Assembly (NCBI RefSeq): GCF_026222555.1
Contig: NZ_CP098511.1
Span: 849,501 to 913,500 of the forward strand
Direction: 5' to 3'
Length of the DNA: 64,000 nt
Source of the DNA: Aquimarina sp. ERC-38
GTDB lineage: Bacteria > Bacteroidota > Bacteroidia > Flavobacteriales > Flavobacteriaceae
Shown: positions 1 through 64,000 of the stretch, one piece after another
How positions within the stretch are numbered: position 1 is the stretch's first letter
How the letters are laid out: each line of letters opens with the position of its first letter
Program-made: the position numbers and the translations under genes
Notes under the pieces: generated by a model
What the model was told of the DNA's origin: nothing
What the model saw: only the letters and a program-made list of their open reading frames with translations
Databases searched by the model: none

Positions 1-408
1 TCCGACTTTAAAACCCATTTCTGCCAGGGTTACGGCAATGTTAGAAGTAACTGTTGATTTACCTACCCCCCCTTTTCCGGAAGCAATGGCAACAATATTT
101 TTAATTCCCGGGATAGGTTTTCCCTTAATTACATTCTTAGCAGCTTCTTCTTTAGGTGGTGCAGCGACCGCTATATTTACCTTTACCTTGGCTTTTTCAT
201 AAACTTCGCTATGAATAATTTTTATAATATCAACCTCGGTTCTTTTTTTAATATGTAATGCGGGGGTTTTTAAAACCACATCTACAATTACTTCGTCTGC
301 AAAAGTCATTACATTTTGAACCGCACCACTATCTACCAGGTTTTGACCTTCCCCGGCAACCGTAATTTTTTTTAAAGCTTCAAAGATTTTTGGCTTTTCC
401 AACTTCAT
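1..408 (-). CDS. Mrp/NBP35-type iron-sulfur cluster carrier ATPase (partial, C-terminus cut by window edge)
   Basis: The minus-strand frame opens at an ATG at 406-408 and runs off the left edge, so only about the first 136 residues are present. The N-terminal 90 or so residues look like the MIP18/DUF59-type domain ([15 protein letters not shown] at the start). They are followed by the deviant Walker A motif [10 protein letters not shown] and then [16 protein letters not shown], as in Mrp/ApbC P-loop ATPases that carry Fe-S clusters in the cytoplasm. The domain order (DUF59 then ATPase) matches bacterial Mrp. The 115 bases between it and the next gene hold no other gene. Family assignment is firm; the client proteins are not visible. 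Confidence 0.9.
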
Positions 409-523
409 AAACAACTGCTATTTTTAAATTCTATTAATTCCTATTACAAAGATACTTTATTAAAGCGTAAAGAGATCTAATTCTGCAAACGGAGCGTACA
501 AAGTATTTGTGATAACACAAAGA

Positions 524-853
524 TTATCCTAAATCGGTAACCGGATTCCAATACACCTTTTCAAAATCCTGGATTTGGTTATCTTTTACTACAATCCCTT
601 CGTTTTCTAATAACTGTTGCATTAAATTGGTTCCTTCAAAATGATGTTTTCCGGTAAGGATGCCTTTTTGATTAACTACCCGGTGTGCAGGCACATCCGT
701 TCTGTTTTTACAGGCGTTCATTGCCCATCCTACCATTCTGGCGCTTTTTGCTGCTCCCAGATATTTTGCAATACTTCCGTAGGAAGTAACTCTTCCGTAA
801 GGGATACGCTTTGCTACCACATATACTTTTTCAAAAAAACTTTGCTCTTCCAT
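524..853 (-). CDS. Alkyltransferase-like (ATL) DNA-binding protein, MGMT family
   Basis: This 109-residue protein matches the C-terminal DNA-binding domain of O6-alkylguanine-DNA alkyltransferases: IPYGRVTSYGSIAKYLG near the start and the helix region SARMVGWAMNAC. The active-site motif PCHRV is here PAHRV (about residues 55-59), so the alkyl-accepting cysteine is replaced by alanine. ATL proteins of this type are known to bind O6-alkylguanine without repairing it and to hand the lesion to nucleotide excision repair. The length of about 100 residues also fits an ATL rather than a full Ogt. It lies 8 bases from the LysE gene on the same strand and may be cotranscribed with it. Confidence 0.88.
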   Translation of the reverse strand: MEEQSFFEKVYVVAKRIPYGRVTSYGSIAKYLGAAKSARMVGWAMNACKNRTDVPAHRVVNQKGILTGKHHFEGTNLMQQLLENEGIVVKDNQIQDFEKVYWNPVTDLG

Positions 854-861
854 TACTTAGG

Positions 862-1491
862 TTATTCTACATCCGTAAAGATTCGTACTACGGTAATGAC
901 TACTAAAATTAACATTAAAAATGCCATAAAGTAGTTAGAATATTTAGTGATTGATGCCGTTCTGTTTTCTATTTTTAAAAAGGACAATACGTATAGATAT
1001 AAGGAAGTAAAGGTTCCTAATCCTGCGGCAATACTAAATACGGTAATATAGTAGGCATCATAATCTACTTTATTACTTACACTCATCGCTGCGGCTATTG
1101 CACAGAAATAAGGGATGGGTAGTATGTTTAATAAGGATACCATTGCTCCTTTAAAAAAACTCTGGGTATGTGCATGCTTATACGTTCTTATTTTTATATT
1201 TTTTTGCCGGGCTTTTACAAAGAAATAGATAGATAGTAACAAAAAGATGACGGCTCCCGTCCGTAATAAAATATTCCGGACATACGGGTTAAAAAAGATA
1301 TATTTTGCCAGTAAGATAGCGATACATGCCTGGATAAACACCACAAGTGTTGCTCCGATAGCCACCAGTAATCCGTTATGTTTTCCCCTTTCAACACAAG
1401 TCTTTGCCACCGTCATATTAACTAAGCCGGGAGGTAATACCCCCAGTAGCGAAGCAAAATAGGTAATCAGGAAAAATTTTGTTACTTCCAA
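862..1491 (-). CDS. LysE/RhtB-family exporter
   Basis: A 209-residue inner-membrane protein with about six hydrophobic segments. The N-terminus (FFLITYFASLLGVLPPGLVN) carries the PPGLVN-type loop seen after the first helix in LysE-family amino-acid exporters. A basic stretch, KARQKNIKIRTYKHAHTQ, separates the two halves, and the second half restarts with FFKGAMVSLLNILPIPYF, fitting the usual inverted repeat. The substrate cannot be read from sequence. It starts 3 bases after the trmB stop, so it is probably transcribed with trmB. Confidence 0.82.
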   Translation of the reverse strand: MEVTKFFLITYFASLLGVLPPGLVNMTVAKTCVERGKHNGLLVAIGATLVVFIQACIAILLAKYIFFNPYVRNILLRTGAVIFLLLSIYFFVKARQKNIKIRTYKHAHTQSFFKGAMVSLLNILPIPYFCAIAAAMSVSNKVDYDAYYITVFSIAAGLGTFTSLYLYVLSFLKIENRTASITKYSNYFMAFLMLILVVITVVRIFTDVE

Positions 1492-1494
1492 AGC

Positions 1495-2172
1495 TTATGA
1501 TTTTAAAGTAAACTGTATGTAGGTTATGGCTTTCTTTTGTTCAAGATATTGTTTTTCATAAAAAGTCTGAATAGCCGTTACTTCTTTGGGAGCTCCTTCA
1601 TTTTTATAAACATCGTGGTTTGCATATAAAACAGGATATCCAAGCCCATGTAATAACCCTAAAGTATAACCATGCATAAATTCACTATCGGTCTTCAAAT
1701 GCAATAATCCTTCCGGTTTTAAAATATCTTTATACTGACTTAAAAAACTAGTATTGGTAAGCCGGTGTTTAGTACGTTTATACTTAATTTGTGGGTCAGG
1801 AAAGGTAATCCAAATTTCATCTACTTCACTCTCATTAAAGAAATAAGAAATTAATTCGATTTGCGTCCTGATAAAAGCTACGTTATTAAGATCTTCTTCT
1901 AAAGCGGCTTTGGCTCCTTTCCAGAACCGTGCTCCTTTGATATCAATACCAATAAAGTTTTTATTTGGGTTTCTCTTTGCTAATTCAATGGTGTATTCCC
2001 CTTTTCCACAGCCTAATTCGAGAACAATTGGGTTTGAATTTTTAAAAAAATCAGTTCTCCAGGAACCTTTGTAACTAACCTGATCTTTTAATACTTCTTC
2101 TCTTGGTATTTCTATAACATTTCTAAACGTTTTATTTTCTTTAAACCGCTTTAGTTTGTTTTTACTTCCCAC
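1495..2172 (-). CDS. trmB: tRNA (guanine-N7-)-methyltransferase TrmB
   Basis: A 225-residue class I SAM-dependent methyltransferase that forms m7G46 in tRNA. Visible motifs are the SAM-binding LELGCGKGEYTIELA (about residues 51-65), the acidic FIGIDIKG end of beta-strand 2, and the TrmB signature ITFPDPQIKYKRTKHRL (about 121-137). The N-terminal basic stretch MGSKNKLKRFKENKTF is usual in Bacteroidota TrmB. It heads a short minus-strand group with the LysE exporter and the ATL protein. Length and motifs agree with the family and nothing is missing. Confidence 0.96.
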   Translation of the reverse strand: MGSKNKLKRFKENKTFRNVIEIPREEVLKDQVSYKGSWRTDFFKNSNPIVLELGCGKGEYTIELAKRNPNKNFIGIDIKGARFWKGAKAALEEDLNNVAFIRTQIELISYFFNESEVDEIWITFPDPQIKYKRTKHRLTNTSFLSQYKDILKPEGLLHLKTDSEFMHGYTLGLLHGLGYPVLYANHDVYKNEGAPKEVTAIQTFYEKQYLEQKKAITYIQFTLKS

Positions 2173-2264
2173 AACTTATAAATAAGCATCAAATGTAATT
2201 AATACCCAATAAACTATAAAATAGAGAAGCTGCCTTTATTTTTAAAAATAGCCATTGTCCTGAT

Positions 2265-3341
2265 TTATTGTAGTTTGGGATGATCTGTTACCGGTATTTT
2301 TGCTTTCTCCAGCGTAAAAGAAAATTCGCTTCCTATCCGGTAGTCACTTTCTACATAGATTTTTTCTCTATGAGCTTCAATGATATGTTTTACAATAGCT
2401 AAGCCTAATCCGGAACCACCTACCTTTCTGGAGCCACTTTTATCCACCCGATAGAAGCGTTCAAACAAGCGTGGAATATGAGATTCTGCGATTCCTTCTC
2501 CATTATCGGTTACCCGAATGATAATTTTATTTTTAACTAAATTTTCAATACTTACCTCCGTAGTCCCGTCTTCTTTACCGTATTTAATAGAATTTACAAC
2601 CAGATTAGAAAGTACCTGTTGGATTCGTTCCTTATCTGCATAAACCAGGATTGGTTTCTGATATTGCATATCGAATAAAAGGGTAATGTTTTTTTTTGCA
2701 GCTTTCATCTCAAAAAGGTCAAAAACGCTCTGTATTAATTCAACAATATTAAAAGTGGAGTAATTGAGATTCAGGTCGCCCACCTCTAATTTGGTGATCA
2801 TATCCAGGTCATTTACAATATAAATAAGACGTTCTACCCCTTTATTTGCCCGGTTTAGGTATTTCTCCAGGATTTTTTTATCACTCATGGCCCCATCCAA
2901 CAATGTCAAAATATATCCCTGTACGGTAAAAAGTGGGGTTTTTAACTCATGGGATACATTACCCATAAATTCTTTCCGATAATCTTCTCTGACTTTTAAG
3001 CGTTCGATTTCACTTTTTCGTTTTAACGCAAATTTTTCAACTTCTTTAATTAGCGTCTGCATATCCGTAGTCACCGGGGTTCGGTTTATATTTTCTACGT
3101 CCAGCATTTCAATATCGTCATATATTTTACGGACACTGCGATAGATAAAACGTTGTACCCGATATTGTATAATTACAAAGCAAATCGGATAACAAAATAC
3201 CGGAAACAGTAGCATATATGCTACTTTAAAAACTAGTGGGTTTTGATAAAAAAAAACGCTTAGTAAAAGCGTTAATATAAGAGTAATATATAAGGAAGAT
3301 AAAGTTGCAAAGCGATATGATTTTTTAAATTTTTCTGCCAT
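2265..3341 (-). CDS. phoR: PhoR-like sensor histidine kinase
   Basis: A 358-residue membrane kinase. Two hydrophobic segments lie at about residues 14-31 and 36-59 with almost no periplasmic loop, so ligand sensing is probably inside the membrane or through a partner. A short linker follows, then the HisKA phosphoacceptor box SHELKTPLFTVQGY (about 129-142) and the ATPase domain with NSIKYG (N box), DNGEGI (G1), LFERFYRVDKS (F box) and GGSGLGLAIVKHI (G2). The ATG overlaps the last base of the regulator's stop (TAATG), so the two are translationally coupled. The phosphate role is inferred from the PhoB-like partner and the PiT gene next door; the naming is not proven. Confidence 0.85.
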   Translation of the reverse strand: MAEKFKKSYRFATLSSLYITLILTLLLSVFFYQNPLVFKVAYMLLFPVFCYPICFVIIQYRVQRFIYRSVRKIYDDIEMLDVENINRTPVTTDMQTLIKEVEKFALKRKSEIERLKVREDYRKEFMGNVSHELKTPLFTVQGYILTLLDGAMSDKKILEKYLNRANKGVERLIYIVNDLDMITKLEVGDLNLNYSTFNIVELIQSVFDLFEMKAAKKNITLLFDMQYQKPILVYADKERIQQVLSNLVVNSIKYGKEDGTTEVSIENLVKNKIIIRVTDNGEGIAESHIPRLFERFYRVDKSGSRKVGGSGLGLAIVKHIIEAHREKIYVESDYRIGSEFSFTLEKAKIPVTDHPKLQ

Positions 3342-4024
3342 TAAACTACAAACTTGTATCCGACCCCCTTGATCGTTTTAAAACTGGAATCGCCGATCTT
3401 TTCTCTTAACTTTCTGATATGAACGTCAATGGTACGGCCACCTACCACAACTTCATTACCCCATACTTTATCTAAGATATCTTCTCTTTTAAAAACCTTT
3501 CCGGGTTTTGAGGCTAATAAAGATAACAATTCAAATTCTTTTCGCGGAAGTAGAATTTCTTTTTTGTCTTTTATAATTTTATATTCATCCCGATTGATCA
3601 CCAGATTCCCGATTTTTACTACGTTATTAGAAGTTTCTTCTTCTTTTAACCTGCGTAACAAAGCTTTTACTTTACTAACTAGGACTTTAGGACGTATGGG
3701 CTTGGTAATATAATCATCAGCTCCGGCATCAAAACCAGCTACTTGTGAATAATCTTCTCCTCGGGCGGTTAAAAAGGTAATGATTGTATGTTCCAGATCC
3801 GGTATTTTACGGATATTTTCACAGGCTTCTATACCATCCATTTCCGGCATCATCACATCCAGGATTATCAGGTGGGGCTTTTTTTTATTTGCTTTAGCAA
3901 CTGCCTCCACCCCGTTTTCAGCTGTAATTACATTATATCCTTCAGCACTCAAATTGTAACTTACAATCTCAAGGATATCCGGTTCGTCATCAACTAACAG
4001 TATGGTAATATCTTTTTTCTTCAT
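3341..4024 (-). CDS. phoB: PhoB-like OmpR-family response regulator
   Basis: A 227-residue regulator. The receiver domain (1-120) has the acidic pocket LVDDEPD, the phosphoacceptor in LIILDVMMPEMDG, the Thr in TFLTARG and the Lys in DYITKPI. The C-terminal winged helix (about 130-227) ends in GGRTIDVHIRKLREKIGD and TIKGVGYKFVV, typical of OmpR/PhoB DNA-binding domains. It is the first gene of an operon with the kinase. Upstream on the opposite strand sense lies a cluster of TAAC half-sites (4089-4123), including one pair spaced 11 bp, which suggests autoregulation. The link to phosphate is an inference from the neighbouring PiT carrier. Confidence 0.87.
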   Translation of the reverse strand: MKKKDITILLVDDEPDILEIVSYNLSAEGYNVITAENGVEAVAKANKKKPHLIILDVMMPEMDGIEACENIRKIPDLEHTIITFLTARGEDYSQVAGFDAGADDYITKPIRPKVLVSKVKALLRRLKEEETSNNVVKIGNLVINRDEYKIIKDKKEILLPRKEFELLSLLASKPGKVFKREDILDKVWGNEVVVGGRTIDVHIRKLREKIGDSSFKTIKGVGYKFVV

Positions 4025-4088
4025 TTTAAATAAATTCTTAACCAGGTATGTAAATATACTACATAAAACAGAGGCTAACTTTAATATC

Positions 4089-4123
4089 TAACAAGGTAAC
4101 AATTCGCTAACCTTAACTTTAAC
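4089..4123 (+). promoter_or_regulatory. Candidate Pho-box cluster upstream of the phoB-like gene
   Basis: Read on the plus strand there are five TAAC half-sites, at 4089, 4097, 4108, 4114 and 4120. The pair 4097/4108 has the 11-bp period (TAACAATTCGCTAAC) also seen before the PiT gene, the MORN gene and the receptor gene at 8137. It lies 65-100 bases upstream of the regulator start. Two 7-bp direct repeats with an 11-bp period is the known architecture of enterobacterial Pho boxes; the assignment here is inference. Confidence 0.5.
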
Positions 4124-4137
4124 TAAAGTATACATAG

Positions 4138-4255
4138 CGCTATCTATCCTATCCTAAATCCTTTCCAAAGGAAGGGACTTTTAGCTACCTTCCATTTAAG
4201 AAGGGCTGGGCATGGGATTGATTTATATGAATTAGGATTACCTACGCTATTTAGA
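4138..4255. repeat. Dispersed intergenic repeat, copy 1 (second copy at 54938-55050)
   Basis: About 115 bases that closely match 54938-55050. Shared blocks include ATCCTATCCTAAATCCTTTC, GGACTTTTAGCTACCTTCC and GGGATTGATTT. It contains the inverted piece CCTTTCC/GGAAGG. It lies between the regulator operon and the 3' end of the PiT gene. No ORF is present; with this repeat and the site above, the gap 4025-4358 holds no gene. Confidence 0.75.
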
Positions 4256-4358
4256 GCCTACGTTATTATTTCTTTATTTTATGATGAAAAATACTTGACC
4301 TTGCTAGTATGGTCAAGCAAATTGATACTTTTCTTTAAATATTACAGGTTAAATCAAG

Positions 4359-6749
4359 TTAATTATGATCCCGGTAGGTGATGAGCAAATTCATAGTTGC
4401 TGAAAGTAAATCCTTAGTTTCCGTAAGCAACCCAAAGTAAAGAGTGGTGTTTTTAGGGCTGCTTTCTTCAGTGCGGGTGCGTTCAATCTGACGGTTTATT
4501 TTTTGGTTCACCATAACGAATAATTCTTGTTTTTCTTCGATTATACTTGACAATTGAGAAAAATCCCTTAATTCAAAAACCTTTTCAATTTTGTCATAAA
4601 CTTCATTAAGCTGGGCTTCTATTTCTTTAAGGTCTTTGATTTGATTGAATCGTAGTTTTTTATGGTTATTATTTACATGCTTATAACTACTTTTAGCAAT
4701 ATATTCCAGTGATTGCGTAATATCTTCCAGGTAACCTAGAATGGTGATGTAAAAATTACTGGCACCTACACTAGCCTCATCCAGGTTTTTAATAAAATAA
4801 AAAATATTATCACGTAATTGCTCTACTTCAGTTTCTAGTTTGGCGATTCCTTTTCGATTTTTCTTTAACGACTGCAAGTCATATTTAGCTAAATTATCGA
4901 TAGTGGCGTTGTACATCTTATTTCCTCTTTTAATAAAGGATTTAATATTATCCGCACTTTCTTCAATAACCCCCTGTACCGAACTGCTTTCATATCGTTT
5001 TAAGGTGTCTTCTACTTTATCCGCTTTCGTTTTTTTACGGTATTTTAAAGTATTTCTAATTAAAATGATAACCGCAGCTACTAATAACACAAGCGTCATT
5101 ACAGGCTGATTGATATTAATTAAAAAAGCAATAAGTGCTGCTGCAATAAACGCGCTTAAAGCCGTAAAAAACCAGCCACCGATTACATTAAACACCCCGG
5201 CAACCCGGTACACCGCACTCTCCGTACCCCAGGCTTTATCGGCCAGTGAAGTTCCCATTGCTACCATAAAGGTAACGTAGGTAGTAGACAGCGGGAGTTT
5301 CATAGATGTTGCAATAGAAATAAGAATCCCCGCTACCATCAGATTGACGGCAGCACGTACCATATCAAAAGCAGGTATATCCTCTTTTTTTAATCCTATA
5401 TAGGTAGATGCTGGTAGTTGTTCAAATTGTTTGCTGACAAATTTTTTAAAGGAAGTAGGTAGTATGGCAGTCATAAATTCTGAGGCAACAATAGTACCTC
5501 TTACCACACCCCTGGATAAAAAATTAGCCTTAAAACGTTCTTGCCCCTCGCCTTGTCTGGAAAGATCAATAGAGGTTTTAACTACATCCCGGGCTTTAGC
5601 TGAAAACCAAAGGGTAAGAACCATAATAACACCTGCTATTAACAATAATAAAGTAGGTGTTTCTGCCTTCCCGCTTAAAGAAGTCATTAATAATTCATCT
5701 GCAGGTATTCCGGAAGAAACCCATACTTTATAAGCTTCCCAGGCGGCAATAGGAACTCCAATAAAATTAACCAGGTCGTTTCCGGCAAAAGCTAAGGCCA
5801 GTGCAAAGGTACCTACGACAATAATTATTTTATAGATATTGCTTTTAAACAGGGTAATGGCCAGGTAAGAAATTAAAGACCACATAATAAATCCTACTGC
5901 AATAATAAGAAATACATTATTTTCCAGAAATCCCTGAAGCGTTGTCATAATACTTTGACCTGCCACATCGATATCATATAAGCTTCCTTTGGCTGCTATT
6001 AATTCATCAATAGAAGTGTACGAAGTTCCAAAAAAGGTATTAGCCCAGGTCAGAAAAGAATTTCCAGAAGTATTTACTGAGGTTTGTATTACCTGATTGG
6101 CAAAATTGGTTCCTTTTATCCCTTTTACAAAAATAAAATAAAGGATCGCGGTTAACGCCACTCCGCCAAAGACAGCACCGGACCATTTTGGTTTTTCTTC
6201 ATAATTAAAAGATAGTAGTAACCGGGTAATAAATTGCACCAGGGCACCTATAGAAAATGCAACAACTACAGATAGCAGGATACCCAATATAATCTCTAAT
6301 GCTTTTTCATTATTAATATAATTTCCTATTTCTGAAAAAGAAACTGCATGATCCGCATTAATTTTTAAAATCGTAACACAAACCGCAGCCCCTAGCAATT
6401 CAAAAACAATAGAAACCGTAGTTGAAGTAGGCATCCCCAGACTATTAAAAAAATCCAATAGCAGGATATCCGTAATCATGACCGCCATAAAAATGATCAT
6501 AATTTCATCAAAATAGAATTCACCGGGAACAAAGATACCTTTACGGGCAACCTCCATCAGACCACTGGAAAAAATAGCGCCCGCTGCGATACCTACACTG
6601 GCTACAATCATTACCGTTCTAAAGGAAATTGCCTTAGAACCAATGGCAGAATTTAAAAAATTAACTGCGTCGTTACTAACACCTACCACTAAATCAGCAA
6701 TGGCCAGAATAGCCAGGGCTGCTATCATCCAAATATAATAGTCCTCCAT
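4359..6749 (-). CDS. PiT-family inorganic phosphate transporter with C-terminal PhoU-like domain
   Basis: A 796-residue inner-membrane phosphate carrier. The two PiT signature repeats are visible: GVSNDAVNFLNSAIG at about residues 23-37 and FAGNDLVNFIGVPIAAW at about 321-337. About ten to twelve hydrophobic segments fill residues 1-570. A soluble insert at about 200-290 (including NTFFGTSYTSIDELIAAKG) and a helical, charged C-terminal tail (about 590-796, starting near YRKKTKADKVEDTLKRYE) make it much longer than the 330-500 residues of simple PiT proteins. The tail resembles the PhoU/DUF47 fold. A candidate Pho box lies 53-70 bases upstream of the ATG. This form is known in Bacteroidota. Confidence 0.93.
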   Translation of the reverse strand: MEDYYIWMIAALAILAIADLVVGVSNDAVNFLNSAIGSKAISFRTVMIVASVGIAAGAIFSSGLMEVARKGIFVPGEFYFDEIMIIFMAVMITDILLLDFFNSLGMPTSTTVSIVFELLGAAVCVTILKINADHAVSFSEIGNYINNEKALEIILGILLSVVVAFSIGALVQFITRLLLSFNYEEKPKWSGAVFGGVALTAILYFIFVKGIKGTNFANQVIQTSVNTSGNSFLTWANTFFGTSYTSIDELIAAKGSLYDIDVAGQSIMTTLQGFLENNVFLIIAVGFIMWSLISYLAITLFKSNIYKIIIVVGTFALALAFAGNDLVNFIGVPIAAWEAYKVWVSSGIPADELLMTSLSGKAETPTLLLLIAGVIMVLTLWFSAKARDVVKTSIDLSRQGEGQERFKANFLSRGVVRGTIVASEFMTAILPTSFKKFVSKQFEQLPASTYIGLKKEDIPAFDMVRAAVNLMVAGILISIATSMKLPLSTTYVTFMVAMGTSLADKAWGTESAVYRVAGVFNVIGGWFFTALSAFIAAALIAFLININQPVMTLVLLVAAVIILIRNTLKYRKKTKADKVEDTLKRYESSSVQGVIEESADNIKSFIKRGNKMYNATIDNLAKYDLQSLKKNRKGIAKLETEVEQLRDNIFYFIKNLDEASVGASNFYITILGYLEDITQSLEYIAKSSYKHVNNNHKKLRFNQIKDLKEIEAQLNEVYDKIEKVFELRDFSQLSSIIEEKQELFVMVNQKINRQIERTRTEESSPKNTTLYFGLLTETKDLLSATMNLLITYRDHN

Positions 6750-6801
6750 AAATGTAAATAACTAAGAAAGGCACAAAAATCAATCTTAAATCGTACCCAA
6801 A

Positions 6802-6819
6802 TGTTAGTTTAATGTTATC
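6802..6819 (-). promoter_or_regulatory. Candidate Pho box upstream of the PiT gene
   Basis: On the plus strand TGTTAGTTTAATGTTATC consists of two TGTTA half-sites spaced 11 bp, separated by TTAA after 7-bp repeats. In the direction of the PiT gene it reads TAACATTAAACTAAC. It sits 53-70 bases before the start codon, close to where a core promoter would be. Function is inferred from position and from matching sites before neighbouring genes. Confidence 0.55.
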
Positions 6820-6904
6820 TTTTGAATGTTCAGGTCGCAAGATATACTAATGTTCGCTATTCACGAAAACTTACTTACTAATATCTTAGCATGTATATTG
6901 CTAT

Positions 6905-7183
6905 TTACGCTTGATAGGTGTATTCTTTATATTTAGGAAGATGGTGACTCATTATTTCTTTAAGGGCGGCATGAACAGGTTCCGGAGTAGCGGGAGATAT
7001 TTTAAAACATTTAGTTAACGGACAAATATCAAATTGAACATCTTCCAGATGGTCGTGCATTTCATCAGTTAATTTTTGCAAAAATAATTTGGTAACCGTA
7101 GTCCTAAAATTATATTCGGTTTCCAGGACTGATTGTACAGCAACTGCACTATCATGATTAAGATGCCCCCAATTAATCTTCAT
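6905..7183 (-). CDS. Conserved-looking small protein of unknown function
   Basis: I do not recognise this 92-residue protein. It has no signal peptide or membrane segment, and is mildly acidic with several His residues. Residues about 1-50 look helical (DSAVAVQSVLETEYNFRTTV), followed by DICPLTKCFKIS with a CxxxxC pair and a helix PEPVHAALKEIMSHHLPKY. It stands alone between the PiT upstream region and a 390-base gap. Codon use resembles neighbouring genes and no other frame is open, so it is probably real. The nearby 11-bp-spaced site at 7480-7494 could act on it or on the divergent MORN gene. Confidence 0.6.
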   Translation of the reverse strand: MKINWGHLNHDSAVAVQSVLETEYNFRTTVTKLFLQKLTDEMHDHLEDVQFDICPLTKCFKISPATPEPVHAALKEIMSHHLPKYKEYTYQA

Positions 7184-7479
7184 ATAGGTTATTTTAACTA
7201 ATAAATTCTTTCAAATCGCAACCTATTTTCCCCCTACTTGTAATAACGGTACGGATATTAGATAGATTGTTTTAGTCAACAAAGCGACAAATAAAATCCA
7301 TTTACCTGAAATGAACAAATAATTTACATTAAGTTTAAAAAGCCCCCATTTACTACTGAAAAGGCTAAAGTTTTCAGTATTAACCAAATAATTTCTACTA
7401 GAAAATGGTCTAAGAAGTCATAATTTACTGTAAAATTAAATATATAACTTAATAAATATAAACACTTTACAGGTTCAAA

Positions 7480-7494
7480 GTTAATTTAATGTTA
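7480..7494 (+). promoter_or_regulatory. Candidate Pho box before the MORN-like gene
   Basis: GTTAATTTAATGTTA: two GTTA half-sites spaced 11 bp, nearly identical to the site before the PiT gene (GTTAGTTTAATGTTA). It ends 8 bases before the -33 element of the promoter at 7503-7533, the position expected for an activator. The rest of the gap 7184-7541 holds only a small hairpin (ACTGAAAA/TTTTCAGT, 7355-7378) and no gene. Confidence 0.55.
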
Positions 7495-7502
7495 CGTAAA
7501 TA

Positions 7503-7533
7503 TTGTTTAATTGTAAAATTAAAGGTACATTTG
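7503..7533 (+). promoter_or_regulatory. Bacteroidota-type promoter of the MORN-like gene
   Basis: A -33 TTG at 7503-7505 and a -7 box TACATTTG at 7526-7533 are separated by 20 bases, matching the TTG/TAnnTTTG consensus of the Bacteroidota primary sigma factor. Transcription would start near 7540, about 35 bases before the ATG at 7575. Confidence 0.7.
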
Positions 7534-7574
7534 TAATATAATTGTTAATAAGACCCCATTTAAAAGTTGAGATT

Positions 7575-7928
7575 ATGAAAAATATAGGTATACTTATGGT
7601 AATGTTATGTACACTATCCATTACTGCACAAAACAAGAAACCATTGTTTGAGAAAGAAGGAAATCTGGTTAAAGGAACGTTTTATCATGAAAACGGTCAG
7701 ATTAGCCAACAAGGGTTTTATAGTAATAAAAAATTACACGGTAAGTGGTCATCTTTTGACAATAACGGAAAGAAAATTGCCATGGGTCAATATGAAAACG
7801 GAGCCAAAACCGGTAAATGGTTCTTCTGGAACAATGATAAGTTATCTGAAGTAAACTATGTAGATAATAGTATTGCAGAGGTAACTACCTGGTCAGAGAA
7901 GAATGACGTGGTAGGTAATTTTAAATAA
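7575..7928 (+). CDS. Secreted MORN-repeat-like protein (YwqK family)
   Basis: A 117-residue protein with a signal peptide (MKNIGILMVMLCTLSITAQ, cleavage after TAQ) and three to four MORN-like units: KGTFYHENGQISQQGFY, HGKWSSFDNNGKKIAMGQY and TGKWFFWNNDKLSEVNY. Databases often call such proteins YwqK-family antitoxins, but the sequence only shows repeats in an exported protein. The ATG at 7575 is chosen over an in-frame upstream start because the signal peptide begins there and the promoter at 7503-7533 leaves a normal leader. A Pho-box-like site lies just upstream, so it may respond to phosphate. A hairpin terminator follows the stop. Confidence 0.82.
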   Translation: MKNIGILMVMLCTLSITAQNKKPLFEKEGNLVKGTFYHENGQISQQGFYSNKKLHGKWSSFDNNGKKIAMGQYENGAKTGKWFFWNNDKLSEVNYVDNSIAEVTTWSEKNDVVGNFK

Positions 7929-7954
7929 AATAACATGCCTTATACATTATACGA

Positions 7955-7985
7955 AAACGTCCTGAAAATCAGGGCGTTTCTTTAT
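7955..7985 (+). terminator. Rho-independent-type terminator
   Basis: Stem AAACGTCCTG/CAGGGCGTTT with loop AAAAT (one G-T pair), followed by CTTTATTTAT. It lies 27 bases after the MORN-like gene and separates it from the receptor operon. Confidence 0.75.
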
Positions 7986-8037
7986 TTATATTATAATCTA
8001 CCTAAACCATAATTCTTAAAATAGAAAAGATATTTCA

Positions 8038-8096
8038 TAACATTTACTTAACGGTATGGTGATTCTTATTTAATTTATCAATAACACCCAGGTAAC
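8038..8096 (+). promoter_or_regulatory. Array of 11-bp-phased TAAC half-sites before the TonB receptor
   Basis: Two full pairs, TAACATTTACTTAAC (8038-8052) and TAACACCCAGGTAAC (8082-8096), are 44 bases apart, so all four half-sites keep the same 11-bp register. A weaker TAAT sits in register at 8071. The array ends 40 bases before the ATG at 8137. A plausible -7 region (TTTATTTG) follows at about 8109-8116. The reading as a PhoB target is inference. Confidence 0.55.
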
Positions 8097-8136
8097 ATAA
8101 AGGTTCTTTATTTGCATCAAATTTTGAACACGTTAC

Positions 8137-10941
8137 ATGAGAAATCTATTATCTCTTTGTGCACTATTCGTTGTTGGAATATTAAGTGCGCAGGAAACCG
8201 GAAGCATTTCGGGTGCTTTGTTAGATAAAGAAGCAAACAACCAACCTCTACCCTTTGCCAATGTATTAATTAAAGGGACGACCAAAGGAACCACTACTGA
8301 CTTTGATGGACTTTACACTATAGAGAACCTTGAACCTGGTACTTACATTTTAGAATTTAGTTTTGTAGGATATCAAAGTATAGAAAAAGAAGCTACCGTA
8401 GAAGCAGGAAAAACAACTACGATCAACGAATCATTAGGAGCAAGTGCTGCCGCCCTAGATGAAGTGATTATCAAAACTACAGTAAAGAAAGAATCCGAAG
8501 CTGCTATCCTCTTAGAACAAAAAAATGCGGTTACTATTCAACAGAAAATCGGAGCACAGGAATTGGCTAAAAAAGGGGTTAGTGATGTAGCTACCGGACT
8601 TACTAAAGCCACAGGAATCTCTAAAGAAAGTAATAAACTATATGTACGGGGATTGGGGGATCGGTACAACAATGCGTATCTAAATGGATTGCCTATTCCT
8701 TCTCTGGATCCTAGTTTAAAATTAATTGACCTGGGTATTTTTCCAACGGATATCGTTGAGAATTTGGGTATCTTTAAAACGTATTCAGCTGCTTTATACG
8801 GTGATTTTGCCGGGGCAAGTGTGAATATTGATGCTAAAAATCGACCGGGTAAAGATTTTCTGGAAGTCAACTTTTCTTCGGGTATTAATACAAATGCGGT
8901 AGGTAATGACTTCTTTTTACTAGACGGAGGTAATTATGACCAATGGGGATTGGATGACGGTTCCCGGAGAGTTCCTATCTTTTTGGATATCCCTAACTAT
9001 AATTACGTAAGTACTGATATCGATTATTACCCTTTTGATACTTCGTTTAATCCCAGAAATCGATTTAATGCTCCGGATGGAGGATTTGGTATTACCGGAG
9101 GAAAAACCTTTAAGTTTGGTGAAGATAATAACCGAAAACTAGATGTTTTATTTACGGCTTCTTTTAGCCAGGGACATGAAACGGCTTTAAACGGACTGGA
9201 AGCTGCTTTTAATACCGAAGGAGATGCTATTACCGGGATTGGATTTGTAGAACAGGCAGACCGCTATCGCTATAAAACCAATACGACTGCCCTCGCCAGT
9301 ATTGGATATCGTTTTAATAGCAACCATAGTATTGCTAGTACTACGTTATTAGTTAATGATACTCAAGATGAATTACGTGAGTTTACTGCGCAAAGTAAAG
9401 AAGATACGGATGTTATTATTAAACTACGCCGAGGCACCTATGAACAAAACACCTTATTTACCCAACAATTAACCGGAACGCATCAATTTAAAGAAAATAA
9501 ATACGAAATAAACTGGGGTGCTAGTTACAACGACGTACTCGGGTTGATACCGGATCGCCGACAGTTGATTTTTACAGAAACTAATAATGGCTTTTTTATA
9601 GGAGATGCAACCAGTCCGGATTTTGCAAATAATCAGCGATTTTACCAGCAATTAGATGAAATTGATTATTCCGGAAAGGTGAATTTTGAATGGAATTTTA
9701 ATAAAAATGAAGAAGAAGTTTATACGAATAAAGCCAGCTTTGGCATCTTCGGAAGGATTAAAGATCGTGACTTTGAAGCTAATCAATTAAATTACAACAT
9801 CTTAAATATTAATAATATTGATGTTGACTTTAATAATCCTGATGCACTTTTAAGCGAAGCTAATTTTTTGGACGGAACCTTTACCGTACTTGAAAATCTA
9901 AACCCCACTCGAATTTATGAAGCGGATTTTTCTAATTTTGGTGGTTTTAGTGCGATTCAATATGCTTTTAATGAGAAATTAACGGCTAATGCTGGAATTC
10001 GCCTGGAACTTTTTGAGCAAAATATTTTTTACCGATTGTTAGAAGATCTGGAAACCGACCCTTTTCGACAAAATACTATTGATGAAACCTTTATTCTACC
10101 AAGTTTTGATGTAAAATATGCCATCAATGAATTTTCCAATTTTCGTTTTGCTGCTAGTAAAACAGTAACCTTACCAAAGTTTACCGAAGTAGCTCCCTTT
10201 TTATACGAAGATGTAACCGAATCTACTTTAGGTAATCCGGAATTACAAAATTCTGATAATTATAACGTGGATTTAAAATGGGAATATTTTCCGGAACAAT
10301 CAGGAGAAGTGATAAGTGCCTCTATCTTCGGAAAATACCTGGATAACCCAATTGAAAAAATAGGAATTGCCTCGGCTACTAACAATTTTTCCTTCGGAAA
10401 TACAAACGAAGCCATCATCTTTGGGCTTGAACTGGAATATAAAAAGAACATTGGGAAGCTTTTTCAAGTAGAAGATACTCCCTGGAACAATGTAAACTTC
10501 GGGATCAATACCACTTTATTACATTCTGAAGTAAAAGTGGATACGGATATTTTAATCAACAATTCATCGGTAGCAGCAACTAATAGTGAGCGGCAGCTTC
10601 AGGGAGCTTCTCCTTATTTAATTAATACGGACGTTTCTTATGTTACAGAACTTAAAAATCAAAAGATTACCGCCGGGCTTGACTTTAATTTTTTTGGGGA
10701 TCGTATCTATGCTGCGGGTAGTAATGGTAGAGGGGATATCTTTGAAAAAGGATTTGGCGTTCTAAATTTCAACTTTAAAGATGAAGTCGGAGAACATCTG
10801 GAGATAAGTTTTAAAGCCAGAAACCTTTTAAACCCGGATATTATCAGGTACCAGGATCAGGAAAATCTTGGGGAAGAACTGGATGTATACCGATACGACC
10901 GGGGTTTGCAACTTTCTTTAGGAATTACATTTAAATTATAA
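8137..10941 (+). CDS. TonB-dependent outer-membrane receptor with CarboxypepD-like N-domain
   Basis: A 934-residue receptor. It has a signal peptide (MRNLLSLCALFVVGILSAQ), a CarboxypepD-regulatory-like Ig fold at about 22-105 (PLPFANVLIKGTTKGTTTDFDG, split here only for the motif start PLPFANVLIKG), a plug domain at about 130-240 containing YVRGLGDRYNNAYLNG and GDFAGASVNID, and a beta-barrel to the C-terminal GLQLSLGITFKL ending in an aromatic-hydrophobic strand. It works with TonB/ExbB/ExbD to import a bound substrate across the outer membrane. The next gene, 34 bases on, is a beta-helix lipoprotein and probably a surface partner in the manner of SusD, though it is not SusD. The upstream 11-bp array hints at phosphate control. 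Substrate unknown; a phosphorus compound is the best guess. Confidence 0.92.
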   Translation: MRNLLSLCALFVVGILSAQETGSISGALLDKEANNQPLPFANVLIKGTTKGTTTDFDGLYTIENLEPGTYILEFSFVGYQSIEKEATVEAGKTTTINESLGASAAALDEVIIKTTVKKESEAAILLEQKNAVTIQQKIGAQELAKKGVSDVATGLTKATGISKESNKLYVRGLGDRYNNAYLNGLPIPSLDPSLKLIDLGIFPTDIVENLGIFKTYSAALYGDFAGASVNIDAKNRPGKDFLEVNFSSGINTNAVGNDFFLLDGGNYDQWGLDDGSRRVPIFLDIPNYNYVSTDIDYYPFDTSFNPRNRFNAPDGGFGITGGKTFKFGEDNNRKLDVLFTASFSQGHETALNGLEAAFNTEGDAITGIGFVEQADRYRYKTNTTALASIGYRFNSNHSIASTTLLVNDTQDELREFTAQSKEDTDVIIKLRRGTYEQNTLFTQQLTGTHQFKENKYEINWGASYNDVLGLIPDRRQLIFTETNNGFFIGDATSPDFANNQRFYQQLDEIDYSGKVNFEWNFNKNEEEVYTNKASFGIFGRIKDRDFEANQLNYNILNINNIDVDFNNPDALLSEANFLDGTFTVLENLNPTRIYEADFSNFGGFSAIQYAFNEKLTANAGIRLELFEQNIFYRLLEDLETDPFRQNTIDETFILPSFDVKYAINEFSNFRFAASKTVTLPKFTEVAPFLYEDVTESTLGNPELQNSDNYNVDLKWEYFPEQSGEVISASIFGKYLDNPIEKIGIASATNNFSFGNTNEAIIFGLELEYKKNIGKLFQVEDTPWNNVNFGINTTLLHSEVKVDTDILINNSSVAATNSERQLQGASPYLINTDVSYVTELKNQKITAGLDFNFFGDRIYAAGSNGRGDIFEKGFGVLNFNFKDEVGEHLEISFKARNLLNPDIIRYQDQENLGEELDVYRYDRGLQLSLGITFKL

Positions 10942-10975
10942 AAACAATAAATCGAACACATAAAATTAGCGTAAA

Positions 10976-12337
10976 ATGAAAACTAAAAAATTAATAATCT
11001 TTGCAGGAATGATTGCTGTATTACAGTTTTCCTGTACCGTTCAAGAAGATAATATCGGGGATATTACCATAGAAGGAGATACTGTGATTAATAATGGTGG
11101 TGGTGTTAATTCAAATGCCGTTGTTGAGGTAACTGAAAACATCACTGAAGATCGTATATTTTCATCAGATACTATTTATAATTTACAGGGGGGTATCTCG
11201 GTAGAAGACGGAGCTGTATTAACCGTTGAGGCTGGTACCCGGATTACTGCCGGAAGTGAAGGAGGGGTATTTGCCTTTTTAGCCATTCAACAAGGAGCTC
11301 AAATTATTGCAAATGGTACAGCAGACAACCCTATTGTTTTTACTTCTAACCGTCCTACTCCTAATCCTGGTGATTGGGGTGGGTTGATCCTGGCTGGAAG
11401 GGCTCCTATCAATCGTGGAGAAGTTGCTACTACAGAAGTTGCCAACTTAACTTACGGAGGTAACGACCCTGCGGACAATTCAGGAATCCTTAGGTATGTA
11501 CGACTGGAATATACCGGTGGTAAAATTAACGAAGATGCGGAATATAACGGATTATCCCTGTATGGTGTGGGTAACGGTACTACGCTTGAGTTCATTCAGG
11601 CTTTTAACGGAAATGATGATGGTATTGAATTTTTTGGAGGTACCGTAAACTTAAAATATGCTTTTGTTGTGGGTTCCGGTGATGATTCTATTGACTGGAC
11701 TGACGGTTGGGTTGGAAACGGACAATTCTGGATTGTACAACAAACTACTTTACAAGGCGATAAAGGGATTGAAGCTGATAACTTTAGTGATAACCCGGCT
11801 GCTACTCCTTTTTCAAATCCAACTATATCTAACGTGACTTTGATTGGTGCTGATGATGGTGATGGAGAAAATAAAGGGATTGAATTTAGGGCTGGTACTA
11901 AAGTACGTATGTATAATACGATAGTCAAAGGCTTTCCGGGAGCGGGTATCGAAGTTGATGATGACCAAACCCTGGTAAACCTCAATAATAATGAAGTTAT
12001 TGTTCAAAATTCAATCATTGATAACGTAAATTCTTTTGACCTGGATCACGAAAATGTGGCTACGGTGGATTTGGCTGATTTTTCTATGTTTGCTAATTAT
12101 TCGCTAACTGGTTCCGGAGCTCCTTTTAATACACCAGCTACTACAATTCCTGATGTAGATCCGAATGAAGAAGAATTTGAAATCAGTGGCTTTACCGGCA
12201 CATATCAGTATACCGCAGCGGTAGATGGGATAGACAACTTTGATCCTACTGCCCTAGGCGACTTTTTTGACTCGGCTCCTTATGTTGGTGCATTACAGGT
12301 TGGTGATAATTGGACCTTAAACTGGACTCGTCGATAG
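10976..12337 (+). CDS. Beta-helix-like lipoprotein paired with TonB receptor
   Basis: A 453-residue lipoprotein. The signal sequence ends in VLQFSC, with Cys at about residue 20 as lipidation site, and is followed by the acidic stretch VQEDN, compatible with surface export. After a short linker the protein is rich in short beta-strand repeats with G-N-D turns: ILAGRAPINRG, YGVGNGTTLEFIQAFNG, NDDGIEFFGGTVNLKYAFV and SGDDSIDWTDGW. These suggest a right-handed parallel beta-helix. It is paralogous to the lipoprotein at 13153 (shared NDDG-E-FGGTVN and NPIVFTS/NPIIFTS). It follows the receptor by 34 bases and ends at a terminator, so the two form an operon. Binding of the receptor's substrate is inferred. 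Confidence 0.85.
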   Translation: MKTKKLIIFAGMIAVLQFSCTVQEDNIGDITIEGDTVINNGGGVNSNAVVEVTENITEDRIFSSDTIYNLQGGISVEDGAVLTVEAGTRITAGSEGGVFAFLAIQQGAQIIANGTADNPIVFTSNRPTPNPGDWGGLILAGRAPINRGEVATTEVANLTYGGNDPADNSGILRYVRLEYTGGKINEDAEYNGLSLYGVGNGTTLEFIQAFNGNDDGIEFFGGTVNLKYAFVVGSGDDSIDWTDGWVGNGQFWIVQQTTLQGDKGIEADNFSDNPAATPFSNPTISNVTLIGADDGDGENKGIEFRAGTKVRMYNTIVKGFPGAGIEVDDDQTLVNLNNNEVIVQNSIIDNVNSFDLDHENVATVDLADFSMFANYSLTGSGAPFNTPATTIPDVDPNEEEFEISGFTGTYQYTAAVDGIDNFDPTALGDFFDSAPYVGALQVGDNWTLNWTRR

Positions 12338-12354
12338 GTGAAAATTAAAATACT

Positions 12355-12397
12355 AAAACCACCCGTTTTTTTTAGATAAACAGGTGGTTTTATTTTT
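12355..12397 (+). terminator. Terminator of the receptor-lipoprotein operon
   Basis: Stem AAAACCACC (12355-12363) with GGTGGTTTT (12383-12391), followed by ATTTTTAT. It begins 18 bases after the lipoprotein stop. Confidence 0.8.
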
Positions 12398-12415
12398 ATA
12401 GTATCTTTTGGTTAA

Positions 12416-12486
12416 GGTTACAATCCCTTAATTTAAGATTAATATTGTGATAAAATAGGTTGTATTAAAAACCGATTACTTTGTAT
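12416..12486 (+). promoter_or_regulatory. Duplicated promoter-like block, copy A
   Basis: A 71-base block that aligns without gaps to 13034-13104 (52 of 71 positions identical by hand count). Both start GGTTAyAATCCCTTAA, share AAGATTAATATT and end CTTTGTAT. Copy B lies at the expected promoter position of the lipoprotein at 13153; copy A has no gene after it but precedes a structured region ending in a terminator-like hairpin. The TTnCTTTG end resembles the TAnnTTTG -7 box. Confidence 0.6.
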
Positions 12487-12489
12487 TCT

Positions 12490-12632
12490 CTTTAAAAGTA
12501 TTTGACGCATTTTTGATTTTCGCTTTCTTCTGATCCGGTAAGAAACAAATTATAGTAAGAGACGTGTTCGTAGAAGGCTTGGAGATCGTTATTGCCAACA
12601 ACATAACGTATTTCTAAAGCCTTCTCTTTTTT
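12490..12632 (+). ncRNA. Candidate small RNA ending in a hairpin and T-run
   Basis: Starting just after promoter-like copy A, about 140 bases contain no ORF and end in a hairpin: AGAAGGCTT (12572-12580) pairs with AAGCCTTCT (12617-12625), an inner CGTTAT (12587-12592) pairs with ATAACG (12603-12608), and CTTTTTT follows. This promoter-to-terminator arrangement without coding potential suggests a small transcript. It could instead be the remains of a deleted gene behind an old promoter. Confidence 0.4.
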
Positions 12633-13033
12633 AAATTATTTTCTTTACTAGCATACATCGAGATCACAAAAACCATATAAACGTTTATTGATTAACTTCT
12701 TAACTATAGTTATTTTTAGTGATAGAAGGCTCTGGTTTACAAATACTAACTCAACTATTCTATCATTACATCTGAAGATAGAGAGCAGATTCATCCTAAC
12801 TAAAACTTACGTAAAGCTATTGTTAAGAGGCAACTGCATAAAATCACCTACTTAACTTTGAATTTAAAATTTCATAACATTCGCTATTTATCAAAAGATG
12901 CTTTTTTAAGTAATTCATAGTCAAACTTTACTTTATTATCAACGGAAATTGACTTTTACTGGATAAAAGATACTTTAAGCTTGATAATCTCTATATTTTT
13001 TCTAAAAAATATAATTATCTACTAATTCCCCCA
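12633..13033. other. Intergenic stretch without recognised features
   Basis: About 400 AT-rich bases between the small-RNA candidate and promoter copy B. I see no open frame with coding character, no tRNA and no strong hairpin on either strand. Confidence 0.6.
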
Positions 13034-13104
13034 GGTTATAATCCCTTAAAACAAGATTAATATTTAGGTAAATAAGAATACGGTTAAACCTGATTTCTTT
13101 GTAT
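13034..13104 (+). promoter_or_regulatory. Duplicated promoter-like block, copy B (lipoprotein promoter)
   Basis: Matches copy A at 12416-12486. It ends 48 bases before the ATG at 13153, leaving a leader that contains the palindrome GAGTTTTAAACTC (13104-13116). The position supports its use as the promoter of the second lipoprotein-receptor pair. Confidence 0.6.
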
Positions 13105-13152
13105 GAGTTTTAAACTCAAAATAGAACAACTAAATTTTTAAACTTTTTTATT

Positions 13153-14469
13153 ATGAAAAAATTCTTAATGATTCCTGGATTTGCTTTGGCAATGTTAGCA
13201 TTTACAGGTTGCGGTGATGATGATGAAAATCCTATTGATCCTACTGATCCCACTGATCCTCTTATGGATAATGTTTTGTCTGGTCAAATCACAGAAGATA
13301 GAACTTTAACTGCAGATGCTATTTGGACTTTAGATGGTCGTGTTACTATTGTGGATGGTGTTACTTTAACTATAGAACCTGGTACCATTATTAAAGGTAA
13401 TCCAGGCGCATCAGCTGATGCTGCAGTATTAATTATCGCTAGAGGTGCAACTATTGATGCAGAAGGAACAGCTGAAAATCCTATCATCTTTACATCGTCA
13501 ACAGATAATATTGCTGTGGGTGAGACCGCAGGTACAAACCTGGATCAAAATGACCGAGGATTATGGGGAGGAGTGGTAATTTTAGGTAATGCACCTATTT
13601 CTGTGGATGGAAATGTAGAGGCTGCTCAAATTGAAGGAATACCAGCTGACGACATTAATGGTTTATACGGAGGAACTGACCCTAATGATAATTCTGGAGT
13701 ACTTAGTTATATATCCATTAGACATGGTGGGATCACTTTAAGCGCTGGAAACGAGCTTAACGGTCTTACACTAGGTGGGGTTGGATCCGGTACGACTATA
13801 AATAATATTGAAGTGGTAGCTAACAATGACGATGGTGTTGAATGGTTTGGGGGCACCGTAAATGTGAATAATGTCTTTGTATGGGCGCAAGCTGATGACG
13901 CTATTGACATTGATCAATCTTATAATGGCACCATAGATAATGTAGTTGTTGTTTTAGGCGAAGAATCGGATCATGCTTTAGAAATCGACGGTCCTGAAGG
14001 ACAATTGATAAGTTCTTTTACCTTAGAAAATGCAACGTTAATTGGAAATTCTGCTACAAATGATGGTGAAATTGCAGATTATAGAAGCGGAGCTACAGGT
14101 GCTACAAATAATGTACTAGTATTTGATTTCAAAGATTCTTCTGATGTGGAATTAGATAACAACGGCGTAGCTCAAAATTTTCTAGATGGAAATTTAACTT
14201 TTTCTAATTGGCAGGTAGTACTACCAGTAGGAATTGCAGCGGCTAATGAAGTATTTATAGAAAAAGGAGGTTGCCTGACAAATTGTGAAGACGATGATGA
14301 TGAAAGCATGAGAACTTTTGAAGACTTAATTATTTTAACCCCTGATTTTACAGAAAGGGCTGCAGATTGGACATCTGAATTAGCTAATTCTGACGCAGCA
14401 ACTGTTGGAGCTGAGACTTCTGCGTTTGGCTGGACTTATTCAAATACCAAAGCTGGTTTAGGTTTCTAA
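13153..14469 (+). CDS. Beta-helix-like lipoprotein, first gene of second receptor pair
   Basis: A 438-residue lipoprotein: signal MKKFLMIPGFALAMLAFTGC with lipid-acceptor Cys at residue 20, then GDDDENP, an acidic run like the lipoprotein export signal known for surface lipoproteins of Bacteroidota, and a PTDPTDP linker. The body has repeated short strands and Asn/Gly/Asp turns (WTLDGRVTIVDGVTLTIEPG, GGVGSGTTINNIEVVANNDD, DDAIDIDQSYNG), fitting a parallel beta-helix. It is a paralogue of 10976-12337. Here the lipoprotein precedes its receptor, opposite to the first pair. A 14-bp hairpin lies between it and the receptor. Near the end EDDDDESMRTFEDL is another acidic patch. Ligand unknown. Confidence 0.85.
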   Translation: MKKFLMIPGFALAMLAFTGCGDDDENPIDPTDPTDPLMDNVLSGQITEDRTLTADAIWTLDGRVTIVDGVTLTIEPGTIIKGNPGASADAAVLIIARGATIDAEGTAENPIIFTSSTDNIAVGETAGTNLDQNDRGLWGGVVILGNAPISVDGNVEAAQIEGIPADDINGLYGGTDPNDNSGVLSYISIRHGGITLSAGNELNGLTLGGVGSGTTINNIEVVANNDDGVEWFGGTVNVNNVFVWAQADDAIDIDQSYNGTIDNVVVVLGEESDHALEIDGPEGQLISSFTLENATLIGNSATNDGEIADYRSGATGATNNVLVFDFKDSSDVELDNNGVAQNFLDGNLTFSNWQVVLPVGIAAANEVFIEKGGCLTNCEDDDDESMRTFEDLIILTPDFTERAADWTSELANSDAATVGAETSAFGWTYSNTKAGLGF

Positions 14470-14503
14470 TTAAGAATAAGATTCTTCAAAATATATAAAT
14501 AAT

Positions 14504-14537
14504 ATTATTGCTCGCTATATATCTAGCGAGCAATAAT
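14504..14537 (+). terminator. Perfect 14-bp hairpin between lipoprotein and receptor genes
   Basis: ATTATTGCTCGCTA and TAGCGAGCAATAAT are perfect inverted repeats around a 6-base loop. The structure starts 35 bases after the lipoprotein stop and ends 20 bases before the receptor ATG. There is no long T-run, so it may act as a weak terminator or as an mRNA stabiliser that gives more lipoprotein than receptor. Confidence 0.55.
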
Positions 14538-14557
14538 TATTCTACACCTCATATAAA

Positions 14558-17413
14558 ATGTTATTAAAAAGTAAGTTATTTACAGGTTTATTAATTCTTT
14601 TTCTAATCACACCCCTATTTTCATTTTCACAAGGTAAAATAACAGGAAAAATACTAGATGGTGAAACTAATGATATACTTCCCTTCGCTAATATCACCAT
14701 TAAAGGTACCACTATCGGATCAACATCAGATTTTGATGGTTTTTACGAACTTTCTGTAGATGAACCAGGAGTTTATACGGTTATATATTCTTTTGTCGGG
14801 TACGAAACTAAAGAAATTAGCGAAATAGAAATTACGTCAGATTCAGATGTTAAAGAAGTAAATGTAACTTTAAATGCTTCTGCAGCTCAATTAGAAGATG
14901 TAGTTATTACCACGACGGTAAGAAAAAACACTGAACAAGCGGTCTTAACTTTGCAAAAAAATTCAGTAAAACTTTTGGATGGTTTATCTATTGAAAGTAT
15001 TAAAACTACAGGAGCTAGTGATATTGCTTCGGCAGTCAAAAATGTTCCAGGAGTTTCTGTACAAGGAGGTAAATTTGTGTACGTTAGAGGTTTGGGAGAT
15101 CGATATACCAAATCTATTTTAAATGGTAGCGACGTTCCAGGACTAGATCCCGATCGAAACACTTTACAATTAGATATTTTTCCTACTAATATTTTAGAAA
15201 ATATTTTAGTGGTAAAATCATCTACAGCTGATCAACCCGCAGATTTTACCGGAGGAGTTGTTGATATTATTACCAAAGATTTTCCATCCAGAGAAGAGTA
15301 TAGTGTTTCAGGAGGTTTTGGATACAATTCTAATATGCATTTTAACAATGATTATTTAAATTACGAAGGAGGTAATACAGACTTTTTAGGTTTTGATGAT
15401 GGAACAAGAGATAACCCCTTAAGAAATGTTAGAGGAACCCTTTTAACTCCACAAGAGAATGGCCTTGTCGCGAGACAATATGTTGAGCAATTTGATCCGA
15501 CTCTTGCTCCGGAAAGAAATAACAGTTTTGCTAATTTCTCTTTAGGTTTTACCGCGGGAAAACAGTTTACTGTTGGTAATAATAAGTTAGGTTATTTAGC
15601 TTCACTATCTTATAAAAATGAATCTATATATTATGATGAGTATATCGATGCGCAGGTTTACCGTAAAGATGATCAGGATTTTTCTAACAACGAATTAATT
15701 ACAGACCGGACACAACAAGGAGAATTAGCTTCTAATAATGTATTAATAAGTGGATTAGTTGGACTTTCTTATAAACGAGAATTTTCAAAGTATAAATTAA
15801 ACATCTTACATCTTCAAAATGGACAAGCAGAATCTTCAACATTGAGACTATCCAACTTTTCTGTCAATTCTAATCAGATTAAAAAGGATAATTTAGAATA
15901 TACACAACGATCTATAACTAATCTTCAACTTTCAGGGGAACATTCTAATCAAAACGCTTCTTGGAATTTTGATTGGAAATTATCTCCGTCTTTTGCCAGA
16001 GTCTACGATAAAGATATACGTTCTACGCCTTTACGAATTGAAAATAATGCAGATGGTAGTACTACTTTCTCGCTTGATCCTAGCGAAGCGCAAGATCCTG
16101 TAAGAATATGGAGGGATTTAGAAGAAATTAATTTAGCCAGCAAACTAGATATTTCTAATAAACATCAAATGTTTAATAAAGAGGCTACTCTAAGATTTGG
16201 TTTTGCACAAACCTATAAACAACGTGATTTTACTATTGACCGTTTTAATTTTCTAGCTCGTAGGTTTGCTACCTTTAGTGAATCTTTTGAAGATGGCAAT
16301 TCTGAAGCTTTACTAGCTCCAGCAAATCTATATAACCCCGAAACTCGTATAGGCATATTTGTTCGTAGAGATGCCGTAGCCTCTGATAATTTTGACTCTT
16401 CTGCTAATGTTTCTGCCAGCTATATATCCGAAGAATTTAAATTTTCCAATCAATTGAATGCGATTGTAGGAGTTCGCTTCGAAAAGTATGATTTAGTTTA
16501 TACGGGTATCAATCAAAATAATGTCATTTTTGATGATGAGAATATACTAGATAAAGCAGATTTTTTTCCATCTGCTAACATCATTTATGATCTGAATAAA
16601 GATGGAGATCATAAACTCAGAGTGTCCTATAGCCGAACTACGGCAAGACCATCATTCAAAGAAGCTTCGATCGCGCAAATTTTTGATCCGGTTAATAGCA
16701 CCTTTTTTATAGGAAATATCAACATTCAGCCTACGTATATTAATAATTTTGACCTACGTTATGAACATTATGGTGAAGGAGCAGATTTTTTTGCAATTAG
16801 TGGATTTTATAAAAGTTTTAAAGATCCTATCGAACTAAGCTTTATAAGAGCAGCCAGAGATCAATTTACCCCTCTTAATCTTGGAGATGCCACAGTTCTA
16901 GGTGCAGAAATTGAGTTTAGAAAAAATCTAGGTTTTATTATTGGGCTAGATAATTTTAATCTTAATACAAATATTTCAGTCATAGAATCAAATCAAAATT
17001 TTAGTGAAGACGAAAAAAATGCAAGGCGTGATAATTTAAGAGACGGAGAAGACCTTCCTGACGGACGTACTTTACAAGGGCAGTCTCCTTATTTAATAAA
17101 TCTAGGTATCAATTATGATAATGAAAACAATGGATTTAAAGCAGGAGTTTTTTATAACGTACAAGGAGAAACATTACAAATTGTAGGTAATGGTGATGTT
17201 CCTGATGTATTTACGTTACCTTTTCATAGTTTAAATTTAAGTTTGGGTAAATCCTTTGGTAAAGAAAATAATTCTTCTATGACCTTAAAATTTAACAATA
17301 TTCTAAATGATGATCGAGAAAGTGCGTATCAATCTTTTGGGGCAGAAGATCAGTTATTTTCCAGATGGAGTCCCGGTCAAGAAATTTCTTTAAGTTATAG
17401 TTATAAATTTTAG
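14558..17413 (+). CDS. TonB-dependent outer-membrane receptor, second paralogue
   Basis: A 951-residue receptor with signal peptide (to about residue 25, FSFSQ), a CarboxypepD-like domain at about 27-110 (PFANITIKGTTIGSTSDFDG), a plug with YVRGLGDRYTKSILNG and PADFTGGVVDIITKDFP, and a barrel ending in QEISLSYSYKF. The plug motif YVRGLGDRY is shared with the receptor at 8137, and both use the TTT-V-K/R linker (ITTTVRKNTEQ here). It is coupled to the lipoprotein gene 88 bases upstream. The two pairs are diverged paralogues, not a recent tandem copy. Arg codons here are more often AGA and the DNA looks more AT-rich than at the first receptor. Substrate unknown. Confidence 0.92.
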   Translation: MLLKSKLFTGLLILFLITPLFSFSQGKITGKILDGETNDILPFANITIKGTTIGSTSDFDGFYELSVDEPGVYTVIYSFVGYETKEISEIEITSDSDVKEVNVTLNASAAQLEDVVITTTVRKNTEQAVLTLQKNSVKLLDGLSIESIKTTGASDIASAVKNVPGVSVQGGKFVYVRGLGDRYTKSILNGSDVPGLDPDRNTLQLDIFPTNILENILVVKSSTADQPADFTGGVVDIITKDFPSREEYSVSGGFGYNSNMHFNNDYLNYEGGNTDFLGFDDGTRDNPLRNVRGTLLTPQENGLVARQYVEQFDPTLAPERNNSFANFSLGFTAGKQFTVGNNKLGYLASLSYKNESIYYDEYIDAQVYRKDDQDFSNNELITDRTQQGELASNNVLISGLVGLSYKREFSKYKLNILHLQNGQAESSTLRLSNFSVNSNQIKKDNLEYTQRSITNLQLSGEHSNQNASWNFDWKLSPSFARVYDKDIRSTPLRIENNADGSTTFSLDPSEAQDPVRIWRDLEEINLASKLDISNKHQMFNKEATLRFGFAQTYKQRDFTIDRFNFLARRFATFSESFEDGNSEALLAPANLYNPETRIGIFVRRDAVASDNFDSSANVSASYISEEFKFSNQLNAIVGVRFEKYDLVYTGINQNNVIFDDENILDKADFFPSANIIYDLNKDGDHKLRVSYSRTTARPSFKEASIAQIFDPVNSTFFIGNINIQPTYINNFDLRYEHYGEGADFFAISGFYKSFKDPIELSFIRAARDQFTPLNLGDATVLGAEIEFRKNLGFIIGLDNFNLNTNISVIESNQNFSEDEKNARRDNLRDGEDLPDGRTLQGQSPYLINLGINYDNENNGFKAGVFYNVQGETLQIVGNGDVPDVFTLPFHSLNLSLGKSFGKENNSSMTLKFNNILNDDRESAYQSFGAEDQLFSRWSPGQEISLSYSYKF

Positions 17414-17812
17414 ATTTTGGAATTGTCTAGAAATCTATAGAAGGATAGCACCATATTAAAGAATAAGGTTTAAAAGGATTTGAATTATCTAAACTAAAAG
17501 CTATAAAATGCTTTTGACCTAAAAAACTAGACCGTTAATTATCCTTAAAAAATTAACTTTTTAAAATTTAAATTATAAAACTATACTATACTTACGGGGA
17601 ATACTCATCTGATGTTAAAGGAATATTACGGATCTGATAAACAATTATAACAAATGTTAGTAATGACATACTAAAACAAATCATAATTAAAAAAAATACA
17701 TAACTGACTGATTTTATTAAACTTTAACGCTTATGTATTAGAAAAAAGAAGGGCTCTAACGAATAATTTCATAAAAAATTGTATTTTTACTATCCCAAAG
17801 TAAACCGAATTT
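17414..17812. other. Intergenic stretch without recognised features
   Basis: About 400 AT-rich bases after the second receptor. No open frame, tRNA or clear repeat was seen. The stretch before 17813 (GTATTTTTAC at about 17780) may hold the promoter of the next gene, but no good consensus match is present. Confidence 0.55.
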
Positions 17813-18160
17813 ATGAAGAAACTCTACTTAACCCTCGTTTGTACCGTCATAACTTGCTTTCTGTTTTCTAACAGCGGAAATGCGCAAGATACTTCTAATG
17901 CGCCGTTGCAAAACGGACACACCATTGAAGGATTAAAGGTTTATCCTAATCCCACAACCGGTGATATTTTACAAATTACTTCCCGAAGTCATAATACATT
18001 AGTTGTATCTGTATACAATGTACTTGGTAATAAAGTGTTGTTTAAAGTTCTTGTAGGGAAAGAACTTAATATTTCCAGCTTAAAGCCAGGTGTATACATT
18101 CTTAAAATTAAAGAAGGGGAAAATCACTCTACACAAAAGCTGATTGTGAGTTCAAATTAA
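17813..18160 (+). CDS. Small exported protein consisting almost only of a T9SS type A sorting domain
   Basis: A 115-residue protein. A signal peptide (MKKLYLTLVCTVITCFLFSN to about NAQ at residue 25) is followed after only some 15 residues by the type A C-terminal domain: GLKVYPNPTTGDILQI, VSVYNVLGNKVL, LNISSLKPGVYILKIKEG and QKLIVSSN. These are the PNP, G-K-V and L-pG-Y-l strands recognised by the type IX secretion machinery. No cargo domain is present. It could be a cargo-free remnant, a small surface protein in its own right, or a decoy of the sorting machinery. It precedes another T9SS protein by 84 bases. Confidence 0.8.
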   Translation: MKKLYLTLVCTVITCFLFSNSGNAQDTSNAPLQNGHTIEGLKVYPNPTTGDILQITSRSHNTLVVSVYNVLGNKVLFKVLVGKELNISSLKPGVYILKIKEGENHSTQKLIVSSN

Positions 18161-18244
18161 GTAAAGGGCTACTACTAACTTTATTACTTTTATTGAACCA
18201 TTAACCATATGCTTTATTAAGCATACCTTTATTAACACGATAAA

Positions 18245-20050
18245 ATGAGAAAAATTACTATGATCATAGGGTTACTCCTATGTACTTTATCTATTAACGC
18301 ACAAGAACTAATTGCCTTTCAAAGTTTTGAAATTAACGCTGCAGATACTTGGAACTATCAGGCAAATCCAGCTGCTTATGAGAATCGATTAATGAGTTTT
18401 GCATGGACTCCTACAGAAGAAATTCTCCTATTAGATAACGCAAGCGATGGAGCTATGTTTTGGGGGATTCGGGATTTAAATAATTCTGGACCGGGAATGG
18501 ATGTTGATGAACATATAATTAGTTTTGATGCGATAGATGTATCAGGTAAAAACGACGTTGTTTTCCAGTTTTATTACAATACTTTCAATTTTGGAAATAC
18601 TGATTATATAAAGGTTGAGCTTATCTTTGACGGACTAAGCCAGGGAGAAGAAGTACTAAAGAAAAATACACAGGAATGGAAATTATTCAGTAGGGTCATT
18701 CCTGATGGAGTAACGGAATTTAAAGTCAGAATTATTGCCAAACAAAACGGTCAGAAAGAATATGCGGGACTGGATCAATTTTCAGTTCTGGCAAATGCAA
18801 ACACAAGCCCGGACGTAACTATTACTTCTCCTACAGAAAATGAAACTATCGTTATTACAAATGCTGGAAAAATAGTAGATTTTGACGTTCAAAACTTTGT
18901 AATTTCTAGTAAAACACCAACGAATCAGAACAACCGAGATGGAGATGGTTTTATCTCATATACCTTTGATAATGGAACATCCAATACGGCATTTATTGAC
19001 GATCAAATTGTTATTTCATCGCTATCAGATGGTAACCACAGTCTTAGCTTACAACTTGTAGATAACGACGGTAATCCGTTAGTACCTAATATCGAAACTA
19101 CCGTTAACTTTACCATACAGGTAGTCTTACAAGAATTACCCTTTACAGAACAATTTATATACACTTCAGGTGAAGCTTTAGGAGATCAACTTATTTGGAC
19201 TAATGAAAATTCAGGAGATGATATAGAAATAATTAATGGTAATTTATCTTATCCTGATTTAATTTCAGATGAAGGTAACTCCATTCGTATGTTAGGTAGT
19301 GCAAAAGATGCTTTTGTAGAATTTACTAATGTTGATTCCGGCAAAGTATATACTTCTTTTCTTTTAAATGTAAGTTCAGCAATTCCACCTGGTAATAGTT
19401 CCTATTTTGCTACGTTAAGGGGAGATACTTCTTTTGCCATGCGTTTGTGGCTACAATCTGAAAATAATACTTCTTATCGTATTGGTATAAGCGATGGGGC
19501 AGGTACTGATAATTATACAAGTACTACTTATAATATAGGAGAAACAGTATTCATTGTAGTCTCTTATAATTTAGATTCCGGAGTTTATAATGCCATAATT
19601 AACCCTAACGTATCTCAACCTGAGCCTAATACTACCTTAATAGGCACGGATAATACGCCAATTTCTAAAATTAACAATTTTCATCTTAGACCCAATAGCT
19701 CTGCAACTACGCCTACGGTACAGATGGATGCTTTACGTATAGGAACATCCTGGAGTGAGGTAACCACTAATGTTCTTAGTATTGATACGATAGATAAAAC
19801 TTTAAATACCATAAACCTCGCACCAAACCCAGTTTCACAGGGGGAGGTTCTACTAATTTTAGGAAGAAAAGCGGATAAAAAACCCTTAACTGAAGTACAT
19901 ATTTATTCTTTGTTAGGTGAATTAATATCTAAACAGCGTATGAAAGGTTCCCAAATTTTAACTGATAATTTGACTCCGGGCACTTATATACTAAACTTTT
20001 CAGATGGTAATACGGTTTATAAGACTTCCAAATTAATAATCACACCTTAA
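18245..20050 (+). CDS. T9SS-sorted multidomain surface/secreted protein, function unknown
   Basis: A 601-residue protein with a signal peptide (MRKITMIIGLLLCTLSINAQ). Residues about 20-185 form a jelly-roll-like region (IAFQSFEINAADTW start). From about 190 to 290 there is an Ig-like segment (SPDVTITSPTENETI). Residues about 300-505 look like a second jelly-roll or laminin-G-like domain (LPFTEQFIYTSGEALGDQLI). The end, from about 525, is a type A sorting domain: LAPNPVSQGEVLLIL, VHIYSLLGELISKQ and NLTPGTYILNF. No catalytic motif is recognised. Adhesion or glycan binding is possible. A terminator follows at 20129. Confidence 0.8.
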   Translation: MRKITMIIGLLLCTLSINAQELIAFQSFEINAADTWNYQANPAAYENRLMSFAWTPTEEILLLDNASDGAMFWGIRDLNNSGPGMDVDEHIISFDAIDVSGKNDVVFQFYYNTFNFGNTDYIKVELIFDGLSQGEEVLKKNTQEWKLFSRVIPDGVTEFKVRIIAKQNGQKEYAGLDQFSVLANANTSPDVTITSPTENETIVITNAGKIVDFDVQNFVISSKTPTNQNNRDGDGFISYTFDNGTSNTAFIDDQIVISSLSDGNHSLSLQLVDNDGNPLVPNIETTVNFTIQVVLQELPFTEQFIYTSGEALGDQLIWTNENSGDDIEIINGNLSYPDLISDEGNSIRMLGSAKDAFVEFTNVDSGKVYTSFLLNVSSAIPPGNSSYFATLRGDTSFAMRLWLQSENNTSYRIGISDGAGTDNYTSTTYNIGETVFIVVSYNLDSGVYNAIINPNVSQPEPNTTLIGTDNTPISKINNFHLRPNSSATTPTVQMDALRIGTSWSEVTTNVLSIDTIDKTLNTINLAPNPVSQGEVLLILGRKADKKPLTEVHIYSLLGELISKQRMKGSQILTDNLTPGTYILNFSDGNTVYKTSKLIITP

Positions 20051-20128
20051 GCTTTTTTATTTATTTTGCATTTTTAAATTAAGGCGTATTTTATATTAAG
20101 AAGTAAATCGGGTAGATAAATTAGAAGA

Positions 20129-20170
20129 GAAGCTGTCTTGCGGATTAACAAGGCAGCTTCTTTAATTTTT
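20129..20170 (+). terminator. Terminator after the T9SS protein gene
   Basis: Perfect 12-bp pairing except one G-T: GAAGCTGTCTTG (20129-20140) with CAAGGCAGCTTC (20149-20160), loop CGGATTAA, then TTTAATTTTT. Confidence 0.85.
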
Positions 20171-20217
20171 AAAAAAGAATAAAGGATTTAAAATTTGATC
20201 TTTTGTACTTTTAACCT

Positions 20218-21198
20218 ATGCAACCAGGTACTATTTTTACGTCTACTACTGCTAAGAATTTTGAAAATCAAGCGTTAACAATTTTTCAATATCAATATAC
20301 CAATAATACGGTTTACCAACGCTATTGTAATTTATTGGGTAAATCAAAATACAATACTAAAAAACTAGTTGACATCCCTTTTTTACCGATTTCATTTTTT
20401 AAATCAGAACAAGTAATTTCCGGTATAAACAACCCAAAAATAACTTTTAGCAGCAGTGGTACTACTGGTACAACGACTAGTAAACACTATGTTGCTGACC
20501 CCCGGTTTTACCTTCAAAGTTTTACTAAAGGCTTTGAAAAAAACTACGGGGCTATGGAAGATTATATTTTTTTAGCCTTACTTCCCTCTTATCTGGAAAG
20601 AGAAGGTTCTTCTTTAATTTATATGGTAGATCACTTTATCAAACAAAGCAGACATAAAGAAAGTGGTTATTTCCTATATAATTTAGATAAACTAGCATCA
20701 ACACTGGATCAGGTTGCTCAACAAAATAAGCAGGTAATACTAATTGGTGTTACCTTTGCCCTACTGGATTTTGCTACGCAATTTCCTACCAGGCTTTCAG
20801 ATAACATTATCGTCATGGAAACCGGGGGTATGAAAGGAAAGCGCAAAGAAATTACCCGTCATGAAGTACATAAGTTTCTAAAAAAACAACTAGGCATAAC
20901 CAAAGTACATAGCGAATATGGAATGACCGAGTTACTCTCTCAAGCCTATTCAAAAGGAAATGGGATTTTTACCTGTCCCCCATGGATGAAAGTACTAATA
21001 CGAGATCCTAAAGATCCTTTAGCTTTTTTACCCCCTGGAAAAACTGGTGGTATTAATGTAATCGACCTGGCCAACGTACATTCTTGTTCTTTTATTGGTA
21101 CCCAAGACCTGGGCAAAATGAATATAGATGGAAATTTTGAAGTATTAGGGCGTTTTGATCATAGTGATATCCGCGGATGTAATTTAATGTCGCTATAA
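20218..21198 (+). CDS. LuxE/PaaK-like acyl-activating protein
   Basis: A 326-residue protein of the LuxE (acyl-protein synthetase) family in the adenylate-forming superfamily. Visible are the P-loop-like FSSSGTTGTTTSKHY (about residues 80-94), the mid-region VILIGVTFALLDF, METGGMKGKRKEITR and KVHSEYGMTELLSQAYS, where YGMTE is the acyl-adenylate motif. LuxE activates a fatty acid and holds it as a thioester for transfer to LuxC reductase, but no luxC is in this window. In Flavobacteriia such stand-alone LuxE-like proteins are common with no known job. It is a single gene with its own upstream terminator. Confidence 0.8.
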   Translation: MQPGTIFTSTTAKNFENQALTIFQYQYTNNTVYQRYCNLLGKSKYNTKKLVDIPFLPISFFKSEQVISGINNPKITFSSSGTTGTTTSKHYVADPRFYLQSFTKGFEKNYGAMEDYIFLALLPSYLEREGSSLIYMVDHFIKQSRHKESGYFLYNLDKLASTLDQVAQQNKQVILIGVTFALLDFATQFPTRLSDNIIVMETGGMKGKRKEITRHEVHKFLKKQLGITKVHSEYGMTELLSQAYSKGNGIFTCPPWMKVLIRDPKDPLAFLPPGKTGGINVIDLANVHSCSFIGTQDLGKMNIDGNFEVLGRFDHSDIRGCNLMSL

Positions 21199-21443
21199 AC
21201 GCTATAAGGAAGACCCTATGTATCAAATCATACTCTGTTATTTTGTAATAGTTATTCTCTAAAAAATAAAATTTAAATATTTTCATCATTTTTCAGACAC
21301 CTGTATTTACGATCCAACACCTTCTATATTAACGAACTCCCTTATATATCTAGTGATATAAACAATTAAAATAGTTTTTAATATCAGATTCAGCTTGTAA
21401 GGTATAAAAGTAAGCTTCGACTTACTTTATAGAATTGCCTAGC

Positions 21444-21890
21444 ATGAAATTTATTTTAACTCCTTTACTGTTGTTTGTTTTTATAGGTACGGCGCAATCT
21501 ATAGATTACAATCTTAAAGATGGTTTTATGGCAGAAGGTTATGATGTGGTTGCTTATTTTGATAATACTGCGGTAAAAGGGGATACTAAATTTCAGATGG
21601 AGTATAAAGGTGCCAATTACAAATTTAGTACTGTTGAAAATTTAAAAACTTTTCAGGATAATCCGGAAAAGTATATCCCAAAATACGGAGGATATTGTGC
21701 TTACGCGATAGGTGTAAACGGAAAGAAAGTAGATATAGACCCTAAAACTTTTGAAATTAGAAACGGAGAACTGTTACTGTTTTACAATGCCTGGGGAACA
21801 AATACTTTAAAAAAGTGGAAAAAAGAAGGGGGTGATGACCTTTATTTAAAGGCAGAAGCCAACTGGAATAAAATGATAGCAAATGAATAA
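21444..21890 (+). CDS. Exported YHS-domain protein
   Basis: A 148-residue protein. The ATG at 21444 is preferred to an in-frame TTG nine bases upstream because it starts a good signal peptide (MKFILTPLLLFVFIGTAQS). The mature part has the YHS-type pattern: EGYDVVAYFDNTAVKGD, YKGANYKFSTVENLKTFQDN, PEKYIPKYGGYCAYAIG. Related domains are linked to metal handling or heme/copper proteins, but the ligand here is unknown. A small hairpin (AAAGTAAG/CTTACTTT, 21407-21428) lies in the leader. The gene converges on greA through a shared terminator. Confidence 0.82.
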   Translation: MKFILTPLLLFVFIGTAQSIDYNLKDGFMAEGYDVVAYFDNTAVKGDTKFQMEYKGANYKFSTVENLKTFQDNPEKYIPKYGGYCAYAIGVNGKKVDIDPKTFEIRNGELLLFYNAWGTNTLKKWKKEGGDDLYLKAEANWNKMIANE

Positions 21891-21935
21891 GAAAGATTAA
21901 TTTTTAAGTTTTTTTCAATAATTGGTTAGTTAGTT

Positions 21936-21973
21936 GAAAAGGCCTGTCTTAATATACTTAGACAGGCCTTTTC
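21936..21973. terminator. Bidirectional terminator between the YHS gene and greA
   Basis: Perfect 14-bp inverted repeat GAAAAGGCCTGTCT/AGACAGGCCTTTTC around a 10-base loop, with A-run on one side and T-run on the other, so it can serve both convergent genes. Confidence 0.9.
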
Positions 21974-21994
21974 TTATGTATTTTTAAAAAGTAA

Positions 21995-22468
21995 TTAGCG
22001 GGTAATTTCTATTACGTCAAATTTCATAGTTCCGTTGGGCACCTGTATTTCGGCAACTTCGCCTTTACTTTTACCTAGTAAGCCTTTACCAATAGGAGAA
22101 TCCACTGAAATTTTACCGGTTTTTAAGTCTGCTTCGCTTTGAGCCACTAGTTTGTAGGTCATTTCCGTTCCGTTTGTTTGGTTTTTAATCTTAACCGTAG
22201 AATGGATTAGCACTTTTGAAGTATCTAGTTGCGATTCATCTATTAGCCGGGCCCCGGATAAGGTTTCTTCTAATTTAGAAATACGCATTTCTAATAATCC
22301 CTGTGCTTCTTTTGCAGCGTCATACTCCGCATTCTCACTAAGATCTCCCTTATCTCTTGCTTCGGCAATGGCTTGTGAAGCTTTGGGACGTTCCACGTCT
22401 TTAAGATGATTTACTTCATCCCTTAATTTTTTTAATCCTTCTGCAGTATAATACGATACTTTACTCAT
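21995..22468 (-). CDS. greA: Transcription elongation factor GreA
   Basis: A 157-residue GreA: N-terminal coiled coil (about 1-75) with LRDEVNHLKDVERP and the tip region EARDKGDLSENAEYDAAKEA, whose acidic Asp/Glu residues reach the RNA polymerase active site to stimulate cleavage of backtracked RNA. The C-terminal FKBP-like domain has ISVDSPIGKGLLGKSKGEVAEI. Length and motifs are standard. In many flavobacteria greA is followed by a HIT gene; here the HIT gene is 17 kb away. Confidence 0.97.
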   Translation of the reverse strand: MSKVSYYTAEGLKKLRDEVNHLKDVERPKASQAIAEARDKGDLSENAEYDAAKEAQGLLEMRISKLEETLSGARLIDESQLDTSKVLIHSTVKIKNQTNGTEMTYKLVAQSEADLKTGKISVDSPIGKGLLGKSKGEVAEIQVPNGTMKFDVIEITR

Positions 22469-22650
22469 CTTTTATACGTTTATTAATATAAAAATCCCAT
22501 CAAAGTGGGACTACATTTAAGTTTGACCTATGTCCATATCAATTACTCATTAATATATATATCTTTACAATAAAATAGATAGAAATTAAATATTACCATT
22601 GGGGTGATAGTGGTAATTACAGACATATTCTTAGAATCAAATATACAAAA

Positions 22651-23130
22651 ATGTATCAAAGTCTTTTTAACTTTTTCAGAAATTATCGTATCCATTTCAC
22701 ATTGGGAGCAGCTCTTTTATTTACTGTTGTAGGTATGGTTTCTTGCGCTGATGATGACCGGGTAGAAAATCCTTTTCTTTCTGATGTCCAGGTGAATTTT
22801 ACCGCAAACCTGAACCTCCCTCAGTTTAGCCAATTAAAATTTGATAATAATACGGTAGAAGTAAGTACCGATGGTATCGGTATCCGCGGATTGATTATTC
22901 ATAGGGTTACTGAAAATTTATTTTTAGCTTATGAACGAAGCGATCCGAATCATTCACCTAATGAATGTTCGGCATTGATGATCGAAGGAAATGAAGTTAC
23001 CTGTCCGTGTGACAGCGATGATAATCGTTACAATCTAATTACCGGCCAACCGGTAAGCGGCGGAGGTCAATACGGATTAAAGCCCTATCGAATAGAAAAA
23101 ACAGGTAATACGTTAGTTATTTCAAACTAA
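22651..23130 (+). CDS. Lipoprotein with a Rieske-like domain lacking the histidine ligands
   Basis: A 159-residue lipoprotein. The N-terminal membrane segment ends in VVGMVSC, with Cys at about residue 32, followed by ADDDR. The C-terminal half resembles a Rieske ferredoxin: CSALMI (about residue 109) stands where CxH is expected, and TCPCDSDDNRYNLITGQPVS where CPxH followed by xxFDLxTGxPxxGP is expected. Both Cys of the cluster pattern are present but the two His are Ala and Asp, so an ordinary 2Fe-2S Rieske cluster is unlikely. Tyr-Arg-Ile near the end (LKPYRIEKTGN) fits the final strands of that fold. Function unknown; it may bind another metal or be structural. Confidence 0.7.
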   Translation: MYQSLFNFFRNYRIHFTLGAALLFTVVGMVSCADDDRVENPFLSDVQVNFTANLNLPQFSQLKFDNNTVEVSTDGIGIRGLIIHRVTENLFLAYERSDPNHSPNECSALMIEGNEVTCPCDSDDNRYNLITGQPVSGGGQYGLKPYRIEKTGNTLVISN

Positions 23131-23333
23131 TATAGTACCTGCTTGATTATTACTTACACGCTTATCATTCAGAAAATAGTATATTTCTACTAAAGGTTTA
23201 GGTCATTATAGTTTTAGAAACCAGGTTTGTTCGTCAAAAAAATCTGAAGTAGCCATGATGTCATGATTACGTATTTAAAGATTAAGATTTGATATTCAAA
23301 TTTAAATCTACACAAATAAGCATTTTTATCTTT

Positions 23334-25517
23334 CTAAAACCTAAGTGTTGCCCCTACCAGAAAATTAATCCCTGCCTGCGGATAAAATCCAGCTCTTTCT
23401 TGTGTTACAACAGTACCGGGATTTGAAAAGTCATCATCAAATGTAAAGAAAAACCCGTTTGATATATAGTCCACATCAAAGATATTATTGATAAGTCCGG
23501 TTAGTACTATAGATTCAAAAACAGGTATGTTTTTTATTTCTGCAATAATATTAAGATCATTTGTAAAAAAACTATCTAATTTAGACACATCGCTATCAAT
23601 ATTACCCATGTATTGCTCTCCTACTATTTTACTAAACAAACCCAACTGAAGGAAAGAAAAGGGTTGATAAATAAGCGCATTTCCGGCAACCAAATTAGGG
23701 GAATAAGATATATTCGTTTCTCCCAGATCGCGTAGTTCTCCATCTATACTTGCCACAAAATTTTGATTTTTATTTTGGCTTACAGAAACGTTAGGACGTA
23801 ATGTTACTTTATCAAAAAGTTGCAGGTTAGCTTCAATTTCTAAACCTAGACGATAACTATCCCCTACTGAAGATCGTATGGGAGCTCCTACATCATCTAA
23901 AGCACCAGTCAATACTAGTTGATCTTTATAAAACATACCATATAAATTGGCATTGACAGAGTTTTCCTTTTGCTGAAAGCGCCATCCTAATTCTACATCA
24001 GATAAGCGTTCAGCTTTACTAATTCCATTTTCAAAATCGCTTCTCCGAGGTTCTCTATGAGCTACCGCAAAAGAAGTATATAATTGATGTTGATTACTTA
24101 CTTTATAGGTCAAACCAACTTTAGGGTTAAAAAAATCATAGTTTTCATCAACAGTCAAAGGCACTAAATCAGAAGTTTCTCCGGAAGTTTCATAATTGAT
24201 AAACCGACCCTGCAAGTCTAAAAAGCCTATCCAGGTATTATTAAGTGTATAGCTTACTTTAGCAAACGTGGTAAACTCCTTTTTTGTTCCATTTCCAAAA
24301 TAATAACGGTCTCTGATCTCAGACCCTCCTGCATTTTGCGCCCAGATTACTTCGCCAAAATGATCTCCATCGTATAAACTATAGAAAGCACCAAAATTCA
24401 CATCCAGGTTTCTTGCATTATAATTTGCAGTAGCATTTACTACATAGAAATCATTGTCAAGCCATCGTCTACGTATTAAATCTGTAGTATTAATGATCTC
24501 ATTGCCAAGCTCTATTGGAGTAAAACCGTAGTCTTCGAAAGATTCATCCTCTCTGTATTGTTCAAAAAAACCTCTTCCATAAGTATAATTGAGACTAAGG
24601 TTTGTGGACCAATAAGTGCTTATTTGTTCATTCCAATGCAATTGGTAATGATCTTGTTTGTAATTGTCAACCTCGTTATCATAAAACTGATTTTCTCCAT
24701 TCTCATCAGTATATTGACCGGCAGGATTAAAGGTTCTATTAGAATTTAACCTTTCTTCATCAATCCCAAACCAGGATTGATAGGTAATCTCATGTCCACC
24801 AAAAGCGATAGCCTTAATTAACGTATGATCATCTACGTATGATCCCTGTAAAAAATAAGATTTTAAATCAGACGAAGCTCGATCAATATAACCATCAGAA
24901 GCAATTGCTGATAACCTACCGGCAATTTCTACATGATCATTTAGGAGACCAGTACTGAATTTTACATTGTGACGCCGGGTATTAAATGATCCAAAAGAAT
25001 TACTAATTTCACCGTAGGCTTTATTTGAAAAGGCATCCGTTAATAAATTTAAACTAGCTCCAAAAGCTCCGGAGCCATTTGTAGAAGTCCCTACCCCGCG
25101 TTGCAATTGTAAATTTTCAATAGATGAAGCAAAATCCGGTAAATTTACCCAAAATGTCCCTTGACTTTCTGCATCATTGAAAGGAATACCATTTAAGGTC
25201 ACATTTACCCGGGAGGCATCACTACCACGAACTCTTATGTAAGTGTATCCTACTCCCGCACCTGCGTCAGATGCCGTAACTACTCCTGGTAAATAATTTA
25301 ATAAAATAGGAATATCTTGCCCAAGATTACGTTCGGCTAGCTCTTCTTTAGATACATTGGAATGTGTAATAGGTGCATCCGCTGATACTCGAACGGATTT
25401 TACCAAAACCTCATCCAGTTTTTCCGCTTCTTTAGGAATGGAATCTTGGGATTGTTCTTGTGCCCTTACGGATGTTAAGGTTAAAAAAACTCCTACGGTA
25501 ATTAATACATATTTCAT
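23334..25517 (-). CDS. TPP-riboswitch-controlled TonB-dependent receptor, probable thiamine uptake
   Basis: A 727-residue outer-membrane receptor. Signal peptide MKYVLITVGVFLTLTSVRAQ, then plug domain from about 35 (KLDEVLVKSVRVSAD; LLNYLPGVVTASDAG; YTYIRVRGSDASRVNVTLNG; GAFGASLNLLT) and a barrel ending in FLVGATLRF. It lacks the CarboxypepD-like domain of the other receptors. Its leader contains a TPP riboswitch (25668-25772), so its expression falls when thiamine pyrophosphate is plentiful. Riboswitch-linked receptors of this kind in Bacteroidota have been proposed to import thiamine or its precursors (omr1 in comparative genomics). The riboswitch is the main evidence for substrate; the protein alone does not show it. 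Confidence 0.88.
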   Translation of the reverse strand: MKYVLITVGVFLTLTSVRAQEQSQDSIPKEAEKLDEVLVKSVRVSADAPITHSNVSKEELAERNLGQDIPILLNYLPGVVTASDAGAGVGYTYIRVRGSDASRVNVTLNGIPFNDAESQGTFWVNLPDFASSIENLQLQRGVGTSTNGSGAFGASLNLLTDAFSNKAYGEISNSFGSFNTRRHNVKFSTGLLNDHVEIAGRLSAIASDGYIDRASSDLKSYFLQGSYVDDHTLIKAIAFGGHEITYQSWFGIDEERLNSNRTFNPAGQYTDENGENQFYDNEVDNYKQDHYQLHWNEQISTYWSTNLSLNYTYGRGFFEQYREDESFEDYGFTPIELGNEIINTTDLIRRRWLDNDFYVVNATANYNARNLDVNFGAFYSLYDGDHFGEVIWAQNAGGSEIRDRYYFGNGTKKEFTTFAKVSYTLNNTWIGFLDLQGRFINYETSGETSDLVPLTVDENYDFFNPKVGLTYKVSNQHQLYTSFAVAHREPRRSDFENGISKAERLSDVELGWRFQQKENSVNANLYGMFYKDQLVLTGALDDVGAPIRSSVGDSYRLGLEIEANLQLFDKVTLRPNVSVSQNKNQNFVASIDGELRDLGETNISYSPNLVAGNALIYQPFSFLQLGLFSKIVGEQYMGNIDSDVSKLDSFFTNDLNIIAEIKNIPVFESIVLTGLINNIFDVDYISNGFFFTFDDDFSNPGTVVTQERAGFYPQAGINFLVGATLRF

Positions 25518-25636
25518 TCGTACTTACTTTACGAATAAAAGGGGTAGTTATTCTTTTTATTTATGTTAAATAGATTTTGTTGTCACAAAAAACGAGGGTC
25601 ATTACACCTTATCGCCCATGCGCCAGCTTGCCTGTC

Positions 25637-25663
25637 GTAAAATGATACATTGTATCTTTTTAC
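25637..25663 (-). promoter_or_regulatory. Expression-platform hairpin of the TPP riboswitch
   Basis: GTAAAA...TTTTAC and GATAC/GTATC form a nested inverted repeat around ATT with one mismatch. On the transcript it follows the aptamer by 4 bases. It could compete with the aptamer's closing helix or act as part of an anti-terminator. About 120 further leader bases separate it from the start codon at 25517. Confidence 0.55.
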
Positions 25664-25667
25664 TCCA

Positions 25668-25772
25668 TCGTCCCTTGGCAGCATTACCCGCCCAGGTTCA
25701 TTGGGTATGATCTCAGCCTTACTAATTCTGAATTCAGAATTCTGAATTTAGAATTAGAAAAGCACCCCTTTG
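25668..25772 (-). promoter_or_regulatory. TPP (thi-box) riboswitch
   Basis: Read on the minus strand: GGGGTGC (25768-25762, 5' arm of P2), an extended P3, GGCTGAGATCATACCC (25718-25703, pyrimidine-binding part with CUGAGA), GAACCTGGGCGGGTAATGC (25699-25681) and GGGA (25674-25671). These are the conserved blocks of the thi-box in the right order and spacing. P3 is lengthened by a GAATTC-rich palindrome similar to an element between atpD and atpC. The aptamer lies about 150 bases before the receptor gene start. Confidence 0.92.
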
Positions 25773-25887
25773 AGATTTGCGTGCAAAAGTACTACCTTTT
25801 GTTTTAATATTGTAACTTTATTCTTTACATTTTTTAAAACCAGGAGTTCGGCAAACAATGCTTTTCCTGTTTTAGAGTTATCACTTT

Positions 25888-28320
25888 ATGGAAAACACAA
25901 AAAGATCAGTTACTTATAAAATCATCGCGGGATATAGCCTGGCTACTATCCTGGCTTTTATTGCTTTTTGGGTCATTTATAACCAAATTACGGACTATGC
26001 TGAAATTAACAATGTAAGCGATGATAATAGTAAAAAATTGATTTTAGTAGGAGAAGCCACTACCAGTTTATATGAAGCCGAAAGTCTTACCCGAAACATT
26101 ATTCAGACCTCTGATATTGAACGTTTTGAAAACTATCGAAATAAAGTAAATTCTATTATTAGTACTATTGATCGGATTTCGGAGCTTTCTTTTGATACGC
26201 TTCAAATTAAAAAAATGGACAGTATTAAATTATTGATTGATAACAAAAATCAAAACTTTGCCTCACTAATAGATATTTACCGCGAACGAAAAAACCGGGA
26301 TTTACAGCAAAATGTGATTGACCAACTTAAAAAAACAAGTGAAGAATATGGTAACTACCGCGACCTGGATAAACGTTTTAATAAATATACAAGAGATAAA
26401 AAACGAGCTTTAAAACGGATTCTTGAATTATCTAAAGAAGACAATGCAAAAAGATTGACCAATCAAACTTTGGATTCTGTTGCCAATCGTTTTTATAAAG
26501 CTTTAGCTCAAATTGAAGCTAAAGAACGGCAATACGAAAATAAAATAGAAGCTAAAGAGGACGAACTTTTAAAGAATGATCAGATCATTACCAAACAATT
26601 AAGAGATTTAATGACAGGTATTGAACTAAACGTCCGTAAAGAGTATAATGAACGCCTGTCAAAATCCCGGAAAATCCTAAATCGTACTTCTAACTTTTTT
26701 GTCATTTTCATCGCAATAAGTTTAGTTATTGCCTTGATATTTTTAATTCTAATAACCACGGATGTATCTAAATCACAGAAATTCAGGAATGAACTGGAAG
26801 CTGAAAAAAACTATACGGAGAAGCTTTTAAAGACCAGAGAATCTTTAATAAATACGGTAACGCATGATCTGCGGTCTCCACTTAATACGGTGATAGGATA
26901 CTCGGACTTATTGGAAAAAACCGGTTTAACCACTAAGCAAACGCATTACCTTAACCATTTAAAACGATCATCAGATTATATGCTTCATCTGGTTAATGAT
27001 TTATTGGATTTATCCAAATTAGAAGCAGGTAGGATGAATATCGAACAACTTCCATTTTTGCCTAAAAAATTGATTGATGATACAGTTAGTGCTAACATTC
27101 CGGCGGAAGATAAAAAGCATTTGAGAATTACGCTTGATATCAAAGAAGAACTGGATAGATCTTATCAAAGTGACCCTTTCCGGATTAAACAAGTACTTAC
27201 AAACTTAATTAATAACGCCTATAAATTTACAGAAACTGGGACCATCCGTATTTTAGGATATTTAGAAGAAAAGGAATTAGGAAGACAACATCTGGTAATT
27301 GTAGTGCAGGACACCGGTATTGGGATTACCGAAAAGCAACAACAACACATATTCCAGGAGTTTGCACAGGGAGACAATTCAACCGAAAAGAAATTTGGTG
27401 GTTTTGGACTAGGTTTAGCCATAACCAAAAAAATTATTGATTTGTTAGGAGGCTCTATTATTTTACAAAGTACTCCCGGTGATGGAAGTACCTTTACCGT
27501 TAGCATTCCGGTGATTCCTTCTCTGGAAAACATTCCTGTGACCGAAGCAGTAACTGTAGAAGAGGAAGCCTTTCAATTTAATAATCAAAAAGTATTACTT
27601 ATTGATGATGACCCCGCCCAGTTAAGTCTTACTCAAGAAGTCATTACCCTGGCCGGATTACAATATGACAGTTGTATAAACGGTAAAGAAGCGGTTCAAT
27701 TGATACAAGAAAAGTCGTATGATCTAATTTTAACAGATATTCAAATGCCAATAATGGACGGGTTTGAATTTTTAGCTTTTATAAAACAATATTATACAAA
27801 AGATCAAATGCCTCCTATAATTGCTTTATCAGGAAGAACCGATATTGATAGAGAAGATTATATAAAAGAAGGATTTACCAATAGTTTACGGAAACCTTAT
27901 GCCCCAGCAGATTTATTAGAAGCTATTGCTACTATTTTACCAATTCGGAAGCCAAATATTACAAATGATCCTGTAAATCTTGGTACTTCTAATGAACTGT
28001 TTTCTTTAGAAGATATAGAAATTTTTGCCCAGGGAGATAAAGAATCATTTTATGCTATTCTGGATACTTTTGTAGAAGGAACTACGGATAATTTAGCAGA
28101 ATTTTCCGAAGCTATTCAAAATCAAGATAAAAAGAAAATAAAGTCTTTAGCTCATAAAATGTTACCTATGTTTCGTCAAATTAAAGCCTTTACTATCATC
28201 CCAAAATTAGAAACTTTAGAAGATCCAAACCGTTCTATTTCGGATAAAGAAATAAGCCTTTTACCAACCGAATTAATAAAACCTATTGAAGCTTTAATAT
28301 CCGAATTAAAAGTAATATAA
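25888..28320 (+). CDS. Hybrid sensor histidine kinase with receiver and Hpt domains
   Basis: An 810-residue membrane kinase. TM1 at about 14-30 and TM2 at about 268-289 enclose a helical extracytoplasmic sensor domain of some 235 residues, rich in charged coiled-coil-like helices. Then come HisKA (VTHDLRSPLNTVIGYSDLLE, about 325-345), HATPase (NLINNAYKFTETG; QDTGIGITEKQQQHIFQEF; GGFGLGLAITKKII), a receiver (VLLIDDDPAQ; LILTDIQMPIMDGFE; LSGRTD; LRKPYAP) and a C-terminal Hpt with the phospho-His in KSLAHKMLPMFRQI. All phosphorelay residues are present. It converges on a sigma-54 response regulator whose 3' end is 54 bases away, so that regulator is the likely output, though this is inference. 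Confidence 0.92.
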   Translation: MENTKRSVTYKIIAGYSLATILAFIAFWVIYNQITDYAEINNVSDDNSKKLILVGEATTSLYEAESLTRNIIQTSDIERFENYRNKVNSIISTIDRISELSFDTLQIKKMDSIKLLIDNKNQNFASLIDIYRERKNRDLQQNVIDQLKKTSEEYGNYRDLDKRFNKYTRDKKRALKRILELSKEDNAKRLTNQTLDSVANRFYKALAQIEAKERQYENKIEAKEDELLKNDQIITKQLRDLMTGIELNVRKEYNERLSKSRKILNRTSNFFVIFIAISLVIALIFLILITTDVSKSQKFRNELEAEKNYTEKLLKTRESLINTVTHDLRSPLNTVIGYSDLLEKTGLTTKQTHYLNHLKRSSDYMLHLVNDLLDLSKLEAGRMNIEQLPFLPKKLIDDTVSANIPAEDKKHLRITLDIKEELDRSYQSDPFRIKQVLTNLINNAYKFTETGTIRILGYLEEKELGRQHLVIVVQDTGIGITEKQQQHIFQEFAQGDNSTEKKFGGFGLGLAITKKIIDLLGGSIILQSTPGDGSTFTVSIPVIPSLENIPVTEAVTVEEEAFQFNNQKVLLIDDDPAQLSLTQEVITLAGLQYDSCINGKEAVQLIQEKSYDLILTDIQMPIMDGFEFLAFIKQYYTKDQMPPIIALSGRTDIDREDYIKEGFTNSLRKPYAPADLLEAIATILPIRKPNITNDPVNLGTSNELFSLEDIEIFAQGDKESFYAILDTFVEGTTDNLAEFSEAIQNQDKKKIKSLAHKMLPMFRQIKAFTIIPKLETLEDPNRSISDKEISLLPTELIKPIEALISELKVI

Positions 28321-28373
28321 GAAAACAGTATGAGATAGTTCGCAAAGTAAATGCGGTTTGGCTTGCATATAAA

Positions 28374-29765
28374 TTATAAGCTGATATCGTATTGTTTTAA
28401 TTTGTTATATAAAGTCTTCCGATCAATAGAAAGCATCCGCGCCGCTTTTGCTTTATTTCCATTCGCTTTTTCCAATGCTTCCAGGATCAACTCCTGTTCA
28501 TTATGATTTTTAAAAAGTCCGTAGGTTTGATTACTTTTAGTTGAAGCATAAGCAATATCCTGAGGAAGTACAGTTAGCGAAATCAATTCATTTTGAGAAA
28601 GTAATACGGATCTCTTTACAATATTCTTTAATTCCCGAAGATTCCCGGGCCATTCGTACTTTTTAAAAGCTTCTAAAACTTCATCGGCAAAACCCACTAT
28701 ATTTTTATCCAGTTCTTCGTTAGCATTTTCCAGAAAATGATTGGCAAACAACATTAAATCTTCTGTCCGTTCCCGTAAAGGAGGTACTTTTATCGAAAAT
28801 TCATTCAGACGATGGTATAAATCTTCTCGAAACTCCCCTTCTTTTACCGCTGCCGATAAATCTTCATTAGTGGCCGCAATTACCCGAATATCCACTTCAA
28901 TCTCCTTATTACTCCCTACCGGCTTAATCTTTCGTTCTTGCAATGCCCGTAGCAACTGTACTTGAAGTTCATAACTTAAATTACCAATTTCATCCAGAAA
29001 CAAAGTTCCGCCATTTGCGGCTTCAAAGTGTCCTACTTTATCATTAACCGCACCCGTAAAAGAACCTTTTACATGACCAAAAAATTCGCTGGAAGCAATC
29101 TCTTTAGGAATTGCGCCACAATCTACGGGTACAAAAGGTTGATTTTCTCTTTTACTCCGTTTATGGATATTACTGGCTACATATTCTTTTCCTGTTCCGC
29201 TATCTCCAATAATTAAAACAGACATTTTGGTAGGAGCCACCAGGTCAATATATTCATTTAGTTTTTTTGAAGCATCACTAATCCCTTTTACAAAAGAAGA
29301 AGAAACAGTCGTTGTGACTGTAGTAGATTTCTTTTTAGAAGAAGATAGAGTTCCTTTTTTATTGGGAATAGATGGTTCTGTCGTAGCAGAGGTCGTATTT
29401 ATAAGTGGAACCGCCAGCGCTTTTTGTATCGTATCAAGAATTGTATCCGGGTTAAAAGGTTTTGCTATATAATCAAAAGCACCTTGCTTGATAGCATTAA
29501 CCGCCATGTTAATCTCGGCATATCCGGTCATGACAATCACCTGAGTATTTTTATCCTTTTTATGAATATCCTCTAATAAAGCAATTCCATCTTTATCCGG
29601 CAAACGCACATCGGTTAATACCACGTCAAAATGATGTTCCCTTAATAAGTTCACAGCTTCCTGTCCTGAAAATGCAGTTTGCACTTCATACTCTTTTTTT
29701 TCTAAAAAGGTTTTAAGCATTTTGCAAAATGCAACATCATCTTCAACGATCAATAAATTAGGCAT
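28374..29765 (-). CDS. Sigma-54-dependent NtrC-family response regulator
   Basis: A 463-residue activator. The receiver (1-120) has IVEDDVAFC, VVLTDVRLPDKDG and IAKPFNP. A linker rich in Ser/Thr (GTLSSSKKKSTTVTTTVSS) leads to the AAA+ domain (about 160-390): Walker A GDSGTGKEYVASN, the sigma-54 contact loop GSFTGA in place of the usual GAFTGA, and GGTLFLDEIGNL. A Fis-type helix-turn-helix ends the protein (NKAKAARMLSIDRKTLYNKL). It controls promoters recognised by RpoN. It is probably the partner of the convergent hybrid kinase. Targets are not visible. Confidence 0.94.
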   Translation of the reverse strand: MPNLLIVEDDVAFCKMLKTFLEKKEYEVQTAFSGQEAVNLLREHHFDVVLTDVRLPDKDGIALLEDIHKKDKNTQVIVMTGYAEINMAVNAIKQGAFDYIAKPFNPDTILDTIQKALAVPLINTTSATTEPSIPNKKGTLSSSKKKSTTVTTTVSSSFVKGISDASKKLNEYIDLVAPTKMSVLIIGDSGTGKEYVASNIHKRSKRENQPFVPVDCGAIPKEIASSEFFGHVKGSFTGAVNDKVGHFEAANGGTLFLDEIGNLSYELQVQLLRALQERKIKPVGSNKEIEVDIRVIAATNEDLSAAVKEGEFREDLYHRLNEFSIKVPPLRERTEDLMLFANHFLENANEELDKNIVGFADEVLEAFKKYEWPGNLRELKNIVKRSVLLSQNELISLTVLPQDIAYASTKSNQTYGLFKNHNEQELILEALEKANGNKAKAARMLSIDRKTLYNKLKQYDISL

Positions 29766-29934
29766 TCGGTATGTATTTAAAACGGAACTATAATACGTTA
29801 TAAAGTTAAAACATTAAAATAAACAACTTAGTATAAGAATGGTAAATAAGTTGTAAGAGATTTAATAGATATTTATAGACTCTTTGAACTTCAATAACTT
29901 TTCTATATTTATTACATTAATTTACATTAAGGTC

Positions 29935-30100
29935 TGGTAAAGATTCAAGATCGCTAATGCTTCTAGAATCAAGAATCAAGACTAATCTTTATATTATTGA
30001 AAATCACCAACTATATTTGAACAAACTACTGTTGAAAAAGTAAAAAAGCAACCTTCAAATATCTTAAAATTTAGAATTACTTTATTTTACTAGGCTTTGT
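29935..30100. repeat. Dispersed intergenic repeat, copy 1 (second copy 48622-48800)
   Basis: Shares GGTAAAGATTCAAGATCGCT, CAAGAATCAAGACTAAT, TATTGAAAAT, AGTAAAAAAG-AACCT and a closing CTATGCTTT/CTAGGCTTT with 48622-48800, in the same order over about 165 bases. It has no coding potential. The surrounding gap 29766-30293 otherwise holds only the terminator below. Confidence 0.75.
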
Positions 30101-30200
30101 AAACTTTTATTTCAACTGGATAATAATGATAAATAAACTACATACTATATCAATTTCTAATATCCCTAATAATAGATTAAACTAAAACTATTTCCAATTA

Positions 30201-30231
30201 AAAAAGAGGCTCTGGGAATGAGCCTCTTTTT
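30201..30231. terminator. Bidirectional-looking terminator
   Basis: Perfect 12-bp repeat AAAAAGAGGCTC/GAGCCTCTTTTT, loop TGGGAAT. It lies 63 bases beyond the 3' end of the minus-strand gene at 30294-30659 and is its probable terminator. Confidence 0.85.
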
Positions 30232-30293
30232 AGCACTAAACAACTCTATATCGCCTATAGTTGCAAAACGATATGCTTTTATACGCCTTGTGT

Positions 30294-30659
30294 TTACGAT
30301 TTATCTTCTGATGAAATCCATTCACCGTCAGCGTTTATAAATAAAATTTTGGATTGGTTATTTTCGTTAATTAGGATGAGTTTGTAACTATTATCTTTGG
30401 CTATGTAAGCTTTTACGATCCGACTTGCCCCGTAGTCATTTACTACTGCGTTTTGTACCGCCATTGGCAAATCAACAATCTTTACTTCAACATATTCCTG
30501 AAACTCGTTTTGATAATCAAACTCATTATCGGTATTAGCATAAGCTAAATCTTCTTGTGCTATGACTCCCTGAGCCGATATAACACTTACTATTATTGCA
30601 ATTATCATAGGTAACTTTATCATGGTTTTAAAAGTAGTATCTATCATACTGTTTAACAT
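30294..30659 (-). CDS. Small exported protein with a PepSY-like fold
   Basis: A 121-residue protein. Translation may start at 30659 or at the second in-frame Met pair (MIKLPMIIAIIVSVISAQ, start 30623), which gives a cleaner signal peptide ending near VIAQ. The mature part DLPMAVQNAVVNDYGASRIV, AYIAKDNSYKLIL and FINADGEWISSED resembles one PepSY-like (putative beta-lactamase-inhibitor-like) repeat: a helix followed by strands with a final DG-W turn. This family in Bacteroidota is periplasmic and of unknown role. It stands alone; a hairpin terminator follows. Confidence 0.65.
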   Translation of the reverse strand: MLNSMIDTTFKTMIKLPMIIAIIVSVISAQGVIAQEDLAYANTDNEFDYQNEFQEYVEVKIVDLPMAVQNAVVNDYGASRIVKAYIAKDNSYKLILINENNQSKILFINADGEWISSEDKS

Positions 30660-30812
30660 AATGTAATAACCGAGCCAATTTTCTTAACGCCCTACAATTC
30701 CATTTAATCTATTATAAATCAAATGATTACATTTTAAGGGAACATTCTCTATTTTGTTAATATGTGGAAAACCAAGTGTTTTTTGTGGAAATGATACTCA
30801 CATGTATACAGA

Positions 30813-31214
30813 TTACCAATCCGGTGACCTACGGTTTGCCTTTTTTAAAGCTTGCGTTTTTTTATTCTGTAATCTTTTAAGTTGAGAAGTTTTGCTTGGT
30901 TTGGTTTTTTTACGCACTTTAGGAACTTGCAGAGAAGATTGTAGTAGCTTTATCAAACGATCGGTACAAATTTCTTTATTACGATGTTGACTCCGGGTCT
31001 GACTACAACTTAAAATTAGGTCCCCTTGATTGGATAACCGGGAAGCTAGTTTTGTCTGTAAGCGTAACTTTTCAGTATTAGTAAAAGCTTCGGATGCTTC
31101 TACGTTAAAATGTAATAAAATTTTAGAAGAAACCTTATTTACATGCTGTCCTCCTGCCCCGGAACTGCGAACTGCTTTTACTTTTATTTCTTCTAAAACT
31201 TTTTGTAAAAGCAT
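30813..31214 (-). CDS. arfB: Alternative ribosome-rescue factor ArfB (peptidyl-tRNA hydrolase)
   Basis: A 133-residue single-domain release-factor homologue. The catalytic motif is in RSSGAGGQHVNKVSSK (about residues 16-31), where GGQ hydrolyses peptidyl-tRNA on stalled ribosomes. The protein lacks the codon-recognition domain of RF1/RF2 and ends in a long basic tail (VRKKTKPSKTSQLKRLQNKK) that in ArfB enters the empty mRNA channel. Length and tail fit ArfB/YaeJ closely. It lies 27 bases beyond the end of the DUF4301 gene on the same strand. Confidence 0.93.
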   Translation of the reverse strand: MLLQKVLEEIKVKAVRSSGAGGQHVNKVSSKILLHFNVEASEAFTNTEKLRLQTKLASRLSNQGDLILSCSQTRSQHRNKEICTDRLIKLLQSSLQVPKVRKKTKPSKTSQLKRLQNKKTQALKKANRRSPDW

Positions 31215-31241
31215 AACTTTTTAATACTAAATAAAAATGTA

Positions 31242-32807
31242 TTAGGTAAACAGCTTTACCTGATGTGCGGATTTTAATAAATCATTTACCGTTTTAACCG
31301 GGTTAAAGGTAGTTAAAGGCACTTCAACAAATACACTGATCCAATTGGACATTGCTCCATTCCAAAGCCCAGGTAGTTCAAGAGCTTTTAAAGTCTGTCC
31401 GTTTACTGACTTTCTAGTGATAAATCCTGCATCCGGGTCTACAAAATTCAGAAGATTAAACTTTTCTCCTTTATAATTACGTACCCCACATACTAAATCT
31501 ACCGGATTAAAATGGGTAGAAGTACTCATAATATCACGTTGGCGACGATCTCTTTTATCAATCTGAGGCGTTTCTATGATCTGTAAAGTGGTACGGCCAC
31601 TTTCCTGTTTGATCCAGAAAGGCCCTCCTCCCGGTTCACCTTCATTAATAACCATCCCACAAACTCGTATAGGTCGATTAAGGGATTCTTTTAAGAACTC
31701 CAATTTATATTGTTCTGAAAATTTATCGAAATCTAAAGGTAAGCGAACATTGAGCTGCTTGACCATAAATTCTTTAATATCCTTTAAGTCATGTTCTGAA
31801 GGAGGTTTTTGTTCGATGGCATTTAGAATCCTAAAAACCTCATCTTGTATTTCAATAAGTTTACCAGCAAGTATTTTTTTATAACCGGTTAATTCTTCCT
31901 GGTATTTACGCACTACTACATTATCAATATTTTTAATATAAATAATATCAGCATCCAGGTCATTTAAATTTTCTATTAAGGCACCGTGCCCCCCAGGTCT
32001 GAAAAGAATTGTACCGTCTTCAAGTCGGAAAGGTTGATTATCTTCTGTAACGGCGATAGTATCTGTTTGTGGTTTTTGAAAAGAATAGGTGATAATGAAA
32101 TTAGTATCTGTTTTTTCTTCAACCTTTTTCTTTATACGTTCAAACTCATCCTTAAAATCGGTAAGGTGATCTTCAGAAATAGTAAAATGTAGTTTTGAAT
32201 CTCCTTTTACATTTTTATTGTATCCTGCTGCTTCATAAAGATGTTCTTCAAAGGCAGTGGCCGTACTACGCGTATACTTATGGAACGGAAGTAAACCCTT
32301 AGGATAAGCCCCGAAGTTACATCCCTTCTCTTTTAGTAATATTTCAACAAATATATAGAGTTGCCTTCCCTCGGATAATGTTTCAAAATTAGGATAAGCT
32401 TGTTTTACTTTTTCCATTACGCCATCGTAAAAAGGAAACTTTTCCAGTCCAATTAAGAATAAGCGTATGGCATCTGCCTTTTCGTGATTGGTATAGGAGT
32501 TGAGACTTTCTTTTTCATAATCATAAGAATCTAAAAAACGAAATAACTCCTTAAACATCCGGGAAGCCGCACCGGAAGCCGGGACAAATTTTATAGTTTC
32601 TAGTGTAGATAAACGGGAATCATATAGTTTTTTTAATTCTGACTGGTGATGATCCGAAAAGCGTAAAATTCCATTATGAAGACTGGCTGCACTTCGTAAA
32701 GAAACCGGTGGAATTTCTTTTTCGAAGGTATCAATTTGTGCAATTACTTTATCTACGGTAAGTCCTCTGGATTTTATATAGGCAATATCTTTATCTGAAA
32801 TGTTCAC
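31242..32807 (-). CDS. DUF4301-family protein
   Basis: A 521-residue soluble protein of the Bacteroidota-restricted DUF4301 family; its biochemical function is not established. Notable conserved-looking segments are FVPASGAASRMFKELF (about 75-90), FRPGGHGALIENLNDLDADI (about 268-287), MVINEGEPGGGPFWI and THFNPVDLVCGVRNYKGEKF. The G-rich motifs resemble those of nucleotidyltransferase-type sugar-phosphate enzymes, which I offer only as a suggestion. The start codon is GTG at 32807, sharing its G with the upstream TAG stop, so it is translationally coupled to the NadR-like kinase and belongs to the thiamine/Pnu operon. Confidence 0.85.
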   Translation of the reverse strand: MNISDKDIAYIKSRGLTVDKVIAQIDTFEKEIPPVSLRSAASLHNGILRFSDHHQSELKKLYDSRLSTLETIKFVPASGAASRMFKELFRFLDSYDYEKESLNSYTNHEKADAIRLFLIGLEKFPFYDGVMEKVKQAYPNFETLSEGRQLYIFVEILLKEKGCNFGAYPKGLLPFHKYTRSTATAFEEHLYEAAGYNKNVKGDSKLHFTISEDHLTDFKDEFERIKKKVEEKTDTNFIITYSFQKPQTDTIAVTEDNQPFRLEDGTILFRPGGHGALIENLNDLDADIIYIKNIDNVVVRKYQEELTGYKKILAGKLIEIQDEVFRILNAIEQKPPSEHDLKDIKEFMVKQLNVRLPLDFDKFSEQYKLEFLKESLNRPIRVCGMVINEGEPGGGPFWIKQESGRTTLQIIETPQIDKRDRRQRDIMSTSTHFNPVDLVCGVRNYKGEKFNLLNFVDPDAGFITRKSVNGQTLKALELPGLWNGAMSNWISVFVEVPLTTFNPVKTVNDLLKSAHQVKLFT

Positions 32808-33373
32808 TATGTTTGTGTTAATTGATCAATGGTTTGTTTTGCAATTCGAAAGCGATTTTCTCGATTTCCCTTCAGCACAATATACGGTTTTTTACTTTTT
32901 TGCAATGCTTTTTTAAATAAGGAAAACATAGCTTCTCTTTCATTAGGCTTATCTCTTAAATCGTCAGGAACCCAGGGAGTATCTATATAAGTAAGAAAAT
33001 AAAAATCCGTATTATTTTCTTTTAAGTATTCTAATAATTCTCCCGGAACCTTGTTGTTAAAATAGGCTTCGGAATATACACTGGTTTCTAACACATCAGT
33101 ATCACAAAACAAAATATTGTTTGCTTTTTTAAAGCCTTCTTGCTCTAGTGCTAATTGCCCTCTGGCAATAGGTATAATATCTTCATACGAACATATCTCA
33201 CGGGTGTTATCCCATTTTTGTTGTAGATAATCGCGAGCAAATTCGGGTACCCAAACGGTTTTATAATGCGCTGCTAATTGCCTGGACAAGGTTGTTTTTC
33301 CTGTAGATTCCGGACCAAAAAGTACTACTTTTAAGCAATTTTTGGGCTTGTCATTTTTATTTTCTGATTCCAT
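32807..33373 (-). CDS. NadR-like ATP-binding (nucleoside kinase type) protein
   Basis: A 188-residue P-loop kinase like the ribosylnicotinamide kinase domain of NadR. Walker A is LFGPESTGKTTLSRQLA (about residues 18-34), followed by WVPEFARDYL, CDTDVLETSVYSEAYF and PWVPDDLRDKPNEREAMF, all typical of that domain. NadR's N-terminal adenylyltransferase is absent. The gene overlaps the end of the Pnu gene by 43 bases. By its neighbours (thiamine-binding protein, Pnu carrier) it may phosphorylate imported thiamine instead of nicotinamide riboside; sequence alone does not decide. Confidence 0.87.
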   Translation of the reverse strand: MESENKNDKPKNCLKVVLFGPESTGKTTLSRQLAAHYKTVWVPEFARDYLQQKWDNTREICSYEDIIPIARGQLALEQEGFKKANNILFCDTDVLETSVYSEAYFNNKVPGELLEYLKENNTDFYFLTYIDTPWVPDDLRDKPNEREAMFSLFKKALQKSKKPYIVLKGNRENRFRIAKQTIDQLTQT

Positions 33374-33966
33374 TGTCTATACCCCTGAATGGCTAAAAAA
33401 GTAAATATTAAATATTGAAGAGAAAGCATACCTAGCCCTCGGTAGGCATAAAGTGGTACCGTAATCAGGTCTGCAATGATCCAGAGCGTCCAATTCTCAA
33501 TTTTTTTGGTCGCCATATACCACATAGCAGTAAAAAACATCCCCGAGGTTAAAATATCGATGTAATTTTCAATTAAGATTTCAGTTCCGAAGAATTGATA
33601 AATTGTATACGTCACGATCATGGTTAATATACAAAGTAAGATACCCAAAGCCTTTTCTTTTCCGGTAGTTCTGGATATTAATACAACCCGGCTTCCCCTG
33701 CTTACTCTAGACCAATTATACCACCCGAAAATACTCATGGCCGAATAGTAAAAATTCATCATCATATCCCCGTAATAACCAGCTGTATAAAGTAAGTATA
33801 CCGAAATTATGGTAGCAATCAACCCGGTAGGATACACCCAAATATTTTCTTTTTTAGCATACAGCACACTGATAATTCCAAATACAAAAGTAATGGCTTC
33901 TAATAGAATTTGAGGTAGGGAAGCTTTACTATAGGCTTCTAAGAAAAAATCAAAAATGAGGTTCAT
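33331..33966 (-). CDS. PnuC/PnuT-family vitamin transporter
   Basis: A 211-residue inner-membrane protein with about seven hydrophobic segments. The PnuC pattern is visible in EAITFVFGIISVLYAKKENI, WVYPTGLIATIISVYLLY, MMMNFYYSAMSIFGWYNW and the aromatic-rich core, with NW/W residues that stack the substrate ring. PnuC proteins carry nicotinamide riboside, but the PnuT subgroup carries thiamine. A thiamine-binding protein gene overlaps its 5' end by 17 bases, so thiamine is the more likely cargo here. It is followed by a kinase that would trap the product. Confidence 0.9.
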   Translation of the reverse strand: MNLIFDFFLEAYSKASLPQILLEAITFVFGIISVLYAKKENIWVYPTGLIATIISVYLLYTAGYYGDMMMNFYYSAMSIFGWYNWSRVSRGSRVVLISRTTGKEKALGILLCILTMIVTYTIYQFFGTEILIENYIDILTSGMFFTAMWYMATKKIENWTLWIIADLITVPLYAYRGLGMLSLQYLIFTFLAIQGYRQWNQKIKMTSPKIA

Positions 33967-34210
33967 ACGAGCTTCTATTCGATTTAACCATTTTCATATA
34001 AACCAATACATGTTCCATTTCACCGAATGCAACTTTGATTTCTTCTGTCACGAAAGCCATTACTTCATCATAAGGACCAAAAATTTGAGTGCTTAATGGG
34101 TTTTCTAACACTTCAAACGAAGATGTCCGTAATTTTTTAATAAAATTAATGATATGGATTTCAAAATTATCTTGTAGAGGAGTAAGGGTTAATTCCAAAG
34201 ATATCTGCAT
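33950..34210 (-). CDS. Thiamine-binding protein of the YkoF/MTH1187 type
   Basis: An 86-residue cytoplasmic protein matching the small thiamine-binding (formerly DUF77) family: MQISLELTLTPLQDNFEIHI, FIKKLRTSSFEVLENPLST, QIFGPYDEVMAFVTEEIKVA. The family folds as a ferredoxin-like beta-alpha-beta-beta-alpha-beta unit and binds thiamine between subunits. It lies in one transcription unit with the Pnu carrier, NadR-like kinase and DUF4301 protein, a gene order I recall from other Flavobacteriia. No riboswitch lies directly in front of it: only 16 bases separate it from the previous gene. Confidence 0.82.
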   Translation of the reverse strand: MQISLELTLTPLQDNFEIHIINFIKKLRTSSFEVLENPLSTQIFGPYDEVMAFVTEEIKVAFGEMEHVLVYMKMVKSNRSSYEPHF

Positions 34211-34226
34211 AATGTTTTAATTTTTT

Positions 34227-34868
34227 TTAAATTATTTCTACTGGTGGTTTTAAATAAACACAGGTAAAGCCTTCAAATTCCAGGTATGCCAGTTGATGCT
34301 TTGATGTTGACTTTTTATCTTTAAAAGTTGCCTGAACCCTTTGCTTGTTTTTAAGAATAGATGTAATCTCAATATGGTTTTTTAAGCTTACACCTGGCGT
34401 AGCTTTCATTTTATAAATGGATTCTTTAGCACCCCAGGCAATTGTTAATAACCGAATGTTTTCTTCTTGATTAGAAGTAAAGGCAATACAGTCGTTACCT
34501 ATAAATTTATCTTTTATCACCCCAATTTTTTTACGTTGCTTTTCTATATCAATACCCGTAGGACTATCACTGACGATAATAGCAGAAAAATGATACGAAT
34601 GTGTAATGGAGATAGATTTGCTATCTTGTAGAAAAGGTTTTCCTAGATCGTTATAATACAAATCTTTGTCCTTGTACCCAGCTACTTTCAATAATTGTCT
34701 GACACTGGCAAAACCCCTTTGATGCAACACTGATGACATGTTGCTCAAACGCTCCGTGCTATAAGGAGTTAATTCTATATTTTTCAACAGTTGATCCGTG
34801 GTTTCAATGATTTTCCAGATCCAAATGGTAGTTCCGGCATCTACTGTTATTGTTTTGTAAAGAGGCAT
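34227..34868 (-). CDS. 4'-phosphopantetheinyl transferase superfamily protein
   Basis: A 213-residue Sfp-type enzyme that would transfer phosphopantetheine from CoA to a carrier-protein serine. The metal-binding motif SPTGIDIEKQRKKIG (about 114-128) and the C-terminal AWGAKESIYKMKATPGV (about 152-168, the W-x-x-KE-x-x-K motif) are clear. A SITHSYHFSAIIVS segment corresponds to the usual SHS motif. No carrier protein or synthase gene lies nearby, so the target (AcpP or a secondary-metabolite carrier) is unknown. It is divergent from ahcY and 16 bases before the thiamine-binding gene. Confidence 0.9.
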   Translation of the reverse strand: MPLYKTITVDAGTTIWIWKIIETTDQLLKNIELTPYSTERLSNMSSVLHQRGFASVRQLLKVAGYKDKDLYYNDLGKPFLQDSKSISITHSYHFSAIIVSDSPTGIDIEKQRKKIGVIKDKFIGNDCIAFTSNQEENIRLLTIAWGAKESIYKMKATPGVSLKNHIEITSILKNKQRVQATFKDKKSTSKHQLAYLEFEGFTCVYLKPPVEII

Positions 34869-34888
34869 ATTCTCTTAAAGTTATTACC

Positions 34889-34896
34889 TATCTTTG
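34889..34896 (+). promoter_or_regulatory. -7 box, probable ahcY promoter
   Basis: TATCTTTG matches TAnnTTTG exactly. It lies 100 bases before the ahcY ATG and within the 127-base divergent region. A convincing -33 TTG at the right spacing was not found. Confidence 0.5.
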
Positions 34897-34995
34897 TACG
34901 ATTAAAAAAGTTTCAAATAGTATACTATTTAAAGGGTTGAATATAGCCTAATTTTACAGGATACACTAATTGCAAAGAATTAAATAAAAGTATTT

Positions 34996-36312
34996 ATGAG
35001 TACGACGACACTACCTTATGTTCCTTATAAAGTAAAGGATATTTCACTTGCTGCCTGGGGAAGAAAAGAAATTCACCTTGCCGAAGCAGAAATGCCGGGA
35101 TTAATGTCCTTACGGGAAGAATATAAGGATGAACAACCCTTAAAAGGTGCGCGGATAGCCGGATGTTTGCATATGACCATACAAACGGCAGTATTAATTG
35201 AAACCTTAAAAGCCCTGGGAGCTGAGGTTACCTGGAGTTCTTGTAACATTTTTTCTACTCAGGATCAGGCAGCGGCAGCAATTGCTGAAGCTGGTATCCC
35301 GGTATACGCTTGGAAAGGAATGAGTGAAGAAGAATTTGACTGGTGTATCGAACAAACACTTTTCTTCGGCGAAGACAAAAAGCCTTTAAACATGATCCTG
35401 GATGATGGTGGGGATTTAACGAATATGGTATTAGACCGTTACCCGGAATTAGTGGATGGAATCAAAGGATTATCAGAAGAGACTACTACCGGAGTACATC
35501 GCTTATATGAAAGAATGAAAAATGGAACCCTGCCCCTTCCGGCAATTAACGTAAATGACTCTGTTACCAAATCCAAATTTGATAATAAATACGGGTGTAG
35601 AGAAAGTGCAGTGGACGCTATTAGAAGGGCAACTGATACCATGCTTGCCGGTAAAAGAGTGGTTGTTTGCGGATATGGAGATGTAGGAAAAGGAACGGCT
35701 GCCTCATTTAGTGGTGCCGGATCTATTGTAACGGTTACTGAAATTGATCCTATCTGTGCTTTACAGGCTGCTATGGATGGTTTTGAAGTTAAAAAATTAA
35801 AAACGGTTATTGGTAATGCTGATATTTTAATCACCACTACCGGAAATAAAGATATTGTACAAGCCGAGCATTTTAAAGCTTTAAAAGACAAGGCAATTGT
35901 TTGTAATATCGGTCATTTTGATAACGAAATCGATATGGCATGGTTAAATGACAACTACGGTACTACTAAAGATGAAATCAAACCACAGGTAGATAAATAT
36001 ACAATTAACGGCAAAGATATTATTATCCTGGCTGAAGGACGATTAGTGAACTTGGGATGTGCTACCGGTCACCCTAGTTTTGTGATGAGTAATTCTTTTA
36101 CCAATCAAACCCTGGCACAAATCGAACTTTGGAAACATTCGGAGAACTACAAAAATGAAGTGTATATGTTACCTAAGCACCTGGATGAAAAAGTAGCGCA
36201 ATTACACCTTTCCAGATTAGGTGCAGAACTGGAGACTTTACGAAAAGATCAGGCTGATTATATAGGGGTATCGGTAGAAGGGCCTTTTAAACCGGAATAT
36301 TATAGGTACTAG
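34996..36312 (+). CDS. ahcY: Adenosylhomocysteinase
   Basis: A 438-residue S-adenosylhomocysteine hydrolase, which splits SAH to adenosine and homocysteine in the methyl cycle. Substrate-domain motifs include [16 protein letters not shown] (about 55-70), [16 protein letters not shown] and DDGGDLTN. The NAD-binding Rossmann motif is [13 protein letters not shown] (about 225-237). [10 protein letters not shown] and the C-terminal KPEYYRY, whose Lys and Tyr reach the neighbouring subunit's NAD, are intact. The stop codon lies inside a tandem CTAGATG repeat, and a strong hairpin terminator follows. Confidence 0.98.
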
Positions 36313-36333
36313 ATGCTAGATGCTAGATGCTAG
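36309..36333 (+). repeat. Tandem heptamer repeat at the ahcY stop codon
   Basis: Three full copies of CTAGATG and a partial CTAG. The TAG stop (36310-36312) is part of the first unit, so copy-number change would not alter the protein. It abuts the terminator stem. Confidence 0.85.
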
Positions 36334-36380
36334 AAAGTAAAAAAATCCTCGTGAGAACACGAGGATTTTTTTACTTTCTA
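36331..36380. terminator. Strong bidirectional terminator between ahcY and DUF3332 gene
   Basis: A perfect 23-bp inverted repeat (36331-36353 with 36358-36380) around a 4-base loop AGAA. The GC core is TCCTCGTG/CACGAGGA, flanked by A7 and T7 runs, so it ends transcription from both sides. Confidence 0.93.
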
Positions 36381-36404
36381 TTTATTCTATTTTGTTAGAA
36401 AAAA

Positions 36405-36986
36405 TTATTCTGCTTCGGCAAGTAGGCAGTCCGTATATTTTGCGGTCTTCGTTTGTATCATTGCCAGACCTTCTTCCCGGCTTGTTAAGGCATCCATTTT
36501 GATCTGCTCTCCGTTAGGAAGGTGCATTACATAAAAACCTTCTTCAAAAGAAGATAATTTGATTATTTCTCCATCTGCTTTTACCGCATTCCAGGATTTT
36601 TCTGAAGGTTTATACACTAAATCTAGTTTTTCACCTTTGCGAGCACCTTCAATTACAGTAATTTGCATCCTGTTTTTTGTGGCTGTCATTTCAAACTTAT
36701 TTCCATCTTTCTCAACTACTTGAGTTTCCATTTCCCCTTCATTCATTGCAATTGGGTTGGATCCGGTCCAGAATTCCATAAGATTAAAAATAACTACATC
36801 TCCGAAAAAAAATAAGCCATAAACCGGTACAATATTAAGTGCCCAAAACACCAAATTGTTTATAAACTTATTATCTGTAATTTCTTGGTTCCAGTCTTTT
36901 AAACCATTGAAAGCAGAAAAGGACCCTAAACAGCTGGTAAATAAAACGGAAGCTGATAACATTACGCAAATAGTTGCTTTTTTCAT
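36405..36986 (-). CDS. DUF3332-family lipoprotein
   Basis: A 193-residue protein read from the ATG at 36986, where the signal MKKATICVMLSASVLFTSC begins; the longer frame to 37046 would bury it. Lipid-acceptor Cys at residue 19. A hydrophobic segment NNLVFWALNIVPVYGLFFFG follows at about 42-61, then a beta-rich domain (FEMTATKNRMQITVIEGARKG, split motif start FEMTATKNRMQI). DUF3332 is a family of small lipoproteins of unknown role found in several Gram-negative groups. It stands alone and is terminated by the hairpin at 36331-36380. The 289-base gap upstream holds the rpmA terminator. Confidence 0.8.
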   Translation of the reverse strand: MKKATICVMLSASVLFTSCLGSFSAFNGLKDWNQEITDNKFINNLVFWALNIVPVYGLFFFGDVVIFNLMEFWTGSNPIAMNEGEMETQVVEKDGNKFEMTATKNRMQITVIEGARKGEKLDLVYKPSEKSWNAVKADGEIIKLSSFEEGFYVMHLPNGEQIKMDALTSREEGLAMIQTKTAKYTDCLLAEAE

Positions 36987-37222
36987 AATTTTTAATTTTA
37001 AGTTAGGTCTAAATGTATGTTTTATGTCAAAAAAATAATAACTCATTAAGATATTATTAATATCCTAAAAACATTTTTATTCAAATTAGTCGGACATATC
37101 TAAATTAAAAATTTACAGAAAAATAGATTCTTATTCCTAAAAAACAATAAGAATAAAGTTCAATAACCTTTAAAGTCGTATAAAATTTTTACTACTCTTT
37201 ATTTATTGATTTATCAAAACAA

Positions 37223-37253
37223 AAAATCCCTTCCAAATAGTATGAAAGGGATT
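37223..37253 (-). terminator. Terminator of rplU-rpmA
   Basis: On the minus strand AATCCCTTTC-type stem: AATCCCTT and AAGGGATT flank an 11-15 base loop and TTTTTTGTTTTG follows. It lies 23 bases after the L27 stop. Confidence 0.75.
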
Positions 37254-37275
37254 CGTTATGTTATTATAACAATGT

Positions 37276-37536
37276 TTATGCTTCAAAAGGTTCTATAGAA
37301 ACATAGGACTTATTATCTTTTTTCTTAGTAAACTTTACAATACCGTCTACTCTTGCGTGTAAGGTATGATCTTTACCAGCATACACATTATTACCCGGTT
37401 TATGAGCAGTTCCTCTCTGTCTGACAATAATATTACCAGCTATGGCAGCCTGACCTCCAAAAATCTTTACTCCTAATCGTTTCGATTCGGATTCTCTACC
37501 GTTTTTAGAACTACCAACTCCTTTTTTATGAGCCAT
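37276..37536 (-). CDS. rpmA: Ribosomal protein L27
   Basis: An 86-residue L27 beginning [20 protein letters not shown] with the basic N-terminal tail that reaches the peptidyl-transferase centre, followed by [20 protein letters not shown] and [12 protein letters not shown]. No cleavable N-terminal extension (as in Firmicutes) is present. It follows rplU by 55 bases, the usual rplU-rpmA operon. Confidence 0.98.
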
Positions 37537-37591
37537 AATTTTATAATTTAATTCTTACGATCGGACAAAACCATCGTAAAAAAGGTTATTC

Positions 37592-38242
37592 TTATTCTTC
37601 TATTCCACCTTTATAGGTATCCTGCCATACTTTTAATTCAGCCCAATTTCCATCCGCAGCCATTTTTGCTTGCTTAGGCCAGGAACCAGGATTATGATTA
37701 CCTCTTACCTCTTTAATATAACCCGCTATGACAGAAGGTTCCGTTTGAGATAATTGTTCAAAAGTAGTGATTCCGTTTTGTTTTAAAGTTTCCGCTATTT
37801 TTGGGCCAATTCCTTCAATCTTTTTCAAATCATCACCTGCAGTAGTGGTTTTAGTTTTAACCGGTGCTGCTTTAATTACAACAGGTTCAGCTACTTTTTC
37901 CTTTTTGGCTGGTGCTGCTTTCTTTTTTCCGGAAGCCGAAATACTCTCAATTAAGATTTCAGTTAAAGCCTGACGATGACCATTCTTTACCCGATATCCT
38001 TTTCTTCTTTTTTTCTTAAAGACGATAACTTTATCTCCTTTAAGATGTCTCGTGATTTTTGCTCCTACAGAAGCTCCATCTATAGCCGGGGCGCCTAAAG
38101 TAATGTTATCACCATCAGCAGTAAGAAAAACTTTGTCAAAATCAACACTGTCTCCTTCTGCACCTGATAAACGGTGTACAAAAACTTTTTGGTCTTTTGC
38201 AACTTTAAATTGCTGCCCTGCTATCTCTACAATTGCGTACAT
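37592..38242 (-). CDS. rplU: Ribosomal protein L21 with long C-terminal HhH extension
   Basis: A 216-residue protein. Residues 1-100 are a standard L21 (MYAIVEIAGQQFKVAKDQKV; FKKKRRKGYRVKNGHRQ). After a basic, Ala/Pro-rich linker (KKAAPAKKEKVAEPVV) the C-terminal 85 residues form a helix-hairpin-helix-type domain: LKKIEGIGPKIAETLKQNGI, TFEQLSQTEPSVIAGYIKEV. Typical L21 is about 100 residues; the extension resembles the DNA/RNA-binding domains also seen with L17 or topoisomerase tails and is found in other Bacteroidota. It is first in the operon with rpmA. Confidence 0.95.
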   Translation of the reverse strand: MYAIVEIAGQQFKVAKDQKVFVHRLSGAEGDSVDFDKVFLTADGDNITLGAPAIDGASVGAKITRHLKGDKVIVFKKKRRKGYRVKNGHRQALTEILIESISASGKKKAAPAKKEKVAEPVVIKAAPVKTKTTTAGDDLKKIEGIGPKIAETLKQNGITTFEQLSQTEPSVIAGYIKEVRGNHNPGSWPKQAKMAADGNWAELKVWQDTYKGGIEE

Positions 38243-38335
38243 ATAGCGTAACGTTTTGTGAATTAATTAAATATGAACTTACACCTAATTTAGGCGGGTG
38301 CAAATATAATGCTAATTAATTAATTTACAAATGAT

Positions 38336-38809
38336 TTACACATTTAAAGAAACCGCAGTTGGCTTTTTACGGGTATTCCAACTATCTTTAAATAACTGCA
38401 TAAAAGATAAGGTCAATACAAAGGTGGTTGCGAATCCCATAATGGCTGCAACAAACACAACAAGACCTATCCCGACATGATAATGAGAGTTCCAGTTCTC
38501 TAACATCTGTGGTAAAAAGTCAGTATTTATATGAGTTACGTAAATCGCAAAAAAGATAGTAAATAAAAGGGTAGCATTAAAACCGGTGAACAGCCCTGCC
38601 ATAAAACCCTTTTGGTATTCAAAATCCCTTCCTTTTTCCCGTTTGTAATTACGCATTGCCAAACAAAGCCCAAAAGCCATTATAAAGCCGTTTCCTAAAC
38701 TAAATACCGGATTAGTTTGTACTCCAAATAAAGAAAGTGCCAAAAAATAACCGGCTAGTGCTACGGCAAGAATAATTCCGTAGCTTACTGGGATTGTTGA
38801 TTTTTTCAT
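38336..38809 (-). CDS. DUF4199-family membrane protein
   Basis: A 157-residue inner-membrane protein with four hydrophobic segments: about 9-27 (YGIILAVALAGYFLALSLF), 37-52, 72-93 (FTGFNATLLFTIFFAIYVT) and 112-137. Between TM2 and TM3 lies a cytoplasmic loop with MRNYKREKGRDFEYQKGFMA, a conserved-looking signature of DUF4199. Function unknown. It is a single gene between rplU and the HIT gene; the 257-base gap on its 5' side holds nothing recognised. Confidence 0.82.
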   Translation of the reverse strand: MKKSTIPVSYGIILAVALAGYFLALSLFGVQTNPVFSLGNGFIMAFGLCLAMRNYKREKGRDFEYQKGFMAGLFTGFNATLLFTIFFAIYVTHINTDFLPQMLENWNSHYHVGIGLVVFVAAIMGFATTFVLTLSFMQLFKDSWNTRKKPTAVSLNV

Positions 38810-39066
38810 AACTATTGATTTTAAACTATTTAAGCTCTATTAAATTAGTAATTAGACAGTAAACTTTTTGTAATGTATTGTTAATTAATTAAATGCAAAT
38901 GATTTAAATAGTTCGCTTTTACCACCATCCCTGAACGAATCGTATTATCTCAGCTTTTTTGATTTAAAGACATCTAGAAATTTACTATTCTTTTTTAATT
39001 TTAAATTCAAATACTTCATAGCAATGAATCTTTTTAATGTGTATATTCGGGTTCAAAAATTAAAAA

Positions 39067-39462
39067 ATGGCTTCTATCTTTACTAAGATCATCAACGGGG
39101 AACTCCCCTCACACAAGGTTGCAGAGACCACAGACTTTTATGCTTTTCTGGATATTAACCCTAATACTAAGGGACATACCTTATGTATTCCGAAAAAAGA
39201 GGTTGATAAAATTTTTGACCTAGACGAGGAGACCTATAAAGGGTTGATGTTGTTTTCTAAAAAAGTAGCCGAGGCCTTGAGAAAAACGGTGGATTGCGAG
39301 CGTATTGGCCTTTCTGTTGTTGGGTTGGAAGTACCCCATGTTCACGTACACCTGATTCCATTACATTCCATGAGAGATGTTACTTTTCAGTCTAAGGTTT
39401 CTATGACAGATAGCGAACTTAAAGAGTTGGCACAACAAATTTCTGCTAATTTTGAACAATAA
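39067..39462 (+). CDS. HIT-family nucleotide hydrolase
   Basis: A 131-residue histidine-triad protein (Hint/HinT type) that hydrolyses adenosine phosphoramidates or related nucleotides. Visible are the start SIFTKIINGELPSHKVAE, the FLDINPNTKGHTLCIPK segment and the active-site triad in VPHVHVHLIPL (about residues 97-107). Length is standard. It is monocistronic here, whereas in several relatives it lies directly after greA. Confidence 0.95.
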   Translation: MASIFTKIINGELPSHKVAETTDFYAFLDINPNTKGHTLCIPKKEVDKIFDLDEETYKGLMLFSKKVAEALRKTVDCERIGLSVVGLEVPHVHVHLIPLHSMRDVTFQSKVSMTDSELKELAQQISANFEQ

Positions 39463-39505
39463 TTTTTTGTTAGCACCTATATTCCGGTGATAAATGCATC
39501 AGTTT

Positions 39506-39868
39506 CTATATTATTGTAAATACCTCAGGGTTTACAATATAAAAGCCAACTACTACGCTAATCATCACAATTATAAATATTAATATATAGAATAAAGGCT
39601 TGTACTTTACAGAACTCTCGGTAGGAAGGATTGTCTTCTTGTGATATTCGCATACGCGTTCCATATCTTCAGTAAATCTTCCGGGATAAATCTCAGTATT
39701 ACATTTGTAACAAACCATTTGTGTTTTAAATGCTTTAGGAATACGTTCTATAAACCTGAAATCTTGTTTGTACTTTACAAAAGATAATTGTAACCCATCA
39801 TTAGCAAAGCATTCAGGACAATTATTAGTTAATTTTGCCTGTTTTAAAATAATCTCGGTGGCATTCAC
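39506..39868 (-). CDS. Small membrane protein with zinc-ribbon-like cysteines
   Basis: A 120-residue protein not recognised as a known family. Cys pairs NCPECF (about residue 17) and VCYKCN (about 52) plus EVCEYH-like VCEYHK (about 71) suggest a zinc ribbon. A single membrane segment lies near the C-terminus (FYILIFIIVMISVVVGFYIV, about 92-112), so it is a tail-anchored protein with a cytoplasmic metal-binding domain. It stands alone between the HIT gene and a kinase gene. Codon use resembles the neighbours. Confidence 0.7.
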   Translation of the reverse strand: MNATEIILKQAKLTNNCPECFANDGLQLSFVKYKQDFRFIERIPKAFKTQMVCYKCNTEIYPGRFTEDMERVCEYHKKTILPTESSVKYKPLFYILIFIIVMISVVVGFYIVNPEVFTII

Positions 39869-40001
39869 ATCCTCAATTTATATACTAACGTATTTTAAAC
39901 CAGTTTGGTATATCGCCAAATCAACGGTAAATAACATAAATCTTCACAGAAAAAACTTCTTTGACCTTAATATTCATTTAGCTATAGCCTTTTTGTTAGC
40001 A

Positions 40002-41153
40002 CTATGCCTTATTTAATGTAATTTGAAAAGTAGTTCCTTTTTTAAGTTCGGAGTTTAGGACTTTTATTTTACCAGAATGGTATTCCTCAATAATTCGTTT
40101 AGCCAGGGATAAGCCCAGTCCCCAGCCCCTGCTTTTTGAAGTAAAACCCGGTTCAAAAATTTTAGTGAATTTACTTTTAGGAAGCCCTTTTCCGGTGTCA
40201 CTCACCCTAATAAATACATGTTTATCATCATCTGTAAGTGTGATAAGTAAATCCCCTTTACCCCGCATAGCATCAATTCCATTTTTAACCAAATTCTCAA
40301 TGGTCCAGCCATACAGCTGTGAATTTAGAGCAACTATAATTTCTTTTTCGGGTATTTTTAAAGTGAAATTAATGAGTTTAGAACTACGAAGTCTTAGGTA
40401 TTCAAAAGCTTCCTTTGTTTCAACCACTATATCCGCATTATTTAATTGAGGGATAGATCCTATTTTTGAAAATCGTTCGGTAATCATCTTTAAACGTGAA
40501 ATATCTTTTTCGATTTCTACAATATAATCCGGGTTTACGTTTTCGGTTTTTAGGATTTCGTTCCACCCTACTAATGATGATAGCGGTGTTCCTATCTGAT
40601 GTGCGGTTTCTTTTGCCATTCCCGCCCATAATTTGTTTTGTTCGCCCGCTTTTGAAGTCGTAAAAAAGAAATAAATAACCCCGATCAATAAAAAAATGAT
40701 AAGTGCAATGGCTATTGGATAATACCTTAGTTTCCTTAAGATATCAGAATTGCCATAGTAGATGTACTGTTTGGAGCCTTTTAAATCCAATTCGATAGGC
40801 TGGTTTTTTAATTTAAGGTCTTGTAAAAAAGAAGATAACTCTCCGGGAGAGTCAATAATACCCGCAGGCAAATTTGAGCATAAATCTTTTAGAATTTCCC
40901 CATCTGCATCCGTCATGATAATGGGAATCGATTTATTAGTACCTGCAATAAGTATAGATAGGTCTAAGTAGTCATCCTGCGATTCACTATTGAGCGCAAT
41001 ATAATTTTGAGCCCAAATTTGAATTTTAGTAGTTTCATCTTTTTTTAACCGCTGAAGAAAGAGAGAAGTATTCCAAAGAATTAATCCGGTAATAACTAAA
41101 ACAGAGATTACAATAAAATAACTCGCTAATTTGCGGTCATCTGAAAAATTCAT
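40002..41153 (-). CDS. Orphan sensor histidine kinase
   Basis: A 383-residue membrane kinase. TM1 at about 12-32, a periplasmic domain of about 110 residues, TM2 at about 145-167 (YYPIAIALIIFLLIGVIYFF), then a phosphoacceptor region with KETAHQIGTPLSSLVGWNEI (about 184-203). This HQIGTP form of the H box is common in Bacteroidota kinases. The ATPase domain shows NGIDAMRGKGDL (N box), RVSDTGKGLPKS (G1) and RGWGLGLSLAKRI (G2). No response regulator gene is adjacent, so its partner is elsewhere. Confidence 0.9.
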   Translation of the reverse strand: MNFSDDRKLASYFIVISVLVITGLILWNTSLFLQRLKKDETTKIQIWAQNYIALNSESQDDYLDLSILIAGTNKSIPIIMTDADGEILKDLCSNLPAGIIDSPGELSSFLQDLKLKNQPIELDLKGSKQYIYYGNSDILRKLRYYPIAIALIIFLLIGVIYFFFTTSKAGEQNKLWAGMAKETAHQIGTPLSSLVGWNEILKTENVNPDYIVEIEKDISRLKMITERFSKIGSIPQLNNADIVVETKEAFEYLRLRSSKLINFTLKIPEKEIIVALNSQLYGWTIENLVKNGIDAMRGKGDLLITLTDDDKHVFIRVSDTGKGLPKSKFTKIFEPGFTSKSRGWGLGLSLAKRIIEEYHSGKIKVLNSELKKGTTFQITLNKA

Positions 41154-41351
41154 ATGAAACTTATGTTAATATCAATAAAGATACTAGATTAAATTGAAAA
41201 TAATGATTCTATTTATAGGCTTGCTTCCCTTAGGAAGTTTCTTTTATAAAGACAACTTGAAAGTTTATAACACTTTAGCCAAACCTTATACAAGAAATAA
41301 AAAAGTTTATCGGTACATTTAAAATGTATTTTAACCATTCACAAAGTAATA

Positions 41352-42245
41352 ATGGATACTACTATTGCAATTGATCCCAATAAAGAACCTACAAAAAAAG
41401 TACACCAAACTTTATTAGGAGCTATTGGTCCCCGCCCTATTGCTTTTGCAAGCACGATAGATGAACAAGATCGACCTAATCTTTCTCCATACAGTTTTTT
41501 TAACGTGTTTAGTGCGAATCCCCCGATCCTTATTTTTTCTCCGGCCAGGAGAGTACGGGATAACACCACTAAACATACGCTTGAAAACTGTAAAAAGGTC
41601 AAAGAAGTGGTTGTGAATATTGTCAATTATGATATTGTCCAGCAAATGTCATTATCCAGCACTGAATATGAGGAAGGGGTAAATGAATTTGAAAAATCAG
41701 GACTAACCATGATTCCCTCTGAAAAGATAAAACCTTTTCGGGTAGGAGAATCCCCCGTTCAGTTTGAATGTTTGGTAAAAGAAATCATTGCATTGGGAAA
41801 TGAAGGAGGTGCCGGTAATCTAATCATTTGCGAAGTGGTCATGATGCACGTAAATGCTTCCCTCCTAAGCCCAACTGGTGAAATTAATCAACAAAAGATT
41901 GACCAGGTGGCCCGGATGGGCGGTAATTGGTACACAAGGGCTAAAGAAGGTATGTTTGAGGTTCCTAAACCTTTAACTACAAAAGGGATAGGTATTGATC
42001 AGCTACCTGAAAATATAAAGAACAGCGAGGTACTTACCGGAAATGATCTAGGTATGCTGGGAAATGTAGCTTCTTTACCTTCAAAAGAAGAAATTTTGAA
42101 TTTTGTTGATAAAAATCCGGACGTTATTCATAAAACAAGTAGGCTAAACACCTCAGAAATTCATAAATTTGCACAATCCTTTTTAATATGTAACGAAGTA
42201 GAAAAAGCTTTGTTACTATTAATGATAAATCAAACAGAAAAGTAG
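41352..42245 (+). CDS. Flavin reductase-like (FMN-binding split-barrel) protein
   Basis: A 297-residue protein whose first 200 residues match the flavin reductase-like split barrel: LLGAIGPRPIAFASTID (about 19-35), PNLSPYSFFNVFSANPPILI and a FECLVKEI strand. Such proteins bind FMN and may reduce flavin or act on low-molecular-weight substrates. The C-terminal 90 residues (KPLTTKGIGIDQLPENIKNS onward) form a helical tail. It is followed after 6 bases by the DUF3127 gene, with which it probably forms an operon. Confidence 0.88.
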   Translation: MDTTIAIDPNKEPTKKVHQTLLGAIGPRPIAFASTIDEQDRPNLSPYSFFNVFSANPPILIFSPARRVRDNTTKHTLENCKKVKEVVVNIVNYDIVQQMSLSSTEYEEGVNEFEKSGLTMIPSEKIKPFRVGESPVQFECLVKEIIALGNEGGAGNLIICEVVMMHVNASLLSPTGEINQQKIDQVARMGGNWYTRAKEGMFEVPKPLTTKGIGIDQLPENIKNSEVLTGNDLGMLGNVASLPSKEEILNFVDKNPDVIHKTSRLNTSEIHKFAQSFLICNEVEKALLLLMINQTEK

Positions 42246-42251
42246 CGTAAG

Positions 42252-42626
42252 ATGGAAGTACAAGGTAAAGTAAAAATGATTGGTGAGACCCAAACTTTTG
42301 GTAATAACGGATTTAGAAAAAGAGAAATTGTAGTCACTACAGAAGAACAGTATCCACAACATATTATGGTTGAATTCGTACAGGATAAAACTGAATTATT
42401 GAATAATTACCAGGTTGGGCAGGATGTCAAAATAAGTATCAATTTGAGAGGTCGTGAGTGGGTAAACCCTCAAGGGGAAACAAAATATTTTAACTCTATC
42501 CAGGGATGGCGAATTGAAAATTTACAGAATAACGCACCTCAAGGCGCACCACCAATGCCACCGTCAGAAGCTTTTGAACCGGTAAGTGATTTCACGAAAG
42601 AAGAGCATGACGATTTACCATTTTAA
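42252..42626 (+). CDS. DUF3127-family OB-fold-like protein
   Basis: A 124-residue cytoplasmic protein: MEVQGKVKMIGETQTFGNNG, FRKREIVVTTEEQYPQHIMV, VGQDVKISINLRGREWVNPQ and KYFNSIQGWRIENLQ. The strand pattern is that of an OB fold, and the acidic C-terminal tail (FEPVSDFTKEEHDDLPF) closely resembles the acidic tip of single-stranded DNA-binding proteins (ending DDLPF, as in SSB). A role in DNA transactions is thus plausible but unproven. Coupled with the flavin reductase gene by 6 bases. Confidence 0.85.
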   Translation: MEVQGKVKMIGETQTFGNNGFRKREIVVTTEEQYPQHIMVEFVQDKTELLNNYQVGQDVKISINLRGREWVNPQGETKYFNSIQGWRIENLQNNAPQGAPPMPPSEAFEPVSDFTKEEHDDLPF

Positions 42627-42733
42627 GTTTAAAATTCTTACAACAAAAGAAGAGTGGGATTAATTTAGTACACTATTTTAATATAAAGATGTACGGTTTA
42701 TCAAAATACTTCCCATAAAATACGTAATAAAGC

Positions 42734-42765
42734 AAAAGTCCGGTTAAAACCGGACTTTTTATATA
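42734..42765 (+). terminator. Terminator after the DUF3127 gene
   Basis: AAAAGTCCGGTT pairs perfectly with AACCGGACTTTT (12 bp), then TATATATAA. It is 108 bases after the stop. Confidence 0.8.
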
Positions 42766-42905
42766 TAAAATTACATAAACCTTCTAATAAAACTCAAAAG
42801 CAATGATGAACAAAGTTATTTTTAAAAGGTTATTACAAAGATCATATTTTTTTGGAGATTTTCAAACAACTTAAGTTTATTTAACGTACTGCCTTTCTAT
42901 TATTT

Positions 42906-43544
42906 ATGTTTTTTTTAAACAATACTGATACGCTTCCGGATCCTAGCTTTGCAAATGACGATGGACTAGTGGCCGTAGGAGGTACTTTAACTTCGCAACG
43001 CTTATTAGAAGCTTATCACAAAGGTATTTTTCCGTGGTATAGCGAAGGACAACCAGTACTTTGGTTTTCTCCTGATCCCAGAATGGTTTTACTTCCGGAA
43101 TACCTGAAAATTAGTAAAAGTATGAGAAGCTTATTTAAAAATAATGCTTTTGAAGTAACCTATAATACTTGTTTTAGCGAAGTAATACGTGCCTGCGCTA
43201 CAGTTTACAGAAAAGATCAGGTGGGTACCTGGATTACGGATGATATGATAGTTGCTTATGAAAAATTATATAACGCCGGACACGTACTATCGGTTGAGGT
43301 GTGGAAAGACCAAGAATTAGTAGGTGGCCTTTACGGAGTGTATTTAAAAGAAAAAAGGGTTTACTGCGGCGAAAGCATGTTTAGCTATCAAAGTAACGCC
43401 TCAAAATACGGTTTTATCTCTTTAGTCCGAAAGTTAGAAACTGAAAACATCAAATTGATCGATTGCCAGATGTATACGGATCATTTAGCCAGTTTAGGTG
43501 CTTTTGAAATTCCCAGATCTGAATTTTTAAAGTTTTTGGAATGA
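42906..43544 (+). CDS. aat: Leucyl/phenylalanyl-tRNA-protein transferase
   Basis: A 212-residue Aat, which adds Leu or Phe to N-terminal Lys/Arg of proteins to mark them for ClpAP degradation (N-degron pathway). Motifs: FPDP-like LPDPSFANDDGLVAVGG (about 10-26), AYHKGIFPWYSEGQPVLWFS, WITDDMIVAYEKLYNAGH, HVLSVEVWKDQELVGGLYG and GESMFSYQSNASKYG. Length and motifs are complete. Transcribed alone. Confidence 0.96.
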   Translation: MFFLNNTDTLPDPSFANDDGLVAVGGTLTSQRLLEAYHKGIFPWYSEGQPVLWFSPDPRMVLLPEYLKISKSMRSLFKNNAFEVTYNTCFSEVIRACATVYRKDQVGTWITDDMIVAYEKLYNAGHVLSVEVWKDQELVGGLYGVYLKEKRVYCGESMFSYQSNASKYGFISLVRKLETENIKLIDCQMYTDHLASLGAFEIPRSEFLKFLE

Positions 43545-43612
43545 GCTTTATGGATTTTAATCAATGAGGCTTTAAAATTAGCATTAATTCTATAAAATAC
43601 TTAAAATCACTT

Positions 43613-44182
43613 CTACCCTTTTACTTCTTCATACCGAAAACAAGAAACTTCGTGATCGTTTACCATACCTATTGCCTGCATAAAAGCATATATAACCGTT
43701 GATCCGGTAAATTTAAAACCTCTTTTCTTTAAATCTTTACTAATCTGATCAGAGAGCGGTGTTGTTGCCGGAGCATCTTTATAATGTTTCCAGCTATTCT
43801 GAACCGGAGTATGATCAACAAAGTTCCAGAGGTAGGTATTAAAAGAACCAAATTCCTTTTGAATTTCCATAAACCGGGAAGCGTTGTTAATAGTTGCATG
43901 TACTTTGAGTTTATTACGAATGATCCCCGGATTGTTTAGTAATTGCGTAATTTTATCTTCGGTATAATTAGCAATTTTTTGATAATCAAAAAAATCAAAA
44001 GCTTCCCTAAAATTTTCTCTTTTTTTAAGAACGGTAATCCAACTAAGACCCGCCTGAAAAGTTTCTAAAATTAACATTTCAAAAAGTTCTTGTTCGTCGT
44101 GTACCGGAACACCCCATTGTAAATCATGGTAAGTTTCGTATAATTGATCTCCGAGACACCACCCACATCTGTTTTTTTTCAT
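43613..44182 (-). CDS. tag: DNA-3-methyladenine glycosylase I
   Basis: A 189-residue Tag-type glycosylase that removes 3-methyladenine. The zinc-binding N-terminus is RCGWCLGDQLYETYHDLQWG (Cys and His ligands, with C-terminal HEVSCFR supplying the others), and QAGLSWITVLKKRENFREAF (about 52-71) is the base-pocket region with the conserved Trp. GFKFTGSTVIYAFMQAIGMV matches the C-terminal signature. Standard length. Divergent from the thioredoxin-like gene. Confidence 0.96.
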   Translation of the reverse strand: MKKNRCGWCLGDQLYETYHDLQWGVPVHDEQELFEMLILETFQAGLSWITVLKKRENFREAFDFFDYQKIANYTEDKITQLLNNPGIIRNKLKVHATINNASRFMEIQKEFGSFNTYLWNFVDHTPVQNSWKHYKDAPATTPLSDQISKDLKKRGFKFTGSTVIYAFMQAIGMVNDHEVSCFRYEEVKG

Positions 44183-44271
44183 AACGTTCCTTTGTATTAA
44201 ACTAAAACTGTACTTTGTAAGCTGAAGTTCAATATTTCGTCCAAATATAACAAATACTAAATTTTACCAGC

Positions 44272-44880
44272 ATGCAGACTTCAACCCTTTCTTCACTTAT
44301 AGAAGAAACCATAAATAAAGCTTACACCTACCAGGAATATCGTACACTTACTCATCAACTTGCGGAAGAAGGAAAAACAACCGGACCAGATCAATCAGAA
44401 AATCTGGTGCAATTTTCTCAATTAAATGATAAGCGGATGAAACGCCTGGATAAAACCATTAAAATTGATTCGGAAGCAGCAGAAAAACTGAATGCTGTTC
44501 AAAAAAAAATCATTTGGTTGGTAATTACCGAAGCTTGGTGTGGTGATGCGTCTCAAAGTATGCCCGTTTTAAAAAAATTGGCTGACACTAATCCGAATTT
44601 TGAAATGAAAGTGATCTTAAGAGATGAAAACGAGGAGTTGATGAATAACTTTTTGACCAATGGTGGTAAGTCCATTCCTAAAGTAATTTTTTATGAAGTA
44701 GATACAAAGACCGTACTTCATGATTGGGGACCAAGGCCTACGGAAGCTACCAATATGGTAAAGGCCTATAAAGAGGAACATGGTAAACTAACACCGGAAT
44801 TTAAACAAGATTTACAGCAGTGGTACAATAAAAATAAAGGCAAAGCGATTACCGAAGATATTGTAAAGCTACTTACCTAA
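44272..44880 (+). CDS. Thioredoxin-family protein with a single-cysteine WCGDA site
   Basis: A 202-residue cytoplasmic thioredoxin-fold protein. The active-site region is EAWCGDASQSMPVLKKLADT (about residues 84-103): only the first Cys of CxxC is present, so it would not be a classical disulfide reductase. GGKSIPKVIFYEV is the cis-Pro segment. This form is common in Bacteroidota and Firmicutes (thioredoxin_9-like). Its stop touches the 3' end of the convergent TonB-like gene with no gap. Confidence 0.87.
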   Translation: MQTSTLSSLIEETINKAYTYQEYRTLTHQLAEEGKTTGPDQSENLVQFSQLNDKRMKRLDKTIKIDSEAAEKLNAVQKKIIWLVITEAWCGDASQSMPVLKKLADTNPNFEMKVILRDENEELMNNFLTNGGKSIPKVIFYEVDTKTVLHDWGPRPTEATNMVKAYKEEHGKLTPEFKQDLQQWYNKNKGKAITEDIVKLLT

Positions 44881-45588
44881 TTATCCTCCGTAGTTAAAGT
44901 AATAGGTGATTGAACCGTTTTGTAATTTTAGAGCGGATTCAGAAAACATTGCTTTTTGAGCATATTTTAATGCGTTTTCAAACAGGCACTCATTTCGGGT
45001 AGAAGATTTTTTCTTATCTATTTTGGTTTCGGATACATATCCATTTTGATTTACTGTAATAAGAACGACCACTTTACCACTGGCGCTACAGGTATAAATA
45101 GGATTAGGAATTCTCTTTTGCCGTCGATTTTTTAAATTAAAGGTCACTGAGCTGTTTCTATTATTAGCTACCTTGGCATTTAAATCTTCAGAAGGGTTTA
45201 CCGCTTCGGTTTCTTCGGTATTTAAATCTTCTTCGATACTTTCTTCACCTTCCAGCGCCTCTTCAGTTTCTGTAGATTCCTCAGTACTTTCAGGAGCATC
45301 TGTCAGGGACTTAATACGCTTTTCAATATCATCATGATTTTCAAAATCCTGATTATAGGCATTATGTGTTCTTTTATTTGCAGTTATTTCCTGTTCCTGA
45401 ATTTTTTCCTCTTCAATTTCCGGTTTTTCTTGTGTCAGCTCTTCTAGTAATTCTTCGGGGATTTCCATAAGGATTTCAGCTTGCTCCTGTTGCTTTTTAA
45501 ACATGTTGATGTTATATAAACTCAACAGGAAAATACCCATAAGCAAAATAGTGATGATTAAAGCCTTATGTTTTTCTATAAAATCCAC
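44881..45588 (-). CDS. TonB-like energy-transducer-type protein with acidic linker
   Basis: A 235-residue protein anchored by one N-terminal membrane segment (IITILLMGIFLLSLYNI, about 11-27). A long highly acidic linker follows (about 40-135, many Glu with TEESTETEEALEGEE). The C-terminal 85 residues (SGKVVVLITVNQNGYVSETK; ECLFENALKYAQKAMFSESA; GSITYYFNYGG) match the TonB C-terminal fold in outline, with two Cys that might pair. TonB linkers are usually Pro-rich, so a classical TonB role is not certain. It lies 41 bases before the truB 3' end on the same strand. Confidence 0.72.
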   Translation of the reverse strand: MDFIEKHKALIITILLMGIFLLSLYNINMFKKQQEQAEILMEIPEELLEELTQEKPEIEEEKIQEQEITANKRTHNAYNQDFENHDDIEKRIKSLTDAPESTEESTETEEALEGEESIEEDLNTEETEAVNPSEDLNAKVANNRNSSVTFNLKNRRQKRIPNPIYTCSASGKVVVLITVNQNGYVSETKIDKKKSSTRNECLFENALKYAQKAMFSESALKLQNGSITYYFNYGG

Positions 45589-45629
45589 TAGAATGATAAC
45601 TCCATTTTTATAAGAATATTTTAAAAACT

Positions 45630-46325
45630 CTATTCTTCCATAAGGGAGGTTTCAAAGGCTTTCGGAGATATCGCATTTTCAACAGAAAAGTTACCAATAC
45701 GAGTCCTACGTAATGCACTTAAGTAAGCTCCGCTACCCACTTCTTTTCCATAATCATGTACCAGTGATCGAATATAGGTGCCTTTGCTACAAACCACCCG
45801 AAAGTCCACTTTAGGAATTTCTATATTAACCAGTTCAAATTTTGCTATTTGTATTTTCCTTGGGGTAATTATTACCTCTTTACCTTCTCTGGCATATTCA
45901 TATAATCGCTTACCTTCTTTTTTTAAGGCGGAAAAAACCGGGGGTATCTGAGTAATGTTACCTTCAAATTTGGAAGTGGTCGCCTGTAATTTTGCTTCGG
46001 TAAGATGGGAAGTCGGGAAGTTTTGATCAATTTCGGTTTCAAGATCATAAGACGGAGTGGTTGCCCCCAGGGTTAAGGTACCCGTATATTCTTTTTCCTG
46101 TCCTTGAAACTCCTGAATTTTTTTAGTAAACTTTCCGGTACAAAGGATGAGTAAGCCGGTAGCTAACGGATCGAGTGTACCTGCATGACCTACTTTAATT
46201 TTCTTAATCTTAAATTTTTTCTTAAGTAACCATCGTACTTTATTTACTACTTGAAAAGAAGTCCATTCCAGTGGTTTATCAATCAGGATTACCTGACCTT
46301 CCTTAAAAGTTTCCAGTGTTTCCAT
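45630..46325 (-). CDS. truB: tRNA pseudouridine(55) synthase TruB
   Basis: A 231-residue TruB. The start GQVILIDKPLEWTSFQVVNKVRW carries the KP-x-W-S motif and KVGHAGTLDPLATGLLILC (about 41-59) holds the catalytic Asp. QIPPVFSALKKEGKRLYEYAREG and VVCSKGTYIRSLVHDYG are the other conserved blocks. The C-terminal PUA domain is missing, as in many Bacteroidota. The ATG overlaps the last A of the uppP stop (TAATG). Confidence 0.96.
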   Translation of the reverse strand: METLETFKEGQVILIDKPLEWTSFQVVNKVRWLLKKKFKIKKIKVGHAGTLDPLATGLLILCTGKFTKKIQEFQGQEKEYTGTLTLGATTPSYDLETEIDQNFPTSHLTEAKLQATTSKFEGNITQIPPVFSALKKEGKRLYEYAREGKEVIITPRKIQIAKFELVNIEIPKVDFRVVCSKGTYIRSLVHDYGKEVGSGAYLSALRRTRIGNFSVENAISPKAFETSLMEE

Positions 46326-47122
46326 TACCTATTTATAAAACCTACAACAATCGCTATAAATCCTACTAGTGCGCAGTAAATAGCGAAGTAAGATAACTTA
46401 CTTTTACGAACCAGGGAAATCATCCAGGTACAAGCAAATAACCCGGAAATAAATGCTGCAAAAAAACCAATAATCATAGGTAAAGCAGCACCTTCTGTAA
46501 CTACAAGATCACCACTCATCATGTCTTTTGCAATTTTTCCTAGAATTAGCGGGATTACCATCAAAAAAGAAAACCTGGCTGCTTTAGTTTTATCATTCCC
46601 TAGTAATACGGAGGTTGAAATGGTTGCCCCACTCCTAGAAATACCTGGTAACAGGGCGATGGCCTGTGCAACACCAATTACAAACGCATTAGAAAAACTA
46701 ACCGGTTTTGCCGTGTTTTTTGCCTTATCTGCTAATATTAATAATACGGCTGTTATCAATAGCATGCTACCTACTAAAAGAATATTACCACCGAATAATT
46801 GTTCTAACTGCTCTTCAAACAACAGACCTATAAATACGGCTGGTAACATAGATATGACGATTTTAATAGAAAAGGCGGTTTCGTCATTATAGGTAGAATT
46901 AAATAAACCGGATAAAATTTCTAAAATATCTTTTCTAAAAACAACAATGGTACTTAATGCAGTAGCAAAATGCAAAACAACGGTGAAAAGTAAGGATTCT
47001 TCAGGTATACTTTGATCTCCTAAAATAGCTTTTCCTAACTCCAAATGTCCACTGGAAGAAACCGGTAAAAATTCAGTCAATCCCTGTATAATTCCAAGTA
47101 TAATAGCATCAATTATTTCCAA
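46325..47122 (-). CDS. uppP: Undecaprenyl-diphosphate phosphatase UppP
   Basis: A polytopic inner-membrane enzyme that recycles the undecaprenyl carrier of cell-wall synthesis. The first motif is GLTEFLPVSSSGHLELGK and the second PGISRSGATISTSVLLG, both intact, within seven to eight membrane segments. I place the start at the TTG at 47122 (LEIIDAIILGIIQG), where family alignments begin. An ATG at 47179 in frame would add 19 residues (MVNVKIVSLPRIKNRLSYK) with no family match; I cannot exclude it. Coupled to truB by a 1-base overlap. Confidence 0.93.
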   Translation of the reverse strand: MEIIDAIILGIIQGLTEFLPVSSSGHLELGKAILGDQSIPEESLLFTVVLHFATALSTIVVFRKDILEILSGLFNSTYNDETAFSIKIVISMLPAVFIGLLFEEQLEQLFGGNILLVGSMLLITAVLLILADKAKNTAKPVSFSNAFVIGVAQAIALLPGISRSGATISTSVLLGNDKTKAARFSFLMVIPLILGKIAKDMMSGDLVVTEGAALPMIIGFFAAFISGLFACTWMISLVRKSKLSYFAIYCALVGFIAIVVGFINR

Positions 47123-47207
47123 CTTATAAGATAATCTGTTCTTAATTCGCGGCAAAGATACTATTTTGACATTTACCAATAATAGTAAACCTAAGCACTT
47201 CTTAAAA

Positions 47208-48020
47208 TTAAAAAGTCAGGGCGCCTTCAAATAGGATACAGGCATTACTTCTCACTTCAAGTTGGTGATCATTCATAATTTTAAGGTCAAGATATCCCCC
47301 TCTCTCAGATAATTGATAGGCCTTCATTTCTTTTTTATTCAATTTCTTAGCCCAGGATAAAGCTAAAACCGAATGCGCCGAGCCGGTTACCGGGTCTTCA
47401 TCAATACCAATCCAGGGACCAAAACACCTCGAATAAAAATCGTATTTTTTATCATCTGACTTACAAGTTACTATTAAACCTGATATAGTTGTTGAAAGCT
47501 TTCCGGCTTTTTGAAAATTGGGTTTTAGGTTTGCTAAGGTTTCTTTATCCGAAACCTCAACTATTACCATATTCAGATCTTCTGAGAATTTTGCTTCACA
47601 TATATTCTTAACGGTGAAAGCTTCTAACAATTTTTGATCCGGAGTATGATCTATCGTATGATATAATGGAAAGTATAAAGTAATATTTTCTTCTCCTTTA
47701 AAAGCTTTTAAAACTAAATTATAATTAGTTGTAAACTGAACTTCAAACAAACTTGTTTTTTCAAAGATAACTTTAGCCGCTGCTAAAGTCGCATGTCCGC
47801 AAAATTCAATTTCAACCGTAGGTGTAAAATATTGAATAGAATAATTCCCTTTTTCATTTGGAAAAGGACGTATAAATGCAGTTTCGGACAAATTTAATTC
47901 GGCGGCAATGTTTTGCATTGTAGTTTGATCTAAATCTTTTTCTAACAAACAAATCCCAGCAGGATTTCCGCTAAAAAGTTGATTCGTAAAAGAATCTACG
48001 ATAAAAGTTTGTATTTTCAT
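47208..48020 (-). CDS. PhzF-family isomerase/epimerase-like protein
   Basis: A 270-residue protein of the PhzF/diaminopimelate-epimerase fold. Motifs: FSGNPAGICLLEKDLD (about 16-31), NLSETAFIRPFPNEKGNYSI, EIEFCGHATLAAAKVIF (about 71-87) and EDPVTGSAHSVLALSWAKKL. Catalytic Glu near residue 46 is present in LNLSETAF. The true substrate of most PhzF relatives is unknown, and no phenazine genes are nearby. Divergent from yefM, with which it shares an 80-base upstream region that holds the palindromic operator candidate. Confidence 0.88.
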   Translation of the reverse strand: MKIQTFIVDSFTNQLFSGNPAGICLLEKDLDQTTMQNIAAELNLSETAFIRPFPNEKGNYSIQYFTPTVEIEFCGHATLAAAKVIFEKTSLFEVQFTTNYNLVLKAFKGEENITLYFPLYHTIDHTPDQKLLEAFTVKNICEAKFSEDLNMVIVEVSDKETLANLKPNFQKAGKLSTTISGLIVTCKSDDKKYDFYSRCFGPWIGIDEDPVTGSAHSVLALSWAKKLNKKEMKAYQLSERGGYLDLKIMNDHQLEVRSNACILFEGALTF

Positions 48021-48053
48021 ACGTTGAAATTAAAATATTATTTCTTTTTTTGA

Positions 48054-48073
48054 TACAAATTATTGTACGTACA
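48054..48073 (+). promoter_or_regulatory. Candidate YefM operator
   Basis: Two overlapping palindromes: TACAAATTATTGTA (48054-48067, arms TACAA/TTGTA) and TGTACGTACA (48064-48073). The E. coli yefM operator contains palindromes built around TGTACA, so autoregulation by the antitoxin is likely. The site lies 28 bases before the antitoxin ATG and 34 bases before phzF-like gene start, so it may affect both. Confidence 0.5.
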
Positions 48074-48100
48074 TTCATTCGTATTTTCAATTCATCTATT

Positions 48101-48352
48101 ATGCTAATTACAAATATTTCAGATTTTAGAAAAAATATGAACTCTTATTTTGATCAGGTAATTTCCGATTTTGAAACGCTACTTATTAACCGGGGTAAAG
48201 ATAAAGGTATTGTTATAATGTCGTTATCAGAATATAATTCTTTGATGGCTACCCACCATGAACTAAGTTCCCGAAAAAATCAACAAAGGTTAGATGCAGC
48301 AATTGAAAAAGTAGAAAAAGATATTACTTTCTCAAAAGATTTATTAGAGTAA
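48101..48352 (+). CDS. yefM: Phd/YefM-family antitoxin (orphaned)
   Basis: An 83-residue antitoxin from the ATG at 48101; an upstream in-frame TTG would overlap the operator. The N-terminal DNA-binding and dimer domain MLITNISDFRKNMNSYFDQV, TLLINRGKDKGIVIMSLSEY and NSLMATHHELSS is typical. The C-terminal helix (NQQRLDAAIEKVEKDITFSK) would wrap the toxin. The toxin ATG originally lay 4 bases after the stop (48357), the usual operon spacing, but the toxin gene is broken by insertions. The antitoxin frame itself is intact. Confidence 0.9.
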   Translation: MLITNISDFRKNMNSYFDQVISDFETLLINRGKDKGIVIMSLSEYNSLMATHHELSSRKNQQRLDAAIEKVEKDITFSKDLLE

Positions 48353-48368
48353 ACAAATGAAATATATA

Positions 48369-48549
48369 CCTCAGGTGCATTTAGGTGGAAAAAGCGTCAA
48401 TTCGAGTGTTTTTTCGTAATGAAATGAAGAAAAAATGTATCGAGAATAGCTTTTTTCATTAAAATCCTTGTTCTCGATACACTTCTTCCTCTGGTCGAAG
48501 CACTCGAACTGACGGATTTTATAATAATTATAATTTAAATACACCACAG
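48369..48549. mobile_element. 181-bp MITE-like element with 12-bp target-site duplication
   Basis: The bases ATGAAATATATA occur at 48357-48368 and again at 48550-48561, flanking 181 bases exactly. Element ends are inverted repeats: CTCAGGTGCATTTA at the left against CTGTGGTGTATTTA (complement of the right end). Nested inverted blocks follow: CGTCAATTCGAGTG (48395-48408) with CACTCGAACTGACG (48501-48514), and TGTATCGAGAA (48436-48446) with TTCTCGATACA (48471-48481). It codes for no transposase, so it would be moved by one elsewhere. It sits in the start codon region of yoeB. Confidence 0.82.
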
Positions 48550-48621
48550 ATGAAATATATATTTGTAGATGAATCTTGGGAATATTATCTCTATTGGCAG
48601 AAAAATGATAAAAAAACATTA

Positions 48622-48800
48622 GTATTCGGTAAAGATTCAAGATCGCTATCGCTTCTAGAAACAAGAATCAAGACTAATTATTACAGTATTGAAAATTAAT
48701 ATTTACGTTAAAGAGTACATTACTTTTAAAATAGTAAAAAAGTAACCTCTAACCATTTTAAAGTTTGAATTTACCCTATTTCACTATGCTTTACTACTGG
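48622..48800. repeat. Dispersed intergenic repeat, copy 2 (first copy 29935-30100)
   Basis: Begins at the point where the YoeB N-part ends (about 48622) and shares with copy 1 GGTAAAGATTCAAGATCGCT, CAAGAATCAAGACTAAT, TATTGAAAAT, AGTAAAAAAGTAACCT and CTATGCTTTA. It forms the first half of the block that replaces the middle of yoeB. Confidence 0.75.
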
Positions 48801-48814
48801 TGAATTCAGGGAAA

Positions 48815-48938
48815 AAAGTTTAAATTTAAGTGTTTTTTCGTAAGGAAATGAAGAAAAGATAGCCTGTCCTTGACTTGATCGAGAATATCGAGTCCTTCGA
48901 TTTGACTTAGGATGACATAGCTTTTTTGATTAATATCC
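48815..48938. repeat. Repeat related to the MITE-like element inside yoeB
   Basis: AGTGTTTTTTCGTAA-GAAATGAAGAAAA and ATAGCTTTTTT-ATTAA-ATCCTT occur in the same order as in the element at 48369-48549. The centre differs: it holds CTTGATCGAGAATATCGAGTC. It ends where the YoeB C-part resumes (about 48939). It may be a diverged or rearranged relative of the first element. Confidence 0.6.
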
Positions 48939-49185
48939 TTAAAACATAATTATACAGGATACCGGTCAAGAAGAATTGATAGTGAACATCGACTGATTTA
49001 TAAATTTTTAAACGATCAATTCTTTATGATTAAATGTAGGTTCCATTATGACTAAATCTTTCAAACCCTGCTAAAATTCAAGCTTTTCTATATTTTAAAA
49101 TACACTGAACACCACATCCTTTTCAATTAATTCCCTTCTTAAAAAAAATCCGGATAAGAGGTCTTCTTTTTTCAATTTAATCAAC

Positions 49186-49193
49186 TATATTTG
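49186..49193 (+). promoter_or_regulatory. -7 box, probable atpD promoter
   Basis: TATATTTG matches TAnnTTTG. It is 83 bases before the atpD ATG at 49276. No clear -33 TTG at 19-21 bases upstream. The remaining sequence from 49056 holds no gene. Confidence 0.55.
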
Positions 49194-49269
49194 CAGGCTG
49201 AAAACGGACTGTTAATTTTGTTTTAATTTCAGTCATTTTTTAATAATTATAAATCCATTATTAAACTGA

Positions 49270-50784
<1,515 letters not shown>

Positions 50785-50876
50785 TTTAATTAAGAATTAA
50801 GAATGCAGAATTAAGAATGAGGTTCAATTCAATTTTTAATTCATAATTCTGAATTCTGAATTCATAATTTAAAAAA
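50785..50876. repeat. Palindromic AT-rich intergenic element between atpD and atpC
   Basis: The left half AATTAAGAATGCAGAATTAA and the right half TTCATAATTCTGAATTCTGA are roughly inverted, giving a long imperfect hairpin around GGTTCAATTCAA. The GAATTCTGAATTC-type core also makes up the extended P3 of the TPP riboswitch at 25720-25755. In the transcript it would form a structure between the two cistrons. Confidence 0.6.
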
Positions 50877-51152
50877 ATGTATTTAGAAATAGTAACACCA
50901 GAAGCAATATTATACAGCGGCGAAGTAACCTCAGTTACCGTACCGGGAGTAATGGGTGAATTTCAAATGTTAGAAAATCATGCTCCTATTATTTCTTTAT
51001 TAGGTGCTGGAAATATTAAAATTAAGGGTATTGTTGCTATTGAAAAAGAAGTAGCTGATAAATTTTCTCAGGAAAACGGAGCTACCTTACTTCCGATCAA
51101 TTCCGGGACTTTAGAAATGAAAGATAACAATATCATTATTTTGGCAGACTAA
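50877..51152 (+). CDS. atpC: F1Fo ATP synthase subunit epsilon (short form)
   Basis: A 91-residue epsilon subunit consisting only of the N-terminal beta-sandwich: MYLEIVTPEAILYSGEVTSV, PGVMGEFQMLENHAPIISLL and GTLEMKDNNIIILAD. The C-terminal helical hairpin (about 45 residues, inhibitory in E. coli) is missing. Short epsilon forms are normal in Bacteroidota, so this is not a truncation. It ends at the terminator at 51181. Confidence 0.95.
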   Translation: MYLEIVTPEAILYSGEVTSVTVPGVMGEFQMLENHAPIISLLGAGNIKIKGIVAIEKEVADKFSQENGATLLPINSGTLEMKDNNIIILAD

Positions 51153-51180
51153 ATCCCAGGTTTTGTTACAACTAATAAAA

Positions 51181-51217
51181 GAAGCTGTCTCATAACTTAA
51201 TGAAACGGCTTTTTTGT
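51181..51217 (+). terminator. Terminator of atpD-atpC
   Basis: AAGCTGTCTCAT (51182-51193) pairs with ATGAAACGGCTT (51200-51211) with two mismatches or G-T pairs, then TTTTTG. Confidence 0.75.
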
Positions 51218-51379
51218 TGTTTTTTCTCGGACTCCTATCCGTGAACGGTTATCAAATACTCAATTCTCAGAAAGGTCGATTAGGTATTGAGACACTTTCT
51301 TTTATGATCTTTTTTTCAGTAGAAATTTACGAATATCTTGTTATCTCAGCGTTTCATTCAATTCAATTTATAAAAATAA

Positions 51380-51414
51380 AATTCCCAATAAAGCAACAAA
51401 CTTCATCGGGAATT
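51380..51414 (-). terminator. Terminator of the beta-helix T9SS gene
   Basis: On the minus strand AATTCCCGATGAAG pairs with CTTTATTGGGAATT, followed by TTATTTTTA. It is about 45 bases past the stop. The gap 51153-51456 otherwise holds only the atp terminator. Confidence 0.72.
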
Positions 51415-51456
51415 GAACATATACCTAAGTTTTTTAACTGTTTAGGTATTAAAATT

Positions 51457-54447
51457 TTAATTCTTTATGAATTTTACCGGAGATGTATGGTTACCAATAG
51501 AAATAAAGTAGATTCCACTTACCAGTTCTGATACGTTGATACTTGTATGGTTGTTATCAATTTTATCAACACTTTGCTGTAGAACTACTTTTCCAGTCAG
51601 GTCGGATATTTTGACTACCTTACTTTCTTCATTGATATGATGTAAGTATAATGTATTGCTTACCGGATTAGGCGAAACAATAAATGCAGGTATATCCGCA
51701 TCTAACACGCTGCTATCTTTATTTCCGGCTTTTATAATTTTCCAGTTTTGATTTGCATTATCTACGCTGTAGGTCCAGACTTGCGCATTAGAATTTAAAC
51801 TACCTTCTTTTCTATCCAATCCTTTACTTAAACAATGTTTTGGCTGAATACTAAATGACTGATTTCCTCTGCGAACCACTTTCCATTGTTTGTGCTGACC
51901 TTTAGCATCTGTCCAGGTAGCAACATTTGAACCATTCGTACAATTTGCAAAAGGCACTTCGAGATATCGGTTAGAAGCTTTATTTCGAATGCTGTAAAAA
52001 TTACTACCTACATGTGTAAATACCCATTTTTGATTGTCAAAACTTCCCGGATTAACCATTCTGACATTGTGCTTTTCTTTAGCATTTGAAGTTAACCTTT
52101 GACTATTTAGCGTAGACGTAATAAAATAAGTACCATTAGCAATTATCTGTGACCCTACCTTCGTGACGGTAACATCATTGATTTGATCTCTAACTAATGC
52201 ATCTTGCCATGAAGTATTTAAAGGCCTAATATGAGCTTTGTAAATATATCCGGTTCCTGCAGTTGGAGCTTTAGGTAGGTTAATTTGTAATTTAACGGTT
52301 CCCGAACCCGGATTGACCTGAACCATTGCTTGTCCTAAATAACCCGTAGAAGACCAAAACTCTGCAACAATTTCTCTTTTAGCCTTTGCAGTGTATTTTA
52401 TAGCTACTTCATAAGACTTTTTTGACTCAATAGTTGTGGGAGCATTCGCAAATGTAATAGTATCTTTTTGTTCTTTACCTTTATTACAAGATTCTCCCGG
52501 TAATCCATAACAACCCAATCCGGCAGGCCCTTGTTTTGGGTTCCAGTTAATTCCGGTTTTAAACGGAGGTACGCCAAATTCGTATGCACCTGCATCCGGT
52601 TTTTTTCCTTTAAATCCATTTGTAAATCCGGAAATGACCCTACCAAAATCTATTGCTTTGGCTCCTTTCTTTAAAGTAAAATTATTGTTATTAAAATTTG
52701 TGAAAGATTCTTTATTGACTAAGTTGTTTTGTTTATTGGACTGTGGTTCCCAGGTACTTTCACTTTCCTGATTCCCCGCCTGATCTTTTGCTTCTCTGTC
52801 GGTAATGTTATTCCATACTTTAACATTAGAAAATTTGGTACCTTCTTTATGCCATGCACCCATGGTAGCAGAGCCTTTTACGAAGGTATTATTAAAGATA
52901 TTAAGATTAGTACCGTTCCAATTAATCTGTATATTCGTCCATTGTGTATTCCATACCACGTTATGATGAACATCCCAGTTTTTAGAATCATTATCCAGGT
53001 AAATTCCCGTAGCTTTAAACCTTCCAACCCTTGCTTTTGAGTCGTGAAATGTGTTGTGGTGGATAGAAGATTTTGCGGCTCTTACATCTGTAGTATACAA
53101 CAAGCCTCCATCATCAGCAACAAAATTATTTTGACTAATATCATTGTAGGCAAACTCACCACCGTCTACATAAGCCTGGATAATATCTTTTCCTGCTCTG
53201 GCTAAGGTGTTATTTCTATATTTTCCTCTTTTTGCACTCCGGGTATTCAATACACAATCATAATTCCCAAGGTAATTAAAATCGTGGATATACGAGTTTA
53301 GCACACGACTATCAGTTCCCTGGTCATATACTCCATTACCTGCCCCCCAGGCAATTTCGCATCGTTCGATAACATTATTTGAACCGGTTATTAATACACT
53401 TTGTCTTCTGGAATCAAATCCGTTAATTACACCTAGTGTATGGTTGCCATAAAAACTGGACACTTTAAATAACTTGTTATTATTACCTGTGATATCTATA
53501 GACCCCCCAAAAACAGCCAAACCTTCTATGTGGATATAGTTTTTATCCAATTTAATAGTTTGTGTTCTTCTTCTAAAACTTATAGAATTATTTGCAGGTT
53601 TTCTTCCTCCTTCAATCTGAACAAAAAGTGTTTTCTTATTTTTATCATAAAACCATTCGTTTTTATAATCCAGGGCTTCTTTTATTCCCTGTAAAAAAAA
53701 TTCACCTTTTTTAATTCCATGACCTGTATACCCCGGATGATGCCTGGATTGAATCCAGTCCTGATTTCTCTTTAGTTTAAAATTAACCCTATTTGAAGTA
53801 GCACTGGTAATATAGTCAGTCCAGGCTATAAATCCTGCGCCACCAAAGAAATGAATAGAGCCTCCGTTTTTCCACTTACTAGCATACGGAATGCTCTTTG
53901 CGTGACCATTCGACTGACTACCGTTATAGTTGAGCCAGGTTTTACCACCTCCGGCAGAACCTCTGTTACAAGCAGGTAAATAGTCGCGTTTAAATACATT
54001 TTGAGGTATATTATTAGGCCATCTGGCAAGATCCATAAGCGTATTCTTATGAAGTACCATATTATCCTGACCTAAATCCCAGTTGACTTCAGCTTTATAG
54101 ATAGCACCTTTATCTACTTTCCAGTTATTAATGGCTTGCATCGCCGTGATAATTACTTTTTCACCAGTTTTTGCCCTATAAGTAATCGGTTGACCAGGGG
54201 ATCCGGATCTAACCGGTTGCAATACCTCTTCATACGTTCCTCCGCTAATAATAACAACATCTCCGGATTTAGCAACCGAAGATGCCTTAGCAATGGTTTT
54301 ATAGGGTTTGGATTGAGTGCCTGGATTACTATCGTTTCCATTTTTTGCTACATAAATATCTCTTGCACTAAGACTGGCTGAAAATATCACGGCTGCACAC
54401 CATAAAAATTTTTGAAATACTACTTTAGAAATGCTTATTTTCTTCAT
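51457..54447 (-). CDS. T9SS-secreted right-handed beta-helix protein with ricin-type lectin domain
   Basis: A 996-residue secreted protein. Signal peptide to about residue 28 (FSASLSARD), then DIYVAKNGNDSNPGTQSKPY and KTIAKASSVAKSGDVVIISG, the usual start of parallel beta-helix lyases/DUF1565 proteins. Beta-helix strands run to about 620 (VLITGSNNVIERCEIAWGAG; YRNNTLARAGKDIIQAYVDG; NWDVHHNVVWNTQWTNIQIN), ending GKKPDAGAYEFG. Residues about 670-780 form a beta-sandwich module (YEVAIKYTAKAKREIVAEFW). A ricin-type trefoil at about 785-910 has NQKWVFTHVGSNFYSIRNKA and HKQWKVVRRGNQSFSIQPKH. The last 75 residues are the T9SS type A signal (VSPNPVSNTLYL; LVSGIYFISI). Likely acts on or binds an algal polysaccharide; no catalytic residue assigned. 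Confidence 0.85.
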   Translation of the reverse strand: MKKISISKVVFQKFLWCAAVIFSASLSARDIYVAKNGNDSNPGTQSKPYKTIAKASSVAKSGDVVIISGGTYEEVLQPVRSGSPGQPITYRAKTGEKVIITAMQAINNWKVDKGAIYKAEVNWDLGQDNMVLHKNTLMDLARWPNNIPQNVFKRDYLPACNRGSAGGGKTWLNYNGSQSNGHAKSIPYASKWKNGGSIHFFGGAGFIAWTDYITSATSNRVNFKLKRNQDWIQSRHHPGYTGHGIKKGEFFLQGIKEALDYKNEWFYDKNKKTLFVQIEGGRKPANNSISFRRRTQTIKLDKNYIHIEGLAVFGGSIDITGNNNKLFKVSSFYGNHTLGVINGFDSRRQSVLITGSNNVIERCEIAWGAGNGVYDQGTDSRVLNSYIHDFNYLGNYDCVLNTRSAKRGKYRNNTLARAGKDIIQAYVDGGEFAYNDISQNNFVADDGGLLYTTDVRAAKSSIHHNTFHDSKARVGRFKATGIYLDNDSKNWDVHHNVVWNTQWTNIQINWNGTNLNIFNNTFVKGSATMGAWHKEGTKFSNVKVWNNITDREAKDQAGNQESESTWEPQSNKQNNLVNKESFTNFNNNNFTLKKGAKAIDFGRVISGFTNGFKGKKPDAGAYEFGVPPFKTGINWNPKQGPAGLGCYGLPGESCNKGKEQKDTITFANAPTTIESKKSYEVAIKYTAKAKREIVAEFWSSTGYLGQAMVQVNPGSGTVKLQINLPKAPTAGTGYIYKAHIRPLNTSWQDALVRDQINDVTVTKVGSQIIANGTYFITSTLNSQRLTSNAKEKHNVRMVNPGSFDNQKWVFTHVGSNFYSIRNKASNRYLEVPFANCTNGSNVATWTDAKGQHKQWKVVRRGNQSFSIQPKHCLSKGLDRKEGSLNSNAQVWTYSVDNANQNWKIIKAGNKDSSVLDADIPAFIVSPNPVSNTLYLHHINEESKVVKISDLTGKVVLQQSVDKIDNNHTSINVSELVSGIYFISIGNHTSPVKFIKN

Positions 54448-55157
54448 TTGTAAATATTAATTAGTTAGTTTAATATTTAGATGTTGACTAGTATAATAAT
54501 TATGAGTTTGTTGTTTCTATAATTATTATAATTTGAGTTTGTGAATCTAAAAAGAGGTGGTAAAGATACTTGATCTCTCTTGTAGAGATTGGTATTGTTC
54601 TCTATATCTAGTATTTGAAATAAACGATATAGAATTTGTAACGGATTATATAATATTTGATTAAAAAAGAACAAACAAACGTTAGTAGTTAGAGTATTTT
54701 ATAAATTGAAAACTATTAATAGGTCAAAAGAAAATATGCACTGTCTTCCTTTAATAAAGAAAAAATAGAAAGTTCCCTTCCTTATGAAATAACATAATGT
54801 GAATTTAAAGCAAGTCTCCGTTCCGATAGGAGTTGACATTTTTTAATCCGTTGTTTTACTATAAAACAGATTAAACCAAGGGTTCTAGTTAATAATAGCG
54901 TTGGTGTTTCTAAATTAATCCAACTATTTTATTTACAGCTATCCATCCTATCCTAAATCCTTTCCATAGGAAAGGACTTTTAGCTACCTTCCTTTTGGAG
55001 CTGGGGATGGGATTGATTTTTACAAATTAGAATTATCTAAGCTATTTTAAACTAGAGTTTAAACCAAGATATAACTATCATAATTTCAGAACAGTACATA
55101 ATTTTAATGAAAATTTTTCGTTGTGGATAATAACTACTAACACCAAATACCCTTTTT
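54448..55157. other. 710-base divergent intergenic region with hairpin and repeat
   Basis: Contains an AT-only inverted repeat TATAATAATTAT (54492-54503) with ATAATTATTATA (54519-54530) in the 5' leader of the minus-strand gene, and the dispersed repeat at 54938-55050. I see no gene, tRNA or consensus promoter in the rest. Confidence 0.6.
54938..55050. repeat. Dispersed intergenic repeat, copy 2 (first copy 4138-4255)
   Basis: Same block order as copy 1: ATCCTATCCTAAATCCTTTC, AGGAAAGGACTTTTAGCTAC, GGGGATGGGATTGATTT and a closing TTAG-ATTA-CTAxGCTATTT. It is in the same orientation and about 113 bases long. Confidence 0.75.
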
Positions 55158-56666
55158 ATGAACCGTTCTTTACTCTTCTTTACTATATTTATTTTCACTA
55201 CTACTTTAGGTTTCGGACAAGATTTATCTATCGGACTTCAGGCAAATGACCTAACCAATAGAAAAATGCAACCTCTGGCTAAACCTGGTTATCTACAAAC
55301 GGTAAAAGATCCTGCTTTTGGGACTACCATTCGCCGAATTAGCGATGCGGGGAATGGTAATATTATAAAGCCCATGTACAGTACGGTACAAGCTTGGAAT
55401 GCGGATGAGACCCTTATGATTTTATATAAAGTGAATGGTGGACATCAATTATTAAACGGAACGGATTATACTTTTATCCGAACAATGACGGATGTAACCC
55501 CGGCTGATATTGAAGAGTTATTCTGGGATACTAACGACCCTGAAATTTTATATTATATTAATAAAGCAGATAGAAATTTAATAAAATACAATGTAGTATC
55601 TAAAAACAAAGAAGTACTGGCAGATTTGGCTGCCCTTACCAATTGTAAAGAAGTATTGGAATCCGGCAATGATGTACAAATGATGTCAGCAAACTCTAAT
55701 GTCATAGGGTTCCGGTGTGGTAATAGTAAAACGTTTTATTACGAAATAGATACCGGAAAAATTACTGAATTTAATATCACTGCTCCTACCATTAATTATA
55801 CGGCAGCCATGCCTGGTCCTAGCGGTGAATTATTTTTTCACGAAAGAAAAGTGTATGACGATAAGGGTAATTTTGTTAGAGATTTGAACATTGCAAAAAC
55901 CGAACATTCCAGTTTGGGTAAATTGGGTAATGGAAATGATGCTTATTTTCAGGTATCTTTTAAAGCACAAAGTCAGCCTTGCAGTGGTAACCTAGTTGCT
56001 CACGATATGGTAACCGGAGCATGTTATTCTATTATAAGTCAGGATAAAGGCTATAACTATTCTCAAAACGGTACGCATGTATCCGCTTTAGCTTACAAAA
56101 ATACTTCGGGAAGTTGGGTAGTGGCTTCTATGATTGGAAAGAATGAAGACGGACAATCTCTTTTAGATCAAGAATTAGTGTTAGTTAATGCGGACCCTTC
56201 AGATTTTAAAGTATACCGAATTGGTCATCACCGTTCAGATGAAAGAGAATATGACTATTGGGGAGAACCTCACGCTACCATAAGTCCTAGTGGTACAAGA
56301 GTATTATTTGGGTCTGACTGGAGTGGTACGGAAGACGGAAAATCTGTAGATGCTTATGTAGTAGAACTTCCTGCTTACAAAACAACAACACTCTCTAGAG
56401 GGGAAATTATTGAAAGTAATAATAATTCTCTTATTTTATATCCTAATCCGGTTTCTAAAACAGGTATTTTAAACATATCGGTTTCTAATCAAGAAACCTA
56501 CACTTTCTCTCTCTTTGATATAAGTGGCCAACAGTTGTTAACTAAAAATATGAATAGTAGTGATAACCAAATTGATTTAAGTAAACTGTCATTATCCCCG
56601 GCATTATACATGTATTCCCTTAAATCCGGAACCGGAGATATAACGGGTTCTTTGTTAGTGGAGTAG
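55158..56666 (+). CDS. T9SS-sorted probable beta-propeller protein
   Basis: A 502-residue secreted protein. Signal peptide MNRSLLFFTIFIFTTTLGFG. The mature part has repeated blade-like units of about 50-60 residues with W/Y-D turns (STVQAWNADETLMILYKVNG; LFWDTNDPEILYYINKADRN; GEPHATISPSGTRVLFGSDW), as in six- to seven-bladed propellers of the oligogalacturonate-lyase/ulvan-lyase or TolB type. From about 415 a type A sorting domain follows: SLILYPNPVSKTGILNI, FSLFDISGQQLLTKN, LSPALYMYSL. I do not recognise a specific enzyme. Its divergent neighbour is a beta-helix T9SS protein, which suggests a shared polysaccharide substrate, but this is inference. Confidence 0.75.
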   Translation: MNRSLLFFTIFIFTTTLGFGQDLSIGLQANDLTNRKMQPLAKPGYLQTVKDPAFGTTIRRISDAGNGNIIKPMYSTVQAWNADETLMILYKVNGGHQLLNGTDYTFIRTMTDVTPADIEELFWDTNDPEILYYINKADRNLIKYNVVSKNKEVLADLAALTNCKEVLESGNDVQMMSANSNVIGFRCGNSKTFYYEIDTGKITEFNITAPTINYTAAMPGPSGELFFHERKVYDDKGNFVRDLNIAKTEHSSLGKLGNGNDAYFQVSFKAQSQPCSGNLVAHDMVTGACYSIISQDKGYNYSQNGTHVSALAYKNTSGSWVVASMIGKNEDGQSLLDQELVLVNADPSDFKVYRIGHHRSDEREYDYWGEPHATISPSGTRVLFGSDWSGTEDGKSVDAYVVELPAYKTTTLSRGEIIESNNNSLILYPNPVSKTGILNISVSNQETYTFSLFDISGQQLLTKNMNSSDNQIDLSKLSLSPALYMYSLKSGTGDITGSLLVE

Positions 56667-56828
56667 ATTTAAAGCAGCCATGGCTGGAGCTCCGGTAAGT
56701 AATATGACTTCTGCCTACGGGGGTATTCGCTGGAAAAGTTGACTAAGTAGAGCTTTTCAATACGAAAATACAAAAAGCCGGATCGGTAAGATCCTTTGGG
56801 AAGGACTGGATATTTGCGTTAAAAAGCA

Positions 56829-58628
56829 TCACTTTGCTTCCAACCATTTCTTTTGTGCGGTATTTTCTTTTTTCGTCATATTTTTATCTATTGCAATAAC
56901 GTATTCGGGATTTTCCTGAAGTGTAATTTGGGTATTCTGTTGTGTATTATTTCGTTGATAAATAACTTCAAGGGTTGTACCTACTTTTCTTTTGGATAAC
57001 CAATTCTTCCAATTTTCTTCAGCAGTAAATTTTTGATTGTTAATAGATATAATTTGATCACCTTTTTCAAGACCCGCATGGTAAGCAGGCGTTCCCTGTA
57101 CGGTATATTCTTTAATCTGTATCTTCCTGTCAGTAGTAAAATCTAATTCTAACCCGGTAAAGGAGGTTGTATTATTCTGGATAACTATTACCCCAACATT
57201 CTTAAAAAGCGCTTTGTAATCCGGCATACCGCTTTTATAGATAAAATTAGTAAAGAAATAATCGGCAGTAGACTGACCGGCATATTCTGCTAAAAGTTCA
57301 TATAAATCTTTTACTGTATACGGCACTTCTTTTTTACCATAACGTTGCCATACCCGTTTCATATAATCATCCAGGTTTTTATCCTCCGAAGTTTTCCCTA
57401 AGTATAAGTCCAATGCTAATCCTAACATACTCCCGTACGAATAATAAGAAATAAAAGTATTTTTTCGATTAACCGGATCTACTGAGGTAGCTGCATCTAC
57501 AAATGGTGCTTGATAACTCATTTCAATTGGAGTAAAATAATTTCGCGCAGGGGAATTCCATACATAATTAAACGCTTTAGCTAATCCTTGTACATACTCA
57601 TCTTTAGTAATCACTTTTGCCCTACATAATATTAAATTTGTATAGTAGCTGGTAAAACCTTCTGCAAACCAGAGTGCTTCTGACATATTTGTATTTTCAA
57701 AATCAAAAGGTTCGAGATCTTTAGGCCGTATGCGTTCGACATTCCATGAATGGAAAAATTCGTGAGAAACGGTACCTATATTTTCTTCCATCCCACCTTC
57801 TGAAAGACTCTCAACATCCGTGAGAATAGTTGAATTGCGATGTTCCATACCATCTCCGGACACATTAGGCATATAGCAAGCTAAAAAGGTATAGGTTTGA
57901 TTTTCAAAATCCGGATATTCTCCAAAAACTTCTTTTTCCTGTAATACAATGCTCTTTACTTTTTTAAAATAGGTATCTAACTCTGCTTCAGTTCCCAGAT
58001 GATGTAAAATAAATCGAAATGAATATTCTTTACCGTTTGAAGTATCCGTAAACTTTCTTACCGAATGATCACTGATTTCTACCGGGCTATCCATAAAGTA
58101 CTGTAAGTCGGGAGCGATATAAGTTGTACCGCTTACATACTTTAATTGAGTAGCTATTCTCCAATTTGAGGACTCCGGAATGTTAAAGGTAACCTCTATA
58201 GGTGCGTTTTTTAATTGAGAAGCATACATAAACGTAGCCGGAATATTGAGATGCGCATGGGTTTGATCAATTTGAGAATAGGTGCCATCTGCCCTATCAG
58301 CAAACAATGTGTATGAAACAACAGCTGTTCCTTTATGACCGATAATCTTCCATTCATAAGGATTTGACCTTATAATTAATAAACTATTCCCCTTTGCATC
58401 TTTAGCTTTTACATTATACACATTTTTAGCAAATTCATGTAAGGCATACCGCCCCGGCGAAGTCCTACTCATTCGTACTGCCAGCGTATCATCTGTTACC
58501 CCTTTAAAAGTTGCTATGATACTTGCTTCGTGATGAATAGCATTATCAAAAGAAACAGTATAAGAAGTGCTTTGTGTATATCCTATCTGATAAAGAAAAA
58601 AGCATAGAATAGAAATAGAAAATTTCAT
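56829..58628 (-). CDS. M61-family aminopeptidase with PDZ domain
   Basis: A 599-residue exported metallopeptidase. Signal peptide MKFSISILCFFLYQIGYTQ, N-terminal beta-domain, then the substrate-binding GMEHRNSTIL (about 260-269) and zinc site SHEFFHSWNVERIRPKDLEP (about 288-307: HExxH, with the third ligand Glu in ALWFAEGFTSYY, about 324). A PDZ domain at about 500-580 has the TPAYHAGLEKGDQIISINNQ motif. The family (glycyl aminopeptidase type) acts in the periplasm or outside. The 162 bases on its 3' side hold no gene. Confidence 0.92.
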   Translation of the reverse strand: MKFSISILCFFLYQIGYTQSTSYTVSFDNAIHHEASIIATFKGVTDDTLAVRMSRTSPGRYALHEFAKNVYNVKAKDAKGNSLLIIRSNPYEWKIIGHKGTAVVSYTLFADRADGTYSQIDQTHAHLNIPATFMYASQLKNAPIEVTFNIPESSNWRIATQLKYVSGTTYIAPDLQYFMDSPVEISDHSVRKFTDTSNGKEYSFRFILHHLGTEAELDTYFKKVKSIVLQEKEVFGEYPDFENQTYTFLACYMPNVSGDGMEHRNSTILTDVESLSEGGMEENIGTVSHEFFHSWNVERIRPKDLEPFDFENTNMSEALWFAEGFTSYYTNLILCRAKVITKDEYVQGLAKAFNYVWNSPARNYFTPIEMSYQAPFVDAATSVDPVNRKNTFISYYSYGSMLGLALDLYLGKTSEDKNLDDYMKRVWQRYGKKEVPYTVKDLYELLAEYAGQSTADYFFTNFIYKSGMPDYKALFKNVGVIVIQNNTTSFTGLELDFTTDRKIQIKEYTVQGTPAYHAGLEKGDQIISINNQKFTAEENWKNWLSKRKVGTTLEVIYQRNNTQQNTQITLQENPEYVIAIDKNMTKKENTAQKKWLEAK

Positions 58629-58691
58629 AGAAAGTATTAGGTTTATCAGTGTACGAGCCCCTAAAGTAAGAAATTAGAAAAAGCTTTTACA

Positions 58692-58723
58692 TTGAATTTA
58701 AAGAAGTATTTGTTTTATTTTTG
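58692..58723 (+). promoter_or_regulatory. Promoter of the biotin operon, possibly leaderless
   Basis: TTG at 58692-58694 and -7 box TATTTTTG at 58716-58723, 21 bases apart. Only 5 bases separate the -7 box from the bioF ATG at 58729, so the transcript probably starts at or within a base or two of the start codon. Confidence 0.65.
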
Positions 58724-58728
58724 AATTT

Positions 58729-59874
58729 ATGGAATTTCCTAAAAAACTTCAGAAGAAACTAGAAGATAGAAAACAGGCGAATGCATTTCGTAGTTTAAAA
58801 GCATCATCCGGTTTAATCGATTTTTCTAGTAATGATTACCTGGGTTTTAGTAAGGATGCAATTATCTACCAAAATGCAGAAATACTATTAAAACAACAAA
58901 ATTTACAAGAAAACGGGTCTACCGGATCTCGTTTATTATCTGGCAATCATACTTTATATCAAACTACTGAAAAAGAAATTACTCACTTTCACCAGGCGGA
59001 AGAAGCACTGATTTTTAATTCCGGGTATGATGCGAACCTTGGCTTTTTTAGCGCTGTTCCGCAACGTGGGGACTTTATTTTTTATGATGAATTAATACAT
59101 GCTTCTATTCGGGATGGCATCCGAATGAGTTCTGCCAAAGCTTTTAAATTTCAGCATAATGACTTAGATTCTTTACAAGATAAAATTAAAAACCTGGCAA
59201 TAAACCAATCGACCTCTGAAATTTATGTGGTTACCGAGTCTGTATTTTCTATGGATGGTGATGTCCCGGATTTAAAAGAATTAACCACACTAGGCGTGAA
59301 CAATAACTATCATCTAATTATAGATGAAGCTCATGCTACTGGTGTTTTTGGGAAGTACGGTGAAGGTTTGGTACAACACCTACACCTTCAGGAAGCGGTT
59401 TTTGCCCGTATTCATACGTTTGGAAAAGCTTTAGGTTGTCATGGCGCCGTCATTTTAGGTTCAGACCTTCTCAAACAATATTTAATCAATTATGCTCGCA
59501 GTTTTATTTATACTACAGCGCTACCTCCTCATGCCGTAGCTACTATTCAAGCTAGTTATGTAGCTTTAAAGAATACTAAGGTTATTCAAAATCTTAAAGA
59601 AAATATCCAATATTTTAGAGATGAAATTATAAAAAATGGCTTAGAACCTCATTTTATTAAAAGTACATCTGCTATCCACTGCTGTCTGATACCTGGAAAT
59701 GATAAGGTAAAAGAAATAGCAACTTTTCTTGCCCAAAAAGGATTTGATGTAAAACCTATTCTCTCCCCTACCGTTAAAGAAGGAGAAGAGCGACTTCGGT
59801 TTTGCCTGCATAGCTATAATTCCAGCGTTGATATTTCGGAAGTTTTGTCGATCTTAGCTACCTTTGTAATATGA
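58729..59874 (+). CDS. bioF: 8-amino-7-oxononanoate synthase
   Basis: A 381-residue PLP enzyme that joins pimeloyl-ACP/CoA with alanine in biotin synthesis. Motifs: FSSNDYLGFSKD (about 32-43), NGSTGSRLLSGNHTLY, HASIRDGIRMS, IIDEAHATGVFGKYGEG (PLP Asp) and THTFGKALGCHGAVI-type HTFGKALGCHG with the Schiff-base Lys. The FIYTTALPPH segment is also present. It opens a five-gene chain joined by overlaps. Its identity as BioF instead of a related alpha-oxoamine synthase follows from bioD and bioA in the same chain. Confidence 0.93.
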   Translation: MEFPKKLQKKLEDRKQANAFRSLKASSGLIDFSSNDYLGFSKDAIIYQNAEILLKQQNLQENGSTGSRLLSGNHTLYQTTEKEITHFHQAEEALIFNSGYDANLGFFSAVPQRGDFIFYDELIHASIRDGIRMSSAKAFKFQHNDLDSLQDKIKNLAINQSTSEIYVVTESVFSMDGDVPDLKELTTLGVNNNYHLIIDEAHATGVFGKYGEGLVQHLHLQEAVFARIHTFGKALGCHGAVILGSDLLKQYLINYARSFIYTTALPPHAVATIQASYVALKNTKVIQNLKENIQYFRDEIIKNGLEPHFIKSTSAIHCCLIPGNDKVKEIATFLAQKGFDVKPILSPTVKEGEERLRFCLHSYNSSVDISEVLSILATFVI

Positions 59875-60284
59875 GTTCTCAATTTGTTACTGTTGCCCGG
59901 TATCAATACTCTGCCGAGGCGTTAATTGTAAAAGGAAAACTGGAATCCGAAGGGATTGAAGTGTTTATGACCGATATGCATACTATTGACATAGATCCCT
60001 TAGCAAGCAACGCAATCGGAGGGGTAAAAGTAAAGGTTCGATCGAGAGACAGGTTTGCAGCTTCCAGAGTTTTAGAAAGTATTCATCCGTATTCTGTTGA
60101 TAACAATCAAAAACCTATTGAATGTCCCAAATGCAATAGTAAAAAGGTAATTTATACCACCACTATCGATAGTTTTAAAGGACTGGTGCAATATCTTTTT
60201 GGTTTTCTGCTTTTTCTACTCCCTACGTATCAAAAATTTGCCTACCGTTGTGAAGTTTGTGAAACCCAGTTTAATTTAAAATGA
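59871..60284 (+). CDS. DUF2007-domain protein with zinc ribbon
   Basis: A 137-residue protein. Residues about 5-75 match the DUF2007 signal-transducing-type domain (VTVARYQYSAEALIVKGKLE; GGVKVKVRSRDRFAASRVLE). A zinc ribbon is split around a hydrophobic segment: ECPKCNSKKV (about 88) and YRCEVCETQFN (about 127), with LVQYLFGFLLFLLPTYQKFA between, perhaps a membrane hairpin. It overlaps bioF and bioD by ATGA on each side, so it is translated as part of the biotin operon, but no biotin role is known. Confidence 0.8.
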   Translation: MSSQFVTVARYQYSAEALIVKGKLESEGIEVFMTDMHTIDIDPLASNAIGGVKVKVRSRDRFAASRVLESIHPYSVDNNQKPIECPKCNSKKVIYTTTIDSFKGLVQYLFGFLLFLLPTYQKFAYRCEVCETQFNLK

Positions 60285-60910
60285 AAACTACTTTTTTTGT
60301 TACCGGTATTGGTACTGATGTAGGGAAGACGATTGCTTCAGCCATATTAATAGAGGCTCTTCAAGCTGATTACTTTAAACCGGTACAAGCCGGAGATTTA
60401 GCACATACGGATACGGATAAAGTAAAAGCTTTAATTACCAATAGTAAATCTGTTTTTCATCCAAGTCAATATGCGCTTCAAACTCCCATGAGTCCACATG
60501 CTGCGGCAGCTATAGAAGGAATTACGATTGACATTAATAGTATAGAATTCCCAAAAACAGACAATTCGTTAGTAGTTGAGGGTGCCGGAGGACTTTTAGT
60601 TCCTCTCAATGATAAAAAAACCATTTTAGATATAATTCAACCGGAATTTCATGTAATTGTAGTATCTCGCCATTATCTGGGTAGTATCAATCATACCTTA
60701 TTAACGCTTCAACTATTACAGGAAAAAGGATTTAAAACCTCACTAATTTTCAACGGTGCCGAGCATTCGACAACCGAAGACGTTATTAAAAAAATGAGTG
60801 GCGTATCCGTGATTGGTCGTATTGATGAGGAGCCTTATATTGATAAAAATGTAGTTAAAGCTTATGCTGAACAATTTAAAGATCGTTTAAAAAATTTCAT
60901 ACAATGCTAG
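60281..60910 (+). CDS. bioD: Dethiobiotin synthetase
   Basis: A 209-residue BioD, which closes the ureido ring of dethiobiotin using CO2 and ATP. Walker A-like [18 protein letters not shown] (about 5-22), [17 protein letters not shown], the [12 protein letters not shown] block and [16 protein letters not shown] (about 97-112) are diagnostic. Length is normal. It overlaps the DUF2007 gene by 4 bases and the SEC-C gene by 7. Confidence 0.95.
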
Positions 60911-62577
60911 ATATTAAAAGCTTAAAAATAACATCAGATCATCAATTTCTTGACGCTAAGAATCATATAACCCCGTATATTTCTATTCAGTTACAAAAAA
61001 TATATCCGGATGTCCTAAAGGGGAAAAAGAATGTAATTGACAAACTATTAAAATTAATAACAAGGTTCCCTAAAGTTCCGGTTTTTAAAAATTATCTCAC
61101 TACAGCCTATATGGTACAAGAGAGAAAAGAAAAGGGATATGAAGCCAATCGATGGTTATCAAAAGAACACCCTGATTATCTTTTTGGTAAAACCAATCTG
61201 TCGAATGAATATTTAGATAAAGATCAACCCGAAAAAGTCCCGGAAGTCCTGGGAATTGACCTAAACCTACAATTGTTGTATCCGGAGAGAGAACAATTTC
61301 ATGAAGATGAAGTGATGGCTTTCTACATTGTAGTGGTACGTTATTTAATAGCAGTCGGAGAGTATGATCAGGCAGAGATCGTTTCTAAAATGTTGAAAGA
61401 AATAAATCCTTTACATCCAAAAATAAATGCTTTAGATACGGTTATCACAGACGGGATTTTTAAAAAGATGCAAAACAGTCATGAAGAAGAATTAGCATTC
61501 AAAAGAACAGTTAAAGCGGTCGACCGGAAAAAAGAAAGGCAAACCACGATAAAACCTACGTTTAATTATCCGGAACAAATTGATTACTTATATACTTCAG
61601 ATTTACCACTGGCTACAGAAAGGATTGATGAATTACTAGCTTTGGATAAAACAAAGTTAGGAGAGGACTTAATTTTAGTTTTAAAAGATTCTATAGAAAG
61701 GTTTGATTATTTTTATGAGTTAAGTGAGAAAAACGGATGGGACGAGGATATCTATAGTGCTCCTATACATAGTCTGTTTTTCTTATGTGAAATACAGCAT
61801 CCTGAAGCATTAACCCAAATTCTGGATATCTTAAGACAAGATGAAGATTACGTAGAGTTTTGGTTCGGAGATATTATGGGTGAAATTCTTCCTGCCTCCA
61901 TTTATTTTCAAGGAAAAGACCAATTGGATATTTTGTTCAACTTTATAAAAGAACCGAATGTATCTGCTTATTCTAAGGACGCTGTAATATCTGCAATGGC
62001 TATAGTGCCCTATAAAGAACCTCATCGCGAAGAAGAAGTGGTCACTTATTTTAAGAATATTTTGACTTTTTATATCAAACATAATGATGATGAAACTATC
62101 GCAGATACCGATTTTATGGCCTTTATGGTTTCCAGTATAGCTAGTAGTCATCGTAAGGAATTACTCCTTCTTATAAAAATGCTTTTTGAAAAAGATGCGG
62201 TTAATTATTGGATTTCCGGAAAATTTGAAGAATTAGAACAACATTTTAATGAAAAAACAGAATTAAAGTCACCTGTTACCTTGTGTTCAAATTCAGTAAA
62301 AGAAATGTACCAATTATATAAAGTAAACTGGATTGATCAGCAGCTAGAAGATTTTGAAGATAAGGAAGATTCATTATTTAATCCTACGTTTCTTCCGAAT
62401 TATGAAGATAAAGACGACTATCTATACAATCCTTTACTTGAGGAAGATGAAGATGACTACTATTATAATGATGAGCCTGTTGTAAAAGATAAAAAGATCG
62501 GACGGAATGATCCGTGTCCATGTGGTAGCGGAAAAAAATATAAAAAATGCTGTATCAACACCGGTAAATATGAATAG
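60904..62577 (+). CDS. SEC-C-motif protein, helical-repeat type
   Basis: A 557-residue soluble protein. Most of it is helical, with TPR/HEAT-like stretches ([40 protein letters not shown] [34 protein letters not shown]), related to DUF1186-type proteins. A long acidic segment precedes the C-terminal SEC-C zinc motif [18 protein letters not shown] (about 535-552), as on SecA and many accessory proteins. It lies between bioD and bioA with overlaps of 7 and 8 bases. A role in biotin synthesis or in a chaperone/quality step is not established. Confidence 0.85.
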
Positions 62578-63838
62578 CCTCTCTGAAAGAGACCAAAAAT
62601 CCATTTGGCATCCGCTAACCCAACATAAATTACATCCGGAGACTTTACCGATCGTAAAGGCTAAAGGAGCATTGCTTTATGATGAAAATGGAAAAACCTA
62701 TATTGACGGGATTGCTTCCTGGTATACTGCTATGTACGGGCATTGTAATGAGCATATTATTGCTAAAGTGCAGCAGCAAATGCAACAATTAGATCAGATT
62801 GTATTTGCCGGATTTACCCATCGACCTGCCATTGATTTATCCGAAGCTTTGCTTGAGTTGTTACCTGATAACCAACAAAAGATATTTTTTTCTGATAACG
62901 GTTCTACAGCCAATGAAATTGGTATTAAAATGGCGTTACAATACCATTTTAACCGGGGTGAAAAACGAGGAACTATTATTGCTTTTGAAAACGGGTTTCA
63001 CGGAGATACTTTTGGAGCCATGTCGGCTTCCGGGCTTTCCGTATATAATGGTCCGTTTGAAGATTTTTTTATAGATGTGAAACGAATTCCCACTCCGAAT
63101 CCCAAAAACATCGAAGAGGTTGTCCATCTTTTAACTCAAATTATTAAAGATCATAAAGTTGCCGCTTTTATTTATGAACCTTTAGTGCAAGGTGCTAATG
63201 CCATGCATATGTACCCCGCATGTTGCCTGAACCGGTTATTAAAAATCTGTGCAGATCACGAAGTTATCACTATCGCTGATGAAGTGATGACTGGCTTCGG
63301 AAAAACAGGAACTACTTTTGCTTCTGATCAGGTTACTATTAAACCGGATATTATTTCTCTATCGAAAGCCTTGACCGCAGGTTTTGTCCCTATGGCAATT
63401 ACTTCTTGTACTCAAAAAATTTACGATGCTTTTCTTGATGATTCCGTAGGAAAAGCATTCTTTCATGCACATACCTATTCAGCTAACCCGATTGCCTGTG
63501 CCGCGTCGCTGGCAGGAATTGAACTATTAAATTCTGAGGTTATTCAGGAGAAAATTCAAACGATTATAGCTTCACACCAAGCCTTTAATGAGCGTATCAA
63601 AAACCATCCAAAAGTTACTTCCACCCGCCAAACCGGAATTATCTTTGCCCTCGACCTAGCTATTGAAATGGATCGATATGGTAAAAAAAGGTATGAAATC
63701 TTTGATTTCTTTATGCAACGCGGGGTTTTCTTAAGGCCTTTAGGAAATACCATCTACATTTCAACACCTTATGTCATAGAAATCAGTGAATTAAAACAGA
63801 TTTATCAAGCAATTTCAGAACTTCTAGATAGCCTCTAA
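62570..63838 (+). CDS. bioA: Adenosylmethionine-8-amino-7-oxononanoate aminotransferase
   Basis: A 422-residue PLP aminotransferase that uses SAM as amino donor. I choose the ATG at 62570 ([20 protein letters not shown]): the W-H-P-x-T-Q motif is the BioA start, and the ATG overlaps the SEC-C stop (ATGAATAG). Further motifs: [62 protein letters not shown] and [16 protein letters not shown] with the PLP Lys. It ends the chain; bioB and bioC/bioH are not in the window. Confidence 0.95.
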
Positions 63839-63843
63839 AACAA

Positions 63844-63932
63844 AACACCCCCGAATCTGTGACAAAAATTGATTAAAACACCCCCGAATCTGTGACAAAA
63901 TTAATCAAAAACACCCCCGAATCTGTGACAAA
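63844..63932 (+). repeat. Three 23-bp direct repeats at an exact 33-bp period
   Basis: The core ACACCCCCGAATCTGTGAC with flanking A's occurs at 63844, 63877 and 63910, identical in all three, separated by 10-base AT-only or nearly AT-only spacers. The GC-rich core stands out from its surroundings. The third copy ends 5 bases before the -7 box of the next gene, so it covers the -33 region. Likely operator array. Not a CRISPR: too few and too short spacers. Confidence 0.9.
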
Positions 63933-63936
63933 TTAG

Positions 63937-63944
63937 TATTTTTG
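63937..63944 (+). promoter_or_regulatory. -7 box of the gene at 63950, possibly leaderless
   Basis: TATTTTTG fits TAnnTTTG and lies 5 bases before the ATG, the same geometry as at bioF. The -33 region falls inside the third 33-bp-period repeat. Confidence 0.6.
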
Positions 63945-63949
63945 CTCGC

Positions 63950-64000
63950 ATGATTAACCGAACACTTTTACAACGACTATCAGAATGGAGAGCTAATAAA
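63950..64000 (+). CDS. Start of a gene, probably AAA-family ATPase (DUF4143 type), partial
   Basis: Only 17 codons are in the window: MINRTLLQRLSEWRANK. The pattern (short start, L-x-x-L-x-x-W then basic residue) is how many bacterial/archaeal AAA_14-DUF4143 ATPases begin just before their Walker A region. This is recognition from a very short piece and needs the downstream sequence. The gene is directly behind the triple repeat. Confidence 0.45.
   Translation, partial: MINRTLLQRLSEWRANK

What the first reader, a model, noticed from the sequence alone, without database searches (positions are those of the whole stretch)
48050..49055. yefM-yoeB toxin-antitoxin locus with the toxin destroyed by stacked insertions
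Seen directly: an intact YefM-type antitoxin is followed by YoeB cut into three parts: the original ATG region (48357-48368), the N-terminal 24 residues (48550-48621) and the C-terminal 38 residues (48939-49055). Both halves match YoeB family patterns (ESW..YLYWQ; SRRI..EHRL.Y; C.RF.HY). The intervening blocks are repeats also found elsewhere in the window. An orphan antitoxin with a fossil toxin gives a rare view of how a TA system decays, and the antitoxin may persist to neutralise other YoeB copies or as a regulator.
Basis: partly seen in the sequence, partly recalled or inferred. Interest (0 to 1): 0.75.

Follow-up and report, generated by a model that had tools for sequence, protein, structure and literature searches.

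The report
Broken yoeB toxin beside orphan antitoxin
A marine bacterium's toxin-antitoxin gene pair has lost its toxin to small transposon-like insertions and a deletion while the antitoxin gene is still open; this is a clear but ordinary example of how such pairs decay.

Summary
An open YefM antitoxin gene (48101-48352) is followed by a dead yoeB. The toxin is in two pieces, not three: codons 1-22 (48550-48616) and residues 48-85 (about 48941-49055). The interrupting DNA belongs to two families of short terminal-inverted-repeat (MITE-like) elements, each with dozens of copies in this 4.43-Mb genome. Element A sits in the toxin start codon between 9-bp repeats. Element B interrupts codon 23, and a second A copy (A') sits in B. 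The right half of A', B's right end and toxin codons ~23-47 (with catalytic Glu46) are missing, as one deletion would explain. In 51 other genomes of the genus, 15 have an antitoxin match (16 matches), and all 16 are followed within 60 bp by a YoeB match. The only other yefM-yoeB that profiles find in this genome also looks damaged: antitoxin split by an IS4/5-type element, toxin with Cys at the Tyr84 position. The orphan antitoxin shows mild signs of drift, so retention for a function is not supported, though not excluded. Toxin decay and orphan antitoxins are described in the literature; this is a well-resolved new case, not a new kind of system.

The parts
48064..48073 (.). TGTACGTACA, the one good YefM-operator-like half-site upstream of the antitoxin; the partner expected 12 bp downstream (48076-48081) reads CATTCG
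   Evidence: operator geometry (two palindromes with TGTACA core, 12 bp centre to centre) from passages of PMC7730913
48101..48352 (+). orphan YefM/Phd-family antitoxin, 83 aa, open
   Evidence: PF02604 E 4.2e-17; solved antitoxins, best E 3.6e-8, E. coli YefM 1.2e-7
48359..48367 (.). left copy of the 9-bp flank repeat (target-site duplication) of element A
48368..48551 (.). element A: 184-bp MITE-like repeat with terminal inverted repeat ACCTCTGGTGCATTTA
   Evidence: 72 matches, 40 of 96 candidates scored; 34 distinct copies with both ends located
48552..48560 (.). right copy of the 9-bp flank repeat; its first base completes an ATG with element A's last two bases
48550..48616 (+). yoeB N-terminal piece, codons 1-22 plus one base; the first two bases belong to element A
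   Evidence: the open frame runs on into element B to 48699
48617..48792 (.). element B: MITE-like repeat with terminal inverted repeat CATTAGTGTCCGGTWAA, right end missing
48793..48940 (.). element A': second copy of family A, inside B, right half missing
48941..49055 (+). yoeB C-terminal piece (residues 48-85 and stop); no ATG, GTG or TTG in frame between the upstream stop and the piece

Best explanation
This is a decayed chromosomal yefM-yoeB type II toxin-antitoxin module. A full pair was once adjacent (indicated by the two toxin pieces and by the full-length neighbours in relatives). Element B inserted in codon 23 of the toxin, a family-A element (A') inserted near the right end of B, and a deletion removed the rest of A', the right end of B and the middle of the toxin, so no active toxin can be made (the end state is shown; the steps and their order are inferred). 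A further, less diverged A element landed in the toxin's start codon, probably after the gene was already dead (inferred from divergence). The antitoxin remains as an open frame because, with no toxin, its loss is neutral and has not happened yet; it has begun to drift (inferred).
For: Pieces match YoeB separately (the C piece also in 12 and 14). Family A: 34 distinct copies with both ends placed (up to 7 of 16 mismatches allowed per end); 8-bp flank repeats with at most 1 mismatch in 8 of 34 against 0.8% of up to 400 control pairings. Family B: 9-bp repeats with at most 1 mismatch in 10 of 19 against 1.1%. The window's element A has a perfect 9-bp repeat. B's ends: 101 forward and 107 reverse matches at up to 3 mismatches, control 11 and 10. 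All 16 antitoxin matches in 15 of 51 other genus genomes have a YoeB match 14-59 bp after them on the same strand. Divergence from family consensus: A 3.9% (6 copies), B 9.7% (21), A' 10.6%, the most diverged of 10. The C piece departs at 7 of 27 positions conserved at 95% or more; none of 120 listed homologues at more than 2. One is Trp56, Trp in 120 of 120.
Against: 26 of 34 family-A copies and 9 of 19 family-B copies show no such flank repeat, and A's ends stand out less over the control (32 and 34 against 15 and 2). The insertion order rests on single copies against small consensus sets that include them, and elements may have diverged before they moved. B's own flank repeat cannot be checked because its right flank is gone. 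No close strain with the uninterrupted locus was found; the ancestral state is inferred from relatives with 51-57% identical antitoxins. The C piece was scored against homologues of a relative's toxin, which favours departures; the N piece is not unusual (1 of 17, reached by 13 of 120).
Confidence: 0.88

Rival explanations
1. The antitoxin is retained by selection as an anti-addiction factor or as a regulator, neutralising YoeB toxins from plasmids or from the second locus.
For: The frame is open over 83 codons, and 86-88% identical proteins exist in two metagenome clusters. At sites conserved at 98% or more it departs at only 1 of 40, reached by 20 of 119 homologues. Anti-addiction is a published proposal for chromosomal TA systems and orphan antitoxins (passages of PMC10790755 and PMC2654758). 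One TGTAC half-site remains upstream.
Against: Where it differs from its two closest relatives it has the rare residue at positions 12, 14 and 23 and they the common one. At sites conserved at 95% or more it departs at 3 of 47, reached by 2 of 119 homologues. The partner operator half-site is degenerate: best 12-bp-spaced pair 9 of 12, against 11-12 in its four closest relatives and in two more distant ones. The second YoeB belongs with an antitoxin 33% identical; a passage of PMC7730913 says of such homologous pairs that they interact productively only with cognate partners.
Confidence: 0.12
2. The N-terminal 49-residue chimeric frame (toxin residues 1-22 plus a tail read from element B) is a new small protein or a partner of the antitoxin.
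For: It has an ATG and is open to 48699.
Against: Glu46, Arg59, Arg65, His83 and Tyr84 of YoeB all lie outside it; its tail is repeat DNA. Pfam finds only the YoeB N-terminus in it and NCBIfam nothing. No wider homologue search was made for it.
Confidence: 0.02

Closest known systems
yefM-yoeB type II toxin-antitoxin modules (E. coli; also axe-txe)
   Same: Antitoxin family and length, gene order, a TGTAC operator half-site, toxin pieces that match YoeB at both ends
   Different: Toxin interrupted and partly deleted; antitoxin stop and toxin start do not overlap as they do in the intact relative in L220; partner operator half-site degenerate
Decaying chromosomal TA systems (ccdO157 and hok-sok copies of E. 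coli)
   Same: TA genes decaying on a chromosome; [quoted passage not shown]
   Different: Here a type II mRNA-interferase toxin is broken by MITE-like elements and an internal deletion. The ccdO157 paper itself is not held and is known only through reviews
Orphan antitoxins surveyed in 950 E. coli genomes (PMC10790755, passages)
   Same: Open antitoxin without a working partner
   Different: Here the fossil of the partner is still in place, so the cause can be read
MITEs (miniature inverted-repeat transposable elements)
   Same: Short, terminal inverted repeats, short flank repeats, many copies
   Different: No gene-bearing parent element was found, so the transposase family is unknown

Membership tests
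YefM/Phd antitoxin | Matches the curated family profile over its length | tested here: met
   PF02604 62.1 bits against cut-off 29.8, positions 1-72 of 74; the stricter NCBIfam YefM equivalog cut-off is not reached (45.5 of 121 bits)
YefM/Phd antitoxin | Paired TGTACA operator, 12 bp centre to centre (described for E. coli yefM-yoeB and axe-txe) | tested here: inconclusive
   Window pair 9 of 12 at best, the level of the relatives' second-best positions; L007-L010, L011 and L025, chosen because one search showed TGTAC there, score 11-12. But ten other loci (L012-L021) have AGTACTT-type repeats instead, so the motif is not universal
YefM/Phd antitoxin | Neutralises YoeB and represses its own promoter | not testable with these tools
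   Needs bench work
YoeB toxin (as a working toxin) | Full-length frame with Glu46, Arg65, His83, Tyr84 in one protein | tested here: not met
   Residues ~23-47 absent; the C piece has no usual start codon
YoeB toxin (as a pseudogene) | Both remnants match the family at the expected ends | tested here: met
   Profile positions 1-20 (weak alone) and 44-80; genus toxins at both ends
MITE (family A) | Short element with inverted termini, flank repeats, many copies | tested here: met
   184 bp in the window; 34 distinct copies with both ends; 8-bp flank repeats in 8 of 34
MITE (family B) | Short element with inverted termini, flank repeats, many copies | tested here: met
   202-242 bp; 19 of 21 loci with both ends; 9-bp flank repeats in 10 of 19. 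The window's own copy is truncated
MITE (both families) | Derived from a gene-bearing insertion sequence with the same ends | tested here: inconclusive
   Among the places that one search lists (not all 208 matches) I saw no converging pair of B ends 0.8-3 kb apart; A was not examined for this

The most novel reading that the evidence does not exclude
In this genome both yefM-yoeB modules, of two different subfamilies, have lost toxin activity by unrelated routes (insertion plus deletion here; a changed catalytic residue at the other locus, whose antitoxin is also split by an IS4/5-type element). The two loci would be natural snapshots of an obligatory order of decay: the toxin goes first, and only then can the antitoxin, its operator and its DNA-binding part erode.
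Probability: 0.4. Interest if true: 0.4.

Novelty: new member of a known kind. Interest (0 to 1): 0.27.

Why it matters
It shows, base by base, how a toxin-antitoxin pair dies: the toxin is destroyed by small mobile elements and a deletion while the antitoxin stays readable and may be starting to drift. With the second damaged locus in the same genome it offers a natural test of a toxin-first order of decay. It also warns that an 'orphan antitoxin' in annotation can simply be a leftover.

Tried and rejected
Rejected: 'three toxin parts' (the first carries a flank repeat of element A). Rejected: element A as the event that killed the toxin; its insertion leaves an ATG in frame and it is the least diverged of the three inserts, so it is probably late. 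Considered and not supported: trans-neutralisation of the second YoeB. Rfam search of the window: no match at gathering scores. Named relatives by the PhzF-like neighbour: none. AtpD scan: the four best of 80 kept loci are Aquimarina (94-95%), but Algibacter and Winogradskyella reach 94% too; AtpC is 69.6-73.6% identical in the six Aquimarina loci and at most 69.6% in the other 74. So Aquimarina is likely, not proven. In none of the 80 loci did tblastn at E 1e-5 find the antitoxin, the PhzF-like gene or the 38-residue C piece near atpD; the upstream flank is at most 3 kb and shorter in some, and so short a piece could be missed. The site itself could therefore not be compared empty against filled.

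Literature: 'MITE + Flavobacteriaceae + miniature inverted' 0 papers; 'YefM + Aquimarina' 0; 'miniature inverted-repeat transposable + Bacteroidetes + Flavobacter' 5, listing only. Of I saw listings, and passages of PMC3814384, PMC10790755, PMC7167474, PMC7730913 and PMC2654758; no paper was read whole. I saw no description of the two repeat families, which is weak evidence of absence.

Limits: one search used the best 119 homologues of the window's antitoxin (of 590) but the best 120 of a relative's toxin (of 8000 scored), so the two tests are not comparable. The operator comparison used six loci chosen for having TGTAC.

Full report
What is there. The stretch 48050-49055 lies between a PhzF-like gene (47208-48020, minus strand; Pfam PhzC-PhzF E 1.2e-57) and a gene at 49276 that encodes the ATP synthase beta subunit (atpD; named from the sequence, matched to flavobacterial genomes). 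An 83-codon frame, 48101-48352, is a YefM/Phd antitoxin (PF02604, E 4.2e-17; solved antitoxins, best E 3.6e-8). Two remnants of yoeB follow. The N-terminal one matches the YoeB profile weakly on its own (positions 1-20, E 0.0048), the C-terminal one strongly (positions 44-80, E 3e-12; YoeB structures E 1.1e-8 and weaker). Compared with full-length toxins of the same genus the N piece is 83% identical over 24 residues and the C piece up to 66% over 38, aligned to toxin residues 1-24 and 48-85. About 25 residues between them are absent. They include Glu46, the general base of E. coli YoeB; Arg65, His83 and Tyr84 lie in the C piece (roles from passages of PMC3814384), which has no ATG, GTG or TTG between the upstream stop and itself.

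What broke it. Two repeat families account for the inserted DNA. Family A begins ACCTCTGGTGCATTTA and ends with its inverted copy; one search scored 40 of 96 candidates and gave 72 matches. Of 39 loci tried (some reaching the same element twice), 34 distinct copies had both ends placed, with up to 7 of 16 mismatches allowed. Eight of these 34 have 8-bp flank repeats with at most one mismatch, against 0.8% of control pairings; 26 do not. Family B begins CATTAGTGTCCGGT. Of 21 loci tried 19 had both ends (the window's own copy lacks its right end), and 10 of 19 have 9-bp flank repeats with at most one mismatch, against 1.1% of control pairings. B's ends occur 101 and 107 times on the two strands at up to three mismatches, against 11 and 10 for the backward-read control. 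For A's ends the excess is smaller: 32 and 34 against 15 and 2. At these lengths neither has room for a transposase gene, so I call them MITE-like. No gene-bearing parent was found, but one search listed only part of its places.

Anatomy of the inserts. Element A (48368-48551) lies in the toxin's start codon between perfect 9-bp repeats (48359-48367 and 48552-48560). Its last two bases and the first base of the right repeat form an ATG in frame with the toxin. Element B begins at 48617, in toxin codon 23, and runs to 48792, where a second family-A copy, A', begins. A' stops in its middle at 48940 and the toxin resumes near codon 48. B's right end, the right half of A' and the toxin's middle are all missing, which one deletion explains (inference). 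Divergence from the family consensus is 3.9% for A (6 copies, second lowest), 9.7% for B (fourteenth of 21) and 10.6% for A' (highest of 10). This suggests that B and A' came first and killed the toxin and A arrived later in a dead gene. The argument is soft because copies may differ before they move.

Relatives. In 66 genomes of the genus, 22 have a YoeB match, 25 matches in all. Three of the 25 look damaged: this locus, the second locus of this genome, and one in G049 with a TGA inside. In 91 genomes searched with the antitoxin, 19 have a match; among the 51 other genus members 15 do, with 16 matches. All 16 are followed by a YoeB match on the same strand 14-59 bp on, so this locus is the exception. 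The closest antitoxins are 51-53% identical in the genus and 57% in G067 of another family; metagenome proteins reach 86-88%, but their DNA could not be fetched here.

The second locus. Elsewhere in the genome (L005 4174-5569) there is another yefM-yoeB. Its antitoxin is split after 17 codons by an 884-bp element with inverted ends and the 3-bp flank repeat TTA, carrying an IS4/5-type transposase (PF13340 E 2.4e-22, PF01609 E 2.3e-13). The remaining 69-codon part still matches the antitoxin profile (E 1.3e-10), so neutralising activity is not excluded. Its toxin is full length (PF06769 E 3.2e-35) but ends in Cys where 120 of 120 listed homologues and the 23 other genus toxins printed have Tyr. 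In E. coli YoeB, Y84A abolishes activity and Y84F compromises it (PMC3814384, passage). It is probably inactive, which is inference. Five ParE-family matches elsewhere in the genome were not followed.

Is the antitoxin kept for a purpose? The evidence leans against, weakly. Where the window protein and its two closest relatives differ (10 positions), the window has the rare residue at 12, 14 and 23 while the relatives keep the common one; position 14 is Lys in the other homologues. At 13 and 28 neither has the common residue, and at 6 the window has the commoner one. At positions conserved at 95% or more it departs at 3 of 47, reached by 2 of 119 homologues; at 98%, at 1 of 40, reached by 20 of 119. 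In E. coli the operator is a pair of palindromes with a TGTACA core 12 bp apart (PMC7730913, passage). The four closest relatives (L007-L010) and two more distant ones (L011, L025) score 11-12 of 12 for such a pair. The window scores 9 at best, the level of the relatives' second-best positions, or 5 and 2 of 6 at the aligned positions. Ten other loci with a YoeB neighbour (L012-L021) use a different repeat, so lack of TGTACA alone does not mean decay. An 83-codon frame can stay open by chance for a while, so openness alone is not evidence of function.

Comparison with what is known. TA decay in E. coli and insertion-broken hok-sok copies are described in reviews read in passages (PMC7167474; PMC2654758), and orphan antitoxins are abundant in 950 E. 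coli genomes (PMC10790755, passages). This locus is a well-resolved new example. What is slightly unusual is that both yefM-yoeB modules found in one genome appear to have lost toxin activity by different routes.

Noticed in passing
L005 4174-5569 (genome C1:1534173-1535568): Second yefM-yoeB: antitoxin split by an 884-bp IS4/5-type element with a 3-bp flank repeat, toxin full length with Cys at the Tyr84 position.
   Followed up: partly
window 29936-30098: Another copy of repeat family B, 77% identical, in the gap between frames at 28374-29765 and 30294-30659.
   Followed up: no
genome C1, many places: Two abundant MITE-like families (A and B) without a recognised gene-bearing parent; family A contains a long imperfect palindrome and varies in length (171-274 bp).
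   Followed up: partly
L221 (G049:C1:146500-149500): Another genus member carries a second yoeB with an internal TGA and an altered His-Tyr end, a third damaged copy.
   Followed up: no
window 47208-48020: The PhzF-like gene beside atpD is at most 48% identical to its listed matches in 66 genus genomes, its own copy apart, so it may be an accessory acquisition.
   Followed up: no
genome C1:3303747, 557688, 4196041, 2766144, 1147265: Five ParE-family toxin matches, one with an internal TAG.
   Followed up: no
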